NCBI RefSeq assembly: GCF_900167535.1
Contig: NZ_FUYE01000008.1
Location: 186,001-250,000, forward strand
DNA: 64,000 nucleotides
Direction of reading: 5' to 3'
Origin: Prosthecobacter debontii
GTDB taxonomy: Bacteria; Verrucomicrobiota; Verrucomicrobiia; Verrucomicrobiales; Verrucomicrobiaceae
Part shown: piece after piece, positions 1 through 64,000 of the stretch
How the letters are laid out: each line of letters begins with the position of its first letter
Position numbering within the stretch: the first letter of the stretch is position 1
The notes under the pieces: generated by a model
What the model was told of the DNA's origin: nothing
The model's input: only the letters and a program-made list of their open reading frames with translations
The model's database searches: none
Position numbers and translations under genes: made by a program

Positions 1-1
1 C

Positions 2-88
2 TCGAAATATCTCGTCTGGCAAGTGCCTGCGGCAGAGAACTTCGCGGTCAAAAAAGCCTGGCCCCATGAACGAGGCCAAGCTGCCTGA
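2..88 (+). CDS. 3' end of an unidentified CDS (truncated by window edge)
   Basis: Frame 2 is open from the left edge to a TGA at 86-88 and reads as ordinary protein sequence (it ends KKAWPHERGQAA). The other two plus frames are less protein-like. Only about 28 C-terminal residues are visible, so no family can be assigned. It converges on the DUF1080 gene with a gap of about 20 bp. The call rests only on amino-acid composition. Confidence 0.35.
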   Translation, partial: SKYLVWQVPAAENFAVKKAWPHERGQAA

Positions 89-109
89 AGCGAGTGACTG
101 ATCGGACTA

Positions 110-763
110 TTACAGCTCTTTGATCTTGATGCTGCGGATCCAGACTTTGTCATGATGATCCGTGAGCATCAGGCGGCCTTTGCCAGGAGCGAAACCCACC
201 TTACTTTTAAATTTACTCGCGGCAATACGCGCCTTCCAGTCGTCTGACGTAGTATCCGCTTCACACACCAGTTGACCATTCAGCCAATGCTGGATCTTGC
301 CCGCCTGCACAACAACGCGGCTGCTGTTCCATTGGCCAGGGGGATTCAGAGGCTTATCAGCGGCCGGCTCTTTGATGTCATAGATGGAAGCTGTGGTGTG
401 GCTGCCGCCACGCTTACCGTCCGGGTGCTTCTCATCATCAATCATCTGATACTCAATGCCCAGCCACTCCTTGCTACCGATCTTGGCCACCCAGTATTTG
501 ATGCCGTTGTTACCGCCGTCTTCCACCTTCCACTCCCACTCGAGATCGAAGTCGGTGTATTCTTTTTCAGACAGCAAATTGCCCCCTGGCGTGCCATTCA
601 AATGCAGGACACCGCCCTCGATCACCCACCCTGCTCCAGGGGCAGCACCGTCAGCTCCCGTCCAGCCATTCAAGGTCTGACCATCAAATAGGGAAACGGC
701 ATCACCAGCGCACAGAGAACCGCAGGCCAGCGTGAGTAATGTATAGAGCAACGAGACTTTCAT
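110..763 (-). CDS. Secreted DUF1080 (3-keto-disaccharide hydrolase-like) protein
   Basis: A 217-aa exported protein of the DUF1080 family, whose fold is concanavalin-like and whose members are often called 3-keto-disaccharide hydrolases acting on glycans in the periplasm. The sequence shows a signal peptide (MKVSLLYTLLTLACGSLCAG), then the family opening LFDGQTLNGW, and later WEWKVEDGGNNGIKYW and WNSSRVVVQAGKIQHWLNG, which are typical of the fold. The length equals a single domain. The first ATG lies four codons upstream at 775, but the signal peptide favours the ATG at 763. It stands alone, transcribed away from the HlyD-type gene. Such paralogues are abundant in Planctomycetes and Verrucomicrobia. 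The substrate cannot be told. Confidence 0.85.
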   Translation of the reverse strand: MKVSLLYTLLTLACGSLCAGDAVSLFDGQTLNGWTGADGAAPGAGWVIEGGVLHLNGTPGGNLLSEKEYTDFDLEWEWKVEDGGNNGIKYWVAKIGSKEWLGIEYQMIDDEKHPDGKRGGSHTTASIYDIKEPAADKPLNPPGQWNSSRVVVQAGKIQHWLNGQLVCEADTTSDDWKARIAASKFKSKVGFAPGKGRLMLTDHHDKVWIRSIKIKEL

Positions 764-873
764 AGGAGTGATCATGGTAGGAGGGCCGATATTTCTGGCA
801 AGCAGAGAGCCACCAGGAATTCAGACCCATCAAACGCAAAATTTCACCTGCTCTATTCACGAGTCTGGTTAAG

Positions 874-2148
874 ATGAAACAAATGGCGAACGAGGAGCAA
901 ACAGGCAAGTCCCCCACTCCCCCTTGGGAAGCGAAAAAGGCCTCTTCAAAACGTGGGCTCCTGCGTAAAATCATTCTTTGGTCAATTGCAACCGGTGTCT
1001 TGCTCTTGGTTCTCTATGGCCTGAAGCCACGACCGATCGAAGTCGAGTTAGCCCAGGTGCGCACGGCTCCCCTCACCGTGCACGTCATGGAGGAGGGTAA
1101 AACCCGCATCCGTAACCGGTATGTGGTCGCAGCTCCCGTGAGTGGCCAGATGAAGCGGGTATCGTTGAAAGCAGGCGATGAAGTCGAGGCGAATAAAACG
1201 GTGCTCACGGTCATCGAGCCAGGCCTCTCTCCACTCCTGGATGCCCGCACCAAAGCTCAAGCCGAAGCACGAGTGGCGGCGGCTGAAGCAGCCTTATCCC
1301 AAGCGCAGCAAGCGCTCGAAATGACCAAGACTTCCGCCCGGTTCGCTCAAACCAACTGGGACCGTGTCCGCTCGAACGCTACCGCAGGAAGCATCTCAGC
1401 GAATGATCGCGACAACATCGAGCGTGAAGCCGAAGTTCGGGCGAAAGAAGTCCGTGCACAGGAATTTGCCCTAAAGGTCGCTGGCTATGAGGTCACCCAA
1501 GCCAAGGCGGCGTTGATTCAATTCGCCCATCCAGAAGCCCAAGGCACTCCTCTGGAGGTTAAGTCACCCGTCTCAGGTCGCGTCCTCCGAGTGGAACAGG
1601 AGAGTGCCCTCGTCGTCGCCGCAGGCACAGCCATCTTGGAGATCGGGGACGTGCGGGATCTCGAGATTGAAGCAGAAATCCTTTCCCGCGATGCCGTGCT
1701 CATCCGGCCCGGAGCTGAGGTGAGTGTGGAGCAATGGGGTGGCGATAAGCCTTTGAAAGCCCACGTGCGGCGTGTAGAACCCGCCGCTTTTACCAAGGTC
1801 TCTGCATTAGGAGTCGAGGAACAGCGGGTCATTGTGTTGTGTGATCTGGACAATACCGAGGCCGACATGGCCGCGGCTCTCGGAGATCGTTATCGTGTCG
1901 AAGTCCGCGTGGCCATCTGGCATGAGGACCAGGTCTTGCAAGCCCCCAGCGGCTCCCTGTTTCGTGAGGGTTCAGCTTGGAAATGCTTTTTGTTCAACGC
2001 AGGCAAAGCACACAGCGTCGCTGTCACCGTAGGACGTTCCGATGGTAAATGGACTCAGGTGATCGATGGGCTCAAGGCCGGAGATCAAGTCCTCATGCAC
2101 CCACCCGATACCGTCAAGGACGGCACCGAAGTGGTGGCCAGGGAGTGA
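874..2148 (+). CDS. HlyD/RND-type periplasmic adaptor (membrane fusion) protein
   Basis: A 424-aa membrane-fusion protein of the HlyD/AcrA type, which would bridge an inner-membrane transporter and an outer-membrane channel. There is one membrane anchor at residues about 31-50, a lipoyl-like half near 85-115 (VVAAPVSGQMKRVSLKAGDE), a long Ala/Glu/Gln-rich coiled coil at about 128-220, the second lipoyl half (VKSPVSGRVLRVEQES), then beta-barrel and membrane-proximal domains. No transporter or TolC-like gene is adjacent, so the partners lie outside the window or elsewhere. It ends four bases before the convergent aminotransferase gene. Confidence 0.85.
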   Translation: MKQMANEEQTGKSPTPPWEAKKASSKRGLLRKIILWSIATGVLLLVLYGLKPRPIEVELAQVRTAPLTVHVMEEGKTRIRNRYVVAAPVSGQMKRVSLKAGDEVEANKTVLTVIEPGLSPLLDARTKAQAEARVAAAEAALSQAQQALEMTKTSARFAQTNWDRVRSNATAGSISANDRDNIEREAEVRAKEVRAQEFALKVAGYEVTQAKAALIQFAHPEAQGTPLEVKSPVSGRVLRVEQESALVVAAGTAILEIGDVRDLEIEAEILSRDAVLIRPGAEVSVEQWGGDKPLKAHVRRVEPAAFTKVSALGVEEQRVIVLCDLDNTEADMAAALGDRYRVEVRVAIWHEDQVLQAPSGSLFREGSAWKCFLFNAGKAHSVAVTVGRSDGKWTQVIDGLKAGDQVLMHPPDTVKDGTEVVARE

Positions 2149-2152
2149 CGGG

Positions 2153-2995
2153 TTAAGCGGTCTCCCGTTCCACAAATTCGGCATAGGCTTGCTGCACTCG
2201 CCGTGTCAGTGGCCCCGGCGCAGTTAAGGGCTTCCCGTTCAATCGCGAGATGGGATGCACATCCCGTGTCGAGGATGTTAAAAATGCCTCAGCACAGCCT
2301 TCAAGCCAAGCAGCAGGGATATCACACTGCAGACATTCAATGCCAGCTACCTCACAGGCCTGTAAGACCCAAGCACGGGTGGTGCCAGCCAAGCAGCCCG
2401 AGGACAAGGGCGGTGTCATCAAACGCCCCTCAGAGACGATAAAAACATTCGATCCTGTGCCCTCGCACAGCTCATCACGTTCATTCAACAAGAGAGCTTC
2501 GCCAGATCCCAAGTTCTTGGCATGCAACAGACAGCGCACGTTTTCCCCATAAGACAGGCTCTTCACCCCAGCTAAGGCACTGCGAGAATTTCTCACCCAC
2601 GGCACGATCCAGACCTCCTCCGCAGGTGGCCATGGTTTAAGCGCTGTCGCCACCGCCATGACCGTGCCCAAGCCTTGACCTCGATCCGAGCCCAAGGGGC
2701 CGTCACCACTCGTCAAGGTCACCCGGACTCGGGCATCAGTCAGCCCATTGGCTTCTAGAACCGCCTGGATGCCCTGTCGAAATTCAGCCTCCGTGATGCA
2801 AGCCAAACCAATAGTCTGACAAGAGCGCACCAACCTTTCATAGTGAGGTTTCACGCCTACAGGACGTCCCTCACGAACCACCAAAGTCTCAAAGACACCA
2901 TCGCCAACCAACAGCCCGTGATCGAAGGGCGAGATCGAAGCCTCCTGAGCGTTCCATAAACGTCCATTCAGCCAGAGAAATGTGGGCTTATCCAT
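2153..2995 (-). CDS. Class IV PLP-dependent aminotransferase (BCAT/DAAT/PabC-like)
   Basis: A 280-aa fold-type IV PLP enzyme. This family contains branched-chain aminotransferase, D-amino-acid aminotransferase and aminodeoxychorismate lyase. Visible features are the N-terminal GDGVFETLVVREG, the likely PLP-binding Lys145 in VKSLSYGEN, and Glu178 in ELCEGTGSNVFIV, which contacts the pyridine nitrogen in the family. The length fits DAAT/PabC or short BCATs. Nothing nearby (no trp, ilv or folate genes) points to a specific substrate, so I do not choose among the three. Confidence 0.85.
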   Translation of the reverse strand: MDKPTFLWLNGRLWNAQEASISPFDHGLLVGDGVFETLVVREGRPVGVKPHYERLVRSCQTIGLACITEAEFRQGIQAVLEANGLTDARVRVTLTSGDGPLGSDRGQGLGTVMAVATALKPWPPAEEVWIVPWVRNSRSALAGVKSLSYGENVRCLLHAKNLGSGEALLLNERDELCEGTGSNVFIVSEGRLMTPPLSSGCLAGTTRAWVLQACEVAGIECLQCDIPAAWLEGCAEAFLTSSTRDVHPISRLNGKPLTAPGPLTRRVQQAYAEFVERETA

Positions 2996-3156
2996 AAAGG
3001 CGATAGCGTGTGGCTAAAAAAACAGCCATTCAAGCCATGAACAGCCTCCTTGCAGCGTAAATCAACACGACAGAAAAACACTTGTCTTGCGAATCCATTC
3101 ATCAAGCACGTTTTCCCTCCTAATTTTCATCGTTAATCCTCGTTTTAACCCTCACC

Positions 3157-3744
3157 ATGCTGCGTCTTCAAAACTTCCAGGGCCAGGAGATTGAACCCTA
3201 TCTGGATGCACTTGGGGCTCTCCGAATCACCGTGTTTCGGGACTTCCCGTATCTGTATGATGGGAATCTGGATTATGAGCGGGATTATTTGAAGGTTTAC
3301 ATGGAGTGCCCTCGCAGTATGGCGGTGTTGGCTTTCCATGGTGACGCCGTCGTGGGTGCTTCCACCTGCATGCCCATGGAGGACGAGGGGCCCGAATTTC
3401 AAGAACCGTTTCGCCGAAATGACCATGACCTCTCGAAGATTTGCTACTTGGGAGAATCAATCCTGCTATCGCAATACCGAGGTCGGGGCGTGGGCAAAAA
3501 ATTCTTCATCGAGCGGGAAAAACATGCTCAATCTTTGGGCATGCGCATGACCACCTTCTGTGCGGTGAATCGGCCTTTGGATCACTCTCTACGTCCAGCG
3601 AATTACCAATCGCTCGACAGTTTCTGGCAATCGCGTGGCTACGTGAAACAGCCAGACATGCAGGCGACCTTTCATTGGAAAGATGTGAATGAAGAGCACG
3701 AATCCGCAAAAACACTGACTTTCTGGACGAAGACCTTGGCTTAA
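3157..3744 (+). CDS. GNAT-family N-acetyltransferase
   Basis: A 195-aa GNAT protein. The acetyl-CoA pyrophosphate loop is clear in QYRGRGVGKKFFIEREKHA (residues about 108-126), following a beta strand with CYLGESILLS. An ATG at 3157 opens the frame. The following nitrilase-family gene begins 37 bp downstream on the same strand, so the two are probably co-transcribed. The acceptor substrate is unknown. Confidence 0.8.
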   Translation: MLRLQNFQGQEIEPYLDALGALRITVFRDFPYLYDGNLDYERDYLKVYMECPRSMAVLAFHGDAVVGASTCMPMEDEGPEFQEPFRRNDHDLSKICYLGESILLSQYRGRGVGKKFFIEREKHAQSLGMRMTTFCAVNRPLDHSLRPANYQSLDSFWQSRGYVKQPDMQATFHWKDVNEEHESAKTLTFWTKTLA

Positions 3745-3781
3745 GCTACGCATCGTTTAGCCATGTCTTTTGGTTTTGGCC

Positions 3782-4657
3782 ATGATTGTCGATCTTTTAA
3801 CCTTTGATCCAGGTTTTCACGCCGCTTCACCCACGGCTTATGCCGATGAAGTGATTCGTCTGATTTCTGATTCCTGGGAAAGCGGAGCCGATTTGACGGT
3901 GCTACCAGAGTTCACCTGGATGGGCCTCGAGCCTCTGATCAAAGATGAGACCAAACAGCGTGATGTACATGCGGTGATCTCAGACCTCTTTTGGCAAACG
4001 CTGCTACCGAGAATCAGCAGCCGTTTAGTCACTGAAGAGAAAGCCGTTGTGATGGGGACCGTGCCCTTTGAGGAAGCCGCGTCAGGACTCATTCACAACC
4101 GAGCGCCCATCCTTGTAAACGGCAAACTGTTGCATCAAGACAAACTGCATCTCACGCCTTGGGAGAGGGCCTTTAGCCCTGGTAAAACCCTCCATTTGTG
4201 GCACTTCCACGGGTTCAAGATCGCTGTGATCATCTGCCTGGACATCGAGATTCCTGAGATCTCTTCCTGTCTGCGTGGGCAGGAAGTGGACCTGATCATT
4301 TGCCCCAGCGCCACGGAAACCATCCTGGGCGTCGAGCGTGTCGATCGCTGCGCGTCGGCACGTGCCGTCGAACTCGGCTGTCATGTGGTCGTGACGCACC
4401 TCACCGGTAAGGCACACTCTGAATTGATCGACGAAAACATCGGACGGCTTGCGCATTACGCCCCTTCTCAGGCCTCCTTCCGGAAAGCTCCTCGTTGGAC
4501 TGAAACCGACGTTTTCGACCACGGTGTTCATCAGCTGCGCATTGAACTCGACACTAAACCATTGGAGATCATGCGCCGCATGACCGTCGAAACAAATCCG
4601 TCCCATCTTGGCAAAGAATCGGCTGGTCAATTCTCCATTTTTCAGATCGAATCTTAA
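3782..4657 (+). CDS. Carbon-nitrogen hydrolase (nitrilase superfamily amidase)
   Basis: A 291-aa member of the nitrilase superfamily, which hydrolyses C-N bonds of amides through a Glu-Lys-Cys triad. All three are visible: Glu43 in LPEFTWMG, Lys121 in HQDKLHLTPWERAFSPG and Cys152 in IAVIICLDIEIPE. I start at the ATG at 3782; a TTG four codons upstream (3770) keeps the frame open but is less likely. It follows the GNAT gene closely. The two often co-occur as a GNAT/amidase pair or fusion in bacteria, which suggests they act on the same amide substrate (inference). Confidence 0.85.
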   Translation: MIVDLLTFDPGFHAASPTAYADEVIRLISDSWESGADLTVLPEFTWMGLEPLIKDETKQRDVHAVISDLFWQTLLPRISSRLVTEEKAVVMGTVPFEEAASGLIHNRAPILVNGKLLHQDKLHLTPWERAFSPGKTLHLWHFHGFKIAVIICLDIEIPEISSCLRGQEVDLIICPSATETILGVERVDRCASARAVELGCHVVVTHLTGKAHSELIDENIGRLAHYAPSQASFRKAPRWTETDVFDHGVHQLRIELDTKPLEIMRRMTVETNPSHLGKESAGQFSIFQIES

Positions 4658-4684
4658 CCGTTAGAGCTGAACAAACCTATACTC

Positions 4685-5056
4685 ATGAGCATGATCAAAG
4701 AATTCAAAGAGTTTGTTATGCGGGGCAACATCATCGACCTCGCTGTCGGTGTTGTCATCGGTGGAGCTTTCAGCAAGCTCGTGGATGGCGTCGTTAAAGG
4801 CGTCATTGGCCCCGTCGTGAACATGGTCAAAGGAGAAGATACCTGGCCATCCTTAGTGCAAGGCGTCTGGGACCTCGGCAATGGAATCCTGAATTTCCTG
4901 CTTCTTGCGGCTGTGGTCTTCTTCATCTTTGTGAAACCGATCAACAAGCTCCGCGCCCTTTCCAGCAAACCGAATTCTCCAGTCCCGCCTCCCGTGCCTG
5001 AAGAGGTCAAGCTACTCACGGAGATCCGTGATCTCCTGAAGAAAGAGCAAGTCTGA
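4685..5056 (+). CDS. mscL: Large-conductance mechanosensitive channel MscL
   Basis: A 123-aa inner-membrane channel that opens under membrane tension and releases solutes on hypo-osmotic shock. The N-terminal helix and TM1 match the family strongly (EFKEFVMRGNIIDLAVGVVI). TM2 is ILNFLLLAAVVFFIFVKPIN, and the C-terminal bundle helix is EEVKLLTEIRDLLKKE. The length is normal for MscL. It follows the amidase gene by 27 bp and is closed by a strong hairpin at 5145-5184. Confidence 0.97.
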   Translation: MSMIKEFKEFVMRGNIIDLAVGVVIGGAFSKLVDGVVKGVIGPVVNMVKGEDTWPSLVQGVWDLGNGILNFLLLAAVVFFIFVKPINKLRALSSKPNSPVPPPVPEEVKLLTEIRDLLKKEQV

Positions 5057-5144
5057 GAGGCATGCCCTGATCCAAATTGGACGGAGTCCTGAAAGTAGGA
5101 TACCAAGGCTCTAGGGCTCCGCACTCCACAGATCTGTCAGACCG

Positions 5145-5184
5145 AACGTTTAGCCCTGAACATCCGAGCTCAGGGCTAAACGTT
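5145..5184. terminator. Bidirectional hairpin terminator
   Basis: A perfect 15-bp inverted repeat, AACGTTTAGCCCTGA and its complement, with a 10-nt loop. It sits between mscL (plus) and the convergent proline-rich gene (minus), so it probably ends both transcripts. The U-tract is short. Confidence 0.8.
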
Positions 5185-5195
5185 TCATCCTAAAG

Positions 5196-6194
5196 TTATG
5201 GCACTTCAAAGACCTTCTGGGTGGTCGGGTCCAAGGCCAATGAACCGCTGCTCAGACCGGTGACATCCAGTTCTTGATAAGGTGGATAGGGACTGATGAC
5301 ACGACCCTCCTTGCCCGCACGTTTGCCTTTGAGGAATGAACCGCTATTCCCGGCCGTGGAACTGCTATTCGTCTTGGGTTTAGAAGAAGAGGCTGTGCTC
5401 GAAGGAGGAGCTTCTTCTTTCTTGGGTTGTGCCCCAGGCAGCGGGTAGTATTCCGATGAAGATGATGACTTGGATTGCTTCACTTCTTTTTTTGGAGGTG
5501 AAGGCGGCGTGTCTTGAACTGCTGGAGAACTCTTCTTGGTGATCGTCGGAGGCGTGTATTTGGCCGGAGGAGAGGACTGGGGAGCCTTCGGCTTGACCGA
5601 AACCCGCGGAGGCGGAGAGGAGTTCATACGACTCCCCTGCTGTGTGGGAGGATTCGTCGGCAGTCTCTGCTGGGGAGGAGTCTGGTATTGAGGCTGCTGC
5701 GGAGGCATTTGCCCTTGCGCGGTGGGCTGCTGATAACGCGGCTGCTGCGAGGGGTAGCTAGGCTGAGTGGCATAGCCCTGCTGTGGATACTGACCGTAGT
5801 GGCTCTGATAGGAGGGCGGTGCATTGTCCAAGCTGCGGCCTTGAGGGTAACCGCCATGCTGAGACTGGGGCTGGGAAGAGTAGCCTTGGGGAGCAGAATC
5901 GCCGTAAAACATGCGACGGAACATGTCCCCAAACTTCCGGCCGAAAGTCGGCAAGAACTCCATCGGACTCACATACTCGGTGCGTGGCTGGCTGTATTGA
6001 GGCTGGCTATACCCTTGCTGCGGATAGCCGCGCTGGCCATACCCCTGTTGAGGATAGGCTGGCGATTGGCCATACCCAGGAGGTGGCGGATAGCTGTAGC
6101 CCTGCTGCGCCACGGCGGGCAAAGCCAAGCCACAGAGGATGAGCACCTGCCAAAGCCTTGGGGTCTTGCGCCCTGGAAGGGATCGATTTTTCAT
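5196..6194 (-). CDS. Secreted Pro/Gln/Tyr-rich low-complexity protein
   Basis: A 332-aa exported protein of unknown role. Starting at the ATG at 6194 it has a signal peptide (WQVLILCGLALPAVAQQ), followed by a long region of imperfect repeats of the type YPQQGYGQ/QPQYSQP, then a Ser/Lys/Pro-rich stretch, and a short ordered C-terminus (GRVISPYPPYQELDVTGLSSG). The upstream ATG at 6224 would add ten residues before the signal peptide and is less likely. Repeat composition resembles surface or matrix proteins, but no domain is recognised. It is transcribed toward the shared terminator at 5145-5184. Confidence 0.75.
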   Translation of the reverse strand: MKNRSLPGRKTPRLWQVLILCGLALPAVAQQGYSYPPPPGYGQSPAYPQQGYGQRGYPQQGYSQPQYSQPRTEYVSPMEFLPTFGRKFGDMFRRMFYGDSAPQGYSSQPQSQHGGYPQGRSLDNAPPSYQSHYGQYPQQGYATQPSYPSQQPRYQQPTAQGQMPPQQPQYQTPPQQRLPTNPPTQQGSRMNSSPPPRVSVKPKAPQSSPPAKYTPPTITKKSSPAVQDTPPSPPKKEVKQSKSSSSSEYYPLPGAQPKKEEAPPSSTASSSKPKTNSSSTAGNSGSFLKGKRAGKEGRVISPYPPYQELDVTGLSSGSLALDPTTQKVFEVP

Positions 6195-6330
6195 ATGCTT
6201 AAGGTTTCTTAAATTGTGTCTCATTCAAGAAGATTCTTGAAAGCAGCCGCTCGCCCTCGGTATCCGCGAGAAAAGGGGCTTCTAGCTCTGACGAAACCTC
6301 AGATGGATTTGTTCAGCACAAAAAAGCCCT

Positions 6331-7197
6331 CTAAGAAGCGATGCCAAGCCAACGCGCCAGCCAGGCACGGCTCATGTAACGGATGAGGATCCAGAGCTTC
6401 CGCGCTGCCGATAGGCGGCAGCGGCTTTCGAAGACCGGATACCGCTGCCGATGTAGCTTCTCCAGAATCTCGAAATACACCTGCCCCATCATGCGGGCTG
6501 GGATGAGGGCCACCCGATCTTGGGCCGGGAGGAGTCGAGCCGCTTCGTCATAGAGCTGACGCGCCCGTTCATACTCAAAGTCCATCAACTGAATGAACCG
6601 TTGATTGTGACGACCTTCGAGAATCTCCCTTTCCGTGACTCCGAACTTCGCCAAGTCTTCCAAGGGGAGATAAATGCGACCGGTTTCTCGGGCGTCTTGG
6701 CCAACATCACGGATGATATTGGTCAACTGCAAGGCATAGCCCAATTTCACCGCATAATCACGAGCTCGTAGCTGCGTGGCTCCAAAGATCTCTGCGCTGA
6801 CGAGCCCCACCACCGAAGCCACTTTATAGCAGTAGGTCAGCAGCTCTTCATAGGTCTGGTAGCGGACATGCACGATGTCACTCGCCACCCCATCGACGAT
6901 CTCCGTCAGCCACGCGCGGGGAAATCCATACTTCCGGGGAAGATGCACCACCTCATCCAGCACGGGATGCCCGGGAGCGATGCCTTCACTCACGCATTGC
7001 TTCCAGTGGTGGAGTTCCTTTTCTTTTTCCTCCTCACTCGTGGCCACGTCATCCGCGATGTCATCCACCACACGGCAAAAGGCATAGAATGAAATCATGT
7101 CCCGCCGCCTTTCCTCGGGCAAACACGCGAGAGCGAGAGCCAGATTCGACTTGGCACGCTGAGCCACTTCCGTTGAAGAAAGAGAGGAATCCGTCAT
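6331..7197 (-). CDS. hpnD: Squalene/phytoene synthase family protein (HpnD-like)
   Basis: A 288-aa trans-isoprenyl diphosphate synthase of the squalene/phytoene synthase family, which condenses two isoprenyl diphosphates head to head. Both Asp-rich substrate/Mg sites are present: VVDDIADD at 44-50 and IIRDVGQDAR at 161-170. The sequence YCYKVASVVGL and the length favour HpnD (presqualene diphosphate synthase for hopanoids) over CrtB, but no hpnC or hpnE is next to it, so the subfamily is uncertain. It lies 6 bp behind the polytopic membrane gene upstream and is probably translated with it. Confidence 0.8.
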   Translation of the reverse strand: MTDSSLSSTEVAQRAKSNLALALACLPEERRRDMISFYAFCRVVDDIADDVATSEEEKEKELHHWKQCVSEGIAPGHPVLDEVVHLPRKYGFPRAWLTEIVDGVASDIVHVRYQTYEELLTYCYKVASVVGLVSAEIFGATQLRARDYAVKLGYALQLTNIIRDVGQDARETGRIYLPLEDLAKFGVTEREILEGRHNQRFIQLMDFEYERARQLYDEAARLLPAQDRVALIPARMMGQVYFEILEKLHRQRYPVFESRCRLSAARKLWILIRYMSRAWLARWLGIAS

Positions 7198-7203
7198 GAC
7201 ACA

Positions 7204-8310
7204 TCATTTCCCCGCCGCAGGACGAGCGGGAGCGTTAAAACCATGACGTAAAAGGGTGAGCACAAGCGCTAGAAACAACCAACTCTGCATCGTGGCAAGC
7301 ACCAATGCATTGAAGATACGAACTGCCCAACGCCCGAAGCCAGAGCCACCAGCCAGAGATAAAAAACTCTGCCCGGAGAAATCAACCAAAACCAAAATGG
7401 CAAGAGCTGAGATCACCCACGCCAGCAGAGGCAGAGCAGTGACTCTTAGCACCTGCATCACCCGAGCGAGGATGAACGTCAGCGAGCCACGAACCTGAGC
7501 CACCACCATCGGTAAAGCCGCAAAAAGAACCGCCGCCTCCACCACCAAAAACTCCGCCAAGCCGGGCTCGGCAGGATCCACGCCCCGCCAGGCCAAGATC
7601 CACAAGAGCCCCAGCCCTGCGGTAACAGTGACAGCCAGCCATCGGCTCTGGAGGCGCTCCCTCACATCTTCGACGCTTTTCTCCACATCCCATGCCGAAC
7701 ATTCCTTGCGGAGGATCACCCACGTGATCAAACTCAACTGCCCCAGAACCATCGTGAAGGATTCCATACCCAAGCGCAGACCATGGACGATCCAGCTCCC
7801 CCAAGTGGGCATCACCCCCAGGCAGGCCACACCTTCGAGCAAGAGCCAAATCCATGAAACGACCATGAGCAAAGCCAGCGGCAGACGACCATGATTGAGC
7901 CGACTTTTTTGACGTTGCGATGCTCGGCGCATTGGCACCTTCGACTTCAAGAGCAGCCAGACCAACAAGCCCGGCAAACCCAAGGCAAGAGGCCAAGGAG
8001 GCACGAGACCTTGGATCATCATTGCCAGTCCCAAACCTGCATGAGGCAGCATGTGAAAGAGTTGTGACTTGAGGCTTAACGACGCCCATTGCGGATCATC
8101 GAGTGGCACGGTCCAGGGCTCTGGAGAAACGGTGAGGCCATAGCAGACAACAAGGCCGATCACGAGCCAAGGCATCCCTTGCAAAAGACTGAAAGCCTCT
8201 GAAAAAAACTCCCTCAAAGGATGCCATCGAAGATGTAACCATAAGCCCACAATCAGCCCCACCAGAACCGCCAAGGTCTGAGGCCAGAGATGCTGCGTGG
8301 GATCCGTCAT
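7204..8310 (-). CDS. Polytopic membrane protein of unknown function
   Basis: A 368-aa integral membrane protein with roughly eight to ten hydrophobic segments (for example LAVLVGLIVGLWLHL, WLVIGLVVCYGL, LALLMVVSWIWLLLEGV). I start at the ATG at 8310; the frame is open up to 8394, but those extra residues are polar and un-membrane-like. I recognise no family. It is the first gene of a probable two-gene unit with the squalene/phytoene synthase-like gene, so a role in the same lipid pathway is possible but unproven. Confidence 0.7.
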   Translation of the reverse strand: MTDPTQHLWPQTLAVLVGLIVGLWLHLRWHPLREFFSEAFSLLQGMPWLVIGLVVCYGLTVSPEPWTVPLDDPQWASLSLKSQLFHMLPHAGLGLAMMIQGLVPPWPLALGLPGLLVWLLLKSKVPMRRASQRQKSRLNHGRLPLALLMVVSWIWLLLEGVACLGVMPTWGSWIVHGLRLGMESFTMVLGQLSLITWVILRKECSAWDVEKSVEDVRERLQSRWLAVTVTAGLGLLWILAWRGVDPAEPGLAEFLVVEAAVLFAALPMVVAQVRGSLTFILARVMQVLRVTALPLLAWVISALAILVLVDFSGQSFLSLAGGSGFGRWAVRIFNALVLATMQSWLFLALVLTLLRHGFNAPARPAAGK

Positions 8311-8399
8311 GAAAGAATCCGTATCTCTTTTGCTGCAAACTGGGCGAATGCCAAGAGAGCGTTTCATGAACTGTGCCAGAAAGAGGTTGGACACAGCTT

Positions 8400-8570
8400 C
8401 TCACAGCATTTTCACAACTTATTCACCGGTTGTTCATAGATATTTAAGACATGCCGTGAATTAATTTTGAAGACTGCACGATCAAGCTTTAAAAACTTTA
8501 AAATTTAGCTCAAGATTTGCTTGTGAATGGTGTCAGTTTCGACATACACAGAGGCAGATTTTAAAAACAA
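8400..8570 (+). promoter_or_regulatory. AT-rich upstream region of dnaA with a DnaA-box-like sequence
   Basis: The DNA between the divergent membrane gene and dnaA is distinctly AT-rich compared with its surroundings. It contains TTATTCACC at 8419-8427, one mismatch from the relaxed DnaA box TTATNCACA. Only one good box is visible, so this is more likely an autoregulatory promoter than a full replication origin. Confidence 0.35.
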
Positions 8571-10142
8571 ATGACGGCGCTGCATTCCTCCCCAGAATCA
8601 GCGCCTAATTTGTCCCCTCCCGTTTTTTTCGACATGCATCAACATCCCATGGAGACCGCTCATGAAGACTCAGTTCCTACTCACTCCCTTCCTGCACAAG
8701 GCGTCGAAGGTTCTGACCTCTTTAAGCTTCAGCCCACGGCCTGGGATCAGATCTGTCACATTCTGTTGAAGAAGCTCGGACAGGATAATTTCCAACGCTG
8801 TTTCTCGGGAACCACGGCTCAGATCGTTGATGGTCATCGCTTTGTGGTGAATGTACCCAACCCGATTCATCAACTGTGGATCGAAAGCAACTTTTCTGGC
8901 ACCCTGGCTGATGCTGCAGCAGAAGTCTTGGGAACGGCGGCAAGCATTGAATTCAGCGTCGCCAGCGAGCCGCTGATGACGATTCCGATGACACTGACCT
9001 CCTCAGCTCAGCCTGAACTGAAGGCGGCACGTGCCATCTCCACGCGTCATGATGATCGTCCTCTGGCCAGCCCTCATGTCTCCGCCGACAACAACCAAGG
9101 CATCCGCTCTTTTGCTGATGCAGGCCTGAATCCGAAGTTCAACTTCGACAGCTTCGTCGTCGGTGCCAATTGCAGCTACTCAGCAGCAGTCGCTAAAGCG
9201 GTGTCGGAGAAACCCGGCCGCATCTACAACCCCCTGTTCTTCTGGGGGGCCACAGGACTGGGCAAAACGCACCTCATGCAGGCCATCGGCCAGGAAGTCC
9301 TCCTGCGCAAAAAGAAGGCCATCGTGCGCTATGTGACCTCAGAGCAGTTCACCAACGAATTCGTGGAAGCGATTAAAAAGCAAAGCTTCAGCCAGTTCCG
9401 CCAGAAGTATCGCAAAGTGGATGTGCTGCTGATCGATGACGTTCACTTCTTCGGCGGTAAGGACAGCACTCAGGAGGAGTTCTTCCACACCTTCAATGAA
9501 CTGTTCAATAACGCCAAGCAGATCGTCCTGGCCAGCGACCGTCCGCCAAGTGAGATCAAGAACCTGGAAAGCCGTCTCGTCTCCCGCTTCGAGTGGGGTC
9601 TGACGACTCAGATCCAAACGCCTGATTTCGAAACACGCGTGGCCATTCTCCGCCGGAAGATGAGTGACTTCAATGTCTCCATCGAGCCCTGGATTCTGGA
9701 GTTCATCGCCAAGCGGGTGCGCACCAACGTGCGCAAACTCGAAGGTGCTCTGATGCGCGTCGCAGCTCACGTCTCTCTTGAGGGCACCATGCAGAACGAA
9801 AGCGCACTGGCGGCATTCCTCCATGACGTCATCGACGAAGAGCCGACCAAGTCCGTCACCGTGGATCGCGTGCAGAGAGCAGTGGCCAACCATTATGATC
9901 TGCGGGTCAGTGACCTGACCGGCCCCCGCCGCCCGAAAAACATCGCTGAAGCCCGCCAAGTGGCCATGTATCTGACCCGCCACATGGTGAAGCTGCCGCT
10001 GATCCAGATCGGCGAAGAATTCGGTGGCCGCGATCACGGCACCGTCATCCATGCCTGCAAGGTGGTCAGCCAGCGTATGAATGATACGACCGACTTTCGG
10101 GCCATGGTGGATCGCCTGAGCACGAAGCTCATGGAGAGCTAA
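8571..10142 (+). CDS. dnaA: Chromosomal replication initiator DnaA
   Basis: A 523-aa initiator ATPase that binds DnaA boxes and opens the origin. Domain I starts near residue 57 (WDQICHILLKKLGQDNF). The AAA+ core has Walker A GATGLGKTH at 226-234 and Walker B LLIDDVHFF at 286-294. The domain IV signature is GGRDHGTVIHACKVV near the C-terminus. It is longer than the usual 450-470 aa because of about 55 extra N-terminal residues; an internal Met at residue 22 could be the true start. dnaN, rpmH and recF are not adjacent, so it sits outside the classical dnaA cluster. Confidence 0.97.
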   Translation: MTALHSSPESAPNLSPPVFFDMHQHPMETAHEDSVPTHSLPAQGVEGSDLFKLQPTAWDQICHILLKKLGQDNFQRCFSGTTAQIVDGHRFVVNVPNPIHQLWIESNFSGTLADAAAEVLGTAASIEFSVASEPLMTIPMTLTSSAQPELKAARAISTRHDDRPLASPHVSADNNQGIRSFADAGLNPKFNFDSFVVGANCSYSAAVAKAVSEKPGRIYNPLFFWGATGLGKTHLMQAIGQEVLLRKKKAIVRYVTSEQFTNEFVEAIKKQSFSQFRQKYRKVDVLLIDDVHFFGGKDSTQEEFFHTFNELFNNAKQIVLASDRPPSEIKNLESRLVSRFEWGLTTQIQTPDFETRVAILRRKMSDFNVSIEPWILEFIAKRVRTNVRKLEGALMRVAAHVSLEGTMQNESALAAFLHDVIDEEPTKSVTVDRVQRAVANHYDLRVSDLTGPRRPKNIAEARQVAMYLTRHMVKLPLIQIGEEFGGRDHGTVIHACKVVSQRMNDTTDFRAMVDRLSTKLMES

Positions 10143-10192
10143 GTATCTAGACCCATCACCAACACGCTCAAGATTCCGTTCAGGCAGTGCGT

Positions 10193-11302
10193 ATGAGTCC
10201 GTTCATGACTCGCGCCTGCCTTTTCGCCTTTTTAGTCTCCACTGCGTGTGCTGCCGATCCCCTGTGGGATTCCATCGCTCCGATATTCACACCACCCGCA
10301 GAGTTCGCTGAGCAAAAGGGTGACTATCGCTCTCCCCTGATCTTTCAAGACGGTCACCAAGTCAAAACAGCAAGCGAGTGGCCGGCCCGCCGAGCCGAGA
10401 TCCTCCAGCAATGGCATGTCATCATGGGCGAATGGCCGCCTCTGTTGGAAAAGCCACAGTTGGAGGTGATCGAAACCACCCCGAGGGAAAACTTTACCCA
10501 GCATAAAATCCGCCTGCAAATCGCAGCTGAACAAACCGGTGACGGCTACCTTTTGATCCCTGAAGGCCAAGGCCCCTTCCCTGCTGTCTTCGTCCCTTTC
10601 TACGATCCTGAAACGAGCATCGGTCTCAGCGAGAAACCCTTTCGGGACTTTGCCTATCAACTGACCAAGCGTGGCTTTGTCACCCTCAGCATCGGCTCCC
10701 CCGGAGGAGACGCGCGCCTTCCTGTGTTAACCCCTGGCACCAAATGCCAGCCTCTAAGCTACTTGGGTTATGTCTCAGCCAATGCCTGGACAGCGCTCTC
10801 GCAACGACCTGAAGTGGATTCAAAATGCATCGGGATCATGGGGCACTCTTATGGTGGAAAATGGTCCATGTTCGGCGCGTGCCTGTGGGAGAAGTATGCC
10901 TGCGGCGTTTGGTCAGATCCCGGCATCGTCTTTGATGAAACACGCCAGAGCATCAATTACCAGGAACCTTGGTATCTGGGTTTTGATCCCGCTTACACTC
11001 GTCCACGGGGCCTGGTGCGTGCAGACAGTCCGCGCACGGGTGCTTATAAAACCTTAATCGACCGCGGTCATGATCTCGTCGAATTCCAAGCCCTCATGGC
11101 GCCTCGCCCCTTCCTCGTTTCGGGAGGAGCCGAGGATCCACCCAAACGCTGGGTTCCTTTGAACCACCTCATTGATCTAAATTCCTTGTTAGGCCAAAAA
11201 CACGGTGTCGCCATGACCAACCGCCCGGATCATTCACCCAATGAGGAATCCAACGAAGCCGTCTATCGTTTCCTTGAATGGGCGTTGCGAAAGCAAAAGT
11301 GA
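10193..11302 (+). CDS. Secreted alpha/beta-hydrolase (acetyl xylan esterase/dienelactone hydrolase-like)
   Basis: A 369-aa exported serine hydrolase. It has a signal peptide ending near CAADPLWDS, and a nucleophile elbow GIMGHSYGGKW (G-x-S-x-G). A later Asp-containing strand (PFLVSGGAEDPPKRW) and a terminal His (NRPDHSPNEESNEA) complete a plausible triad. The frame opens with GTG at 10187; ATG 10193 or 10205 fits the signal peptide better. Similar proteins in this phylum act as glycan deacetylases, but the substrate is inferred only from family resemblance. Confidence 0.75.
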   Translation: MSPFMTRACLFAFLVSTACAADPLWDSIAPIFTPPAEFAEQKGDYRSPLIFQDGHQVKTASEWPARRAEILQQWHVIMGEWPPLLEKPQLEVIETTPRENFTQHKIRLQIAAEQTGDGYLLIPEGQGPFPAVFVPFYDPETSIGLSEKPFRDFAYQLTKRGFVTLSIGSPGGDARLPVLTPGTKCQPLSYLGYVSANAWTALSQRPEVDSKCIGIMGHSYGGKWSMFGACLWEKYACGVWSDPGIVFDETRQSINYQEPWYLGFDPAYTRPRGLVRADSPRTGAYKTLIDRGHDLVEFQALMAPRPFLVSGGAEDPPKRWVPLNHLIDLNSLLGQKHGVAMTNRPDHSPNEESNEAVYRFLEWALRKQK

Positions 11303-11432
11303 AGAGCCCACGGTTTGGTCATGTTGCACCCGCCCTAAAAGCCCTCATCCCACGTAGTACGTGATAGCCAAACACGCGCGCCGTGCTGGTGACTCTTTTT
11401 GCATCCCTCCCAACCTGTGCCAATCATCTGAC

Positions 11433-12416
11433 ATGTCATACTGCCTGTCTTTCTCCACTACTGGCAATCCAGTGGATGTCATCGAACACATCGAACGTCC
11501 TCTGGCCCCGCTACATGGGCATGAGGTCCGTGTGCATATGCGTTATGCACCCATCAATCCTGCCGACATCAACTTCATCGAAGGCACCTATGGCCGTGCC
11601 GCGCATCCTCCTGCCATTCCCGGCCATGAGGGCTGTGGTGAAGTGGTCGAGATTGGGCCCTTGGTGACTTCCCTGGCTGTCGGAGACGTGGTCATGCCTC
11701 TGATCAGTGGGGGTTGCTGGAGTCAATACATGACGGCCGCCGAGCTGCACTTCGCCAAGCTACCCGCCGGCATTGATCGGGTGCAGGCATCCATGCTCAG
11801 GATCAACCCAGTCACGGCTTGGCATTTGCTCAAGAACTATACTTCCTTAGAAGAAGGCTCATGGGTGCTACAAAATGCGGGCAACTCAGGCGTCGGCCGT
11901 GCCCTGATTCAAATCGCCAAGAGTTTAGGTCTTAAAACCGCCAGCTTCGTCCGTCGACCAGAGCTTGTTGAAGAACTCACCTCCCTCGGTGCGGACGCCG
12001 TCTTTTTAGATACCGACGAAGGGCTAGCCCAAGCCAAAGACTTTTTGTCCGAACATGAACTCCGCCTCGCCGCCAATGCAGTCGGTGGGGATAGCGCGAT
12101 CCGGTTGATGGAACTGCTCTCTGCCGAAGGCACGATGGTCACCTATGGAGCCATGAGCCGCCGCAGTTTAAAGGTGCCTAACAAATTCCTCATCTTTAAA
12201 AATCTGCATCTTCAAGGCCTCTGGATCACCCGTTGGTTTGAGCAGGCCAGTTCCCTGGAACTTGCCGAAGTGCTGGAGCCTTTGGCCAAGATGGTCCTGC
12301 ATGGTGAAATCGTTACCGCAGTGGATGAGATCTTTCCCATGACGGAACATACACGTGCTCTGAAGCGTGCTCAGGAGGGGGGAAGACGAGGCAAGGTCAT
12401 TTTTGATCTCGCCTAA
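11433..12416 (+). CDS. MDR-family oxidoreductase (2-enoyl-thioester reductase/quinone reductase-like)
   Basis: A 327-aa medium-chain reductase that would use NAD(P)H to reduce an enoyl thioester or quinone. The GroES-like half has INPADINFIEGTYG and PAIPGHEGCGEVVEIG; the Rossmann half has VLQNAGNSGVGRALIQIAK. It lacks the structural-zinc cysteines of alcohol dehydrogenases and matches the MECR/Etr1 layout best. I chose ATG 11433 because the 24 residues upstream are not conserved-looking. It stands alone. Confidence 0.75.
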   Translation: MSYCLSFSTTGNPVDVIEHIERPLAPLHGHEVRVHMRYAPINPADINFIEGTYGRAAHPPAIPGHEGCGEVVEIGPLVTSLAVGDVVMPLISGGCWSQYMTAAELHFAKLPAGIDRVQASMLRINPVTAWHLLKNYTSLEEGSWVLQNAGNSGVGRALIQIAKSLGLKTASFVRRPELVEELTSLGADAVFLDTDEGLAQAKDFLSEHELRLAANAVGGDSAIRLMELLSAEGTMVTYGAMSRRSLKVPNKFLIFKNLHLQGLWITRWFEQASSLELAEVLEPLAKMVLHGEIVTAVDEIFPMTEHTRALKRAQEGGRRGKVIFDLA

Positions 12417-12479
12417 GGTTCACAAAGCAGGCAAAGATGAAGGCTCTGACAGCGTATGGAGCCTCCTTCATTTTTCGCC

Positions 12480-13763
12480 ATGCTTCGTTCACCTACCTTC
12501 CTCGCCTGCCTCATCGCAGGTCTTTTACTTCCCGCCTTCGCCGACACGCCTGAGCAAGCCGCGCAGAAGGCTCATGATGAAATCTGGAAGCGCTTCGTGG
12601 ACGAATACGACCTCGTTCTCGACTACACCGCTCTGGATGGAACCATCATCCGACCGACGCCAGAAGACTGTCGCGAGATGAAGCCCAGCGCCTTGAGTTG
12701 GGGTGTGCCCAATGAAGACGGCCCCATGTTCAACGGCCTCTACCTCGACGCGCTGTGCACCCATTGGAAGCTGACCCAGGATGAAGACATCCGCGCCAAG
12801 GCACGTCGCCTGATCAACGGTCTGCTCCGCGTCTCGACCGTCGGTAAAACACCGGGCTTCATCGCGCGCGGTATCGCCACCGATGGTAAGACCACCTACC
12901 CGCTCGGCTCCAATGACCAAACGACGCCTTGGCACTATGGGATCTACCGGTTCCTCACCGACGGCTTAGCGACACCGGAAGAAAAAACCAAACTGACCGC
13001 GGCCTTCATCGAGAACATGAAGATCCTCGATCAGCACGATTGGAAGATGCCCACGGATGGCCCTCCCTGCCCTTATCGTGGTGACTTCCTCAAACCCACG
13101 TGGGAAGGGGTGCCGCGCATCCTGTTTTGCCTGAAGGCCATGTATCACTTCACGAGTGATGAGAGCTGGCAGAAACGCTATCTGGCAGCCGCCCATGAGA
13201 AGGTGGGGAAAAAGGAACGCCCACGCATCGACTTCTGTCGTGAAGGCATGGTCTTCGATCCTGGGCAAGGGCCGCGTCATTCCTGGACCGGCTCCGAGGG
13301 TGTGGTCTGCCTGCGCGCGCTTTGGGAAATGGAAAAAGATCCTGAGCTCAAAGCCCTCTATGCCGAAGGACTGCGCCACAGTGCTGAACTCTCCGCCAAG
13401 AGCCTCTCCCTCATCGAGAAGTTCGATGTCAACGGCACCGAAGTCTTTAACATCGACTGGCGCGTCATGAACGAAGCCTGGCGGCCCCAAACCAGCGAAA
13501 AAGATGCCGTAGATGTTGCCGTAGCCGGGCTGCGTGTGCAAAGCCGCAACTCCCCTCGCCTGCACCTAGAGAAAGATTATCTGCGCGAGCCTTGCTTTGC
13601 CGCTTGGGTGGTCAGTCTTTGTCCCGATAAGGCCTATGTGGAAACACAGCAGGCTGCGATTGAAAAAGTCATCACGCACTACCGTTTCGACAAAGCCCAC
13701 CTCTCTCAGTTCTTCCCGGTCGAATCGGCCTACTGGAGACTGCAAGAACACGCTGCCCAGTAA
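12480..13763 (+). CDS. Secreted six-hairpin glycosidase-like protein
   Basis: A 427-aa exported protein with signal peptide MLRSPTFLACLIAGLLLPAF. The body is helix-rich with aromatic and Trp motifs (WGVPNEDGPMFNGLYLDAL, GSNDQTTPWHYGIYRFL, GPRHSWTGSEGVVCLRALW). This pattern resembles alpha/alpha-toroid glycosidases, but I cannot place it in a GH family or name catalytic residues. ATG 12480 is preferred over 12456 because it places the hydrophobic core correctly. It is followed 11 bp later by the phosphoesterase gene and then by a third secreted protein, so these three are probably one operon. Confidence 0.65.
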   Translation: MLRSPTFLACLIAGLLLPAFADTPEQAAQKAHDEIWKRFVDEYDLVLDYTALDGTIIRPTPEDCREMKPSALSWGVPNEDGPMFNGLYLDALCTHWKLTQDEDIRAKARRLINGLLRVSTVGKTPGFIARGIATDGKTTYPLGSNDQTTPWHYGIYRFLTDGLATPEEKTKLTAAFIENMKILDQHDWKMPTDGPPCPYRGDFLKPTWEGVPRILFCLKAMYHFTSDESWQKRYLAAAHEKVGKKERPRIDFCREGMVFDPGQGPRHSWTGSEGVVCLRALWEMEKDPELKALYAEGLRHSAELSAKSLSLIEKFDVNGTEVFNIDWRVMNEAWRPQTSEKDAVDVAVAGLRVQSRNSPRLHLEKDYLREPCFAAWVVSLCPDKAYVETQQAAIEKVITHYRFDKAHLSQFFPVESAYWRLQEHAAQ

Positions 13764-13774
13764 CTCTCTCGTTC

Positions 13775-14653
13775 ATGACACGCCGATCCTTTCTCCAGCA
13801 GGGCACGCTTTGCATCGCGGGTCTGACTTCAGGTCGCTCAGTCTTGGCTACCGAGGCGGAGGCTCAGCCTCTGCTGCGTATCGGCTTGATGACCGATCTG
13901 CACTACGCGGATAAGCCTGCGACCAAGACCCGCTTTTACCAAGAGGCTCTGGGCAAGCTGGATGAAGCGGTGGAGGTGATGAACCGGGAAAAGCCCGCCG
14001 CCGTTATCGAATTGGGCGACTTCATTGATCAAGCCCCGGATGTGGATCAAGAACTCGAGTGGCTCAAAACCATGGAGTCGCACTACGCCAAGCTGACTTC
14101 ACCGCGACACTATGTGTTAGGCAACCATTGTGTCACCACCTTGACCAAGCAGGAGTTCGCCAATCACACCGCACTCGCGCCCACAGGCTACAGTTCTTTC
14201 GAAATCCAGGGAGCGCGTTTCATCCTACTGGATGCGTGTTACCGAGAGGATGGCGTGCCGTATGGACGCAACAACGCCCACTGGAAAGACTCAGCGATTC
14301 CGAATGCCGAACTGAAGTGGCTGGAGAATGAACTGAGCCAAGCCAGTGGACCCGTGATCATTCTGGCCCATCAGCGCTTGGATCTGGACAAGGCCCATGC
14401 CGTGAAAAACGCAGCGGAAGTGCGCGCTCTTCTGGAGAAATCCGGCAAGGTCACCGCCGTCTTTCAGGGCCACTCTCACAAGAACGATCTGCAAGACATC
14501 TCGGGCATTCCTTACTGCACCCTCGCGGCAATGATCGAGGGCACAGGTGCGGAGCACAATAGTTACTCGCTGCTGGATGTGCTGGCCGATGGTTCTCTGC
14601 GCCTGAAAGGCTTTCGCCAGCAGTCGGATCGTCGCTTTCCCGCTTCCGTATGA
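13775..14653 (+). CDS. Tat-exported calcineurin-like metallophosphoesterase
   Basis: A 292-aa protein with a twin-arginine signal (TRRSFLQQGTLCIAGL). Metal-binding blocks of the calcineurin-like phosphoesterase family follow in order: GLMTDLHYAD, VIELGDFIDQ, YVLGNHCV, ILAHQRLDLD and VFQGHSHKND. Tat export implies it folds with its metals before translocation and works in the periplasm. It overlaps the next gene by four bases (ATGA), so translation is coupled. Substrate unknown. Confidence 0.85.
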   Translation: MTRRSFLQQGTLCIAGLTSGRSVLATEAEAQPLLRIGLMTDLHYADKPATKTRFYQEALGKLDEAVEVMNREKPAAVIELGDFIDQAPDVDQELEWLKTMESHYAKLTSPRHYVLGNHCVTTLTKQEFANHTALAPTGYSSFEIQGARFILLDACYREDGVPYGRNNAHWKDSAIPNAELKWLENELSQASGPVIILAHQRLDLDKAHAVKNAAEVRALLEKSGKVTAVFQGHSHKNDLQDISGIPYCTLAAMIEGTGAEHNSYSLLDVLADGSLRLKGFRQQSDRRFPASV

Positions 14654-15507
14654 AAATCCCCCCTGCCTTTCTTGGACTCAGTCTCAGCCTAACTCTTCTG
14701 ACATGTTATGTCCATGGTGCCGACAGCGCCACAGCGCCTGCGTCGCCAGTCATCAGCACGGGTCAGTGGCAGCATGAGGAGCTGAAGCGATTCCCAGCCA
14801 AAGAAGCCAATCAAGGCGTCGTCGCCGATGACGAGTATCTCTATGTGATTTCCAATGTCGAAATCGGCAAGTATCGCAAAGATACCTTCGAGCGAGTCGG
14901 TGGCTGGAAGGATGCCAAAGACGGCCCCTTTATTCATCTGAATGCCGGCCTCATGCATGAGGGCAAGCTGTATTGCGCCCACTCCAATTTCCCTGGTGTG
15001 CCCATGACCAGCTCCATCGAGATCTTCGATCCCGTGAGCATGCAACACATCGGCACTCACAGCCTCGGCATTGCCCCAGGGTCGCTCACCTGGATCGTCT
15101 GGCATGAGAATCACTGGCTGGCCTGTTTTGCCCACTACGCCAAGAATCAACCCAAGACAGGTCGTGATCCCTCCTGGACGGAACTGGTGCAATACGATGC
15201 CGAATGGCGACGCACGGGTGGCTGGACTTTTCCAGCAGGCATCGTTGAGATCTTCGGCGGCTCCAGCAGCTCCGGCGGCAGCATCACGTCCGATGGCACC
15301 CTCTTCATCACCGGCCATGATGCCAAGCAGCTCTTCGTTTTAAAATTCCCCACCGCAGGCTCCGTGCTGAAATGGGTGGATACCATCCCCATGTCTGCCG
15401 AAGGCCAAGCCTTCTCGTGGGACCCGAAAGAGCCTAACCTCTTTTACGGCATCATCAAAAAGACCCGCGAGGTCGTGATTTCCCGCATCAGCCGGAAGGG
15501 GGCTTGA
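14650..15507 (+). CDS. Secreted beta-propeller-like protein of unknown function
   Basis: A 285-aa protein with signal peptide (LSLSLTLLTCYVHGAD). It has repeated strand-rich blocks with G and W (VVADDEYLYVISNVEIGKY, YCAHSNFPGVPMTSSIEIF, GSITSDGTLFITGHDAKQL) that look like propeller blades. No enzymatic motif is visible. It starts inside the stop of the phosphoesterase gene (ATGA) and is the last gene of the unit, closed by a hairpin at 15547-15588. Confidence 0.7.
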   Translation: MKIPPAFLGLSLSLTLLTCYVHGADSATAPASPVISTGQWQHEELKRFPAKEANQGVVADDEYLYVISNVEIGKYRKDTFERVGGWKDAKDGPFIHLNAGLMHEGKLYCAHSNFPGVPMTSSIEIFDPVSMQHIGTHSLGIAPGSLTWIVWHENHWLACFAHYAKNQPKTGRDPSWTELVQYDAEWRRTGGWTFPAGIVEIFGGSSSSGGSITSDGTLFITGHDAKQLFVLKFPTAGSVLKWVDTIPMSAEGQAFSWDPKEPNLFYGIIKKTREVVISRISRKGA

Positions 15508-15546
15508 TACGGAGGTGAGATCGACAAGGAGAGCATCATCGCACTC

Positions 15547-15588
15547 AGCCCCTCACTTAACCTCTCCCCGCTTGCGGGGTGAGGGGCT
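15547..15588 (+). terminator. Nested-stem hairpin terminator
   Basis: An outer stem AGCCCCTCAC/GTGAGGGGCT encloses an inner CCCCGC/GCGGGG stem and is followed by TGTTTG. It lies 40 bp after the three-gene secreted-protein operon and before the convergent response-regulator gene. Confidence 0.7.
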
Positions 15589-15631
15589 GTTTGTAAGGTC
15601 TGTCGCCTATATCCTGAAATCCCATCCCCCG

Positions 15632-16258
15632 TCACACCGAAACTAGCCCACGCCGGATCGCCTCGGCGGTGGCTTGAGCGCGATCATTGACCTTCAATTT
15701 TCCCAGGATTCGGCTCACGTGCTGTTTCACCGTGTCCTCACTGATGCCGAGGATGGCCGCGATCTCTTTATTCGCATTGCCTTGCGTCACCAGCGTCAGG
15801 ATCTCCCTCTCACGTGGGGTGATCTCGGGCTCCGCAGTTCGCTCACGCAGTCGGGCTTCCAGATCGGCCGCTAGCCATCGCTTTCCTCCTGCCACCGTTC
15901 GGATGGCAGCCAGTAAATCATCACGCGAAGACGATTTTTGCAGATACCCCAAGGCCCCCGCACGCAGCGCCGCCTGGATCTCATCATCGCGGGCAAAGGT
16001 GGAAAACATCAGCACCTTGGCATCGGCACGCGCCTCCAAGATGCGCGCTGCTGCGTCGATGCCCGAGATGCCCGGGAGCTGGAGATCCATCAAAACCACG
16101 CTGGGCTGCAAGCGCGTGTAAGCCTCAAGCGCCAACTCGCCGCGCTCCACTTCGCCCACCACCTTCAGATCATCCTCCAGCTCCAGAGACGCCGCGATGC
16201 CACTGCGCACCACGAAGTGATCATCCACGAGCAAAAGAGTAATCGAAGGCAAAGACAT
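15632..16258 (-). CDS. NarL/LuxR-family response regulator
   Basis: A 208-aa response regulator with an N-terminal receiver (LLLVDDHFVVRSG, phospho-acceptor Asp in VVLMDLQLPGISG, Lys in LGYLQKSSSRDD) and a C-terminal LuxR-type helix-turn-helix (ITPREREILTLVTQGNANKE ending in the KQHVSRILGKL helix). I start at ATG 16258; the frame opens at 16312 but would add a hydrophobic tag before the first receiver strand. It lies 43 bp downstream of its probable cognate sensor kinase. Confidence 0.9.
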   Translation of the reverse strand: MSLPSITLLLVDDHFVVRSGIAASLELEDDLKVVGEVERGELALEAYTRLQPSVVLMDLQLPGISGIDAAARILEARADAKVLMFSTFARDDEIQAALRAGALGYLQKSSSRDDLLAAIRTVAGGKRWLAADLEARLRERTAEPEITPREREILTLVTQGNANKEIAAILGISEDTVKQHVSRILGKLKVNDRAQATAEAIRRGLVSV

Positions 16259-16301
16259 GAGAACGAAAAAGTAAGAAAATGGAAACCAAAGCCACAGCGC
16301 A

Positions 16302-18392
16302 TCACAGCGCACTCAGCGGGAGATGCACCTGCACCTGAGTGCCATGCGGAGTGACATTCAACCACTCCACAGAAGCACCGATCCGCTGACAACGCTCTCG
16401 AATTCCCATGCAGCCGAAGTGCCCCTTCTGACCTTGGGTGGATACAGCCTCCACACCGACACCATCATCGGAGATGGTGAGGCAAAGCTTCCCGTCTTCG
16501 ACTCGCAATCCCAAGGCGATGGAGCTGGCTTGCGCATGCTTCAGCACATTGGTCACCGCCTCTTGAGCGATCATGCGCAGGTGATGCGCCACATGCACCG
16601 GTAGGTTCGGCAACGGCGGCAGGACATGCACCGACACATGCAAGGAGTCACTCAGCGTGCGATCCGCTAGCTCCTGCAAGGCCGCAGGCAGATCCGTCAC
16701 GCTATCGGGTTCAGCGCGCAGGTCCGCCACCAGATTCCGCGCTTCCGTCTGCACGCGTGACACCAGATGCCTGGAGGACTCCAGCAGGCCCTTGGCTTTA
16801 TCTTCCAAAGGCCGCGTCACCGCCGCGTCCAGGCGCAGGGACAGGCCCGCCAATTCCTGCTCCAAGGTATCGTGGAACTCACGAGCGATGCGCTGCCGCT
16901 CCTCCAGCACCGCTTCATGGGAAATCCGCCGCCGCAGCGCCTCCCCTTGCTTGACCACCTGACGCCGCAGCAGGGTGATCCACAGCACGCCAATGGCCAC
17001 CACCGCAAGCAGCAGCGCCACCAAGCCGATCAGCCGTTCCACCGTCCACCAAGACGGCGCCCGGAGCACGATCAGATCCTCCGGGCCGCGCAGCAGCAGC
17101 ATGGCTCGGTCCGGTCGCGAGCGAAAACCTTTATCGGTGGAGGACTCCACTCGGCAGATCCCCGTCAGCTTCAGCAGCGCCCCCGGTTTCACCAGTTCCG
17201 AGGGCTCAAACCCAGGCACCAGAGCTTTCAGCGGCTGCTCGGCGGAGAGCAAGCGCAGCTCCCAGCCCGCCGCCGTGCGATAGGCATCCACCATCTGCGC
17301 CTCCAGTGTGACGAGATCTGCGTCCAGATTGCCCTCCATAATCTCCTTCACCGTCACGTTCACCGGCACCACCGCCTGCTCCGTGCCGGACGGTTCATTC
17401 ACCGGCACCGCATCCACCAGACTGGCGCTAAAGCCCAGCATGTTAGGAAAACCCGCCACATCCACCTGTTGCCCAGTCAGCAGTCGGTAGGGCTTGGCCA
17501 GACGCACCGCCAGTGCCGCAGGACGCGCCGACACGCTCGCTTTGTCAGCCCCCTTGGAGGAGGTCGGCACCGGCACGTATTGATCCAGATCGCGCAGGAA
17601 GACCTGCCCATCCGGGAAAGCCGCCAGGACGATCCCCGTCGTGCGCACCCGATGCCCGAATTCCTGCGTGCGACTCGGATCGAAACGCAGCAGCCGAGCC
17701 GCCGAGATGATTCCCAGGTCTTGAATCGCCGGGGCCGCTTTGAGGATTTTCACATCGCTCCAGTCTGTGACTCGCAGGTAGGGAAACACGAGCTGCCGCC
17801 GATCATTGATGCCGCCCGCCGCCAAGGCCGTGATTTGCAGCTTCGCATCCACATAGTCATCCATCGCTTCCGGCAGCGGCGCATCCACCCGCACCTCGAT
17901 CACGCGACTGCCTAGCGCCAGATGCAGGATCGTGCGATTTTCCTCCGGCACCGAAAGCTGACGCCCGATCCCCTCCACCTGCACCCGCTGATAGTGATAC
18001 CTGCCCGAGGCCAGATCCTCATAATCCGCCGTCACCGGGATCGGCGGCTCCCCCGTGCCGATCACCTCATAGCTCTGCGCCTCCACCCCCGCCAGATACA
18101 GCCCCGGCACGCTCTTCCCCCGCAGCCGCACCCGATCCCCCACCTTCAGCGCCGCCCCATGGGGATTCACCCGAAAGTAAGTCCCGCCCGTCTCATCCTG
18201 CACAAACACCGTCCCGCTCGAAGGCGACTCAATGAACCCCACCACCACCTCCAACTCCGCCGGCACCCCCGCCAACGCCCGATCCGGCGGCAACGCCCGC
18301 ACCTCCGCCGCATGGCGGAGTAGCTCCTGCGCCTGCACCTGCACGCTGAGCACGAGGAGGGCTAGGAGAAGGATAAACGGACGGAGGGGCAT
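16302..18392 (-). CDS. Membrane sensor histidine kinase with large periplasmic OB-like region
   Basis: A 696-aa kinase of the NarX/DegS class. There is a signal peptide at 1-22, then about 420 residues of strand-rich ectodomain with repeated OB-fold-like units (TVFVQDETGGTYFRV; QVFLRDLDQYVPV). A TM helix lies at 453-475, a HisKA_3 dimerisation helix with phospho-accepting His507 (QRIAREFHDTLEQE), and an HATPase domain with N-box near 610-619 and G-box SDDGVGVE. It phosphorylates the adjacent response regulator (inference from order and class). The ligand is unknown. The ectodomain is unusually long and not one of the common PAS, CHASE or Y_Y_Y sensors. Confidence 0.88.
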   Translation of the reverse strand: MPLRPFILLLALLVLSVQVQAQELLRHAAEVRALPPDRALAGVPAELEVVVGFIESPSSGTVFVQDETGGTYFRVNPHGAALKVGDRVRLRGKSVPGLYLAGVEAQSYEVIGTGEPPIPVTADYEDLASGRYHYQRVQVEGIGRQLSVPEENRTILHLALGSRVIEVRVDAPLPEAMDDYVDAKLQITALAAGGINDRRQLVFPYLRVTDWSDVKILKAAPAIQDLGIISAARLLRFDPSRTQEFGHRVRTTGIVLAAFPDGQVFLRDLDQYVPVPTSSKGADKASVSARPAALAVRLAKPYRLLTGQQVDVAGFPNMLGFSASLVDAVPVNEPSGTEQAVVPVNVTVKEIMEGNLDADLVTLEAQMVDAYRTAAGWELRLLSAEQPLKALVPGFEPSELVKPGALLKLTGICRVESSTDKGFRSRPDRAMLLLRGPEDLIVLRAPSWWTVERLIGLVALLLAVVAIGVLWITLLRRQVVKQGEALRRRISHEAVLEERQRIAREFHDTLEQELAGLSLRLDAAVTRPLEDKAKGLLESSRHLVSRVQTEARNLVADLRAEPDSVTDLPAALQELADRTLSDSLHVSVHVLPPLPNLPVHVAHHLRMIAQEAVTNVLKHAQASSIALGLRVEDGKLCLTISDDGVGVEAVSTQGQKGHFGCMGIRERCQRIGASVEWLNVTPHGTQVQVHLPLSAL

Positions 18393-18524
18393 TGGGGGTG
18401 GGCGGAGATCGGTATTCGGTGATCAGATCACAAAGTCATGCCGATTGCTAGCGACTGAAAGCTGCAAAGTCGTCGGTGAAACACGGTCGCTTCCAGACAG
18501 ATTATTTGGGACAGCATAGTTTAA

Positions 18525-21500
18525 CTAATCAAATTCGTATCGATGTCGGATAACAGATTGTTCGGCATCTTCTCGGTAGTTTTGAGCGAGAGATCGGAGA
18601 GTAGCTCCAAGCCTACAGAATCCTCTGTCCTCCGCTTGAGAAGCAATTCTCTCCCATTTCTCAGCAAGTTCGACCTCCTCTTTGCCTCCACTAAAGCCAT
18701 GAACACCCCGTGAATTGAAGATACGAATTCTCAAACCCATGCGAAACTCAGGATCGTCTTTAGAATCGAGCAACTCACAAACAGCTTCCCTCCAAAGTCC
18801 ATTTTCATCTTTGGGTGTATAGTATATGACTTCCCCGATTTGATGAGAGGCCACTTCCCAATGTCCAGAAGCAGTGCAAATCTCTTTCACCGATGCTATC
18901 CAGGATCTGAGTTTTGCATCGTCAAAATCACCGTCCAGGCACAAGCCAGGTGGATGATTCCAGTCATTTAACAATCGGTATGCATTCCGCACCATGGAAC
19001 CTTTAGTTTCATTAGCTTCTGACAAATTCTCATCCTGTTTCTCCTGATCTGAATCAGAGTCTATAACCTTGTGTCGCGAGCGATAAATCATTCGAATGAC
19101 TTCACAAAAGAACTCTGGGCGCTCTGACAATTGGCGATACAGTGTCCGGGGGCGTGCCCCATTGAAGCGATCCAATAGAGCAAGGAACTTCACCTCCATA
19201 TAGGCGAGACGCGCCTCATCGATCTCGTTGATCTTCTGCAAGTGGTGGAACACCTCGCAAATTTCGTGAACATCAATGTGGTTAATAGAAGGGTCAAAGG
19301 TCTCAAGTGACTTTAAAGCCAGTTCTGGATACGGCCCTACCCACATTTCTTCGAGCCACAAGCATTGAATCGCAGCATCCGCACGCCCATTTGCAAGCAG
19401 TTGTTCAATCGCATAATCAAGACCTTCGTGTTCATCTTTACTGGGCTGGATACGCACGCGCTTCCAATACTCTGCTTGATTATACCCCAACTCTAATTCG
19501 GCTTGCTGCCACACTTTTTTAATCGCCGGAAGAACCACAAAAAACTCAACCTTCGCTCTGACAGTCCAGCCAGAACGATCCATACTGTCAATCCAATCCC
19601 ATGATTTGGTTTGGAATCGTCGCCAGGTATAGGAAACTGCAAAACGAACATCAGTGTCCGTTTCCGACTCTAGCAAGGTGGGTAGAAAAGCGGCGTCATG
19701 AGCCAACTCCTCATCAGCACCACAAGCATTGCCTACTTCATGAGGCGACTCCACAGAACGCCAGAAGCTTTGCAATGCATGGATGCCACCTTTCTTCTGA
19801 ATCTCCTTCAGAGCATCAATCCGCTTGGTCAGTAGAAGTTGACGCTGTTCCTGCCAGTTTCCTTTTTCTTCGTAGAGTTCAGAATCACGGCCCGAAAACA
19901 ATCGACGGTGCCTGACTTCAAGCTGCTGAGGTTTTAACTTTTCAGCTACCGCCTCAAGCTGAAGCAGCAGATCTTCTGGCACCATCCATGCATCGCTGTC
20001 CGCATATTTACGATGGTTTGAGATTTTACTCGCAATCTCGATCCACAAAGACAACCTTTGCTCTTCCGGCAAGCTTAAAACTCCCTCAGAAAGAAGCCGT
20101 TTTCGATAATTCTCCGCGAAATTACTAAACCGCGGATGGATGTAAAAAAAGAACTCCAAAAGTTCCGTCAGCTTTACGGGATCGTTACCCGCAATTTCCA
20201 AGGCTAGATCCGCATAGAAACCCTCATCCGCCAATCGTTGACCATTGGTTACTCCATCTTCCCAATTTTCTGGGACGAAGTTCTGCCATTTTGGGCGATG
20301 AGTAGGATGACCAGTTGAATGATTCTCAGGAAGAAGCTGTAACAATAGCCTCCACCCCACATCGGAATGATCACGGATAATAGACCTTACTGCAGCATGA
20401 CGGCGATCAGGATTAGCAGCTGTTTGAGGAAACCACGGGAGAAGAATGCCTCTCAATGAATTTGAAGGCCGATTCGACCAGTTCCCACCTGGATCGACAG
20501 AGGCGAGATTGGAAAGAATCCCACATACGCGGATAAGATAGCTTTCACTCCAAGCTAGTGACTCGAGTGCCCACAAAAGGCCCGTGATAAAAGTGCCACC
20601 ACTAAACCAATCCCCTTCCTCAGAAAAGACACCTGAAAAAGGTTCATCAGGCTTCTCGCTTGCGCCACCAACGGCTCGGAGAAATTCGTCTGGCGATGCT
20701 TCCGCGAGCAATGGAAGCACATCATTCAAACTCGCCCATCGATGCGAATCGGCATCGGCAAGTAATTCGCGAACAACCTGTGTTGCCACATTTTGAGGAA
20801 GTCTGCCTCGACATGACGTCAACGATTCACCATGGGAACCAAGGAGAGCTAAGGTTTCCGCAATACCTTCTCTCACCCGATGCGAATAGATGCGGCTACG
20901 TCCGTAAAAGCTTGCTGCGAAGCGCTCTTCTTTGGGGAGCCCCAACCGTGGGTCAAGCTCCGAAAGCACTTTGATGGCGACCACCTTAAAACGCTCAAGT
21001 ATGTCGGGACCGATTAGATTTCCGAGATAGATCCATGGCTCATAACGGGAGGTAAACTTCCAGCGCCCAATCGCAAACTCAAGGGGAGCGGCCTTGGCGC
21101 TGGCGGCTTGGCGAATCTGATCGATCCACTCCCCATAACCGTTTCCCGAAAGTTCCTCAATCGCTTCCCTGTCCCCTTTGTTTTCATCCTCCCATTCGCC
21201 TATCAACTGAGCAATGGCGAGATCAGCCGCCTCTGACTGAGTTGCCCAATCAGGATGAACAGACAAACCTTGAACCAGTCGTAACAAAATATTAAGATCT
21301 CGTCCCGCTCTATTGGTGAGCATACGAGCCCTTTCATCTTGATATCCGGCTTTGACTAAAGCCTCCTTCATTTCATGAACTCTAGGTTGAATAAGCTCAC
21401 AAGCATTGCCGTGCGGAAGACCACCGGGGAGCGAAGAGTAAATGACGGCATGACGCTGCTTGGCCCTTTGGATGAGTTGTGCGCCAATCTCGCTACTGAG

Positions 21501-22364
21501 ATCAAAGTCCGCAACTAAGACATGCCTCTCGCTCAGTGAGCATGCATGTTTGAATGCTTGCTCAGACTCAAAGATAAGCACACGGTTCTGAACTTCTAAC
21601 CGCTCATCATCGGGTAATGCTGCGACAAACGCGCTGATGTAGTCTTTAGGGTGGCGCGGAAAACGGGTGTCGAAGCGGAGTTCCGTATCATTTCGATCGA
21701 GAATCAAGCGTCTGAGCTTTGCTTCAGCATTAGCTCGGCCTACAGTGAAGAGTTCGGTACACAAATCAGGTGGAGTTCCAAACCCTCGCAGAAGTTTCCA
21801 ATGAGACTCTGCTGTATCAAAATCAGATAGATAAAGGCCTATCGAAGTTCCCAGCCAATGTCCAATAGCAGGAAATTGGAACACCCAATCAATCAACTGT
21901 GCACCATCAATAACACGAATATCCATCCATTCGTTGCGCGATTTTTTTTCATTGATCCATGTCTCGATCCCGTCTTGCTTCCATGTGTCTTTCCAGTCCC
22001 GCAGACCTGATAAGGGGGTGACAAACACAAAGGTTGCCTCCTTCCTTACCTCTGGTGGCACTGCCAATGTTGAGTCGCCGTAGTCATCATTAGCCTTCTG
22101 TCGCGCATTGTTATTGGTCCCAATTTCCCAGTGACTCTTACCCTCTGGAACAAATGGATCATGGCCAAGCGCGGTTTCCAGTTCCCCGTCAGCCCCATGT
22201 TGACCGATACTATCTCCAAGTGGAAATCTGCGGTGAGTAGGCCTAGGACACGATGCGCAAACCAAACGCCAGACCAGCTCCACTATTAAGCCTTGCGCAA
22301 TTCTTGAATTAGCGCGCACCCAATGATCCAATTGATTTTCATTCACTATTTGCGATATCGCCAT
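18525..22364 (-). CDS. Giant protein with PD-(D/E)XK-like N-terminus; candidate defence protein
   Basis: A single 1279-aa ORF with no recognised full-length family. The first 170 residues look like a restriction-endonuclease-type PD-(D/E)XK fold: Asp59 in GADG, then WEIG with Glu80 in FVPEGKSHWEIGT, Lys90 in ARQKANDDY, and a W-rich block ending IDWVFQFPAIGHWL. Residues about 200-400 have the layout of a STAND-type NTPase region but no Walker A loop is visible. The rest is helix-rich, repeat-like and Trp-rich, with no membrane segment. It stands alone, downstream of a hairpin-repeat array and upstream of the sensor kinase. N-terminal nuclease plus long helical sensor is a common layout of anti-phage proteins, so a defence role is inferred, not shown. 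Confidence 0.7.
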   Translation of the reverse strand: MAISQIVNENQLDHWVRANSRIAQGLIVELVWRLVCASCPRPTHRRFPLGDSIGQHGADGELETALGHDPFVPEGKSHWEIGTNNNARQKANDDYGDSTLAVPPEVRKEATFVFVTPLSGLRDWKDTWKQDGIETWINEKKSRNEWMDIRVIDGAQLIDWVFQFPAIGHWLGTSIGLYLSDFDTAESHWKLLRGFGTPPDLCTELFTVGRANAEAKLRRLILDRNDTELRFDTRFPRHPKDYISAFVAALPDDERLEVQNRVLIFESEQAFKHACSLSERHVLVADFDLSSEIGAQLIQRAKQRHAVIYSSLPGGLPHGNACELIQPRVHEMKEALVKAGYQDERARMLTNRAGRDLNILLRLVQGLSVHPDWATQSEAADLAIAQLIGEWEDENKGDREAIEELSGNGYGEWIDQIRQAASAKAAPLEFAIGRWKFTSRYEPWIYLGNLIGPDILERFKVVAIKVLSELDPRLGLPKEERFAASFYGRSRIYSHRVREGIAETLALLGSHGESLTSCRGRLPQNVATQVVRELLADADSHRWASLNDVLPLLAEASPDEFLRAVGGASEKPDEPFSGVFSEEGDWFSGGTFITGLLWALESLAWSESYLIRVCGILSNLASVDPGGNWSNRPSNSLRGILLPWFPQTAANPDRRHAAVRSIIRDHSDVGWRLLLQLLPENHSTGHPTHRPKWQNFVPENWEDGVTNGQRLADEGFYADLALEIAGNDPVKLTELLEFFFYIHPRFSNFAENYRKRLLSEGVLSLPEEQRLSLWIEIASKISNHRKYADSDAWMVPEDLLLQLEAVAEKLKPQQLEVRHRRLFSGRDSELYEEKGNWQEQRQLLLTKRIDALKEIQKKGGIHALQSFWRSVESPHEVGNACGADEELAHDAAFLPTLLESETDTDVRFAVSYTWRRFQTKSWDWIDSMDRSGWTVRAKVEFFVVLPAIKKVWQQAELELGYNQAEYWKRVRIQPSKDEHEGLDYAIEQLLANGRADAAIQCLWLEEMWVGPYPELALKSLETFDPSINHIDVHEICEVFHHLQKINEIDEARLAYMEVKFLALLDRFNGARPRTLYRQLSERPEFFCEVIRMIYRSRHKVIDSDSDQEKQDENLSEANETKGSMVRNAYRLLNDWNHPPGLCLDGDFDDAKLRSWIASVKEICTASGHWEVASHQIGEVIYYTPKDENGLWREAVCELLDSKDDPEFRMGLRIRIFNSRGVHGFSGGKEEVELAEKWERIASQAEDRGFCRLGATLRSLAQNYREDAEQSVIRHRYEFD

Positions 22365-22570
22365 AGGATTTGAGCATGAGTATTTTGAATAAACTGATCC
22401 CGATCACCTCAGAGTGTCAGTCAAAAAGCATACTTGGCATCTTTTACTTATCCAAGCTGTCTAGAGGCAACAAGCAAGCGAAATGCATGAGCTGGCGTTC
22501 TGAGAGTTTTATAGGTAACACCACGCCGCCAAAGATTCTCCAGGTCCTATGCGTTCGGGCGAATCCTTGA

Positions 22571-22820
22571 AGAAACCTTCCAGCACCTCGAAGGTTTTTC
22601 TGAGAACCTGAAGACCTTTGGAAAAAACTAGGCGGTCTCTGGGAAAAGCGAAAGGATCTGGCGGAAACCTTCAGGTTTTGCAGAAAACCTAAAGGAATTT
22701 TGAAAAAGCATGATGGTTTTTCAGAAAACTCGAAGGAGTTCACACAAACCTAGAGGATCTGGCGAAAACTTATAGGATCGTCCCAAAACCTCCATGGCTT
22801 CTCAACAAGCCCTTTCGGAC
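22571..22820. repeat. Tandem ~20-bp degenerate hairpin repeats
   Basis: About twelve imperfect units follow a consensus close to AGGnTTTnncaGAAAACCT. The GG of successive units falls at 22593, 22634, 22654, 22674, 22694, 22715, 22735, 22755, 22775 and 22796, a period of 20-21 bp. Several units are themselves palindromic; the one at 22673-22690 forms a 7-bp stem AGGTTTT/AAAACCT. Units are contiguous, without spacers, so this is not a CRISPR array. Confidence 0.8.
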
Positions 22821-23240
22821 AAAACATTGATGATCAACGATTTCACTTGGAGCCATGGCTTTCTGCGTTCAGGCCCAACCCGAGGCCGCAATGCATCCAT
22901 TCTGGGACCGGCCTGAGCGGCACACATGGAGCGAGGGCGTCTCGCCTGCTGGGGCCTGCGTCCTCGCGGGGCACTGTTCTCGGAGACGACTGCGGGACCC
23001 TTTCAGCACCGGGGAAGGCTTGCATTCGACACATCAGAACGGATCGCGGCGGGACGCCTCGATCTGCACGCGGGACGGGTGCGCTCCCCGGGAACGCGGT
23101 CGCAGCGGCGGACCTACCAATGACAACCCGCAAAGCCCCACCACGAGGCTTTGGTCAATCGCGCTACGGCCCAGGCAGATCTCTGCCTATCGGCGGGGGT
23201 TTTGATAAGGGAGGTGGTTCGTCTTCGTAAGGGGTGGGGA
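22821..23240. other. GC-rich intergenic stretch, no supported gene
   Basis: Several overlapping ORFs of 65-127 codons exist here, but all are rich in Arg, Gly, Ser and Pro with no recognisable domain and conflict with each other, so I call none. A short hairpin CAAAGCC/GGCTTTG lies at 23131-23153, upstream of the next gene. Confidence 0.5.
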
Positions 23241-26200
23241 ATGCGTTTCTTTCCTGTCACCCTTTCCGCTTTCACTTTCGCCTTCGCCGTGGTGCTGCCT
23301 GCTGAGGCGGCCACGAAGCTCGATTTCAATCGAGACATCCGCCCCATCCTCAGTGACAACTGCTTTGCCTGCCATGGGTTCGATGCCAAGAAGCGGAAAG
23401 CAGGTCTGCGACTGGATACGGCAGAAGGGGCGTATGAAGCGAAGGATGGGGAACAAGCGATCAAACCCGGCGACCCCAAGCTGAGCACGATCATCCAGCG
23501 CATCCTGAGCACGGATGAGGATGAGGTGATGCCACCGCCGGAGTCGCACAAGAAAGTGACCGCGCAGCAGGTGGAGATCCTGCAACGCTGGATTCGTGAA
23601 GGGGCGGAGTATCAGAAGCACTGGGCCTTTGAAAAACCAGTGAAGCCTGCGGTGCCTGCCATTCCAGGCGGGGCGATCCGCAACCCAATCGACGCCTTTC
23701 TCCAAGATCGGCTGGCGCATGAGGGGCTCACCGCCAGTCCTGAAGCCTCCAAGGAAATCCTGATCCGACGAGTGACGCTGGACCTGACAGGCCTGCCGCC
23801 CACGCCCGCGGAGGTGGATGCCTATTTGGCCGATAACAGCCCGGAGGCTTATGAAAAAGTGGTGAGCCGCCTGCTGAAGTCGGAACGCTATGGCGAGCAC
23901 ATGGCGCGTTATTGGTTAGACGCGGCCCGTTATGCCGATACGCACGGTCTGCATCTGGACAATGAACGCAGCATGTGGCCGTATCGTGACTGGGTGGTGC
24001 GGGCGTTCAATGCGGATCTGCCCTTTGACGACTTCACGCGCTGGCAGCTGGCCGGGGATCTTTTACCCAACCCGACCATGGAGCAGCAGATCGCTTCAGG
24101 GTTCAATCGCTGCAATGTCACCACCAGTGAAGGCGGGTCCATTCCGGAAGAATTTACATTTCGTTATGCCGTGGATCGCACGGACACCACGGTAGCGGTG
24201 TGGATGGGCCTCACCGCAGGCTGCGCGGTGTGTCATGATCACAAGTATGATCCGCTGAGCCAGAAGGAATTTTACTCTCTCTACGCCTTCTTCAATAGCG
24301 CTGCCGATCCCGCCATGGATGGCAACATCCTGCTGACTCCGCCCATCCTGCGCCTCTCAAGCACGGAACAGGCAAAGCAACTGGTGGAGCTGGATCAGCA
24401 GATCGCCGCGAAACAGACGGAGATTCAGGAGTCCATTGCCAAACTCACCTACACCGACCCCGCCACGCAGCAGCCACCACCGCCGGTGCAGACCAGTGAG
24501 GCGGTGTGGTTTGAAGATGAGTTTCCCACCGGCGTGAAGGTGCAGAGTGCGGGTGAACCCACACGCTTCATCAGCAAGAAAGACGGCCCCGTGGCCAGTG
24601 GTGACCGCGCTCTGCAACGCACGGCCACCGCCGTGGCTCAGGATTACTTCAGCGGTGGCATCACCTATGACGTGCCGGCCAATGGCCGCATCACCGCCCA
24701 GTGCTTCATCGATGAAAAGAATCCGCCGTCCTCCATCATGATTCAGTTTCATGTGGGCGGGTGGAATCATCGTGCCTACTGGGGTGAAGAAGGTGCCATT
24801 CCCTTTGGCAAAGTGCGCACGCCGGAGCGCGTGAAGATGGGCGCGATGCCGAAAGCCGGGGAGTGGGTGAAGCTGGACATCCCGATTGATAAAGTGGGGC
24901 TGAAACCCGGCATGAAGGTCACCGGCTATGCCTTCACCCAATTCGGCGGCACGGTCACCTGGGACCGCATGACGATGAGTTCGCGGGTTGATCCCGCCAA
25001 AGATCCGCAGTGGTCGTGGAGTCAGTGGATCGCAAAGAATCAGGGTCGCCGTGTGGCGGAGCTGCCGCAGGATCTGCAAATGCTGGTCCGAGGCAAAAAG
25101 GCCACCGAATGGACACCGGAAGAGACGAAGCGTCTCCAGCACTGGTGGTTTGAAAACGAGTATCAAGGCGCGCGTGAGATCGTGCAGGGCGTGCGCGGGC
25201 AGAAGCTGGCGCTCGAATCGAAACGCAAGGCTTTAGAAGACGTCATCCCGGCCACCTTCATCATGGCGGATCTACCCGAGCCTCGTGAAAGCTTCGTGAT
25301 GGAGCGCGGGCAGTATGACAAGCCGGGGGAAAAAGTCCGCCGCGGCACACCCGCCATCTTCCCGCCGCTGACCACGAAAGCGGGCGCTGAACCCACCCGC
25401 CTGGATCTGGCCAACTGGCTGCTTTCCCCTGAGCATCCGCTGACGGCCCGAGTCGAGGTCAATCGTCTCTGGCAGCAGTTCTTCGGCACCGGTTTGGTGA
25501 AAACCAGCAACGACTTTGGCTCTCAAGGTGAACCTCCAAGTCATCCCGAGTTGCTGGATTGGCTGGCGGTCACTTTCCGGGAAAGCGGCTGGGACATGAA
25601 GGCCTTTGTGAAGCTGCTGGTGACCTCCCATGCCTACAGGCAGAGTGCGGAAGTCCAGCCCGAGGTGCTGCAAAAAGATCCTGAAAACCGGCTGCTGGCC
25701 CGTGGCCCGCGATTCCGTGCCGATGCCGAGGTGGTGCGAGATAGCGCCCTCTTCGTCAGTGGTCTGCTGAGCCCGAAGATCGGCGGCAAAGGGGTGCGCC
25801 CGTATCAGCCGGAGAACATCTGGGAGCCGGTCGGTTTCGGCGGCAGCAACACCCGCAATTATGTGCAGGACACCGGCGAATCTCTCTACCGACGCAGTCT
25901 CTACACCTTCTGGAAGCGCACCGCTCCCCCGCCCTCCATGACCACCTTCGACGCGCCTAACCGCGAGTCTTACTGCCTGCGTCGAGAACGCAGCAACACC
26001 CCGCTCCAGGCGCTGAACCTGATGAACGATGTGCAGTATTTCGAGGCCGCGCGTCATTTTGCCGAGGAGCTTTTAAAAACACCGAACCTCACGCGAGATA
26101 GCCGCATCAGCCTGGCCTTCCGCAAGGTCACCAGCCGATACCCCACGGCTCAGGAAGCCCAGATCATTGGCGAGACCCTGGATCAACACCTCGCAGCCTA

Positions 26201-26342
26201 TCAGTCGCGCCCCGAAGAGGCGAAGCAGGTCATCGCCTACGGTGAATCCAAAGCCGATACCTCCCTGCCTGCCGATCAACTCGCCGCCTGGACTCTGGTA
26301 ACGAATCTCCTGCTGAATCTGGATGAGATGGTGACGAAGTAG
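23241..26342 (+). CDS. Planctomycete-type cytochrome C, DUF1549 and DUF1553 protein
   Basis: A 1033-aa exported multidomain protein typical of Planctomycetes and Verrucomicrobia. After a signal peptide it has a PSCyt1 haem motif CFACH at 41-45 within a region starting FNRDIRPILSDNCFACHG, a DUF1549 domain (LTLDLTGLPPTP-like RRVTLDLTGLPPTPAEVDAY), a second CAVCHDHKYDPLSQ, a central beta-rich insert, and a C-terminal DUF1553 domain (ARVEVNRLWQQFFGTGLVKT). Start ATG 23241 is chosen because it opens the signal peptide. The usual downstream DUF1501 (sulfatase-like) partner is missing. Proposed roles in glycan degradation remain hypothetical for the family. Confidence 0.9.
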   Translation: MRFFPVTLSAFTFAFAVVLPAEAATKLDFNRDIRPILSDNCFACHGFDAKKRKAGLRLDTAEGAYEAKDGEQAIKPGDPKLSTIIQRILSTDEDEVMPPPESHKKVTAQQVEILQRWIREGAEYQKHWAFEKPVKPAVPAIPGGAIRNPIDAFLQDRLAHEGLTASPEASKEILIRRVTLDLTGLPPTPAEVDAYLADNSPEAYEKVVSRLLKSERYGEHMARYWLDAARYADTHGLHLDNERSMWPYRDWVVRAFNADLPFDDFTRWQLAGDLLPNPTMEQQIASGFNRCNVTTSEGGSIPEEFTFRYAVDRTDTTVAVWMGLTAGCAVCHDHKYDPLSQKEFYSLYAFFNSAADPAMDGNILLTPPILRLSSTEQAKQLVELDQQIAAKQTEIQESIAKLTYTDPATQQPPPPVQTSEAVWFEDEFPTGVKVQSAGEPTRFISKKDGPVASGDRALQRTATAVAQDYFSGGITYDVPANGRITAQCFIDEKNPPSSIMIQFHVGGWNHRAYWGEEGAIPFGKVRTPERVKMGAMPKAGEWVKLDIPIDKVGLKPGMKVTGYAFTQFGGTVTWDRMTMSSRVDPAKDPQWSWSQWIAKNQGRRVAELPQDLQMLVRGKKATEWTPEETKRLQHWWFENEYQGAREIVQGVRGQKLALESKRKALEDVIPATFIMADLPEPRESFVMERGQYDKPGEKVRRGTPAIFPPLTTKAGAEPTRLDLANWLLSPEHPLTARVEVNRLWQQFFGTGLVKTSNDFGSQGEPPSHPELLDWLAVTFRESGWDMKAFVKLLVTSHAYRQSAEVQPEVLQKDPENRLLARGPRFRADAEVVRDSALFVSGLLSPKIGGKGVRPYQPENIWEPVGFGGSNTRNYVQDTGESLYRRSLYTFWKRTAPPPSMTTFDAPNRESYCLRRERSNTPLQALNLMNDVQYFEAARHFAEELLKTPNLTRDSRISLAFRKVTSRYPTAQEAQIIGETLDQHLAAYQSRPEEAKQVIAYGESKADTSLPADQLAAWTLVTNLLLNLDEMVTK

Positions 26343-26700
26343 GCTCCACTACAGAGATCCGGATGCGGCCTGAAAGGTCGCTCGGATGCGGCCCAGGCCG
26401 CAAGGCCTGGGATTCGGCGAATGACATGCATTAGCCCTGTCGCGGCCTGAAGGGTCGCGGGAGCGGTGTGAGAGTGGAGGTGATAGTGACGAAGTGAGAG
26501 CCATCGATGGTAGGGTGTTTGCCCTCCATGCGCCATCGGGTGAGACGAAAATGCGGCATCCACCGCATGCCGATTAAGGGTGTCGATTTACTGGGTCAGG
26601 CCGACGAGGTCACTCGGCCCCACACGGCACGTTGAGGACAACGTGCCCTACCCGGAAAACGCACCAAGTGAAGCAGCCAAACCGTAGGGCGGCTTTGTTC
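26343..26700. repeat. Intergenic repeats and hairpins after the PSCyt1 gene
   Basis: No gene is supported. A near-identical 17-mer (GCGGCCTGAAAGGTCGC) occurs at 26365-26381 and 26442-26458. Between them is a perfect 8-bp hairpin CCCAGGCC-GCAA-GGCCTGGG (26392-26411) with a GNRA tetraloop. Further on are GGCCGA/TCGGCC (26599-26619) and GGCACGTTG-AGGA-CAACGTGCC (26626-26647). Confidence 0.7.
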
Positions 26701-26760
26701 GGCTAGGGATTCACCCACGCCCTGACAGACCATTGCCGAATAAGCCGCCTCTGGGTGAAT

Positions 26761-27009
26761 CAAACCCAAAGGGTTTGCGTCATTGAGCCCAGGGTTGCCC
26801 TAACCCTGGGGAATGAGATCCACGAGACATTCCGCCCACCGTCGAACCCCATCCGGGGTTCCGTCCATTGGGGTGTTAGTCACATGATCCGATCAGTTGC
26901 CCCCATGGACAAAAGCCCTACAGGCTTCCCCCTTGAATTTGATGCAGTGCGCCAACACACCCAGGGTTTGAACAACCCCGGGCTGAAAGACACAAGCCCG
27001 TTGGGCTTG
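26761..27009. repeat. Chain of six perfect hairpins
   Basis: Six separate perfect inverted repeats follow each other within 250 bp: CAAACCC/GGGTTTG (26761-26777), CCCAGGGTT/AACCCTGGG (26788-26810), GAACCCC/GGGGTTC (26844-26861), AAGCC/GGCTT (26913-26927), GGGTT/AACCC (26964-26978) and CAAGCCC/GGGCTTG (26993-27009). The arms share an A-A-C/G-C-C-C theme, as if derived from one element. It lies between convergent genes. Confidence 0.75.
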
Positions 27010-27037
27010 AACGCCACTGCCCCTAACCAACAATCCA

Positions 27038-28249
27038 TCATCCCCTCTTCTCGTCTTGCTCCTCCAACAACTGCGTGCAATACCACAGCATGCGCGGCAG
27101 GTGAAACGGGCCTTTGAACATGTTGCCCTTCGCTTGCTGGGAGACACGACCGTCGCGGTGCAGATAGCCATACCACTCGCCGTATTCGGGATCGGGGAAG
27201 TGTTTGAAACTCCAGTCATGCACCTGACGATGCATCTCCGCATATTTGGCGTCGCCAGTCACCTCATGGGCCAGCAGCGTGGCGATGATGGTTTCGTTGT
27301 GATTCCACCAGAATTTCATGTCATGCCAATATTCCTGCACCGGTTTGTCATCCACATCACGATAGTAAAACAGGCCGCCCATCTCCTGATCCCAGCCACG
27401 TTTCCACATGCAATCCAGCATGCGTAACCCGAGCTGAATGTAGCCCTTCTCCCCTCGAAGCCGACCTTCATGGAGAATGAACCAGGCGCACTCGATGGCA
27501 TGCCCGGGATTGAGCAACCGCCCTTCCAGATGATCCAGCAAGCGTCCATCCGGCGCGACGGTTTCCATCACCACCTCCAGGTCGGGTTTAAAGAACAAGC
27601 GCTGGATATCCAGGATGAAGAGATCGATCCACTCCGTGGCCGTGCGTCCCCCCACCTCGAAGTGATCCAGATTGGCACGCAGTTCCTGAGCCGTCACGAT
27701 GCCGATCATCAAGGCTCCGATCCCCACCATGGGCCGAGTGGTGGAGTCCACCTTGGGCGTCATGAATCCTGGCTCAAACGAATGCCTCAGATAAAAGGCA
27801 AAGTCGCGCCGGGCGGCATCCGCATAGCGCTCATCCCCCGAGGCCTTGGCATAGGAGGCATTGGCAATGGCGGAGAAGGCCTCGCTATACACATAGCGGC
27901 GCATGCGCAGGGGCTTGCCCTCACGTGTCACCGTGAAGAAGAGCTTACCATCCGTGGCATAGCCATGCTTCTCCAGAAAGGCGAGACACGATCCTGCGGC
28001 ATCAAAGAAGGCCCGATCCGGAGCCAGCGTGTTAAACAGGGTGGCAAACATCCAGCCCGCACGTCCCTGGAACCAAATGCTCTTGTCCGTATCCAAAAGG
28101 CTGCCATCCCGATCCAGCGCCGTCATGATGCCATCATGCTCTGCATCCATGCCGTGCTTCAGCCAAAACGGCATCACATCATGGAGCAGTGTATCTCGAT
28201 AAAAGGCCGCCAGTTGACGGCGACCTTCCGCATGGGTCAGAGGATTCAT
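27038..28249 (-). CDS. N-acylglucosamine 2-epimerase (AGE) family protein
   Basis: A 403-aa cytoplasmic alpha/alpha-barrel enzyme of the AGE/cellobiose 2-epimerase family, which epimerises or isomerises sugars at C2. Family features include FWLKHGMDAEHDGIMTALDR near the N-terminus, GRAGWMFATLFN, RYVYSEAFSAIANASYAKA, NPGHAIECAWFILHEG and KFWWNHNETIIATLLAHE, carrying the conserved His residues. The length is standard. No sialic-acid or other sugar genes flank it, so the sugar is not determined. Confidence 0.88.
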   Translation of the reverse strand: MNPLTHAEGRRQLAAFYRDTLLHDVMPFWLKHGMDAEHDGIMTALDRDGSLLDTDKSIWFQGRAGWMFATLFNTLAPDRAFFDAAGSCLAFLEKHGYATDGKLFFTVTREGKPLRMRRYVYSEAFSAIANASYAKASGDERYADAARRDFAFYLRHSFEPGFMTPKVDSTTRPMVGIGALMIGIVTAQELRANLDHFEVGGRTATEWIDLFILDIQRLFFKPDLEVVMETVAPDGRLLDHLEGRLLNPGHAIECAWFILHEGRLRGEKGYIQLGLRMLDCMWKRGWDQEMGGLFYYRDVDDKPVQEYWHDMKFWWNHNETIIATLLAHEVTGDAKYAEMHRQVHDWSFKHFPDPEYGEWYGYLHRDGRVSQQAKGNMFKGPFHLPRMLWYCTQLLEEQDEKRG

Positions 28250-28406
28250 GATGAAAAAGTCGGGGTGGCCAAGGAATGCCGAGTGACGTTAATGGAAACA
28301 CCTTTCCAGAGCCACCGGCATCCACCTGTTTGAAGAGAGAACATCTTCCACAGAACGCACTGGCAAGGTGGGCTGGACTGCTCTTTGATAAACCCTCTCC
28401 CTTTTC

Positions 28407-29420
28407 ATGCCCACCCTTCCCTATTCCAACGCCCTTGTCATCGGAGCCGGTAGCTGGGGCACTGCCCTGGCCGCAGTGCTGGCCGAGCGCGGCCTGCAGG
28501 TTCAATTCTGGGGTCGCGATCCGGTGCTGATGGAGGAGATCCAGACCACCCGCCGAAACACGCGCTATCTGCCCGGCCTCGTGCTGGCCGATTCCATCCA
28601 GGCGATCTCGGATCTGGAGGCTCTGCGTCCTGCCGATCTGGTGATGTTTGTGGTGCCTTCCAAGGCCGTTCGTGAAACCGCAGCGATCATGGTCGCGCAT
28701 CCCGCGCTCCAGCAGACTCAGGTGGTCATTTCCTGTGCCAAAGGCGTGGAACTGGAAACCGGCAAACGTCTCACGCAGATCCTCGCCGAGTCCTTTACCC
28801 ACACACCTCTGGCCGTGCTCACGGGTCCAAATCATGCCGAAGAGGTTTCCCAACGCATGGCCACCGCCGCCGTTGTGGCCTGTGACCAGGAAAACATCGC
28901 CCGCGATGTGCAGACCTGCTTCACCCTGCCCTGGTTCCGCAGTTACACCAGCGACGACGTCACAGGAGTGGAATGGGCCGGAGCCATGAAGAACCCCTAC
29001 GCCATCGCCGCAGGCATCGCCCTGGGGCTGAAGCTGGGGGACAACGCCATCGCCGCCCTCGTCACCCGTGCCCTAGCCGAGATGGTGCGCATGGGCAGCG
29101 CGATGGGGGGCCGCCCCGAGTCCTTCATGGGCCTCGGCGGTGTCGGCGATCTCATGGCCACCTGCTACTCCCAGCATAGCCGCAACCATCGCGTGGGGCG
29201 ACTCCTCGGCGAAGGCATGCCGCTCCAGGAAATCATGTCCAGCACGCGCATGGTGGCCGAAGGCGTGCCCAACACCGCCAGCCTCCACCAAGCCGCCCGC
29301 GCTAAAGGCGTCCGCACCCCCCTGCTGGATGAAATCTACGCCATGCTCTACGAAGCCAAACCCGCCCGTGAAGCCATGCGCACCCTACTCTCCCGCGATC
29401 CCCGGGCGGAGACGGAGTAG
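28407..29420 (+). CDS. gpsA: Glycerol-3-phosphate dehydrogenase [NAD(P)+]
   Basis: A 337-aa cytosolic enzyme that reduces dihydroxyacetone phosphate to sn-glycerol-3-phosphate for phospholipid synthesis. The NAD(P) loop VIGAGSWGTALAAVLAERG is at 11-29, VLTGPNHAEEV and the catalytic-Lys block GAMKNPYAIAAGIALGL are present, and the C-terminal helix carries GRPESFMGLGGVGDLMATC. The length and order fit GpsA fully. It is transcribed divergently from the epimerase gene. Confidence 0.96.
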   Translation: MPTLPYSNALVIGAGSWGTALAAVLAERGLQVQFWGRDPVLMEEIQTTRRNTRYLPGLVLADSIQAISDLEALRPADLVMFVVPSKAVRETAAIMVAHPALQQTQVVISCAKGVELETGKRLTQILAESFTHTPLAVLTGPNHAEEVSQRMATAAVVACDQENIARDVQTCFTLPWFRSYTSDDVTGVEWAGAMKNPYAIAAGIALGLKLGDNAIAALVTRALAEMVRMGSAMGGRPESFMGLGGVGDLMATCYSQHSRNHRVGRLLGEGMPLQEIMSSTRMVAEGVPNTASLHQAARAKGVRTPLLDEIYAMLYEAKPAREAMRTLLSRDPRAETE

Positions 29421-29546
29421 GCGTGTTTTTTTGAAAAGCAGCCAACGCACTAAGAGCCGGGTTATTCGGCAACGAAGTCGCTGAGCGAAAGGGAGTCCCC
29501 AGCCGGACAAACCCAGCCTACGTTCCCCAGAGCATCCTGCCGTCAA

Positions 29547-29775
29547 TGAGGCCAGGATGGCCTCACACCATGATCTCCCCCTATCGAGAGACAGCGCAGG
29601 CCGAGCGACCGGAGCGCGAGTATGGCGGAGCCTACTCACCTCACTTTCCCAGGATAGGGAAGACCGAGAAAGCTGAGCTGGTCTTGGCTATCGCATGGGC
29701 CTTGGCCGTGCGGCATCGCAGGCAGGACAAATGGCGAGTAGCCTTCGCTTCGCTCAGCATACACGCGCTCCGGTC
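29547..29775. repeat. Intergenic fold-back element
   Basis: There is no gene at 29421-29862. A perfect hairpin TGAGGCCA-GGA-TGGCCTCA lies at 29547-29565. A longer imperfect fold-back pairs GACCGGAGCGCG..TATG (29607-29624) with CATA..CGCGCTCCGGTC (29758-29775), about 130 bp apart, with further pairing inside (CCTACTC and GAGTAGC). It could be a decayed small mobile element or a structured RNA. Confidence 0.5.
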
Positions 29776-29862
29776 GGGCGACTTCGCGAGCCATGGGAAT
29801 GGATCGAGAGCCGGAGAACTCTTGGCCACACACCTTGTTAGTCCACCATCACGCCTGAGGAG

Positions 29863-30126
29863 TTGCTCACCCGTCGAATCCAAGACCTGGAGTCGCGGAT
29901 GGCATGGCGTCGCACCCGTTTGTCAGGCCCACGTTGCCTTGAGTGCGGTTCGACCTATATTGTGCAACTTGTGCAGTCAGAGACCCGAAGCGGTAACGAT
30001 AAGTGGACCCTGCGAGAGCACCCAGAGTGCGGCGGTGTCGTCACGGTCCTTGCCCAGGCGGTGTTGGCATTGGATCGACGCTGGTTGCGTTACACCCCGG
30101 AAGGTGTGAAGAGACAAGCGCCATGA
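29863..30126 (+). CDS. Small zinc-ribbon-like protein
   Basis: An 87-aa protein with CLECGS near residue 25 and HPECGG near 54, a spacing compatible with a small zinc ribbon but not conclusive. The stop TGA overlaps the ATG of the following membrane-protein gene (ATGA). This coupling is the best evidence that both are real genes, as neither has a recognised family. Confidence 0.55.
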   Translation: MLTRRIQDLESRMAWRRTRLSGPRCLECGSTYIVQLVQSETRSGNDKWTLREHPECGGVVTVLAQAVLALDRRWLRYTPEGVKRQAP

Positions 30127-30473
30127 GACTTCTCGGAATCGTATTGTTAATCGTCGGGTTTCTTTGGATCGCGTGGGATGTTGCGAGTGGCTTTGTCATG
30201 GACTCCTATTTGACGTGGGTTTGGCAGTCACAACACCTGCCTCCCGGCGACACGCTTACCCGGAATCAGGCTTCGGGCGCAATGCGCGAGTTGAGTCTCG
30301 CGCTCAAGGACCGACACAGGGTTGTTCTGATTCCTGCATGGCTCATGCTTGCGGGCGGACTCATCGCCGCATGGAGTCGGAGAAGTCAGAAACCTGAGAG
30401 TTTCAGACAACCTATGTTTGGAAACCCGTCTGCTGGTCCCGCCGATTCCCTGCCTCGTAGCGGCATCACGTGA
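30123..30473 (+). CDS. Small two-TM membrane protein
   Basis: A 116-aa protein with an N-terminal TM helix (LLGIVLLIVGFLWIAWDVAS) and a second one (VVLIPAWLMLAGGLIAAW) separated by a polar loop, then a short polar tail. It starts at ATG 30123 inside the stop codon of the zinc-ribbon gene. The frame extends upstream to 30003, but that part overlaps the zinc-ribbon gene out of frame. No function can be assigned. Confidence 0.6.
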   Translation: MRLLGIVLLIVGFLWIAWDVASGFVMDSYLTWVWQSQHLPPGDTLTRNQASGAMRELSLALKDRHRVVLIPAWLMLAGGLIAAWSRRSQKPESFRQPMFGNPSAGPADSLPRSGIT

Positions 30474-30581
30474 ATAAGCCGTGGCTCTGAACCGGGGTTG
30501 CTAGCGTCCACGGGCCGTTGCTGGACGAAATAGAGATGATGCTTTAGCAAGGCCATCGAATCCTCACACATCTGACCTCCC

Positions 30582-31688
30582 ATGAAGATCGGCGTCCCCA
30601 AGGAAATCAAGGAACAGGAAAACCGAGTCTCGGTCACCCCTTCGGCCGCTTATCAGCTCATCAAGCGTGGGCATGAGGTCCTGGTGGAGACACAGGCAGG
30701 CGCGGGATCAGGGTTTCCAGATGCGGATTACGAGGCGGTGGGAGCCACACTGATCCATGATCATGCAGCGGTCTTTGAGCAGGCGGGGATGATTGTGAAG
30801 GTGAAGGAACCTCTGCCGACTGAATACTCTCTGCTGAGGCGGGGACAGCTTCTCTTCACCTACTTGCACCTTGCGGCCAATCGCACGCTGACGGAGGCCT
30901 TGCTCGACTCGGGCGTGACGGCGCTGGCTTATGAAACGATCGAGGTGAATCACCGTCTGCCCCTGCTGGAGCCGATGAGCGAGATCGCGGGGCGCATGTC
31001 GGTGCTGGTGGGAGGGTATTTTCTGGCCAAACATGCGGGTGGGAGTGGCACGCTCTTGGGCGGTGTGCCGGGGGTCTTGCCGGGGCGCGTCGTGGTGCTG
31101 GGCGGTGGAGTGGCGGGCATCAATGCGGCGCGCATGGCCACAGGACTGGGCGCAGATGTGACTATCCTTGAGGTGGATGTGGAACGCATGCGCTTCCTCG
31201 ACATCACCATTCATACCGCGCACACGCTCTACTCGAATGAAAGCCACCTCATGGAGTTGCTACCGAACGTGGATCTGCTGATCGGTGCAGTGCTGGTGCC
31301 AGGGGCACGTGCGCCGAAACTCATTAGCCGTGAGATGCTGCGTCGCATGCGCCCTGGCAGTATGCTGGTGGACATTGCCGTGGATCAGGGTGGCTGTGCG
31401 GAAACGACACGCCCGACCACGCATCATGATCCGGTGTATATTGAGGAAGGGGTGACGCATTACTGTGTGGCGAATATGCCCGGGGCCTATGCCCGCACGG
31501 CGACTCAGGCGCTCATCAATGTCACGCATCGCTACATCGAATTGCTCGCTGATCATGGGCTGCAAGAAGCCTGTCAAAAACAACGGGCCTTGATCGGTGG
31601 CATCAATGTGATGAATGGTCAGCTTCATAACGAAGCTGTGGCCAAGGCGCATCAAATGAACTTTGTTCCGCTGACGGACGAATTGTAA
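30582..31688 (+). CDS. ald: Alanine dehydrogenase
   Basis: A 368-aa NAD-dependent enzyme that interconverts L-alanine and pyruvate plus ammonia. It starts with the canonical MKIGVPKEIKEQENRVSVTP, carries the substrate-site block YLHLAANRTLTEALL, and the Rossmann loop VVVLGGGVAGINAARMATGL near 167-186. The end (DHGLQEACQKQRALIGGIN) is also family-typical. It is separated from the next gene by 73 bp. Confidence 0.96.
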   Translation: MKIGVPKEIKEQENRVSVTPSAAYQLIKRGHEVLVETQAGAGSGFPDADYEAVGATLIHDHAAVFEQAGMIVKVKEPLPTEYSLLRRGQLLFTYLHLAANRTLTEALLDSGVTALAYETIEVNHRLPLLEPMSEIAGRMSVLVGGYFLAKHAGGSGTLLGGVPGVLPGRVVVLGGGVAGINAARMATGLGADVTILEVDVERMRFLDITIHTAHTLYSNESHLMELLPNVDLLIGAVLVPGARAPKLISREMLRRMRPGSMLVDIAVDQGGCAETTRPTTHHDPVYIEEGVTHYCVANMPGAYARTATQALINVTHRYIELLADHGLQEACQKQRALIGGINVMNGQLHNEAVAKAHQMNFVPLTDEL

Positions 31689-31761
31689 TTCTCGTTGGGC
31701 ATGGGTTGGGACTTGCTCCTCACTCAACCTGAGTGTCCTGAATTCTGGCACGTTCGCTCGC

Positions 31762-32145
31762 ATGCTTTGGCTGATCCGTTACCTCCAAAATCTTTCCGCC
31801 GGTCGCATCATTCTTTGGTGTTATGCCATCTGGTATGGGGTCAATGTGATCCACCATTTCGATCCTCGTCCACGCATTTGGTTAACCTCGCTGGGGCTCA
31901 GCGGCATCATCGGTCTGGCACTGATCATCAGCACACGCCCCAGCCACGGCCCCCGACCGCCGATGGACCCGTGGGTAATGTTTCGACTCTTCTTAATGCC
32001 TTTCTGCGTGAGCAGCTTTGCCGCCTTGGTCAAAGACAAGAACTACCTCCTGATCTTCCCACCCACATGGCAGGAAAACACCATCGGCTTCACGGTGATC
32101 GCCGTCTTTCTGGCAGTCGTGGGTTTGGTCAAACGAAGCGGCTAA
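31762..32145 (+). CDS. Small polytopic membrane protein
   Basis: A 127-aa protein with about four hydrophobic segments (LSAGRIILWCYAIWYGVNVI, LGLSGIIGLALIIS, MFRLFLMPFCVSSFAALV, TIGFTVIAVFLAVVGLV). The C-terminus is short and basic (KRSG). I recognise no family. It follows ald on the same strand and converges on the halogenase-like gene with 3 bp between. Confidence 0.65.
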   Translation: MLWLIRYLQNLSAGRIILWCYAIWYGVNVIHHFDPRPRIWLTSLGLSGIIGLALIISTRPSHGPRPPMDPWVMFRLFLMPFCVSSFAALVKDKNYLLIFPPTWQENTIGFTVIAVFLAVVGLVKRSG

Positions 32146-32148
32146 CGG

Positions 32149-33405
32149 TCACGCCGCCAAGGGCACCCCATAAGGCAGTTCATCCGGCAAATCGGCAAAT
32201 TCACGGATGCGATTCCACAGGGTGGTGTAGTCCTTGTTCAGATCCCCCGAAAGACAATCCGTGATCTCAGCCCCGGCCTCAGGATACTTCATCACCACAT
32301 CCTTGAAGGAGAAGTTGGGATCGTAAAACGCATACACCAGCTTGCGCATGTTTTCCACGCCTTCACGGATCTGATCACTGTATCCCGAAAATCGCTCGGG
32401 AGACAAGTCATTGGCCTTCAGAGCCTCATGCACGGCATCAGCCGCAAGCACACCGCTTTTCAAAGCCAACATCACACCGCTACTGAAAACGGGGTCGAGG
32501 AAGGCAAAAGCATCGCCTACCAACAAGAGCCCGGGTGAAGCGCAGTAGCGGGAGTGACGAGAATACTCACTCGTCAGCCAATACTCTCCGGTGCACTCGC
32601 CTGCCGAGAGGTGTTCAGCGATCCACTTGTTCTCGGAGATCTCACGCTCGAACATGGCTTTCGGGTCACGCACGCCATCACGAGTCAGGTATTTGCCCTC
32701 GGCCACCACGCCCACGCTCACCATGTCGTTGTGTTGGGGAATGTGCCAGAACCAGCCCCGCTCAGGAATGAACGCAATTGTCGTCGCCCCTTCATCCAGA
32801 TCCTTGGCGCGCTTGGACCCTTTGTAGTAGGTCCAGACCGCGATCTTGTTGAGGTAGGGATCTCCCACACGCCATCCTTCTCGATTCGAGGCAAAGGCTT
32901 CTTTACCCGAGGCATCAATGACCATGCTGCTATACAGGGACTCCAGACTGCCGTCCTTATTCTTCACCTCGACACCGATGACATGACCGCTGTCGTTTTT
33001 GAGCAACCGAGTCACGGTGGTCTCTTCACGCACTTCGGCCCCACGCTCGCGGGCATTGTTCAGGAGCATTTCATCAAACTCCGAGCGCAGCACCTGCCAG
33101 GTCTGAGCTACCGTCTCCTTATCGTAACGCGTGTAGAAATAAAAGGGCTGGGAGCGCCGTCCGTCCGGCTGCACAAAGCTGACGCTATACTTCTTCATGA
33201 AGTGGCTCTTCTTCATCTTCGGGATCATGCCCAGCCGCTCCAACGGACCGAAGGTGAAAGGGATCAGCGACTCGCCCACATGGTAACGAGGAAACTTCTC
33301 GCGCTCAATCACCAGGACCCGATGGCCATGCTCGGCCAAAATGGTGGCAGTGCTGGCACCGGCAGGACCACCACCGATGATGAGGACGTCATAAGGACTG
33401 TTCAT
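32149..33405 (-). CDS. FAD-dependent oxidoreductase of the flavin-dependent halogenase group
   Basis: A 418-aa flavoprotein. The N-terminal Rossmann fold has VLIIGGGPAGASTATILAE, followed by FPRYHVGESLIP, the hallmark of the halogenase/geranylgeranyl reductase branch. The Trp motif WxWxIP of flavin-dependent halogenases is present as GWFWHIP. The second FAD motif GLLLVGDAFAFLDPVFSSG is intact. Start ATG 33405 begins at the Rossmann strand. Homologues with the Trp motif are not always halogenases, so the activity is uncertain. It precedes an ABC importer set on the same strand. Confidence 0.8.
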   Translation of the reverse strand: MNSPYDVLIIGGGPAGASTATILAEHGHRVLVIEREKFPRYHVGESLIPFTFGPLERLGMIPKMKKSHFMKKYSVSFVQPDGRRSQPFYFYTRYDKETVAQTWQVLRSEFDEMLLNNARERGAEVREETTVTRLLKNDSGHVIGVEVKNKDGSLESLYSSMVIDASGKEAFASNREGWRVGDPYLNKIAVWTYYKGSKRAKDLDEGATTIAFIPERGWFWHIPQHNDMVSVGVVAEGKYLTRDGVRDPKAMFEREISENKWIAEHLSAGECTGEYWLTSEYSRHSRYCASPGLLLVGDAFAFLDPVFSSGVMLALKSGVLAADAVHEALKANDLSPERFSGYSDQIREGVENMRKLVYAFYDPNFSFKDVVMKYPEAGAEITDCLSGDLNKDYTTLWNRIREFADLPDELPYGVPLAA

Positions 33406-33497
33406 GTCTTGGAAATTCGTAACGAGAGAAGCTCTCGGAATCATTTACGTTTTGCAATAACGCTTCCATGATCGAATTCACGCATGAGAGTGATGCC

Positions 33498-34283
33498 CTA
33501 TTGCGATAAGCCCCCGCCGTGTACATCCATTCCCATGATGTCAAAGATTCGGTCACGCGTGGAAAGGTAACCTGGAGCGTCCAAATCCCGAGGCCGAGCC
33601 AACTCCACGGTCACCGTCTCAGCCACAGTCGCCGGTCTGCGGCTCATGACCACGACTCGATCCGCCAACTGTACCGCCTCCTCGATATCATGCGTGACAA
33701 AAAGGATCGTCTTCTTCTCCGCCTGCCAGATGCGGATCAGATCCGCACGCATCTTTAGACGTGTGAGGAAATCCAGAGCGCCAAACGGCTCATCCATGTA
33801 AAGAACGTCCGCATCTGCGGCTAAGGCGCGGGCAATCTCCACCCGCTGACGCATCCCGCCGGAAAGCTCGCGCGGATAAGATTTTTCAAACCCCTTCAAG
33901 CCCACCATTTCGATGTAGTGCGACACGCGTTCCTCACGTTCCTTCTGTGGACGTGACATCAAACCAAACCCCACATTTTCCTCCACCGTCAGCCATGGGA
34001 AAACACCGTTTTCCTGGAAAACGAAAATGCGTTTGGGGCTAGGGCCATTCACGGGGGAACCGTCCACACGCACCTGTCCCCGGCTTTCTTTGATGAATCC
34101 CCCGATGATGTTCAGCAGCGTGGATTTCCCACAGCCCGATGGGCCCACAATGCAGACGAATTCGCCTTCATGGATATCCAAATTCACATGCTCCAGCACA
34201 TGAATGGTTTCACTGGCTTTGCCTGGGAATGACTTCCAGCAATCCCGGACTTGAATGAGAGGTTTGAGATCAGCGTTGTCCAT
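33498..34283 (-). CDS. ABC importer ATPase (SsuB/TauB/NrtD-like)
   Basis: A 261-aa ATP-binding subunit. Walker A is VGPSGCGKSTLLNIIGG, the signature is RELSGGMRQRVEIARAL, Walker B is DVLYMDEPFGALD, and the H-loop is ILFVTHDIEEAVQLADR. It is of the nitrate/sulfonate/taurine importer class. Start ATG 34283 overlaps the end of the permease gene by 14 bp, so the three ABC genes form one operon (binding protein, permease, ATPase). The substrate is inferred only from family. Confidence 0.92.
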   Translation of the reverse strand: MDNADLKPLIQVRDCWKSFPGKASETIHVLEHVNLDIHEGEFVCIVGPSGCGKSTLLNIIGGFIKESRGQVRVDGSPVNGPSPKRIFVFQENGVFPWLTVEENVGFGLMSRPQKEREERVSHYIEMVGLKGFEKSYPRELSGGMRQRVEIARALAADADVLYMDEPFGALDFLTRLKMRADLIRIWQAEKKTILFVTHDIEEAVQLADRVVVMSRRPATVAETVTVELARPRDLDAPGYLSTRDRIFDIMGMDVHGGGLSQ

Positions 34284-35037
34284 AGCCCCAGCGAACTTCA
34301 TCAAATTTTTCGAGTTGGCGCACGAGTAGATCCAGAACCAGACCGATCAGGCCAATCATCACCATGCCTGCCACCACCAAGTCGTAACGTTTGCCCGCAT
34401 TGCGAGCATCGATGATCAAATACCCCAGGCCGCTATTCACCGCGATCATCTCAGCTGCCACCACGACTAGCCAAGCGATGCCCAATGCGATCCGAATCCC
34501 TGTGATGATCTGGGGCAGCGCGGCCGGAAGAATCACCCGACGAAAGAGCTGTGTGCCCTGCACGCCAAAGTTCCGTGCGGCACGTAGATAGACCAACTGC
34601 ATATTCTGCACTGCCGCCATGGCCGATACCGTGATGGGGAAGACACTGGCCAGGAAAATCAAAAACACCGGAGCGGTGTCATCAATGCCAAACCACAAAA
34701 TCGCTACCGGGATCCAAGCGATGGGTGAAATGGGCCGCAGGATCTGAATCATCGGATTCAGGGCCTCATAGGCCATCTTAAACCATCCCAAAGCCAACCC
34801 CAGCGGCACTCCAACGATCACAGCCAGAGAAAAACCCCAGCTCACGCGGAAGAGAGAAGCCACGATGTATTTAGCTAAAAGGCCTTTATCAAAAAGCTCG
34901 CGGATACCTTTCACGACATCCACGGGCGTGGGGAAAAGATCGCTACCCGAAAGACGCACCAAGACGTGCCAGATCACGAGAAAGAACGCGGCCGTCAGGA
35001 GGGGTAACAGAATGCCTCGTAGAGAAGAGTTTTTCAT
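34270..35037 (-). CDS. ABC importer permease (SsuC/TauC-like)
   Basis: A 255-aa inner-membrane permease with six hydrophobic segments and the EAA-type loop (RAARNFGVQGTQLFRRVILP) that docks the ATPase. It also has the family motif LRPISPIAWIPVAILWFG. It is encoded between the binding protein and ATPase genes, with close spacing to both. The set is typical for sulfonate, taurine or nitrate uptake, but the substrate is open. Confidence 0.92.
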   Translation of the reverse strand: MKNSSLRGILLPLLTAAFFLVIWHVLVRLSGSDLFPTPVDVVKGIRELFDKGLLAKYIVASLFRVSWGFSLAVIVGVPLGLALGWFKMAYEALNPMIQILRPISPIAWIPVAILWFGIDDTAPVFLIFLASVFPITVSAMAAVQNMQLVYLRAARNFGVQGTQLFRRVILPAALPQIITGIRIALGIAWLVVVAAEMIAVNSGLGYLIIDARNAGKRYDLVVAGMVMIGLIGLVLDLLVRQLEKFDEVRWGYGQR

Positions 35038-35067
35038 GTCATCGAATCAATCGTTTCCTAGAGCCCT

Positions 35068-36126
35068 TCACTTCGCTTCCGTCTTACCAGTGCCTTCAAA
35101 CACATAAGGTTTCACCAGAGACTCATCCGGGACAAAAGAGGTATCGGTGTAGTCTTCAAAGCGTGCACTGCCATTCACAATGCCAGCGTCTTTTCCCAAC
35201 TCCTCGATCTCCTCAAAGTCCTTCTTCCTCAGCGCCAGATTCGTGTATTTCACCCGATCCGGTGGCTTGCTTAGCACGAAGGTCAGCAGGCGGGGATGCT
35301 GGTTGTAGTAATTCTTTGCCACAAACTGTGCCGCGTCCATCCGATGCTCCATCGTCTCATCCAGCCACTTGCCGCTACTGGCAATACCATCGACCAGTTT
35401 CTGCACCGCCGGACGATCGTTTTTGATCATATCCTCATGCACAGCCAGCACGCAGGAGATGAAATTCGGCCACACATCCTTGGTCAGCCAAAGCACACGA
35501 CCATAACCATCCAACTCCGTCTGCGCCATGAAAGGCTCACCGCTGGAGATGGCATCGACCGCCTTGGAATACAGTGCCGCAGGCATATCTGGAGGCGGCA
35601 TCTCAACCAGTTGGATATCATTCACCGTCATGCCAGCCTGTTTCAATGCGCGGAAGATCAATAGCCTCTGGTTCGAGTAACGATTCGGCACTGCCACTTT
35701 CTTCCCACGTAGATCTTCCATCCGATAAATCTTCGAGTCCTTGTGGACCATCACCGCGCTACCATCCCGATGGCCGAGATAGACGATTTTGATCGGCACA
35801 CCCTGCTCACGAAGCGCAATCGCCATCGGCGCAAGAATGAAAGTCGCTGGCGTATAACCGGATAGATACGCCTCCTTCAATTCCGGCCAGCCGCTGAAGC
35901 GCACCGGCTCAAAGATCCCATCCCCCGTCGTCTCCTTATTGATGAAATCCGTCACCGGGCAGGTGAGATGGCAGGTCACGGGCAAGAAACCGATCTTATA
36001 CTTCTCACCCTTCGCTGACCCTTCAGCTTTAGGGACAAACCAGTTCAAATTCAGCTTCCCGTGCAAACCGGTGATCAGCACCAGCCACAGCACGGAAAAG
36101 ATCACGGTGGTGCCAAGGAGTTTCAT
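35068..36126 (-). CDS. ABC importer substrate-binding protein (NMT1/SsuA-like)
   Basis: A 352-aa periplasmic binding protein. After a hydrophobic N-terminus (MKLLGTTVIFSVLWLVLITG) come the NMT1/SsuA-type motifs KIGFLPVTCHLTCPVTDFI, KVAVPNRYSNQRLLIFRALK and VEMPPPDMPAALYSKAVDA. CHLTCP near the start resembles thiol-rich NrtA-like nitrate/bicarbonate binders, so these are also possible ligands. Start ATG 36126 is preferred over 36138. It is the first gene of the ABC operon. Confidence 0.88.
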   Translation of the reverse strand: MKLLGTTVIFSVLWLVLITGLHGKLNLNWFVPKAEGSAKGEKYKIGFLPVTCHLTCPVTDFINKETTGDGIFEPVRFSGWPELKEAYLSGYTPATFILAPMAIALREQGVPIKIVYLGHRDGSAVMVHKDSKIYRMEDLRGKKVAVPNRYSNQRLLIFRALKQAGMTVNDIQLVEMPPPDMPAALYSKAVDAISSGEPFMAQTELDGYGRVLWLTKDVWPNFISCVLAVHEDMIKNDRPAVQKLVDGIASSGKWLDETMEHRMDAAQFVAKNYYNQHPRLLTFVLSKPPDRVKYTNLALRKKDFEEIEELGKDAGIVNGSARFEDYTDTSFVPDESLVKPYVFEGTGKTEAK

Positions 36127-36269
36127 GGCGCATGACATCCGCCATCTCCGCTACAAATAAAATCCCCATCCAGCATCGCTATGATGCCGAAACGTTATCA
36201 ATCCCAATCATCTGGCAGAATCCCGTCCCTAATATCGTTGTCACCCATCCCGCAATCCCCTGTCCCACC

Positions 36270-37760
36270 ATGAAATATTTGTCTCCCTTGCTCGGACTCC
36301 TCAGCCTCACCGTATCTCTATCTGCCGCCGAGCCCGAATTTCCCCTGACGGCGGATTCAAAATCCCAGCCGGGGGTGCCTCAGGGCAGCTTGATTAAGGA
36401 CACCTACACCGCGCGACAGGCCAGCGTCTTCCCCGGCACCCAGCGCGACTATCAGATCTACATCCCCGCCGGACTGGATCGCGACAAGTCCGCCGCCTTC
36501 ATGGTCTTTCAGGATGGCGTCCTCTATCAGGCTCCTGTCGTCTTTGACAATCTGATTGCCAAAAAAGACATCCCACCGCTCATTGGCATCTTCATCCGAC
36601 CTGGGGTGGTTCCTGCGGCAAATGACAACGCCCTGCCTCGCTTCAATCGCAGCTATGAGTATGACAGCGTCACGGCCGAATACTCGCGCTTCCTCCTCGA
36701 TGAATTTCTGCCCGCCATCGAGCAAAAACATCGTCTCTCTCTGAGTACGAATCCCGATCAAGCCGCCATCGCCGGAAACAGCAGCGGGGGCATCTGCGCC
36801 TACATGGTGGCCTGGCATCGTCCCGACCGCTTTCATCGTGTCTTCACGGGAGTCGGCACCTATGTCGGCATCCATGGAGCCGATCAACTCCCGGTGCTCG
36901 TCCGTAAGATCGAGCCGAAGCCCCTGCGTGTTTTCCTGCAAAGCGGCACCAACGACAACAACCTCTATTGCGGCGACTGGTGGATGGCCAATCAAATGAT
37001 GGAACGCAGCCTCACCTGGGCAGGCTACGAGGTCAACCACGCCTGGGGCGAAGGCGGACATAACCAAAAGCATGCCAGCCAAGTCTTCCCCGATGCCCTC
37101 CGCTGGCTCTGGAAGGATTGGCAAACCAACCTCGAGGTAAAAGCTAACGTCAAAGGCGAATCCAAGTGGAAGGGATATGAGGTGGTGGACATGGGGGCAT
37201 GGCAGCCCCTCGCCTCCCCCAAAGGTGCCCAGGGCCACGTTCTTCAGAGTTCCGTCACCGGAGAGATCAGCCTCACCGCAACCGCCAACGCCCGCACGCG
37301 GCTTCAAGGGCAGACCTCGCTACCTCAACCTGCCCTCACGGATGATTGGGCCTCCAGCAGCACCACCCTCTCGCCCGATCAAACCCTCCTCTACGCCAAA
37401 AAACCCGACTCCGAATACGTTTATAGTTTCCCAGTGGGTGGCCTGCTGAGTCAGGGGCAAAAGTTCTACCAGCTCGATGCCCTTCAAGCCGGCGACACTC
37501 ACTCCGGTGGTCTCTGCGTCGATACCGAAGGTCGTCTCTACGTCGCCACCTCCCTCGGCATCCAGGTCTGTGATCAAGCCGGACGTGTCAACTTCATCAT
37601 TCCCACCCCCACGGAAGCCACCGATGTCTGCTTTGGTGGCAAGGATCTCAGCGAACTCGTCATCGCCTGCAGGGATACCCTCTACAAGCGCCCAACGAAG
37701 GTTCACGGTGTGGTCAGCGGACAGCAGGCCCCGATCAAACCGAAAGCCCCAAAGCTGTAA
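36270..37760 (+). CDS. Secreted esterase fused to SMP-30/gluconolactonase-like domain
   Basis: A 496-aa exported protein in two parts. Residues about 20-280 form an enterochelin-esterase/D-type esterase with nucleophile GNSSGGICAY and a C-terminal His in WGEGGHNQKHASQVF. Residues about 310-496 resemble an SMP-30/gluconolactonase propeller (LYVATSLGIQVCDQAGR, TEATDVCFGGKDLSELVIAC). ATG 36270 starts a clear signal peptide (YLSPLLGLLSLTVSLSAAEP). Such fusions are frequent in Verrucomicrobia and Planctomycetes. The substrate is unknown. Confidence 0.82.
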   Translation: MKYLSPLLGLLSLTVSLSAAEPEFPLTADSKSQPGVPQGSLIKDTYTARQASVFPGTQRDYQIYIPAGLDRDKSAAFMVFQDGVLYQAPVVFDNLIAKKDIPPLIGIFIRPGVVPAANDNALPRFNRSYEYDSVTAEYSRFLLDEFLPAIEQKHRLSLSTNPDQAAIAGNSSGGICAYMVAWHRPDRFHRVFTGVGTYVGIHGADQLPVLVRKIEPKPLRVFLQSGTNDNNLYCGDWWMANQMMERSLTWAGYEVNHAWGEGGHNQKHASQVFPDALRWLWKDWQTNLEVKANVKGESKWKGYEVVDMGAWQPLASPKGAQGHVLQSSVTGEISLTATANARTRLQGQTSLPQPALTDDWASSSTTLSPDQTLLYAKKPDSEYVYSFPVGGLLSQGQKFYQLDALQAGDTHSGGLCVDTEGRLYVATSLGIQVCDQAGRVNFIIPTPTEATDVCFGGKDLSELVIACRDTLYKRPTKVHGVVSGQQAPIKPKAPKL

Positions 37761-37947
37761 TCCCTGGGGCGAAATTGGTGGGCTCGTTCGGACGGCCCGC
37801 CTCCTCAACTGCGCCTCTGAACACCTGATCTGGCAACCCAGGCTTGCCAGCCCGGCTAGTCTGTCTATTCTCGCGGGCCGTTTTAATTCCCAGCTAAGCC
37901 TCGACGGGGGCTAACTGGTCGTTCAAAACCACCCCTCCCCTTTCATC

Positions 37948-39984
37948 GTGGCTAAAAAATCCTCCAAGACCGAAGACACTTCCCCCATCCTGGCAGACAG
38001 CGCCCCCATCGAGATCAAACCGGTGGATGATCTCTATGGGGATTGGTTTCTGGACTATGCCAGCTATGTGATCCTGGAACGTGCGGTGCCGCACATCAAT
38101 GACGGCTTCAAACCCGTGCAGCGGCGCATCATGCACAGCCTGGATGAGCTGGAAGATGGTCGTTACAACAAGGTGGCCAACGTCGTGGGGAACACGATGA
38201 AATACCACCCGCACGGGGATGCCAGCATCGGTGATGCCATCGTGCAGATCGGGCAGAAGGACCTGCTCATCGATACCCAGGGAAACTGGGGCAACATCCT
38301 CACCGGTGACAACGCCGCTGCACCACGATACATCGAGGCGCGGCTGTCCAAATTTGCGCTGGACGTCGTGTTCAGCCCCAAGGTCACCGATTGGTCGGCC
38401 AGCTACGATGGTCGTAACAAGGAGCCTGTGACCCTGCCGGTGAAGTTTCCCCTGCTTCTTGTTCAAGGAGTAGAAGGCATCGCCGTCGGTCTGAGCTGCC
38501 GTATTCTGCCGCATAACTTCATCGAACTTTGCGAAGCCAGCATCGCGGCGCTCCGGGGAGAGGAAGTGAGCCTGGTGCCCGATTTCCCTCAGGGCGGCAT
38601 CATGGATGCCACGGATTACAATGGCGGTCTGCGCGGTGGTCGTGTCCGTGTCCGAGCCAAGATCGAAGAGGGCTCCAAGAAGAACACCCTGCGCATCTAC
38701 GAGATCCCCTATGGCACCACCACGGGCGGCGTCATGGACAGCATCGTGGCAGCCAATGAGAAGGGCAAAATTAAGATCGCCCGTGTGGATGACAACACGG
38801 CAGAGTTTGTCGAGATCGTCGTGCAACTGCCTCCCGGCACGGATGTGGAGACCACCATCCAGGCCCTTTATGCCTTCACGGATTGTGAGGTATCCCTCGC
38901 CCCCAACACGGTGGTCATCCAGAATGACAAGCCACGTTTCGTCAACGTCAACGATCTCCTCAAGGAGAGCGCCGAGCACACCAAAAAGCTTCTCGGTGAG
39001 GAGTTGGAAATCCAACTCAACGAACTGGAAGAGAAATGGCACTTCAGCTCCTTGGAAAAGATTTTCATCGAGAACCGCATCTACCGGAAGATTGAAGAAG
39101 CCGAGACCTGGGATGCCGTCATGGCCGCCATCTGGAAGGGTCTCAAACCTCATCTCGGCGTCTTAAAGCGAGCCGTGACTGATGAGGATGTCGCTCGTCT
39201 GACGGAGATCAAAATCAAGCGCATCTCCAAGTTCAACAGCTTCGAAGCCGACGAACATATCCGCAGCTTGGAGAAGGACATCGATCAGGTGCAAAAAAAC
39301 CTGAAGCAGCTCACCCGCTTTGCCATTGCTCACTTTGAGCGTTTGAAAAAAACCTATGGCCCCGGCAAAGAGCGCCGCACCGACGTCAGCAGCTTTGACC
39401 GCGTGGCCGCCGCCCAGGTGATCATTGCCAACGAAACCCTCTACTTGGATGCCAAGGAAGGTTTCGCTGGAACCGGATTGAAGAAAGAGGGCGAAGCCAT
39501 CTGCAAATGCTCGCCTCTGGATGACATCATCTACTTCAGCAAGGAAGGCACGATGACCGTCTCCAAAGTCGCGCCGAAGATCCACGTGGGGAAAAACCCC
39601 ATCTACATCAATCTCTTCAAGAAAGACGAAGAGGCCGTTTACACCCTCATCTACCGCGATGGCAAAAACGGTCCCGTTTTAGCTAAACGCTTCCGCATTG
39701 GCGGTATCACACGGGATAAGGTGTATAACCTCGCCAAGGGCAAACCCGGCACCATGGTGCTCTTCTTTGCCCGCCACGAAAACGAAGCGGACAGCGATGC
39801 CCAGAACCTGCTGGTTCATCTCAAACCGGCCCTGTATCTGCGCACCCTTTCCCTGAAGTTCCCCGTGGCTGCCCTCGCGATCAAAGGTCGCGACTCTCAG
39901 GGCAATATCGTGACCAAGCACGCCGTGGACCGCATCGTGAACGAACGGAAAAGTGCTGCCGCCTCAGATGCCTCTGGAGCCTAA
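37948..39984 (+). CDS. parC: Type IIA topoisomerase A subunit (ParC/GyrA-like)
   Basis: A 678-aa DNA-cleaving subunit, with catalytic Tyr128 in AAAPRYIEARLS and the quinolone-resistance region KYHPHGDASIGDAIVQIG just before it. It is shorter than E. coli ParC (752) and GyrA (875) and resembles the short Bacteroidetes/Verrucomicrobia ParC-like proteins. The start codon is GTG (37948). Its ATPase partner (ParE/GyrB) is not adjacent; the gene stands alone between a secreted esterase gene and an AsmA-like gene. Whether it decatenates or supercoils cannot be read from sequence. Confidence 0.9.
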   Translation: MAKKSSKTEDTSPILADSAPIEIKPVDDLYGDWFLDYASYVILERAVPHINDGFKPVQRRIMHSLDELEDGRYNKVANVVGNTMKYHPHGDASIGDAIVQIGQKDLLIDTQGNWGNILTGDNAAAPRYIEARLSKFALDVVFSPKVTDWSASYDGRNKEPVTLPVKFPLLLVQGVEGIAVGLSCRILPHNFIELCEASIAALRGEEVSLVPDFPQGGIMDATDYNGGLRGGRVRVRAKIEEGSKKNTLRIYEIPYGTTTGGVMDSIVAANEKGKIKIARVDDNTAEFVEIVVQLPPGTDVETTIQALYAFTDCEVSLAPNTVVIQNDKPRFVNVNDLLKESAEHTKKLLGEELEIQLNELEEKWHFSSLEKIFIENRIYRKIEEAETWDAVMAAIWKGLKPHLGVLKRAVTDEDVARLTEIKIKRISKFNSFEADEHIRSLEKDIDQVQKNLKQLTRFAIAHFERLKKTYGPGKERRTDVSSFDRVAAAQVIIANETLYLDAKEGFAGTGLKKEGEAICKCSPLDDIIYFSKEGTMTVSKVAPKIHVGKNPIYINLFKKDEEAVYTLIYRDGKNGPVLAKRFRIGGITRDKVYNLAKGKPGTMVLFFARHENEADSDAQNLLVHLKPALYLRTLSLKFPVAALAIKGRDSQGNIVTKHAVDRIVNERKSAAASDASGA

Positions 39985-40089
39985 ACTGACGCCTAAGGAC
40001 ATTTCAACGAAGAGATGAAGATCGAGCCGCCCTTCGGAGTCGCTACCTTCTTCTCTTGAATGCTGCGGTATCAGGACTAGCCTGAGAGC

Positions 40090-41448
40090 ATGAAAAAGCT
40101 GCTCTACATCCTGGTTGCCCTCGGCCTGCTCACCGCCACGGCCCTAGGCGCCGTTTCCTGGTGGGTCATGCAGAAAATGGGGCCAGAAACCTGGGTGGAA
40201 CTGGCAGAAAAAAACTGGAATTGCCGAGCTCAGATCGATGACGCTCACCTCAGCCTCTTCACTCGCCCGGCCACCCTGAAATTCACCGGAGTGCGGCTGG
40301 CTCCTCGTGATCTCGAAGTCGCCAAGCCTTATGCGGAACGCGCCCCCTTGCCCGCCGTCAGCGCGCTCGTGGAGATCCCGGAGATCACTCTCGAAGTGAA
40401 GTTGGATGACCTCCTCAATCGCCGCCTCTTTGTCGAGCAGCTTAGCATTATCCGCCCCAGCGTGCGGGAGACTCAGGACGCCAAAGGCAAAAGCTCCCTG
40501 GAGGCTCTCTTTAAAAAACCCGGCAGCGCCGAAGCTGTCGCCGCCACCCCCGAGACCTCTCCGCCCCCCGCCCAGGTCGAAACCAAAGCCGCCTCAGAGA
40601 GCAGCCCCGCCCCAGCCTTCGCTTACGCCGTCAAATCGGCCCGGATTGAGAAAGGTAACCTGGATATTGCCAATGGCACCACGAAGGTCGTCATTCAAGA
40701 TCTAGACTTCGCGCTCACCGATATCGATGTGAACACCAATGACTTGGTCAATCACAACCAAATGAAAGCGGCACTCAGCGCTGTGGTGAATGTCTCCGGC
40801 ATGGCCCGCATTCAGGGGGCCAAGCGCCCCGCTGAGCTGGCTCACCTCATTTTGAGTGGTCAGGGAGACATCGCCCCTCTCAGCCCAGCCACGAAAGAGT
40901 GGCACCCCGTTTCGAATCTTACGCTCACCCTAGCTAAAAGCTCCGTCTTGGCTGGCCACATGACCATCGGCGATGCTGCGGGCAAAGACCTGCGCAAACT
41001 TCAGGAATACGGGGTGGACCTCGCTCCCGTGGTGATCGGAGGGCCGCTGCAGGCGGATGCCGTGGTCACAGGGACCTTTGCCAATGACCGCTTCCAGACT
41101 CGTTCCCTCACCCGTTTCGTCTTTCCCGAATACGAGGTGGCCATCGAACCCAAATCTTGGGTGAATGCCGCTCAGGACAAGCATGAGATCGAACTTCGGC
41201 TGTCCTGCGGACCAGCCCTTCAGAGTCGCCTGACCACGGGCATTGCCAATGCTAAGCTCGGGGATTCCCTGGCCCGGGCTGTCACTAAAGCTCTCTCAGA
41301 CGAGCAAGGCCGCATGACTTTCGACATCGAGTCCGAAGGCTCTCTCTCCAGTCCCAAAGTGAAACCCAAGGTGGACCGTGTTCTCAAGAACCTCCTCCAG
41401 GGTGATGGCCTCGGTGATCTCCTCCAAGGGCTGCTCAAGAAACTCTAG
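40090..41448 (+). CDS. AsmA/DUF748-like membrane-anchored protein
   Basis: A 452-aa protein with an N-terminal membrane anchor (KLLYILVALGLLTATALGAV) and a long beta-rich periplasmic part. It has AsmA-type features, such as an early NCRAQIDDAHLSLFTRPATL strand pair and repeats of short strands, plus a Pro/Ala-rich linker near 150-185. The family is linked to envelope biogenesis and lipid transport. The match is to the general architecture, not to a specific subfamily. Confidence 0.6.
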   Translation: MKKLLYILVALGLLTATALGAVSWWVMQKMGPETWVELAEKNWNCRAQIDDAHLSLFTRPATLKFTGVRLAPRDLEVAKPYAERAPLPAVSALVEIPEITLEVKLDDLLNRRLFVEQLSIIRPSVRETQDAKGKSSLEALFKKPGSAEAVAATPETSPPPAQVETKAASESSPAPAFAYAVKSARIEKGNLDIANGTTKVVIQDLDFALTDIDVNTNDLVNHNQMKAALSAVVNVSGMARIQGAKRPAELAHLILSGQGDIAPLSPATKEWHPVSNLTLTLAKSSVLAGHMTIGDAAGKDLRKLQEYGVDLAPVVIGGPLQADAVVTGTFANDRFQTRSLTRFVFPEYEVAIEPKSWVNAAQDKHEIELRLSCGPALQSRLTTGIANAKLGDSLARAVTKALSDEQGRMTFDIESEGSLSSPKVKPKVDRVLKNLLQGDGLGDLLQGLLKKL

Positions 41449-41460
41449 CCCTGACCTCAC

Positions 41461-41772
41461 TCATTTAGGCGATGCTGTTTCTTCCGCTGCTTTGCTCAGA
41501 CGTTCGGCATTCTGGGCCATTTCTACATCCAGAGAGGTGATGCCGCCCTCGCTGTGTGTAGTAAGCTTAACGGTGACCTTTCTCCAACCGACAGCGAGAT
41601 CTGGATGATGATTCGCCGCTTCTGCCGCCGTGCCGAGCAACCGAACAAACTCGATACCCGTTAGGTAGGAGGCGAAACGATAGGTTTTCACCAACTCCGC
41701 CCCTTCTCGCTTCCAACCAGGAAGCGAATGTAGGGATTTTTCAATATCGTCGAGTGTGAGAAGAAGCCGCAT
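41461..41772 (-). CDS. Pterin-4a-carbinolamine dehydratase (PCD)
   Basis: A 103-aa protein of the PCD/DCoH family, which dehydrates 4a-hydroxytetrahydrobiopterin and recycles pterin cofactors. The active-site motif is intact: AEAANHHPDLAVGWRKV with the following TTHSEGGITSLD. The length is normal. It is convergent with the AsmA-like gene and divergent from sufT. No aromatic amino-acid hydroxylase is nearby. Confidence 0.93.
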   Translation of the reverse strand: MRLLLTLDDIEKSLHSLPGWKREGAELVKTYRFASYLTGIEFVRLLGTAAEAANHHPDLAVGWRKVTVKLTTHSEGGITSLDVEMAQNAERLSKAAEETASPK

Positions 41773-41834
41773 TTGTCGGGGGGGGAATCGGAATTCAATG
41801 GTCTAATATCGAGAAATCACAAGGCCGATACGAT

Positions 41835-41857
41835 AATTTTCATAATTTATGAAAATT
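41835..41857. promoter_or_regulatory. 23-bp AT-rich palindrome, candidate operator
   Basis: Perfect inverted repeat AATTTTCATAA-T-TTATGAAAATT, 62 bp upstream of the PCD start and about 300 bp upstream of sufT. It stands out from the GC-rich background and has the shape of a dimeric regulator site. The rest of 41773-42162 shows no further feature. Confidence 0.45.
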
Positions 41858-42162
41858 TTGTCAGAAATGAGTTCGATTTTCCAGCTTATGATTACTTTTT
41901 CTGCTCCAGCTAGAGAAACCAGAGCCTCCCCTTCCAAATTCCCCTCACTTCCCCCTCAAAAGGCGATTCAGAATTGATTCTCAAGTGTTCGTTCAGGTCT
42001 CCATTGCCAAAACCTCTCGTCTCTTTTTTGAGAAGCCTCTCGCCTTGGCAAACTTGGACAAACAAGCCTTCACTCATCTCTTCCTCATAAGCGTATCCCT
42101 AGCTCTCTTGGTTGACACTGGCCTTGCCACCTCCATCCTCAGACAATCTTTATCTTTTTTCC

Positions 42163-42720
42163 ATGCACTCCTCCCTCGAACTGAAACGTGAAGTGGACGC
42201 CATCCAGATCCCCAGTGGTGACTCCATCAAACTGCCCCTCGGCATGAAGGTGATCATCACCCAATCCCTCGGTGGCACCTATACCGTGGCGACTGACTTC
42301 GGCCTCGCCCGTATCAGCGCCAAGGATGTGGACGCCCTCGGCATTGACCCCGAGGCCTCGAAAAAAGAATCTGAGAGCACCTCCTCCAACATTCCCGAGA
42401 ATGCCAGCGACCTCGAAGCTCAGGTCTGGAACCAGCTCAAGAACGTCTATGACCCCGAAATCCCCGTCAACATCGTCGACCTCGGCCTTGTCTATGACTG
42501 CCATGTCGAGCAGACCGATGAGGGCAAAAACCGCGCTGTGGTCAAGATGACCCTCACCGCCCCGGGCTGCGGCATGGGCCCCACCATCGCCGCCGATGCC
42601 CAGAGCCGCATTATGACCATCGAAGACATGGACGACGCAGCCGTCGAACTCGTCTGGGAGCCTGCCTGGAATCAAGGTATGATCTCCATCGAGGGCAAGA
42701 TGAAGCTCGGCATGATCTAA
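42163..42720 (+). CDS. sufT: SufT-like iron-sulfur assembly protein (DUF59/MIP18)
   Basis: A 185-aa protein. The C-terminal MIP18/DUF59 domain holds VYDPEIPVNIVDLGLVYDC and the cysteine-containing loop LTAPGCGMGPTIAADAQSRI. The N-terminal extension of about 75 residues (IKLPLGMKVIITQSLGGTYT) is characteristic of SufT, an auxiliary protein for Fe-S cluster maturation. I start at ATG 42163 because the 17 residues upstream read like non-coding sequence. No other suf gene is present in the window. A strong terminator follows. Confidence 0.88.
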   Translation: MHSSLELKREVDAIQIPSGDSIKLPLGMKVIITQSLGGTYTVATDFGLARISAKDVDALGIDPEASKKESESTSSNIPENASDLEAQVWNQLKNVYDPEIPVNIVDLGLVYDCHVEQTDEGKNRAVVKMTLTAPGCGMGPTIAADAQSRIMTIEDMDDAAVELVWEPAWNQGMISIEGKMKLGMI

Positions 42721-42746
42721 CGGATCGCTTCCAGTCATTTTCGACA

Positions 42747-42772
42747 GGGCCAGCCCAGCGCTGGCCCTTTTT
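42747..42772. terminator. Rho-independent terminator
   Basis: A perfect GGGCCAGC/GCTGGCCC stem with a 5-nt loop is followed by TTTTTG on the plus strand. It lies between sufT and the convergent queA and ends the sufT transcript. Confidence 0.9.
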
Positions 42773-42778
42773 GTTGCG

Positions 42779-43756
42779 TCAGAGGATCAGCATGCAGTCG
42801 CCATAGCTGAAGAAACGATACCGCTCTCGGATCGCCTCTTCATAGGCCCGCAAGATCAGTTCCTTCCCGGCAAAGGCGCTAACAAGCATGATCAGCGTGG
42901 ATTTCGGCAGGTGAAAGTTCGTTAGCATCGCCCCCACGGCGCGAAACTCATAACCTGGATAGATGAAGATGTCCGTGCTACCGCTCTGGGCCACTACCCG
43001 CCCGGCATTGTCCCGCGCCACCGTCTCCAACGTACGCATCGCCGTCGTGCCCACCGCCACCACCCGCTTCGCCTGACCGATGGCCACTGCCGTCTCCTCA
43101 GTCACCTCATACTGCTCGCTGTGCATCACATGCTCGGCTATTTTTTCCGCCTTCACGGGCTGAAAGGTGCCCACACCGACGTGCAGCGTCACAAAGGCAT
43201 GCGGCAGCTGGGCTAGAATCTCCGGTGTGAAATGCAGCCCTGCTGTTGGGGCTGCAATGGCTCCCGCCGCCTGGGCAAAAACGGTCTGATAACGCTCCCG
43301 ATCCGCTGGCTGATCATCCCGGCCCATGTAATGCGGCAGTGCCAGGTGCCCATGCGCCGCCTCATCCACCTCGCGATCCCACTGGATGACACGCTCGCCA
43401 TTCTCCAGAATCTGCTCTACCGTCCCCGTTGCCTCGCCAATCTCCACCGTGTGGCCGATGCGAAACTTCTTTCCCGGCTTCACCATACAGCGCCAGCGCG
43501 TCGCCGTCAGTGGCTCCAGACGCAGCACCTCGCGCGAGCCTTCATTGGAAAAATATCGAGCCGGGACCACTCGCGTGTTGTTCATGACAAACAAATCCCC
43601 CTCCCGCACAAACTCTGGCAAGTCCGTGAACATCCGATGCGTGATCGTGCCCGACTGCCGATCCACCACCAGCATGCGAGAAGCCGCTCGATCCGGCAGC
43701 GGCTCACTGGCAATCAATTCAGGTGGCAGGTGATAATCAAAATCAGAGGTCAGCAC
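42779..43756 (-). CDS. queA: tRNA preQ1(34) S-adenosylmethionine ribosyltransferase-isomerase
   Basis: A 325-aa enzyme that transfers and isomerises the ribosyl moiety of SAM to preQ1 in tRNA, giving epoxyqueuosine. It starts with the canonical DFDYHLPPELIASEPLPDRA. Other blocks are MNNTRVVPARYF, AGAIAAPTAGLHFTPEIL, HVGVGTFQPVKAEKI and MLTNFHLPKSTLIMLVSAFAG. It is slightly shorter than the E. coli enzyme but complete. No tgt, queG or queD is adjacent. Confidence 0.96.
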   Translation of the reverse strand: MLTSDFDYHLPPELIASEPLPDRAASRMLVVDRQSGTITHRMFTDLPEFVREGDLFVMNNTRVVPARYFSNEGSREVLRLEPLTATRWRCMVKPGKKFRIGHTVEIGEATGTVEQILENGERVIQWDREVDEAAHGHLALPHYMGRDDQPADRERYQTVFAQAAGAIAAPTAGLHFTPEILAQLPHAFVTLHVGVGTFQPVKAEKIAEHVMHSEQYEVTEETAVAIGQAKRVVAVGTTAMRTLETVARDNAGRVVAQSGSTDIFIYPGYEFRAVGAMLTNFHLPKSTLIMLVSAFAGKELILRAYEEAIRERYRFFSYGDCMLIL

Positions 43757-43925
43757 GGCAGGAGGTGGCAGGTGATTCTAGCGAATCCACGAAAACCACC
43801 GGTAAAGCAACCGAAAGACCGCATGTCGCTTCCCTTCCCCCGTGAACCCCAAGGCACTTAGCATGACGTTTCCACCAGTGGAATCTCTTGCCAAAGCGCA
43901 GCAGGCTTTCCACCCTAGATACCTC

Positions 43926-45218
43926 ATGCGCTTACTCGCTCTCACTTTATTCAGCCTTGTCTCCCTCTCGGCAGCTCTGATGGCCGCTGAAGATTTTCCT
44001 CTGGCACCTGCTCAGGAATGCCGTCCCCGCAATGGTCTGCCGAATTTCTTGGCCAAGGTCAAGCAGCCGGGCGCAGAAGTGAAAATCGCTTACCTCGGTG
44101 GAAGCATCACAGCCCAAGAGGGCTGGAGGCCTAAGACACTGGCACATTTCCAGACGACCTATCCGCAGGCAAAGATCGACCAAATCCACGCGGCCATCGG
44201 CGGCACAGGATCAGACTTGGGGGTATTTCGCTTGAAGCAAGATGTCTTGGATCAAAAGCCAGATCTCATGTTTGTGGAATTTGCTGTGAACGATGGCGGA
44301 GCTGCCCCCGAACAGATCTTCAGGTGCATGGAGGGCATTGTGCGCCAGACCTGGAAGGCGCTGCCGGAGTGCGACATCTGTTTTGTCTATACGGTAACGG
44401 AAGCTCTCGTGGCACCGCTAAAGGAGGGCAAGTTCCAACGCTCCGCCAGTGCCATGGAAAAGATCGCTGAACACTACGGCATCCCGACCATTCACATGGG
44501 GCTGGAAGTCGCAAAGCTGGCCAAAGAAGGCACGCTGGTGTGGAAAGCCCCGCTGCCAAAAACGGATGAGGAGAAGAAGGCAATGGTGGGTAAGTTTATC
44601 TTTGCTCCCGATAGCGTGCACCCTCACCCCGAGACGGGTCATGAGCTGTATCTCGCCGCCATCGTTCGATCACTCGACCCGATCCAGCAAGCCACGAAGA
44701 CCCCAGCCCCCCACGTGCTGGACGCGCCATTCATCGCCACGAACTACGAGCAGGCCAAGATGCTGCCCATCTCTGCTGCCAAACTGTCCTCTGGATTTGC
44801 CAAGATGGATTTGGCGAATGATCCCTTTGGCAAACGCTGGGCCAGCCGCATGAAGGATCTGCACAAGGCAGGCAAAGCAGGTGACACCATCACCTTCAAA
44901 TTCAAAGGCACCCGCTGCGCCATCTATGACCTCGTAGGCCCTGATTGTGGTCAGGTCATCGTCACGTTGGACGATCAACCTGCCCGCATCGTGCCACGCT
45001 TTGACGCATACTGTACTTATCATCGCCTGAATACCCTACTGATTGGCAGTGATCTCTCTGACACCGTGCACACCGTAAAAATCGAGATCCACCCCGACCA
45101 ACCTGATAAGGCAAAGATTCTCGAAAAGAATAACAATAAGATCGACAAACCTGAACGCTTCGACGGCACGAACATCTACCCCGGCGCCATCTTGTTGGTA
45201 GGAGAATTGGTCGAGTAG
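43926..45218 (+). CDS. Secreted SGNH/GDSL-type hydrolase
   Basis: A 430-aa exported esterase of the SGNH superfamily. After a signal peptide (RLLALTLFSLVSLSAALMAA) it has block I YLGGSITAQEG with the Ser, block III FVEFAVNDGGA with the Asn, and block V DSVHPHPETGHELY with the Asp/His pair. A C-terminal beta-sandwich-like part (GDTITFKFKGTRCAIYDLVG) resembles accessory domains of sialate or acetyl-xylan esterases. The frame is open from 43842, but ATG 43926 fits the signal peptide. Ester substrate unknown. Confidence 0.87.
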   Translation: MRLLALTLFSLVSLSAALMAAEDFPLAPAQECRPRNGLPNFLAKVKQPGAEVKIAYLGGSITAQEGWRPKTLAHFQTTYPQAKIDQIHAAIGGTGSDLGVFRLKQDVLDQKPDLMFVEFAVNDGGAAPEQIFRCMEGIVRQTWKALPECDICFVYTVTEALVAPLKEGKFQRSASAMEKIAEHYGIPTIHMGLEVAKLAKEGTLVWKAPLPKTDEEKKAMVGKFIFAPDSVHPHPETGHELYLAAIVRSLDPIQQATKTPAPHVLDAPFIATNYEQAKMLPISAAKLSSGFAKMDLANDPFGKRWASRMKDLHKAGKAGDTITFKFKGTRCAIYDLVGPDCGQVIVTLDDQPARIVPRFDAYCTYHRLNTLLIGSDLSDTVHTVKIEIHPDQPDKAKILEKNNNKIDKPERFDGTNIYPGAILLVGELVE

Positions 45219-45462
45219 TTCAGCGTATTCCGGCAGCGCAGCTCAGATACCGGAACTTCAGGAAATGTTGATCATGATGGGGGAAGCTCCACCCAGCCAC
45301 TGCTCTCCACCTGAGGGGAATCAAGGCGTCAAGATGAGAAAGACTTGCCAAAGCCGCCAAAGTCTAATGCTGCTGAGGTGACACCACTCGTCCGTTTTTT
45401 GCTCGCCGAGTGGGATGCAGTCCCTACACTCACACCGACCTTTATCTTTTTCCCGACCGACC

Positions 45463-47142
45463 ATGAAACAATACGCCCTTGGCATCGACTACGGCACCAA
45501 CTCCTGCCGCTCCCTTCTGATCGACCTCGAGAATGGTGCAGAAATGGGTTCCTCCGTTTTCAACTACCCCTCCGGAGAAATGGGGGTCTTGCTGGACGCG
45601 AAAGACCCGCATGTGGCTCGTCAAAACCCTCAAGATTACCTGGATGGCATGGTGGCCATCACCCGAGGAGCGCTGGAACAAGCAGCAACCAAAATCCCAG
45701 GTTTCGATCCGGCCCAAGTCATTGGCATTGGCATCGATACCACAGGCAGCACACCGATCCCCGTCAATCAGGACGGCACCCCCCTCGGCCTGCTGCCAGA
45801 ATTCAAAGGCAACCTCAATGCTATGGTCTGGCTGTGGAAGGATCATACAGGCTACGCCGAGGCCGCAGAGATCACCGAGTTGGCTCGTCAAATCCGGCCG
45901 AACATCATCGCGAAATGCGGAGGCATTTATTCCAGCGAGTGGTTCTGGAGTAAGATCCTGCGCCTGCGCCGGATTGATCCTGAAGTCTTCGCTGCCGCAT
46001 ATAGCTTCGTCGAGCATTGCGATTGGCTCCCAGCAGTGCTGGCAGGTGACACCACGCCCACCACGCTGAAACGCAGTGTTTGTGCCGCTGGCCATAAGGC
46101 GATGTTTAGTGCGGAGTGGGGCGGTTTGCCCGACAAGGAGTTTCTCTCCCAACTAGATCCCACTTTGGCGGATCTGAGGGATCGCCTTTACGGCGAGGCT
46201 CATACGTCAGATGTCAAAGCCGGTAGCCTGTGTGCCGAGTGGGCTGCTAAGCTCGGACTCAAAGAAGGCACCGCAATTTCTGTTGGAGCCTTCGATGCGC
46301 ACATGGGTGCGGTGGGTGCGGGCATCAAGGAAGGCACCCTGGTCAAAATCCTGGGCACGAGCACCTGCGACCTGATGATCGCACCCGCGAACAAACCTCT
46401 AGCGGATATTCCCGGCGTGTGCGGGATCGTCAATGGGTCCGTGCTCCCTGGATACTTCGGCATCGAAGCCGGCCAAAGCGCCGTGGGGGATCTTTTTCTG
46501 TGGCTCGTCAATCACCTCGTCCCAGAGAGCTACGGCAGCACTGTAGGAGAGAAGTTTGTGGCCATGGAAAAAGCCATGTCAGCGCAGAAACCCGGTGCCT
46601 CAGGTCTGCTGGCTCTCGACTGGAACAATGGCAACCGCACCGTGCTTGTCGATGTCCGTTTAACGGGCCTTTTGTTAGGCCAAACGCTCCACACCGAAGC
46701 GCACGAGATCTATCGTGCTTACATTGAGGCGACGGCTTTTGGCGCCCTAACCATCATCAAGCGGGTGGAAGACTATGGTGTGAAGGTGGAGGAAATCATC
46801 AATACGGGCGGTCTCTCCATCAAAAACGCCACTCTGATGCAGTGTTACGCCGATATCATCGGGAAACCCATGAAGGTCAGCCAAAGCGAGCAGACCTGCG
46901 CTCTGGGTGCCGCGATCTTCGGAGCTGCCGCAGCCGACGTGGCCGATGTGGGCACCTTGCAAGCCAAAGTCACCGCCACCCGTGAAAAGGTCTATGAGCC
47001 GATTCCTGAGAATCAGGCGGTTTATGCTGAATTGTATGCGCTTTATCACACCCTCCACGATGCCTTTGGCACTGCGCAATGGTCTGGAAATCTAGGCCAT
47101 GTGATGAAGAAGCTGCTCGAAATTCGCAGCCGTCAGAGCTGA
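45463..47142 (+). CDS. araB: Ribulokinase
   Basis: A 559-aa FGGY-family kinase that phosphorylates L-ribulose at C5 in arabinose breakdown. N-terminal ATPase motif: ALGIDYGTNSCRSLLIDLEN; VIGIGIDTTGSTPIPVNQDG; and WKDHTGYAEAAEITELA. The C-terminal block is GGLSIKNATLMQCYADIIGK. The length equals AraB (about 560). Start ATG 45463 opens directly at the first strand. araA and araD are not next to it. A sigma-factor gene begins 121 bp downstream. Confidence 0.92.
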   Translation: MKQYALGIDYGTNSCRSLLIDLENGAEMGSSVFNYPSGEMGVLLDAKDPHVARQNPQDYLDGMVAITRGALEQAATKIPGFDPAQVIGIGIDTTGSTPIPVNQDGTPLGLLPEFKGNLNAMVWLWKDHTGYAEAAEITELARQIRPNIIAKCGGIYSSEWFWSKILRLRRIDPEVFAAAYSFVEHCDWLPAVLAGDTTPTTLKRSVCAAGHKAMFSAEWGGLPDKEFLSQLDPTLADLRDRLYGEAHTSDVKAGSLCAEWAAKLGLKEGTAISVGAFDAHMGAVGAGIKEGTLVKILGTSTCDLMIAPANKPLADIPGVCGIVNGSVLPGYFGIEAGQSAVGDLFLWLVNHLVPESYGSTVGEKFVAMEKAMSAQKPGASGLLALDWNNGNRTVLVDVRLTGLLLGQTLHTEAHEIYRAYIEATAFGALTIIKRVEDYGVKVEEIINTGGLSIKNATLMQCYADIIGKPMKVSQSEQTCALGAAIFGAAAADVADVGTLQAKVTATREKVYEPIPENQAVYAELYALYHTLHDAFGTAQWSGNLGHVMKKLLEIRSRQS

Positions 47143-47263
47143 TTTCTGGGTCGAAGTGCCCCCTCCAGCATCTTTTGCGAAAGAGACATTTTTTTCTGAC
47201 GGGGGGCTATCCTCTGACAGACGGGGTTTGACAGCAGGGTTCAAACGAAGACAATCCTCCTTA

Positions 47264-47935
47264 ATGGAGGAACCGGAACTGCCAGACATCCCCGAAGATG
47301 CTAAGAAAGATAAGGGCTTGTGGGAAAAAACCCGCAAGAGCCTGATTGAGCGCCTGAACAATTGGGAAGACCAAAGGACCTGGAATGAATTTTACCAGAC
47401 CTACTGGAGGCTCATCTACAGTGTGGCGACGAAAGCCGGCCTCACCCGCGAGGAAGCCTTTGATGTCATTCAGGAGACCATCATCGCCATCGCCCGACAG
47501 GTGCAAAAAGGCCAGTATGATCCTCGTGCAGGGTCCTTCAAGGCGTGGCTGCTACAGATGACTCGCTGGCGTGTCCTGGACGTGTTCCGTGCTCGCAAGC
47601 GGCAGCCGTCTTTAGCAGATCAGGGAAATTCCGAATCCGAAGAAACCAGCAACTTGGCGCTGGATCGCCTTTCCAACGAAAAGGATAACCTCCTCGAAAA
47701 CATCTGGGACAAGGAATGGCGCGATAACATCACCGCAGCAGCGCTGGAGCGCGTTAAAGCCAAGGTCTCTCCTCGGCAGTTTCAAATCTTTGACTGCTAC
47801 GTCATGAAAGGCTGGGGCGTGAAGAAAACCAGTGAAGCCCTGGGCATCAATGCCGCTCAGGTCTATCTCGCCAAACATCGCGTCGGCGCCCTGGTGAAAA
47901 AAGAAGTCCAGGCCCTCGAGAACACCATGCTCTGA
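47264..47935 (+). CDS. ECF-type RNA polymerase sigma factor
   Basis: A 223-aa sigma-70 family protein. Region 2 is visible as WNEFYQTYWRLIYSVATKAG and EEAFDVIQETIIAIARQVQK. Region 4 has FQIFDCYVMKGWGVKKTSEA with the helix-turn-helix LGINAAQVYLAKHRVG. The frame opens at GTG 47156, but the first 36 residues look non-conserved, so ATG 47264 is preferred. That start sits in a small CCTCC/GGAGG hairpin and lacks an obvious Shine-Dalgarno sequence. No anti-sigma factor is adjacent. Confidence 0.85.
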   Translation: MEEPELPDIPEDAKKDKGLWEKTRKSLIERLNNWEDQRTWNEFYQTYWRLIYSVATKAGLTREEAFDVIQETIIAIARQVQKGQYDPRAGSFKAWLLQMTRWRVLDVFRARKRQPSLADQGNSESEETSNLALDRLSNEKDNLLENIWDKEWRDNITAAALERVKAKVSPRQFQIFDCYVMKGWGVKKTSEALGINAAQVYLAKHRVGALVKKEVQALENTML

Positions 47936-48029
47936 GCTGCTCACACGCAGAACTCGGGCAAAAAACTTTGAGAATCATCCTCCACATCCCCGTGGCAGGC
48001 ATGGCAGTTGCGTATATCTTTAGACGCCT

Positions 48030-48599
48030 ATGCCTGGAGAACTTCCTGATCGGATCCTCATTGATGAAATCCTTCCTCCCAAGGGTAAGGTGGCATCGGC
48101 ATCTTCAAGCGAGCCCTCAACATTGTCATCTCTGCCAGGCACCGAATCTGAGGTGGCGCGATTCCTGGCCAAATGGCTGGACAATTGGCTGCGTATCCCA
48201 GGCACCAATTTCAAAATCGGTCTCGATCCTCTTCTCGCCCTTTTCCCCGGAGTCGGCAGTAGCGTGGCTTCGGGTGGCGGTCTCGTCATCCTGGTGGAAG
48301 CTATCCGCTGTGGTGTGTCGATTCCCGTGCTCATCCGCATGAGCGGCAACATGCTCATCAACACCCTGTTTGACTTTCTTCCCCTCGGTGGCCCGGTCGT
48401 CAGCGCATTCTTCAAATCAAACCTGCGCAATCTCCGGCTACTGCAAGCTTGGCAAGCCGGTCGTCAACGGGAGGTCCGCCGCAGCACCTTCCGCATGTTT
48501 CTGGCCTTAGCCTTCTTCCTATGCCTCATGGTTGGCCTGCTGTTTGCCCTCTTTGCTTTCTACGTTTGGCTTCTTCGTCAAACCGGTTTGTTTAACTGA
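48030..48599 (+). CDS. DUF4112 membrane protein
   Basis: A 189-aa protein of the DUF4112 family (function unknown). The core motif is GLDPLLALFPGVGSSVASGG, followed by hydrophobic segments and NTLFDFLPLGGPVVSAFFKS. A C-terminal TM (FLALAFFLCLMVGLLFALFA) is present. It is convergent with the small gene at 48655; an 8-bp hairpin AGTCGGTC/GACCGACT (48630-48656) lies between them and may act as terminator. Confidence 0.8.
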   Translation: MPGELPDRILIDEILPPKGKVASASSSEPSTLSSLPGTESEVARFLAKWLDNWLRIPGTNFKIGLDPLLALFPGVGSSVASGGGLVILVEAIRCGVSIPVLIRMSGNMLINTLFDFLPLGGPVVSAFFKSNLRNLRLLQAWQAGRQREVRRSTFRMFLALAFFLCLMVGLLFALFAFYVWLLRQTGLFN

Positions 48600-48654
48600 T
48601 GGCCAATCGCCCACGCCTTTAATGTCGTCAGTCGGTCTTTCCCTCAACGACCGA

Positions 48655-48903
48655 CTACGCAGCTAAGGCAGTGAGTTTGAGACGACCCATCTTTGGAAAC
48701 TCCAGCCGTTCGACAAACTCGTTTTCGACATCATAAACTCGGAGCACTCCTCCAGTTTCTCGAACTCGTTGGATAGCGTGCTGAAGAGCTGAAGAGCGTT
48801 CCATATGGATATAAACTTCCATGGGATGCTCCGCGACTTCGCGTTTCAAAACCCAGTCTTCGCCACTCATGGCAAACAAATAATGTTCAAGAGGTGTTTT
48901 CAT
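48655..48903 (-). CDS. Small conserved-looking protein (DUF2188-like)
   Basis: An 82-aa protein starting at ATG 48903 (the frame is open to 48966). It contains WVLKREVAEHPMEVYIHMER and LQHAIQRVRETGGVLRVYDV, a strand-helix-strand pattern resembling the small DUF2188 fold (short proteins that replay residues with EVHR). The match is weak, so I give it as a resemblance only. It lies between a DUF4112 gene and the BrkB-like gene. Confidence 0.5.
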   Translation of the reverse strand: MKTPLEHYLFAMSGEDWVLKREVAEHPMEVYIHMERSSALQHAIQRVRETGGVLRVYDVENEFVERLEFPKMGRLKLTALAA

Positions 48904-49021
48904 AGTCGCTAGAGTTCGGATCTGCTTAGCCACTTGGTTGGATGGCTTTACAAAAAATGTTTCCAAACTGCTAAGTTCACCCTTAGCGAAGTATTGAAAG
49001 GACGTCTTCGACTCTTACAAA

Positions 49022-49945
49022 TCAAGGTTCCATACCTTCCTGTTCACGCTCTTGGCGAGTTATAGGCACTGCATTCGGCGCTGGTTTGACTTTTCGATCC
49101 GTAAGCCGAGAATACGCTTGAGTGAACTCTGCCCCCAAAAGAAGGATACAGGCCGCGTAATAGATCCACAGGAGCAACAGGACCACCGAAGCCGAAGCTC
49201 CGTAACTGGAGACGGTGCTCTCCCTCCCCAGATAGAAGCCTAGGGCGAACTTGCCGATTTCAAAAAGGACTGCGGTGACAAAGGCCCCCAACCACACATG
49301 CCGCCAGCGCACCTGCGCATCCGGCAACACCTTAAAGATGATGGCAAACAAACCGGTCACCATCCCCATGGACATGGCAAAAGCCAATGACACCCAAACT
49401 TGCTCAGGTAACCCAAGAACCCGCCCCAATTGATCACTTACGGCCGATAAGGCCGTGGTGAGCAGCAAGGAGGTCAGCAGCAGAAAGCCAATGACCAACA
49501 CCATGCCAAAGCTCAACAATCGCTCCTGGATATACAACCAAACGCTACTCCCAGGGCGAGGCTTCACCTCCCAGATCGTATTCAAGGCGTCTTTGAGTTG
49601 CCCAAAGACACCCGACGCACCGAGCAATAGAACTGCAAACCCCGTGACGGTGCCGATCCACCCCTCTTTAGGCTTAGCCGCACTCTGCACCAAAGCCTGA
49701 ACAGCACTGGCCGCCTCCTTGCCAATGTAACTCCGCATCTGATCCTCCAACTGCCCCTTCACCGCATCCACGCCAAATACTAAACCAGCAAGGCTGATGG
49801 CGATCACCAACAGCGGGGCAATGGAAAAGACCGAATAGTAAGCCAAGGCCGCCGCTAGACGCAGAGCCTTGTCCTCAATGAACGACTGCACCGTTTCACG
49901 GATCAGGAACACGATACGATTTTCCCGGATGGCCTGGAGATTCAT
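49022..49945 (-). CDS. YihY/BrkB family inner-membrane protein
   Basis: A 307-aa polytopic protein of the YihY/BrkB family, once mis-named ribonuclease BN. Six hydrophobic segments are visible, with the family motif ALAYYSVFSIAPLLVIAISL and VLLLGASGVFGQLKDALNTI, and SYGASASVVLLLLWIYYAAC near the end. Start ATG 49945 matches the family N-terminus; the 97 codons of upstream open frame read into the cassette region. It marks the left border of the integron-like array. Confidence 0.9.
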   Translation of the reverse strand: MNLQAIRENRIVFLIRETVQSFIEDKALRLAAALAYYSVFSIAPLLVIAISLAGLVFGVDAVKGQLEDQMRSYIGKEAASAVQALVQSAAKPKEGWIGTVTGFAVLLLGASGVFGQLKDALNTIWEVKPRPGSSVWLYIQERLLSFGMVLVIGFLLLTSLLLTTALSAVSDQLGRVLGLPEQVWVSLAFAMSMGMVTGLFAIIFKVLPDAQVRWRHVWLGAFVTAVLFEIGKFALGFYLGRESTVSSYGASASVVLLLLWIYYAACILLLGAEFTQAYSRLTDRKVKPAPNAVPITRQEREQEGMEP

Positions 49946-50055
49946 CCCAGGAGATCGTTTCCAGCCTTGTTTCCGGTTGTCCAGTTGTGATGGCGGGGGA
50001 TAACGATGGCCTGCCCCGATAAGCCAGGTCCATTTGATCATCACACTGGGCTGAC

Positions 50056-50148
50056 ACCTAACGCCATCAAGCTCAGAGGCTGTCTGAAAAGTGCCACGCA
50101 AGGAGCGTGACTTACCAAAGTCACCACTTGGAGTATGCCACGTTCTCC
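50056..50148 (-). other. attC-like site A1
   Basis: On the minus strand it starts GGAGAAC and ends GTTAGGT (50062-50056). A perfect internal hairpin GTGACTT-TGGT-AAGTCAC sits in the centre. Pairing between the outer arms is weaker than in the other sites, so confidence is moderate. It is the last site before the BrkB-like gene. Confidence 0.5.
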
Positions 50149-50150
50149 CT

Positions 50151-50309
50151 TTACACCGAAATGCCAAGAGCCTCGTGCCAGCCGATTCCGCCATAGAGCG
50201 CCGACGCAAAGAACGCAACCACGACAAACTCCGCAATGCACAGGAATGCTTGCTTCGTGGCTCGGGTGTCAGTGCGATACTCCGCTGGTGCTGTCAGGGC
50301 TGGGTTCAC
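50151..50309 (-). CDS. Short single-TM cassette protein
   Basis: A 52-aa ORF with GTG start at 50309, preceded in frame by a TAA, and a stop at 50151. The centre is a clear TM segment (FLCIAEFVVVAFFASALYGG) with a Thr/Arg-rich N-terminus. It fits exactly between two attC-like sites, which is the main support. No family recognised. Confidence 0.5.
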   Translation of the reverse strand: MNPALTAPAEYRTDTRATKQAFLCIAEFVVVAFFASALYGGIGWHEALGISV

Positions 50310-50339
50310 GGGTCTTCGTTACAGGACGCGCATAGCAGC

Positions 50340-50465
50340 ACCTAACGACCAGTTCACCCACAGCCACCGGAGGAAGGCGTCCGCAGGAAATCGGGCGTCA
50401 GAACCTCCGCCGCTACATCAAACTGACAGGTCGGGTGGCTGTTGGGTGAAGCGATTTTGTTAGGC
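50340..50465 (-). other. attC site A2
   Basis: 126-bp site. On the minus strand it runs from GCCTAAC (50465-50459) to GTTAGGT (50346-50340). The arms CTTCACCCAACAGCCACC and its partner pair over about 18 bp with one extra base on the cassette-gene side, the classical attC bulge. Confidence 0.85.
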
Positions 50466-50472
50466 GAAGTTG

Positions 50473-50721
50473 TCATCTTCTGGATCGCTCCATCATGAGT
50501 TTGCGCATCTGCCACGCACGAACGCTTGTCAAAGTTCCGGCCACCCCAGCAAGCACGAGGATTACGGCAGGAGGCCCGTGTCTTCCCAAGATACAAACGG
50601 CACTCCCAGCAAACGTGATAATGGCGAGCGCGAAAGACGCCCTGGCTGCTCGGGTAGAAGGGATGACCGCCTCGCAGTTTGGTCCGGGCATCTTCTGGTC
50701 TTCTGGATCAACGTGTGTCAT
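50473..50721 (-). CDS. Small two-TM cassette protein
   Basis: An 82-aa protein with two hydrophobic segments (ASFALAIITFAGSAVCILGR; PPAVILVLAGVAGTLTSV) and a basic tail (MRKLMMERSRR). It starts 14 bp after the core of the upstream site and ends 8 bp before site A2, a typical tight cassette fit. Function unknown. Confidence 0.6.
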   Translation of the reverse strand: MTHVDPEDQKMPGPNCEAVIPSTRAARASFALAIITFAGSAVCILGRHGPPAVILVLAGVAGTLTSVRAWQMRKLMMERSRR

Positions 50722-50734
50722 AAGCGTGGAGTGG

Positions 50735-50827
50735 CCCTAACGTCTCGGATCAAGCGACGGCGAGCGCAAGACGTTGCTGACACGACAGATAGCCTTCCAG
50801 CCGTTGTCTGCATCCGTTTTGTTCGGC
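50735..50827 (-). other. attC site A3
   Basis: 93-bp site. The minus strand starts GCCGAAC (50827-50821) and ends GTTAGGG (50741-50735; the last base departs from the consensus). Arms pair as CGGATGCAGACAACGGC against CGGATCAAGCGACGGC. The left arm resembles that of sites B6 and B8 in the right array. Confidence 0.75.
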
Positions 50828-50850
50828 GTTGGTTGGTTCTTGTAGCTCGA

Positions 50851-51525
50851 TCATGGTGATGTGGGTGCCTGTGCTGAAAATATGCGCTTGGCTGGGTCCC
50901 ATCGGCAAACCTGCTGAAACCTGCGAGATGGCATCGCCTTGCCCTCGATGTCAGAGATCTGAATCGAACCGGTCAAATGGATTCGATCAAACTCCTCTCC
51001 AGCTGGTCTCTGATAGTCCACAGCGAGATGGTCGCCCTCGAAACGCGCCTCACCGGTCTCTGGCACTCTGAACGCCGCCGGAGGGTCCCAAAACCTCCCT
51101 CGAACGGTCGTCTCAAGCAATAGTCGCAACGTCCGACCACGAAGCTCCCAAAGGCAGAGAGAGCCATTCCCCATGTGTGTGCTCTCGATAACCTCCAAAA
51201 CTGGTTTCTCTGCCTGTCTCAGTGGAATCCAACGAAACCTCACCACGTAGTGACCGCGAAACTCCTCATAAGAGTCTGGATATGAATATTGCCAATCGAC
51301 GGCATCACCGCTCCGCTGATACACGGACAGTCGTCCCCACCACTCGGGCTCTTGCTCGCAATACACTGCCACGATGTCGGGATGATCATGGCACCGAACG
51401 AAAGTGGCCGAAGGATTTGAGTCAACAATCTCAGAAAAGCTCCTGGGAACTTTGGTCGCGTCGAGCGCATCTGCCGCAAAGACGGTCGATGCAACGAATG
51501 CGACGATGAAGGCACGGCGGAGCAT
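50851..51525 (-). CDS. Secreted protein of unknown function (cassette)
   Basis: A 224-aa protein with a signal peptide (LRRAFIVAFVASTVFAADAL). The mature part is strand-rich with several Trp and Arg (EPEWWGRLSVYQRSGD; FRGHYVVRFRWIPLRQ; GRFWDPPAAFRVPETGEARF). No domain recognised. The open frame begins at 51600, but those 25 extra residues translate an attC half-site (NKTLVPTAGAALSAM), so ATG 51525 is the probable start. It ends 24 bp before site A3. Confidence 0.65.
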   Translation of the reverse strand: MLRRAFIVAFVASTVFAADALDATKVPRSFSEIVDSNPSATFVRCHDHPDIVAVYCEQEPEWWGRLSVYQRSGDAVDWQYSYPDSYEEFRGHYVVRFRWIPLRQAEKPVLEVIESTHMGNGSLCLWELRGRTLRLLLETTVRGRFWDPPAAFRVPETGEARFEGDHLAVDYQRPAGEEFDRIHLTGSIQISDIEGKAMPSRRFQQVCRWDPAKRIFSAQAPTSP

Positions 51526-51534
51526 GGCCGACAG

Positions 51535-51571
51535 AGCAGCCCCGGCGGTTGGCACCAGCGTTTTGTTCGGC
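51535..51571 (-). other. Half attC site (one arm only)
   Basis: The minus strand has GCCGAACAAAACGCTGGTGC and continues into AACCGCCGGGGCTGC, nearly identical to the left arm of site B5 (61874). The matching right arm and GTTRRRY core are missing; coding sequence of the next gene follows directly. This looks like a site cut by deletion. Confidence 0.6.
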
Positions 51572-51589
51572 ATTCGTCGTGTATTGGAT

Positions 51590-51853
51590 TCAAGAGTCAT
51601 GGCGGTTGCTAGCTGATGCCTTCTTTTTTAGTCTGTATCCAATCACCAATGCCGGAAGAGAAATTGAAAGGACTACAACCAAAATCAATCCTGCGATGCC
51701 TATGGTCGGACCAAGCAGGTGGTCGTTCTCATCGAGGGGTGGCCCAGGAAAAAAGATCGGAAGTATCGTGAGAAATAAAAAAACGAAGACCGCAAAGACG
51801 AAGCATAAGGTAGGGCACTTTCGCCATGCGAGTTTTATGGTGGTCTTAAACAC
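51590..51853 (-). CDS. Small two-TM cassette protein
   Basis: An 87-aa protein with two strong TM segments (LCFVFAVFVFLFLTILPIFF; TIGIAGLILVVVLSISLPAL) and a lysine-rich C-terminus. It ends 18 bp before the half attC site and starts 26 bp after site A5. Function unknown. Confidence 0.6.
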   Translation of the reverse strand: MFKTTIKLAWRKCPTLCFVFAVFVFLFLTILPIFFPGPPLDENDHLLGPTIGIAGLILVVVLSISLPALVIGYRLKKKASASNRHDS

Positions 51854-51879
51854 GGCCTGAAAGCACCTTACGGTCGAGT

Positions 51880-51956
51880 GTGCATTGGTTTGCCGAACGC
51901 CCCCAAGCTCAGCGACAGCGAAAGGCGGCGCAGCCGCCGCAACGCATGGTTAGGCG
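51880..51956 (-). other. attC-like site A5 (weakly paired)
   Basis: The minus strand starts with a canonical GCCTAAC (51956-51950) and ends GTTCGGC (51886-51880). A GCGGCG/CGCCGC hairpin lies inside. The outer arms pair poorly beyond the cores, so this may be a decayed site. Confidence 0.45.
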
Positions 51957-51989
51957 AGTTTCCGTTGAACCGGCATTGGAGTTCATCGT

Positions 51990-52340
51990 TTAACTTTCAG
52001 TTGGAATGACGAAAGCCCTGAGTTCGGCCATTTGACCATCGCGGAAGCGCCAGACGTCGCAGTAGGATTGATGGACCCTCTTCCCGTCTTTGTCTTTCGT
52101 GGTGATGTCGCCCAGCGCCGTGACAAACTCCCCCTCGGCGATCATTGCCGTGACGGTAAAGTTGGGAGGCTCCTCCGCCGCTTCAAGATACCGACGAACG
52201 GCATCCTTCCCCTGAAGCGTCTAGTCGCCGACATACGTCCATTCCGTGTCCTCGGTGCAGAACGACAGGAACCACTCATTGTCGCCTTGAGCGATCGCCG
52301 CATTTGCCTTCGTCAAAATAGATTGATGGAAGTCTGACAT
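51990..52340 (-). pseudogene. NTF2/SnoaL-like protein interrupted by an amber codon
   Basis: On the minus strand an ATG at 52340 opens MSDFHQSILTKANAAIAQGD, typical of SnoaL/NTF2-like proteins, and reads to a TAG at codon 40 (plus positions 52221-52223). The same frame then continues uninterrupted with LQGKDAVRRYLEAAEEPPNF and later RVHQSYCDVWRFRDGQMAEL to a TAA at 51990. The product would be 116 aa, normal for the family. Relatives often have a Gln where the stop lies, and CAG to TAG is one change. It is therefore a single-mutation pseudogene, unless the stop is read through or is a sequencing error. It sits inside a cassette. Confidence 0.85.
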
Positions 52341-52394
52341 CGCCGTTTCTCTTGGCTACGCTTGACGAGATCCATCCGCGCGGGTGGAATTCGA

Positions 52395-52439
52395 GTTCAG
52401 CTCATGCGCCTGACGGCTCGGATCAGGCACCAACTGAAC
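52395..52439 (-). other. attC-like inverted repeat A6
   Basis: An imperfect 45-bp inverted repeat: GTTCAG-TTGGTGCCTGA pairs with TCAGGCGCATGA-GCTGAAC. It overlaps the last codons of the GNAT-like gene, as attC sites often do. The cores do not match RYYYAAC/GTTRRRY well. Confidence 0.45.
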
Positions 52440-53208
52440 GCCGGTTGCTAACATGTTCTGCCTCGTTCTTGTGTTCTTGATACGCTTTCTGATACAGTCG
52501 CTCTAGTTCATGCCACCTCTTGTGCTGTAGCCTCTTCGGCCAAGGAAATAGCGGTAAAGAATAAACATGACCAAAATCTTTGTGAGGTCCTATGTATGTC
52601 ATAAATCCCTTGCATATTTCAATTCCTTCATCAGAAAATGCGTTTGCACAAATTTCTCGAAAAAATACTCCTTTTGAGGCTAATTGCTCAAGATTCTCGT
52701 AAAAAGCCTCAATAAGCTTCCGTCTATGTGGGCGATAGCCGGGAAGGACACCTAAATGTGAAAAATATGCGTTATATACTCCGGGAAAATCGAACGGAAC
52801 AACAGTATCAGTTTTAATTTGGCTATCAAACAACTCGCCAGCTTTTGCTAGGGCGTAATGATCGTCATTGAGAGCAACTATGCTCCAATACCCAACTATA
52901 TTTTTTGGCCCCGCTGTGAGCAGCGCCCAACCATCTGGATGAGCCATAAACACCGGAGCCCATTGCTCAACCGTTCCCTCGCGAAGTGGCGTAAGCTCTT
53001 CACCGATCAAATCTCTATCTTGCTCGATAAGGCGCTTCAACAGAGCTTTCCCATCCCAACGCCAGGTAAGAACATCTTCAATTCTAGATATGACTGGCCT
53101 AGATTTCACCTCGTTTCGTCGTTTGATGGATTCTACCCACAATTCGGTTAACTTGGTAATTGCTCCGCCAACAGTGGCGCCAATAATCAGAAGGATGATG
53201 TCATTCAT
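52423..53208 (-). CDS. Membrane-anchored GNAT-like protein, partner of HEPN gene
   Basis: A 261-aa protein. An N-terminal TM (DIILLIIGATVGGAITKLTE) is followed by a basic stretch and a cytosolic domain with the GNAT strand order: WALLTAGPKNIVGYWSIVAL, then YFSHLGVLPGYRPHRRKLIE, then FFREICANAFSDEGIEICKG. The acetyl-CoA loop, normally RGxGxG, is replaced by RPHRRK, so catalysis is doubtful. Its ATG overlaps the stop of the HEPN gene (ATGA), so the two are translated together. I infer a regulator, antitoxin or co-effector of the HEPN protein. Confidence 0.55.
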   Translation of the reverse strand: MNDIILLIIGATVGGAITKLTELWVESIKRRNEVKSRPVISRIEDVLTWRWDGKALLKRLIEQDRDLIGEELTPLREGTVEQWAPVFMAHPDGWALLTAGPKNIVGYWSIVALNDDHYALAKAGELFDSQIKTDTVVPFDFPGVYNAYFSHLGVLPGYRPHRRKLIEAFYENLEQLASKGVFFREICANAFSDEGIEICKGFMTYIGPHKDFGHVYSLPLFPWPKRLQHKRWHELERLYQKAYQEHKNEAEHVSNRRSVGA

Positions 53209-54203
53209 GGGGCGATGTGTTGAGGGTTGTTACCACCCTCCGAATCCGACTCGGAGTGGGAAGCGGGTTGTCCAGCGCCGTCTTGTTCGCCGATTGTTTT
53301 CTTCTGGGAGGGTCGATACACAACTTCCCCGCCTCCATAGAATCGAGGCTGCTCACTTTGACGCTTGCGCTCATACTCATCGTAGAGGTGTGAAGCCTTC
53401 TCAATATCTTGCTCGCTAAGAAACTTCTCAACGGCCTCGGCAACCTTGATTGCAGTCTCGACATCAGCACGGCTTGCTTCGGTTCTCCCGTGGGCAACGT
53501 GATTCCGCATCTGGCGCAAATCATCGACCTTCTCGGAAAGATCATTTGGAACCTCAATTCCATATCGCTCAACAGTCCGTAGAGAGACTGGGCGGCTAGA
53601 CATCATCATCATACGATCTCTACCTTGAGAGACTTCCGAGGAAAACTTCCGGATGACTGTATCAAGGTAGTTGTATGCCGCAAGGAAGGCACCCAATGGA
53701 TGGACCTTCGACACCTTCTTCAGTCCTTCCAGCTCCTTCTCCTCACGAGGCTTTCTGAGTCGGAACGCTTCTATATCGGCCGCATTGGTGAACTGTGGTA
53801 ACACCTCATCAAGATCCAAATCATACTGAGCTTGAAGCAGGCTCTTCATGAACTCGTAGGTCGATTCCATGTAGAAAATCGTGGTGAGTTCATTCGGCGA
53901 GCCATATCGATGCTGAAGAGCGTTCCGCTCATCAATCAAAAGTTCAACCTTGTTGAGATACGGAAGCGGAACGTTCTTGTCTTTAAGTTCCTTGATCGCG
54001 CCATGAATCGAAATTGTCTCCTTGGCTCCCTTAAAAATCGACACATCGAGATCAAGAAGTAGATCCTTGAAAATCAGTTCTACGCTATTCGCTAGGTGAA
54101 GGATCGCCAGCTTCCGATCCAGCTCGGCTCCGCCATTGAAATGTTCAATAGCGTGCGCAAAGAGTTCGAGGGAGCTCTGAAATAGGGGAGATTCTTTGGC
54201 CAT
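53205..54203 (-). CDS. Double-HEPN protein, candidate RNase toxin
   Basis: A 332-aa protein with two HEPN-like helical domains. The first (about 10-135) has the RxxxxH motif DERNALQHRYG (Arg93, His98). The second (about 170-265) has LRQMRNHVAHGRTE (Arg233, His238). HEPN domains with this motif are metal-independent RNases in toxin-antitoxin and anti-phage systems. The C-terminal 60 residues are polar and probably disordered. I start at ATG 54203, 9 bp after the attC core; no clear ribosome-binding site is visible. The downstream gene overlaps by ATGA. Toxicity is inferred. Confidence 0.75.
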   Translation of the reverse strand: MAKESPLFQSSLELFAHAIEHFNGGAELDRKLAILHLANSVELIFKDLLLDLDVSIFKGAKETISIHGAIKELKDKNVPLPYLNKVELLIDERNALQHRYGSPNELTTIFYMESTYEFMKSLLQAQYDLDLDEVLPQFTNAADIEAFRLRKPREEKELEGLKKVSKVHPLGAFLAAYNYLDTVIRKFSSEVSQGRDRMMMMSSRPVSLRTVERYGIEVPNDLSEKVDDLRQMRNHVAHGRTEASRADVETAIKVAEAVEKFLSEQDIEKASHLYDEYERKRQSEQPRFYGGGEVVYRPSQKKTIGEQDGAGQPASHSESDSEGGNNPQHIAP

Positions 54204-54211
54204 GTTTTTGT

Positions 54212-54271
54212 GGCGAACGATCAAGATGAGACACGAAGCTCTGCGGAGTTGCCTCCACCGCCTTGTTCGCC
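54212..54271 (-). other. attC site A7 (60 bp)
   Basis: The minus strand runs GGCGAAC (54218-54212 and 54271-54265 mirror each other as GGCGAAC/GTTCGCC). The next base pairs include GTGGAG against GATGAG with the usual mismatches. Classical short size. It separates the zinc-ribbon gene from the HEPN operon. Confidence 0.75.
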
Positions 54272-54288
54272 ATCTATTGGCGTTGTGG

Positions 54289-54543
54289 TCATGATCGTGC
54301 TATGCGTCGATTGCCGGTGATGCGATCTCCACACCACGGACAGTACGAAATCATGATACCCTTTGATCTGGCAATAGTGCCGTCGGATCTGGTAGGCATA
54401 ATGTAGAGCATGGTTTGGCCACCTTCGTTGAATCTGCTCGCGAAGAGAAATCCCTCTTTGCAAGCGTCAGATATCTGGCCGCACTTACAAGATGGAGGCG
54501 ACTCCCAATCGGTGTTCTCGTATAAATGGTCTTCTGGGATCAT
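54289..54543 (-). CDS. Small zinc-ribbon-like cassette protein
   Basis: An 84-aa protein with CKCG near residue 19, a further Cys at 28 and CPWCGD near 68, a likely zinc ribbon with a beta-rich centre (GFLFASRFNEGGQTMLYIMP). It ends 18 bp before site A7 and is the first cassette of the left array. No family recognised. Confidence 0.6.
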   Translation of the reverse strand: MIPEDHLYENTDWESPPSCKCGQISDACKEGFLFASRFNEGGQTMLYIMPTRSDGTIARSKGIMISYCPWCGDRITGNRRIARS

Positions 54544-55094
54544 AAAAAAATGCTAGCAGATGTCTTTCACTGTCATGGCTGAGCTAGACCCAACCGTATC
54601 CCTTGCAAAATATCGATCCGGGAGGTTTTACCAAGCCTTTTGTGATGGTAAGACTAAAAATAGCATGGAAGGAGTTGTCAGGAATGAGAACAAAGGGGTA
54701 GTGGCATTGCGGCGAGGGATTTGACGCGGTGTTTCGGCACCGGGCTTATGGGAGTTTCCTTCGACTTCAAAGTTAGCTTAGGGCCTTTTATCCGCACTCC
54801 TGGCATTTAGCCAGCTTTAACCCTGGACTTTGGATACAGTTAAGAATCTGCTCGCCTTCATCCGCGTCGGTTACATCCACAATGCGAGTTACCTTGGCGG
54901 CTTCATCGGTCTCTTGGGCGCCCTTTTGACTTTGCGCTTAACGCGAAAGGCCAAGATTGCAGCGACTGCCTTCTAAGACACATCCCGTTAAAACGACCCC
55001 AGCTAGAAAAGCCCACTCACTTTATAATATAACGATGTCTATCGTTCGCACATGCATTCTCTCGCTTTGAGCTAACTCGATATAGCTTTACCCC
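54544..55094. other. Intergenic region with one possible 48-aa ORF
   Basis: Mostly featureless. A plus-strand ORF from TTG 54830 to TAA 54976 would encode 48 aa with one TM (ASYLGGFIGLLGALLTLRLT) and a basic end; it lacks a visible ribosome-binding site and may be a remnant. ACCCAAC at 54588-54594 (GTTGGGT on the minus strand) could be a lone core of the array, without a paired arm. Confidence 0.35.
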
Positions 55095-55865
55095 ATGAAT
55101 ACTCCCTCTTCCGAAAACATCGCTTTACTTATTGACGCCGACAATACCCCGGCGGCGAAAATTCAATTCATCATCAGTGAGTTAGCCTCCTATGGTGTCG
55201 TGAATATCCGCCGTGCCTATGGTAACTGGAAGAAACCGGAACTCGCGGGCTGGGAGAAAATGCTCCTCGAATATGCCATCTGCCCGGTTCAGCACTTTGA
55301 TCTGGTGAAGGGGAAAAATGGCTCTGACATGGCCTTGCTCATCGAGGCAATGGACATTCTCTACACCAAGAATGTGGGCACCTTTTGTTTAGTCTCGTCA
55401 GATTGTGATTTCACTCCGCTCGTCCTCCGGCTGCGTGCAGAGGGCAGGCAGGTCATTGGATTTGGGCAGCAAAAGGCTCCCGCCCCGTTTGTGAATAGCT
55501 GCACACGTTTCTTGTTCTTGGATGAAAGCCTGACCACGACCCAATCGGCCAAAGCCCCCACCGAGGGTCGGATTTTAAAGCAAGACTGCAAACTGATGAA
55601 CATGCTGCGTAGCGCCGTGGAGGCAAACGAAGGCGATGATGGTTGGGCGGTGTTGGGAGGAGTCGGCCAACACATCTCGAACCAAGATTCATTCGATTGC
55701 CGAAACTATGGTTTTAAAAAACTCAGCGATCTTTTCAATGCGGTGGATCTTTTCGAAGTCCGAAATATCCCAAGCACCGGGGGGAAGCCCACTTGCTCCG
55801 TCAGATGGGTCCGGAAGAATGGTAAAACGCACTCGCCCGCCACCTCTGCCCAGGCCATCCGCTGA
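55095..55865 (+). CDS. NYN (PIN-like) nuclease with C-terminal OST-HTH domain
   Basis: A 256-aa protein. Residues about 8-145 form a LabA-type NYN domain with the acidic site IALLIDADNTPAAK, DMALLIEAMDILY and FCLVSSDCDFTPLVLRLRAE, expected to bind Mg and cut RNA. Residues about 165-245 match an OST-HTH/LOTUS RNA-binding domain (GWAVLGGVGQHISNQ; YGFKKLSDLFNAVDLFEV). It lies between the two cassette arrays and upstream of kdsB, separated by 134 bp, so probably an independent gene. The RNA target is unknown. Confidence 0.85.
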   Translation: MNTPSSENIALLIDADNTPAAKIQFIISELASYGVVNIRRAYGNWKKPELAGWEKMLLEYAICPVQHFDLVKGKNGSDMALLIEAMDILYTKNVGTFCLVSSDCDFTPLVLRLRAEGRQVIGFGQQKAPAPFVNSCTRFLFLDESLTTTQSAKAPTEGRILKQDCKLMNMLRSAVEANEGDDGWAVLGGVGQHISNQDSFDCRNYGFKKLSDLFNAVDLFEVRNIPSTGGKPTCSVRWVRKNGKTHSPATSAQAIR

Positions 55866-55998
55866 AGCGGAAACCTTTCCTTCGCGACGCTCAAAAAACA
55901 GCACTGTGGGACAGAAACCGGCGCTTCTCCGCTGCATCATTCCCCTTGCACGTCCCGCCCCTCCGCGCCATCTCAGAGGAACTGCCCTGTCACCACCC

Positions 55999-56757
55999 TT
56001 GGCCGATTCCGAAAACCAACGCACTCTCGTCGCGATCCCCGCTCGGTGGGGATCGACACGCTTCCCTGGCAAACCGCTTCATCTCATCGCGGGAAAGCCG
56101 CTGGTTCAGCATGTCTGGGAGCGTTGCCAGGATTGTCGTGAAGTGGACGACATCATCATCGCCACCGATGACGAGCGCATCGCCGAAGCCGCAGCCTCCT
56201 TTGGCGCGCGTGCCGTCTTGACCTCGCCCGATCACCCCAGTGGCACGGATCGCATCGCTGAGGCCGCTCGTTCGTTTCCCGATCACCGCACCATCATCAA
56301 TGTCCAGGGCGATGAACCGCTCATCTCCCCAGCCCTCATTGACGAACTCGCCATTGTCCTGCGGCGCGAGCCCCAGGTGCGCATGATCACCGCTGCCGCG
56401 CCGATCCACGATGCCGCCCAGGTCACCGACCCGAATGTGGTGAAGGTGGTCTTTGATGTGAAAGGCGACTCGCTGTATTTCTCCCGCTCGCCCCTGCCCT
56501 ACGTGCGCAATGCCACGGCCGGTGTGCGTCACTACCGCCATCTGGGCATCTACGGCTTCCAGCGGAGCTTCCTCTTTCAGTTCGTGGCTTGGCCGCCCTC
56601 CCGGCTGGAGCAGACGGAGTCCCTTGAGCAATTGCGTGCCGTGGAAAACGGCGTTCCCCTGCGCATCGTGCTCACGGACGACCTCTCGCCCGGCGTGGAT
56701 ACCCCCGAGCAGGCCGCCGCCATCGAACAGCAACTCCTTTCCCAACCCTCCCCCTGA
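55999..56757 (+). CDS. kdsB: 3-deoxy-manno-octulosonate cytidylyltransferase (CMP-KDO synthetase)
   Basis: A 252-aa enzyme that activates KDO with CTP for lipid A/LPS core synthesis, here next to the CTP-producing pyrG. Motifs: VAIPARWGSTRFPGKPLHLI, IIIATDDERIAEAAASFGA, INVQGDEPLISPALIDELA and SRSPLPYVRNATAG. The frame has no ATG in a sensible place; TTG 55999 gives the family length, and a CTG at 55987 is also possible. pyrG starts 6 bp downstream, so the two are one operon. It implies a Gram-negative envelope with KDO. Confidence 0.92.
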   Translation: MADSENQRTLVAIPARWGSTRFPGKPLHLIAGKPLVQHVWERCQDCREVDDIIIATDDERIAEAAASFGARAVLTSPDHPSGTDRIAEAARSFPDHRTIINVQGDEPLISPALIDELAIVLRREPQVRMITAAAPIHDAAQVTDPNVVKVVFDVKGDSLYFSRSPLPYVRNATAGVRHYRHLGIYGFQRSFLFQFVAWPPSRLEQTESLEQLRAVENGVPLRIVLTDDLSPGVDTPEQAAAIEQQLLSQPSP

Positions 56758-56763
56758 CCGACC

Positions 56764-58410
56764 ATGCCTACCTCCCAACAAAACCAGCCCATGAAGTACA
56801 TCTTTGTCACCGGAGGCGTCGTCAGCTCCTTGGGCAAGGGTCTGGCCGCTTCGGCGCTCGGCACCCTGCTGGAGCTGCGGGGGCTGAAGGTGATCATGCA
56901 GAAGTTTGACCCGTATCTGAACATCGATCCGGGCACCATGAACCCTTACGAACATGGTGAAGTGTATGTGCTCGATGACGGCGCTGAGACCGACCTCGAC
57001 CTCGGCCACTACGAGCGCTTCACCCACACCAATCTCTCCCGCCTGAACAACCTTACCAGCGGTCAGGTTTACCAGAGCGTGCTGGCTAAAGAACGTGCTG
57101 GTAAATACCAGGGCCGCACCGTGCAGGTCATCCCGCACGTCACCAACGAGATCAAAGACCGCATCAAGGAAGTTGCCTCCAAGATGACCGCCGACGTCAT
57201 CATCACCGAGATCGGCGGCACCGTCGGTGACATCGAAGGCCTGCCCTTCCTGGAGGCCATCCGTCAGTTCGGTCATGAGATGGGCCAGGGCAATGTGCTC
57301 TTCGTCCACGCCACCCTCGTGCCATACATCAAGGCCGCTCAGGAACTGAAGACCAAACCCACCCAGCAATCCATCGCCAAGCTGCGTGAGATCGGGATCG
57401 CCCCCCACATCATCCTCTGCCGCACTGAGCATCCACTGGATCAGGACGTGCGTGAAAAGATCTCCCTCTTTGGCAACGTGCCCATCGAGGACGTCATCGA
57501 GGTCCGCGACGTCAAACACAGCATCTATGAGGTGCCGCTGAAACTGCACGAAGAGCGTTTTGACGACGTTGTGTGCAAGCAGCTCAACCTCACCACGCAG
57601 GAGCCCGATCTCAGCAAGTGGCGCCACTTCGTCCAGCGCGTCATTCACCCCACCCACCACGTGCGCATCGGTGTTGTGGGCAAATACATCGAACTCCAAG
57701 ACGCCTACAAGAGCATCTACGAGGCACTCACCCACGCTGGCGCAGCCAATGACTGCAAAGTGGACATCGTGCGTGTGGACGCCGAGGCCATCGAGAAAGG
57801 CGGCCCCGACATCTACCTCAGCGGCCTGCAGGGCATCCTCATCCCCGGGGGCTTCGGCGACCGTGGCACCGAGGGCAAAATCGCCGCCACAGGTTATGCC
57901 CGCCGCACCGGCATTCCCTTCTTTGGCATCTGCCTCGGCATGCAGATCGCCGTCATCGAGTTTGCCCGCAATGTCTGCGGCCTGAAAGACGCCAACAGCA
58001 CCGAGTTTGATAAAGGCACCCCCGCTCCCGTCATCAGCATGATGGAGGAGCAGAAAAAGGTGAAGCAGCTCGGCGGCACCATGCGTCTCGGCAACTGGGT
58101 CACCAAACTGACCGAGGGCACCAAGGTGAACGAACTCTACCAAGAAACCACCATCAACGAGCGTCATCGCCATCGTTATGAGGTCAATGACGAGTTCAAA
58201 GACCAGCTCGAGTCCAATGGCCTCGTCATCAGCGGCGTCTCTGAGAAAGGCGAGCTGGCCGAGACCATCGAACTGCCGAACCACCCCTTCTTCGTCGCCT
58301 GCCAGTTCCACCCCGAATTCAGCAGCAAGCCCAACGATCCGCACCCGATCTTCCGTGGCTTCGTTCAGGCTGCCCTCCAGCACCACGGTACTCCCGAAGA
58401 GCTGGCCTAA
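56764..58410 (+). CDS. pyrG: CTP synthase
   Basis: A 548-aa enzyme that converts UTP, ATP and glutamine to CTP. The synthase half starts [20 protein letters not shown] with the P-loop and has [20 protein letters not shown]. The glutaminase half has [12 protein letters not shown], the nucleophile Cys in [12 protein letters not shown] and the His/Glu pair in [11 protein letters not shown]. The length is standard. A strong hairpin follows the stop. It is coupled to kdsB, consistent with CTP supply for CMP-KDO. Confidence 0.97.
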
Positions 58411-58440
58411 GCCTCGACGACTCAGACCGAACTTTCTACG

Positions 58441-58476
58441 CAGCGGCGTCATCCCGATCTCCGGGAGACGCCGCTG
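58441..58476 (+). terminator. Hairpin terminator after pyrG
   Basis: CAGCGGCGTC/GACGCCGCTG (10 bp) enclosing a second stem TCCCG/CGGGA is followed by TTCTATT, 30 bp after the pyrG stop. Confidence 0.75.
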
Positions 58477-59224
58477 TTCTATTGGGGACTCGCAGGACCA
58501 CCGAACCAAACGGTCCCATCCCGTTTGGCAGACCTTTTTCCGTTTGTCGATAAAGGCCCGACCCCAGCGACCTAACACATTGTGTTTCAAAATCATCCCG
58601 CTGCACAAAACCGCGAGCGAGTGGACACAACTGACTACAAAAGCAGGCGGTAGCCTCACTGGGTATGGAGGCACCTCGGCTGCATTCGTGCGCAGCACGA
58701 CCTGACGCGTCATCCGTGATGAAAGGTCTGGGGCGAGCCGCCCCGACTCCTTGGGAGCACTGCGCACCGTCAAGTGATGCGGGCACTCCTGCCCGCAACT
58801 CCGGTATTCCCCAAGGTCTGACGATGTCTTCCGCCCCCGCATCATCTCCACCCTCTAGCCTTCAAGTTCTGCCGATATCGTGAAACACGTTTTTTGTTAG
58901 TCTTTCTCACTCCCCTCATCGGGTGGATTAACTTTCGGAAATGCAAGCGCCCAATGGCGAGGTCACACCCTAGAACCAACCGATGATATGACCCGACATC
59001 ATTCAGGTGGAGTCTTTTAAGACTATCGGTAATAATTACATGAGATTATGACGCGCATTTGCGTTATCATCGACAATTGTGTCACTTATTAACGGCATCT
59101 GCGCCAAAGGAGACATCCCTAATGCTAAAAACTTGTTCGTACTCGACAAAACTGTCGGCCATAAGGCTGTTGACGTACTCGACACCATTGTTTCTCATCA
59201 ACTAGTTCGGCGAAGAAAGACACT
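58477..59224. other. Intergenic region before the right cassette array
   Basis: No solid gene. TGCGGGCA-CTCC-TGCCCGCA is a perfect hairpin at 58778-58797. A broken-looking ORF starts at ATG 59048 (MTRICVIIDNC) and appears to continue in another frame from 59079 (SLINGICAKGDIPN), possibly a frameshifted small gene. A 10-bp direct repeat GTACTCGACA occurs near 59142 and 59175. GTTCGGC at 59205 is a core-like heptamer just before the first cassette gene. Confidence 0.4.
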
Positions 59225-59836
59225 ATGTGGCCATTCGATCAACCACCCAACTGCGCAACGATGACGACTACACATGTTATGCAGAATGGTGCCGCTATTA
59301 CCCGCGCCTACCATGATGAGGATGATCACGGATGGCAGTTTTGCTCAGAGCATATCACGCACCCCAAGGATGCTATGTTAGTTTCGCTTCAGGAGATCGT
59401 GAATATAGATCAGAGCGTTACTGAGATTGCCGACTTGCCTCCGGGCTGGATGGCGCAGCGCGAGCGTATCGGCTCCGCATGGCACCGTATCTTGCAGTAT
59501 GCCGATGCTACTCAAGTGATCATTGATTGGTCACTCATTACGAGCGAAGAAGCTTTTTATGATTCGGTCTTGTCTCAGTGCGGATCTCCTACATGGCATG
59601 GCCGCAACCTAGATGCACTTGCCGACTCATGGATCACAGGCGGCATAGATTCTGGAGGACCGCAATATGCCTTCGGTTTCTTTGCTTCTGAATCCACCTT
59701 GCCTGATTTAATTGCATTCCGCGACTCCGTTCTCAAGATCGCAGAAGAATCAATCGACGAGAACGGCGGTCGATACATCCAACAATCCGAACAAAGCGGT
59801 GGAGGCAACGGGCTAAAGCCCGTGCCTCACCTTTAA
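59225..59836 (+). CDS. Barstar-domain protein with N-terminal paralogous module
   Basis: A 203-aa protein in two parts. Residues 1-88 form a small module seen again in the gene at 60882 (shared ITR..HDEDDHGWQF and DLPPGW). Residues about 97-180 match the barstar family of ribonuclease inhibitors: VIIDWSLITSEEAFYDSVLS and SPTWHGRNLDALADSW. Barstar proteins block secreted or toxin RNases, so an immunity role is likely by family, though no barnase-like gene is visible. The last 15 residues (SGGGNGLKPVPHL) are translated from the attC site. Confidence 0.8.
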   Translation: MWPFDQPPNCATMTTTHVMQNGAAITRAYHDEDDHGWQFCSEHITHPKDAMLVSLQEIVNIDQSVTEIADLPPGWMAQRERIGSAWHRILQYADATQVIIDWSLITSEEAFYDSVLSQCGSPTWHGRNLDALADSWITGGIDSGGPQYAFGFFASESTLPDLIAFRDSVLKIAEESIDENGGRYIQQSEQSGGGNGLKPVPHL

Positions 59837-59844
59837 CGTTAGGC
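59786..59844 (+). other. attC site B1 (59 bp)
   Basis: A textbook 59-base-element: core TCCGAAC, arm GCGGTGGAGGC, central ACGGGCT/AGCCCGT hairpin, arm GCCTCACC, core GTTAGGC (59838-59844). The left arm carries one extra G (GGTGGAGGC against GGTGAGGC). It contains the end of the barstar gene. Confidence 0.9.
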
Positions 59845-59859
59845 AGAAACACAAAGACA

Positions 59860-60150
59860 ATGCATTTCCCAAAACAACTGAATATCACACTCGGCTCTAC
59901 TTCAGCCTTCGACGTAGAGACCTATCTCGTCGAGACCAATGATTATGCTATCGCCCGAAGCACTGAGGGCGCAATTGGAGTCACTTGGAATCGAAGCGAT
60001 GAGCGCCCACAAGGATTTCCCAGCACTTACAAACATCAGCAGTGGTTTATGCTGCCTGAACCCATCGCACGGATGGTTCTTGCTGGTGCGGATTTGTTCG
60101 TCGGTGCTGCTCAGGCAACCGAGGACAGCAACGGCCGTGAGGCTCAGTGA
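59860..60150 (+). CDS. Small cassette protein of unknown function
   Basis: A 96-aa soluble protein starting 15 bp after site B1. It is strand-rich (LNITLGSTSAFDVETYLVET; YAIARSTEGAIGVTWNRSDE) with QQWFMLPEPIARMVLAGADL later. No family recognised. The size and position among putative immunity proteins make an immunity or regulatory role possible, but nothing in the sequence shows it. Confidence 0.6.
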   Translation: MHFPKQLNITLGSTSAFDVETYLVETNDYAIARSTEGAIGVTWNRSDERPQGFPSTYKHQQWFMLPEPIARMVLAGADLFVGAAQATEDSNGREAQ

Positions 60151-60208
60151 CAAAGAGCCTTAGAGGACCCAAGCCAAGGATTATGAAGCCGCAGCGCTAC
60201 AACATGAA

Positions 60209-60335
60209 GCCGAACAAGGCGCGGCTGGGCAACCGCTGGGGCTGCTGTATCGGCCATGCTTTCCGTAACTTTAACCCGCCATCCCGTCTCGACGCTCACC
60301 TCCGCCCCAGCGGTGCCAGCGCTTAGACGTTCTGC
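60209..60335 (+). other. attC site B2
   Basis: 127-bp site from GCCGAAC (60209-60215) to GTTCTGC (60329-60335). Arms CGGCTGGGCAACCGCTGGGG and its complement pair with one extra A on the left, over about 18 bp. Confidence 0.85.
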
Positions 60336-60341
60336 CAAGAA

Positions 60342-60770
60342 ATGAAGACGCCGCTGATTCATGTTCCTTCTCTAGGAAGCCTTCACTCCAAGGGCTACTG
60401 GGTCTCACTTTTCGTCTTGATGTTCGGTGGCTCATTAATCTTCCTTCACTATGTTTTCATCGTGACAATGGCAGTCCCAATGGTCGGTGCGTTCTCCCGT
60501 GAACCAAAGTTGATTTGGAGAGCTTTTGCTATCGTGACTTTACTTTTAGCGATGGCTTATTTGACGTTTCGATTCCTCAAAGAGGGAAGCCAAGGTTTAA
60601 TTTTCTTTTACGGAACGGATTCATTCGGACTTTCTCTCCCGGAGATAAACCTTTTAAGCTTTTTGGTTGTTGCGTCGATCTTTCTGCCCCTATCGGCAGC
60701 CTGTGCGATTCACCGTATTCGCCAACACCAAAAACGTGCAGAAGAAATCAATAGTGACCACAGCGGATAA
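60342..60770 (+). CDS. Small polytopic membrane protein (cassette)
   Basis: A 142-aa protein with about four hydrophobic segments (WVSLFVLMFGGSLIFLHYVF; AFAIVTLLLAMAYLTFRFL; INLLSFLVVASIFLPLSAAC) and a charged C-terminal helix (HRIRQHQKRAEEIN). The stop lies inside the next site's first core. No family recognised. Confidence 0.65.
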   Translation: MKTPLIHVPSLGSLHSKGYWVSLFVLMFGGSLIFLHYVFIVTMAVPMVGAFSREPKLIWRAFAIVTLLLAMAYLTFRFLKEGSQGLIFFYGTDSFGLSLPEINLLSFLVVASIFLPLSAACAIHRIRQHQKRAEEINSDHSG

Positions 60771-60860
60771 CGTCCTTCGTTCACTTCGCTCTATAAGTCC
60801 TATGCCGCCGATTCGACGTCCACCGCCGTCCAAGCGGTCGCCTCAGTTTGATCGTTCGCC
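60765..60860 (+). other. attC-like site B3 (weakly paired)
   Basis: Cores GGATAAC (60765-60771) and GTTCGCC (60854-60860). The right arm (AAGCGGTCGCCTCAGTTTG) resembles the right arm of site B4, but the left arm pairs poorly, so it may be partly decayed. Confidence 0.5.
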
Positions 60861-60881
60861 TAACTCAACGCGCCACGCACA

Positions 60882-61169
60882 ATGAAGCAGCCCAACTCCG
60901 ACTGGTTTAGTCCACTCGACCCAGCGGTCATCACCACCGAGGCTGTAGCTCAGAGACGCCAACCTGTTACCCGAATTGTTCATGAGGACGGTCATGGTGG
61001 CTGGCAGTTCTACGATGACATTGAGCCGTTGCGTGGTCCTGTTGTACTTCCGAAGCCAGATATGCTGGCATTAGACCCTTCGCTTGCTTTAGTTACTGAT
61101 CTGCCCGTGGGCTGGGAGGCTACTAGAGAGACTGTTTCTGACCCGTGGGTTCGCTCAGAGTTACCATGA
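60882..61169 (+). CDS. Stand-alone form of the barstar-linked N-terminal module
   Basis: A 95-aa protein matching residues 1-88 of the barstar gene at 59225: VTRIVHEDGHGGWQF against ITRAYHDEDDHGWQF, and DPSLALVTDLPVGWEATRET against DQSVTEIADLPPGWMAQRER. It ends just where the barstar domain would start. It is either a free-standing version of the module or the remnant of a longer gene. The module's function is unknown. Confidence 0.7.
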   Translation: MKQPNSDWFSPLDPAVITTEAVAQRRQPVTRIVHEDGHGGWQFYDDIEPLRGPVVLPKPDMLALDPSLALVTDLPVGWEATRETVSDPWVRSELP

Positions 61170-61194
61170 TGAATAGCCGCAGTCTACCAACGAA

Positions 61195-61321
61195 GGAGAA
61201 CAAGGCACAGGAGGCAACCGCCGGGGCTCTGTGCCGGAGATGTTCTATTTTAACTCCACCCCTCACCGCCGATTCGATGTCCACCCCCGCCCCAGCGATC
61301 GCCTCAGTTTAACCGTTCACC
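61195..61321 (+). other. attC site B4
   Basis: 127-bp site from GGAGAAC (61195-61201) to GTTCACC (61315-61321). GGAGGCAACCGCCGGGGC pairs with GCCCCAGCGATCGCCTCA with a few mismatches. Confidence 0.8.
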
Positions 61322-61337
61322 CAAGACTCTGCGCTTC

Positions 61338-61736
61338 ATGTCCATCTCAACCAAAAGTCGCCGCAAGCTTGTCCGGGATGGGCGGCTTTTCGTTTGGTGG
61401 GTTGCCCCAGACTTGGACAGCACCGACATGGTCCTCCATGTGGTCAGTGACGATAAGCGTTTCATTACTCATTATGTTCTGGGACAGGACGATACCACCA
61501 GTCTGTTAATCGTGCTTGGGTCGGAGTTTTCAGGCGCACCAACAGGCGGTTGTTGGACTCGATTTCGTTGTCCGCGCTTTGACATGGATGGCGTCATTCT
61601 ACCGTCGGGAGTCCGTAGTCTGATCGATTGGTGCCTCACTTCTGACGCCGCCAGACACCCGCTGGAGCATGGAGAGTATCCGGGGGCATTTTACGGTTCA
61701 CAGCCTGATGTAACCGGATTCTCCAACAGAGTTTGA
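61338..61736 (+). CDS. Small soluble cassette protein of unknown function
   Basis: A 132-aa protein starting 16 bp after site B4. Its N-terminus (KSRRKLVRDGRLFVWWVAPD), DKRFITHYVLGQDDTTSLLI, GGCWTRFRCPRFDMDGVILP and VRSLIDWCL are internally coherent and look like a conserved small family I cannot name. There is no TM or signal peptide. A 137-bp non-coding gap follows before site B5. Confidence 0.6.
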   Translation: MSISTKSRRKLVRDGRLFVWWVAPDLDSTDMVLHVVSDDKRFITHYVLGQDDTTSLLIVLGSEFSGAPTGGCWTRFRCPRFDMDGVILPSGVRSLIDWCLTSDAARHPLEHGEYPGAFYGSQPDVTGFSNRV

Positions 61737-61873
61737 CAGTCTTTCCAGATGATCGTTTCTTCCTGTCATAGACTACTCCATGCCTGTTGGCTCATACAGA
61801 GCTCGACCACTGGCAGCAGCCTGCCCACTATCACGCCTTCACCCGGTGGAGCTAACACTCGCAGCCAACCAAG

Positions 61874-61999
61874 GGTGAACAAGGCGCTGGTGCCAACCAC
61901 CTGGGCTGCCCTGTCGTCGGAGCGCTCCGTAACTCGAACCCGCCTTCCCGTTTCCACGCTCACCCCGCCCCGGCGGTCGGCACAGCTTAATCGTTCGCC
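61874..61999 (+). other. attC site B5
   Basis: 126-bp site from GGTGAAC (61874-61880) to GTTCGCC (61993-61999). Arms GCGCTGGTGCCAACCACCTG and GCCCCGGCGGTCGGCACAGC pair with one extra base on the left. Its left arm recurs as the half-site at 51535-51571. Confidence 0.85.
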
Positions 62000-62007
62000 C
62001 AACCCAA

Positions 62008-62415
62008 ATGAGTGACGCCACCAGAATCAGCGCAGGCAGTGTCTTGGGTTCCTTGGCGCTGGGACTTGTCGTTGGATTGGGTATCGGCGGTCTTAGTGTC
62101 CTCTTTACAGGCCCAGGCCATGGTTGGGGTTCTGGAGTCATCTCGTCTTTGAGCATCGTAGGCGCACCGCTGGCCGGTGTTGCATGGGCCATGCGAGGCG
62201 TGGCACTTGGGAGGACATTTGCTGTGTCCGCCCTGCTGGTAGGATTCGTGACAGATGTATGGCTTGTGATCGCGACAGTCGGCGAAGGAACCTCTTATTT
62301 GGGCAAGGTTTTGAGTGCGACGCCTTTGCTGCTGCTCTGGTTGGTGCTTTTCATTGGATGGCAGCTTGTCGCAGCCATTGCGGTTCAGACTCCCACATCG
62401 ACAACCTCACCATGA
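62008..62415 (+). CDS. Small four-TM membrane protein (cassette)
   Basis: A 135-aa protein with about four hydrophobic segments (LGSLALGLVVGLGIGGLSVL; ISSLSIVGAPLAGVAWAM; FAVSALLVGFVTDVWLVI; LLLLWLVLFIGWQLVAAIAV). It starts 8 bp after the core of site B5. No family recognised. Confidence 0.65.
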   Translation: MSDATRISAGSVLGSLALGLVVGLGIGGLSVLFTGPGHGWGSGVISSLSIVGAPLAGVAWAMRGVALGRTFAVSALLVGFVTDVWLVIATVGEGTSYLGKVLSATPLLLLWLVLFIGWQLVAAIAVQTPTSTTSP

Positions 62416-62422
62416 ACACAAG

Positions 62423-62514
62423 GCCGAACAAAACGGATGCAGGCAACGGCTCGTAACCGTCTGTCGTGTCAGCGAATTCTTGCGCCCCGCCGTCGCCACA
62501 GCTTATCGTTAGGC
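62423..62514 (+). other. attC site B6
   Basis: 92-bp site from GCCGAAC (62423-62429) to the canonical GTTAGGC (62508-62514). Left arm CGGATGCAGGCAACGGC pairs with GCCGTCGCCACAGC; it is nearly the same as the left arms of sites B8 and A3. Confidence 0.85.
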
Positions 62515-62522
62515 AGAAATAT

Positions 62523-62978
62523 ATGAACATCAAAATCGACGATCTGTCCGACCCCGAAATAGCTGCATTCCTCGAAGAGCACATTCAAGATATGCGCTCT
62601 GTCTCCCCGCCGGAGAGCAAGCACGCGCTGGACCTAAACGGACTATGGAAGCCGGAGATCGCGTTTTGGACCGCGTGGAATGATGTCGGCTTAGTCGGAT
62701 GCTGCGCACTAAAGACCATTTCCAAGCATGAGGGAGAAGTGAAGTCGATGCGCGTATCAAAGCTATATCGAGGTCGAGGTTTGGGGCAGACGCTTTGTAG
62801 GCACTTGATTTCGGAGGCACAGAAGCGTGGCCTAGATACCTTATTTCTCGAAACAGGATCGATGGATTTCTTTATCCCTGCGCGAAAGCTATATGAAAGA
62901 ATAGGATTTGTTTATTGTGGGCCATTCAGCGGATACAGGCTTGATCCTAATAGCGTGTTCATGACGCGAAAGATATAA
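62523..62978 (+). CDS. GNAT-family acetyltransferase (cassette)
   Basis: A 151-aa GNAT protein. The acetyl-CoA loop is clear: SKLYRGRGLGQTLCRHLISE. Then come LDTLFLETGSMDFFIPARKL and YERIGFVYCGPFSGY, which form the last strands and helix of the fold. Start ATG 62523 lies 8 bp after the site core; the open frame upstream (62466) translates the attC site. The acceptor is unknown; it could be an antibiotic, amino acid or protein. Confidence 0.85.
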   Translation: MNIKIDDLSDPEIAAFLEEHIQDMRSVSPPESKHALDLNGLWKPEIAFWTAWNDVGLVGCCALKTISKHEGEVKSMRVSKLYRGRGLGQTLCRHLISEAQKRGLDTLFLETGSMDFFIPARKLYERIGFVYCGPFSGYRLDPNSVFMTRKI

Positions 62979-62992
62979 GAAATGAAACCTGA

Positions 62993-63091
62993 GCCTAACA
63001 ACGCGATGGAGCCAACTCCGGTAAGTGTCACAGGCCATGCTAACGCATGGCCTGCGCCACTTACCTCTGCGGCTCATCTTAGACGTTAGCC
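62993..63091 (+). other. attC site B7
   Basis: 99-bp site from GCCTAAC (62993-62999) to GTTAGCC (63085-63091), both canonical. Arms GATGGAGCCAACTCCGGTAA and TACCTCTGCGGCTCATC pair with one extra G. The centre is a perfect 10-bp hairpin CAGGCCATGC/GCATGGCCTG. It is the clearest site in the window. Confidence 0.93.
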
Positions 63092-63119
63092 CCAGAAAAG
63101 AAACACTCCCTCTTCAAAG

Positions 63120-63548
63120 ATGAAATACGACGACACGTCTTGGCACTCTGGAGGCAAGTTCCCTGAGGATTTACCACCAGAAGCTGGTGCCACCCACACC
63201 GGCATGTTTGTTGCATGGGCGCTACTTTCGGGCCTTGCTGGCGACGTTCATATTGAGGACTTCCCTGAGAGCATTCCGATGCTCAGAGATCGCACCGTGA
63301 CACCAGGAGCATTTTTCTTGAGTAGCTGTGATGGTAAGTTTACGGACGAAGATCTGAACGACGAGGGGAATGCTTTCACAGCCAGCTACTTCGACTTCGA
63401 GACTGGCAAGTATTTATGCGATTATGGGGACATGCTCGGACGGCAGCTGCCCGAGCTATATTATGTGGCTGATACTTGGGACAATTTTGATTTGCTGAAG
63501 CCAATCATTGACCAACGATATGCAAACTGGAAAGCCGCCAAGGACTAA
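63120..63548 (+). CDS. Small acidic cassette protein (putative immunity-type family)
   Basis: A 142-aa acidic protein with the N-terminal pattern YDDTSWHSGGKFPEDLPPEA followed by GATHTGMFVAWALLSGLAGD and near the end YYVADTWDNFDLLKPIIDQR. This is a recognisable family of small uncharacterised proteins common in genomic islands; I do not trust a DUF number. No TM or signal peptide. The stop lies inside the first core of site B8. Confidence 0.7.
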   Translation: MKYDDTSWHSGGKFPEDLPPEAGATHTGMFVAWALLSGLAGDVHIEDFPESIPMLRDRTVTPGAFFLSSCDGKFTDEDLNDEGNAFTASYFDFETGKYLCDYGDMLGRQLPELYYVADTWDNFDLLKPIIDQRYANWKAAKD

Positions 63549-63633
63549 CAAAAGGATGCAGGCAACGGCTCGTATGGCATCTGTAGTGTCATCGACGCCT
63601 CCCGCTCACGTCGCCTGATCCGGGGCGTTAATC
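63543..63633 (+). other. attC site B8
   Basis: 91-bp site from GACTAAC (63543-63549) to GTTAATC (63627-63633). AAGGATGCAGGCAACG pairs with CGTCGCCTGATCCGG with one extra base on the left. Both cores depart slightly from the consensus. Confidence 0.75.
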
Positions 63634-63641
63634 ACACCATC

Positions 63642-64000
63642 GTGAGCGAGGAAGTCCAGATTCGAGCCCTTCGAGAGGAGGATGATCTTTCAGCCATCAC
63701 GGCCCTTCTTCATGCGGCCTACGCGCCTCTCGCTGAGAGAGGGTTTCGCTACCTGGCCTCCCATCAGGATGATTCGATTACGCTGCAGCGACTGAAGGCG
63801 GGATGGGCTTACGTGGGTACGCTATCGGGCCAAATCGTTGCCACCATCACACTCCGAGCCTCCGAAGCCGATTCCCCCTGTGAATGGTATCGGGAACCGT
63901 CTGTGTTTATTTTCGGTCAGTTTGCCGTGCATCCCGCTTTTCAGCGCCGAGGGATCGGAGAGCGATTGATCCAGAGGATGGAGCATGAGGCCGTTGTTCG
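63642..64000 (+). CDS. GNAT-family acetyltransferase, truncated by window end
   Basis: At least 119 residues from GTG 63642 (or an earlier codon). RALREEDDLSAITALLHAAY is the first helix region, and VFIFGQFAVHPAFQRRGIGE with RLIQRMEHEAVV is the acetyl-CoA-binding block. The 3' end is outside the window. It starts 8 bp after the core of site B8, so it is the next cassette. Confidence 0.85.
   Translation, partial: MSEEVQIRALREEDDLSAITALLHAAYAPLAERGFRYLASHQDDSITLQRLKAGWAYVGTLSGQIVATITLRASEADSPCEWYREPSVFIFGQFAVHPAFQRRGIGERLIQRMEHEAVV

What the first reader, a model, noticed from the sequence alone, without database searches (positions are those of the whole stretch)
18525..22364. 1279-aa orphan protein with PD-(D/E)XK-like start and degenerate NTPase-like centre: possible single-gene defence system
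The N-terminus has Asp59 (GADG), WEIG with Glu80 and Lys90 in the order expected of a restriction-type nuclease, and a Trp-rich linker ending IDWVFQFPAIGHWL. The middle has STAND-like spacing without a visible Walker A, and the C-terminal two-thirds looks like a helical repeat sensor. This is the layout of Avs-like and other single-protein anti-phage effectors, but the match to a named family is not evident.
Basis: partly seen in the sequence, partly recalled or inferred. Interest (0 to 1): 0.8.

Follow-up and report, generated by a model that had tools for sequence, protein, structure and literature searches.

The report
Nuclease-armed immune receptor without ATP switch
A large bacterial protein that looks like an anti-virus alarm (a DNA-cutting domain, a disabled switch domain and a long sensing coil) belongs to a very widespread but still unnamed family whose members swap the weapon at their front end while keeping the same sensor.

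Summary
The 1279-aa gene is real, on the minus strand (18525-22364), and not an orphan. Residues 1-177 are a PD-(D/E)XK nuclease fold with D59, E80 and K90 near-invariant (49 of 50). Residues 190-370 are a STAND/AAA+ fold (best Foldseek hits Avs3 and Avs4) with no Walker A in any of 50 relatives. A winged helix (379-437) and a HEAT-like solenoid follow. The solenoid belongs to at least 570 loci in bacteria and archaea, with no significant Pfam, NCBIfam or PADLOC match. Its N-terminal module is repeatedly swapped: this nuclease plus pseudo-STAND, a Cap4/LmuA-type nuclease without any NTPase, a phosphorylase, a PD-T4-6-type kinase, or the GAPS6 partner GapS6a. The gene is low in GC and sits where one congener has no insert and another carries a type I restriction-modification system; relatives lie on plasmids, in prophages and beside known defence genes. 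Best reading: a horizontally moved, single-protein anti-phage receptor in which ligand binding by the solenoid, rather than an ATP switch, releases the nuclease. No phage test exists; trigger and target are inferred. New variant of a known kind.

The parts
18525..22364 (-). whole gene, 1279 aa, ATG at 22364, stop at 18525-18527
   Evidence: GC 0.485 and GC3 0.448, against GC3 0.64-0.80 in the eight housekeeping-type genes sampled across the window
21834..22364 (-). residues 1-177: PD-(D/E)XK nuclease domain (order alpha-beta-beta-beta-alpha-beta)
   Evidence: AF2 model pLDDT 90; R.BspD6I small subunit 2p14 Z 9.3 and EcoT38I 7edb Z 8.3; in Coraliomargarita L047 the equivalent of residues 1-185 is a separate ORF just upstream
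22188..22190 (-). Asp59, putative metal ligand
   Evidence: D in 49 of 50 relatives, one gap; invariant in A4
22125..22127 (-). Glu80, putative metal ligand at the end of strand 75-81
   Evidence: E in 49 of 50, one Q
22095..22097 (-). Lys90, putative displaced catalytic lysine at the start of helix 87-101 (E+10, not the usual E+2)
   Evidence: K in 49 of 50, one T; secondary structure
21906..21908 (-). Asp153 of the IDG/IDW element in the last strand-helix of the nuclease domain
   Evidence: invariant 50/50
21255..21797 (-). residues 190-370: STAND/AAA+ fold without Walker A (pseudo-NTPase)
   Evidence: Foldseek Avs3 E 4e-6, Avs4 E 6e-5, then RFC, ORC, CED-4, Apaf-1; VIA Z 8-10 to AAA+ proteins over 179-369
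21642..21683 (-). residues 228-241 (ELRFDTRFPRHPKD), the place of the lost P-loop
   Evidence: no GxxxxGK[S/T] in the aligned region of 50 of 50 relatives; typical sequences there are TRFPxQVADFV or AESPxDVADFV
21045..21230 (-). residues 379-440: winged-helix domain, the start of the shared C-terminal module
   Evidence: helix/strand order; same element at 289-347 of the L060 model
18528..21044 (-). residues 441-1279: all-helical HEAT-like solenoid, proposed sensor
   Evidence: L060 model (40% identical) pLDDT 87; VIA matches to HEAT/ARM proteins; at least 570 related loci
20454..20495 (-). residues 624-637, signature DPGGNWSNRPSNSL
   Evidence: nearly invariant in 50 aligned members
18393..23228 (.). 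inserted segment (approximate bounds): gene plus about 0.8 kb upstream, absent from congener G025 and replaced by HsdR-HsdS-HsdM in congener G077

Best explanation
It is a horizontally acquired, single-protein anti-phage immune receptor of Avs-like layout. The C-terminal solenoid (residues 441-1279) binds a conserved sign of infection, most likely a phage protein or complex. The winged helix and the Walker-less STAND domain act as a rigid coupler or oligomerisation scaffold that holds the N-terminal PD-(D/E)XK nuclease off until the ligand is bound. The nuclease then cuts DNA, stopping phage replication, probably at the cost of the cell. Because the NTPase is degenerate here and absent in the Cap4-armed sister class, activation is thought to come from ligand binding and assembly, not from an ATP switch in this protein. 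Shown by computation: domain folds, conserved catalytic residues, loss of Walker A, effector swapping, mobility and defence neighbourhoods. Inferred: nuclease activity, DNA as substrate, autoinhibition, ligand class, abortive outcome.
For: Fold: Avs3/Avs4 are the top Foldseek hits of residues 1-480; nuclease-fold and AAA+ matches; solenoid model. Conservation: D59, E80 and K90 in 49 of 50 each; Walker A in 0 of 50. Effector swapping on one C-terminal module: Cap4/LmuA-type nuclease (VIA Z 12-13), PNP 'Effector' and PD-T4-6-type kinase, GapS6a; at least 12 changes on the tree; the query and L047 sit inside a starred clade of 6 whose other four carry the Cap4-type nuclease. Mobility: GC3 0.448; empty site in G025, type I RM at the same site in G077; 22 plasmid records, 16 of them conjugative or mobilisable; E. 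coli copies in P2-like and other prophages; patchy, 18 of 289 genomes of the order. Neighbours: AbiD, SieB, type I RM, SIR2, AbiE, RES/Xre, nSTAND1. Neighbour proteins hit 246 PADLOC models, against 42 for same-contig controls.
Against: No experiment on any member with this solenoid was found. The lysine is at E+10 rather than the canonical E+2, so the nuclease might be weak or a binding domain. Foldseek alignments to Avs are loose globally (TM about 0.2-0.3), as expected for multi-domain matches. The PADLOC tally counts models, not proteins. In the window itself the immediate neighbours are a histidine kinase/regulator pair and a PSCyt/PSD1 gene, not a defence island. The solenoid was modelled on a 40%-identical relative, not on the query itself.
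Confidence: 0.7

Rival explanations
1. A direct nucleic-acid sensor and restriction enzyme: the pseudo-STAND, winged helix and solenoid recognise invading or modified DNA (type IV-like), and the nuclease cuts that DNA without killing the cell.
For: Kaur et al. 2021 (PMC8195603) propose that inactive STAND domains act as nucleic-acid receptors; the best nuclease-fold matches are type II restriction enzymes; a type I RM occupies the same chromosomal site in a congener.
Against: The solenoid is net acidic in all 108 members examined (-1.2 to -5.7 charges per 100 aa; query -3.6), unlike a DNA-wrapping solenoid. The same solenoid is used with a kinase and a phosphorylase, which do not need DNA in hand. 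No methylase partner lies next to the window gene.
Confidence: 0.18
2. A plasmid or mobile-element regulator or addiction element: the XRE-fused forms on plasmids work as autoregulated toxins that favour retention of the element.
For: Several plasmid class A copies carry an extra N-terminal XRE helix-turn-helix; one record is named HigA antitoxin by its HTH; RES/Xre and HicAB pairs nearby.
Against: Most members, the query included, lack the HTH; many are single-copy chromosomal genes; the effectors swapped in (Cap4-type nuclease, PNP effector, GapS6a) are defence effectors.
Confidence: 0.06
3. A housekeeping protein, for example a HEAT-repeat DNA-repair or scaffold factor with a relic nuclease fold.
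For: The solenoid resembles FANCI/FANCD2, karyopherins and PP2A scaffold, and the window neighbours are ordinary genes.
Against: Patchy presence (18 of 289 genomes), low GC, site swapped with type I RM or empty, plasmid and prophage carriage, effector turnover. Resemblance among HEAT solenoids is generic.
Confidence: 0.03

Closest known systems
Avs3 / Avs4 (AVAST, STAND immune receptors; PDB 8dgc, 8dgf)
   Same: N-terminal nuclease, central STAND fold, C-terminal repeat sensor; best fold matches of residues 1-480
   Different: No Walker A in any of 50 relatives, whereas Walker A is essential in the Avs relative Avs5 (PMC12931631); no PADLOC match; different nuclease subtype; different solenoid sequence; NTPase domain entirely missing in the sister class
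iSTAND / iSTAND2 / BrxB inactive STAND proteins (Kaur 2020 PMC7159879, 2021 PMC8195603; BREX study PMC12839542)
   Same: STAND fold with eroded NTP-binding motifs, N-terminal effector or adaptor modules, proposed sensor role
   Different: No MoxR or vWA partner beside the window gene; stand-alone nuclease fusion; keeps the winged helix and a very long conserved HEAT-like solenoid; spread over many phyla, not mainly multicellular lineages
Cap4 (CBASS) and LmuA (Lamassu) nucleases
   Same: The N-terminal nuclease of the sister class (for example L060) matches both (VIA Z 12-13)
   Different: The window protein carries another nuclease subtype; neither class shows a SAVED domain in its own chain
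GAPS6 (GapS6a/GapS6b, Gamma-Mobile-Trio anti-phage system; Mahata et al. 2024, paper not held, recalled)
   Same: GapS6a (NF047935, E 5e-41) lies directly upstream of a member of this solenoid family in Buttiauxella and E. coli
   Different: True GapS6b (L160, L161) has no sequence similarity to this solenoid; the window gene has no GapS6a
R.BspD6I small subunit (2p14), EcoT38I (7edb)
   Same: Fold of residues 1-177
   Different: Sequence identity of 6-10% only; lysine position differs; fused to a receptor

Membership tests
Avs / STAND NTPase immune receptors | N-terminal effector domain | tested here: met
   PD-(D/E)XK fold with conserved D59/E80/K90; activity not tested
Avs / STAND NTPase immune receptors | central STAND/AAA+ fold | tested here: met
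   Foldseek E 4e-6 to Avs3; VIA Z 8-10 to AAA+
Avs / STAND NTPase immune receptors | functional Walker A (GxxxxGK[S/T]) | tested here: not met
   absent in the query and in 50 of 50 relatives over the aligned region 190-380
Avs / STAND NTPase immune receptors | C-terminal repeat sensor | tested here: met
   all-helical solenoid in the L060 model, pLDDT 87
Avs / STAND NTPase immune receptors | sequence match to curated Avs models | tested here: not met
   PADLOC: none at E<=1; Pfam only VMAP-M12 at E 0.048, below cut-off; NCBIfam none
PD-(D/E)XK nucleases | alpha-beta-beta-beta-alpha-beta core | tested here: met
   model secondary structure, restriction enzyme matches
PD-(D/E)XK nucleases | conserved acidic pair | tested here: met
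   D59 and E80 conserved in 49 of 50
PD-(D/E)XK nucleases | lysine two residues after the second acid | tested here: not met
   WEIG has G at E+2; a conserved K90 lies at E+10; displaced lysine is inferred, so catalytic membership stays provisional
PD-(D/E)XK nucleases | metal-dependent DNA cleavage | not testable with these tools
   needs purified protein
iSTAND of MoxR-vWA ternary systems | STAND fold with eroded NTP motifs | tested here: met
iSTAND of MoxR-vWA ternary systems | adjacent MoxR and vWA genes | tested here: not met
   immediate window neighbours are a histidine kinase/regulator pair and a PSCyt/PSD1 gene
GAPS6 | GapS6a gene with GapS6b | tested here: not met
   no match of the query to NF047935 or NF047936; GapS6b not homologous to this solenoid by blastp
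Cap4-type nuclease receptors | Cap4/LmuA-type nuclease domain | tested here: inconclusive
   found in the sister class L060; not listed among the matches of the query's own N-terminus, which does not exclude it

The most novel reading that the evidence does not exclude
A widespread class of NLR/Avs-descended immune receptors that gave up the ATP switch: in one branch the STAND domain survives without Walker A, in the sister branch it is gone and the nuclease sits directly on the winged helix, while one strongly conserved solenoid, shared by bacteria and archaea, senses one conserved phage feature and is re-armed with many different effectors.
Probability: 0.4. Interest if true: 0.85.

Novelty: new variant of a known kind. 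Interest (0 to 1): 0.75.

Why it matters
If right, a sensor module found in at least 570 genome loci, with no significant match in Pfam, NCBIfam or PADLOC at the versions searched, is a major unnamed branch of prokaryotic innate immunity. It would show that an Avs/NLR-like receptor can work without its NTPase switch, which asks directly what the ATP step does in STAND immunity. The strong conservation of the solenoid across phyla and effectors suggests a conserved trigger that could be found with escape mutants.

Tried and rejected
Single-sequence search of genome contigs found no relative; alignment-based patterns from the C-terminus solved that. Pfam, PADLOC, NCBIfam and PDB sequence searches with the query gave nothing significant. 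VMAP-M12 (E 0.048, far below the cut-off) was rejected as chance. Homology of GapS6b to the solenoid was tested on two GapS6b loci and rejected. Literature searches for GAPS6, for the solenoid family or for Walker-less single-protein STAND defence gave no paper on this family in the held library; the original GAPS6 paper is not held. N-terminal modules of L082/L100 and L052/L081 look HEPN/Abi-like by eye, but Pfam gave nothing for L082 and L081, so they are left unnamed. An 'off the shelf' Avs label was rejected for want of Walker A. Tandem Repeats Finder gave no array upstream of the gene.

Full report
WHAT IS THERE. Window 18525-22364 holds one 1279-aa open frame on the minus strand. The gene is single copy in its genome. 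Its GC is 0.485 and its GC3 0.448, while eight housekeeping-type genes sampled across the window have GC3 between 0.64 and 0.80, so it looks foreign. The query alone gives no significant hit in Pfam, PADLOC, NCBIfam or PDB sequences.

DOMAINS. AlphaFold2 on residues 1-480 with a 34-row alignment gave pLDDT 90. Residues 1-177 have the order helix-strand-strand-strand-helix-strand of PD-(D/E)XK nucleases, and VIA aligned them to the R.BspD6I small subunit (Z 9.3; aligned range 5-281) and EcoT38I (Z 8.3; 1-177). D59 lies just before strand 60-64, E80 in strand 75-81, K90 at the start of helix 87-101. In 50 relatives, D59 is D in 49 (one gap), E80 in 49 (one Q), K90 in 49 (one T), and D153 and W160 are invariant. 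The lysine is at E+10, not E+2, so a displaced lysine is inferred. Residues 190-370 are a STAND/AAA+ fold: the top Foldseek hits of the model are Avs3 (4e-6) and Avs4 (6e-5), followed by ORC, RFC, CED-4 and Apaf-1. No member has GxxxxGK[S/T] in this region (0 of 50). Residues 379-437 are a winged helix.

THE C-TERMINAL MODULE. From about residue 380 on, the protein belongs to a very large family. A full-length model of the class B member L060 (1180 aa, 40% identical in the shared part, pLDDT 87) shows the winged helix followed by an all-helical solenoid to the end, with HEAT/ARM-like matches. The signature DPGGxWxNRPxNSL is nearly invariant.

EFFECTOR SWAPPING. The same C-terminal module carries different N-termini. 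Class A is the arrangement in the window. Class B carries a Cap4/LmuA-type nuclease (VIA Z 12-13 to Cap4 and LmuA) joined directly to the winged helix, with no NTPase. Single cases carry a PNP-type phosphorylase (L104) or have an upstream kinase close to PD-T4-6 (L084). In Buttiauxella and E. coli, GapS6a is the gene directly upstream. GapS6b itself is unrelated to this solenoid. On a FastTree of 108 members the module types need at least 12 changes (shuffled mean 41.6), so they are clustered by descent yet repeatedly exchanged. The query and L047 form a pair inside a fully supported clade of six whose other members are class B. In L047 the nuclease (equivalent of residues 1-185) and the rest (191-1279) are two adjacent ORFs, which marks the natural domain boundary.

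CONTEXT. The strongest local evidence is positional. In congener G025 the matches to the flanking kinase and PSCyt/PSD1 genes are 226 bp apart with no gene between them. In congener G077 the same gap holds a complete type I restriction-modification system (HsdM, HsdS and HsdR by Pfam). In the window genome it holds this gene. Elsewhere, relatives sit on 22 plasmid records, next to AbiD and SieB, SIR2, AbiE, RES/Xre, type I RM and nSTAND1 genes, and in E. coli prophages, including a P2-like one. In the order only 18 of 289 genomes have a match. Neighbours of 15 loci hit 246 PADLOC models at E<=1e-10; controls from the same contigs hit 42. This counts models rather than proteins and is only supporting evidence.

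MECHANISM. Shown by computation: folds, conserved catalytic residues, loss of Walker A, module swapping, mobility. Inferred: the solenoid recognises a phage-derived trigger; the winged helix and pseudo-STAND couple recognition to release or assembly of the nuclease; DNA is cut and infection stops. Because Walker A is missing in class A and the NTPase domain is absent in class B, a conventional ATP switch inside this protein is unlikely to be the trigger; nucleotide binding by some other route was not excluded. The main rival is direct nucleic-acid sensing, as proposed for inactive STAND domains by Kaur et al. 2021 (PMC8195603); the net acidic solenoid in all members speaks mildly against it.

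RELATION TO THE KNOWN. It works like an Avs, but Walker A, shown to be essential in Avs5 (PMC12931631), is absent, so it is not filed as an Avs or canonical STAND NTPase. Walker-less STAND domains are known as iSTAND in MoxR-vWA and BREX systems, but the MoxR and vWA partners are not beside this gene. It is therefore a new variant of a known kind.

LIMITS. There is no experiment on any member. The solenoid was modelled on a relative. Only 80 of the 570 genome loci were read. The library lacks subscription papers, so a description published elsewhere cannot be excluded.

Noticed in passing
window 22566-22806: Degenerate repeat of about 20-21 bp (AAACCTnnAGG plus about 10 bp), roughly 12 units, 200-440 bp upstream of the gene and inside the inserted segment; autocorrelation 0.475 at lag 20, among the highest in the window, but Tandem Repeats Finder does not call it. 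Could be an operator array or a decayed minisatellite.
   Followed up: partly
window 52423-54224 (minus strand): Two overlapping low-GC ORFs (339 aa with weak HEPN_RiboL-PSP and PADLOC PDC-S19 matches, and 261 aa unknown), possibly another small defence cassette.
   Followed up: partly
window 55095-55865: NYN nuclease domain plus OST-HTH/LOTUS domain protein.
   Followed up: no
L186 3137-9074 (G077:C13): Complete type I RM system at the very site that holds the window gene in G000, suggesting a small defence insertion hotspot between a histidine kinase gene and a PSCyt/PSD1 gene.
   Followed up: yes
L039 13326-16077 (G129:C27): Two adjacent tubulin-like genes (one confirmed by Pfam) about 4.6 kb from the class A relative in a congeneric genome, as in Prosthecobacter; suggests the window genus.
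   Followed up: partly
L044, L045, L046: The class A N-terminus (first 140-260 residues) is followed by C-termini with no similarity to the query's solenoid found by BLAST in three small genomes of the same order, so the nuclease also shuffles onto other receptors or a very diverged solenoid.
   Followed up: partly
L042 976-7203 and 11532-14318: A class A relative flanked by a 2075-aa protein without Pfam match, with an Mrr-like start by eye, and an nSTAND1-FGE protein.
   Followed up: no
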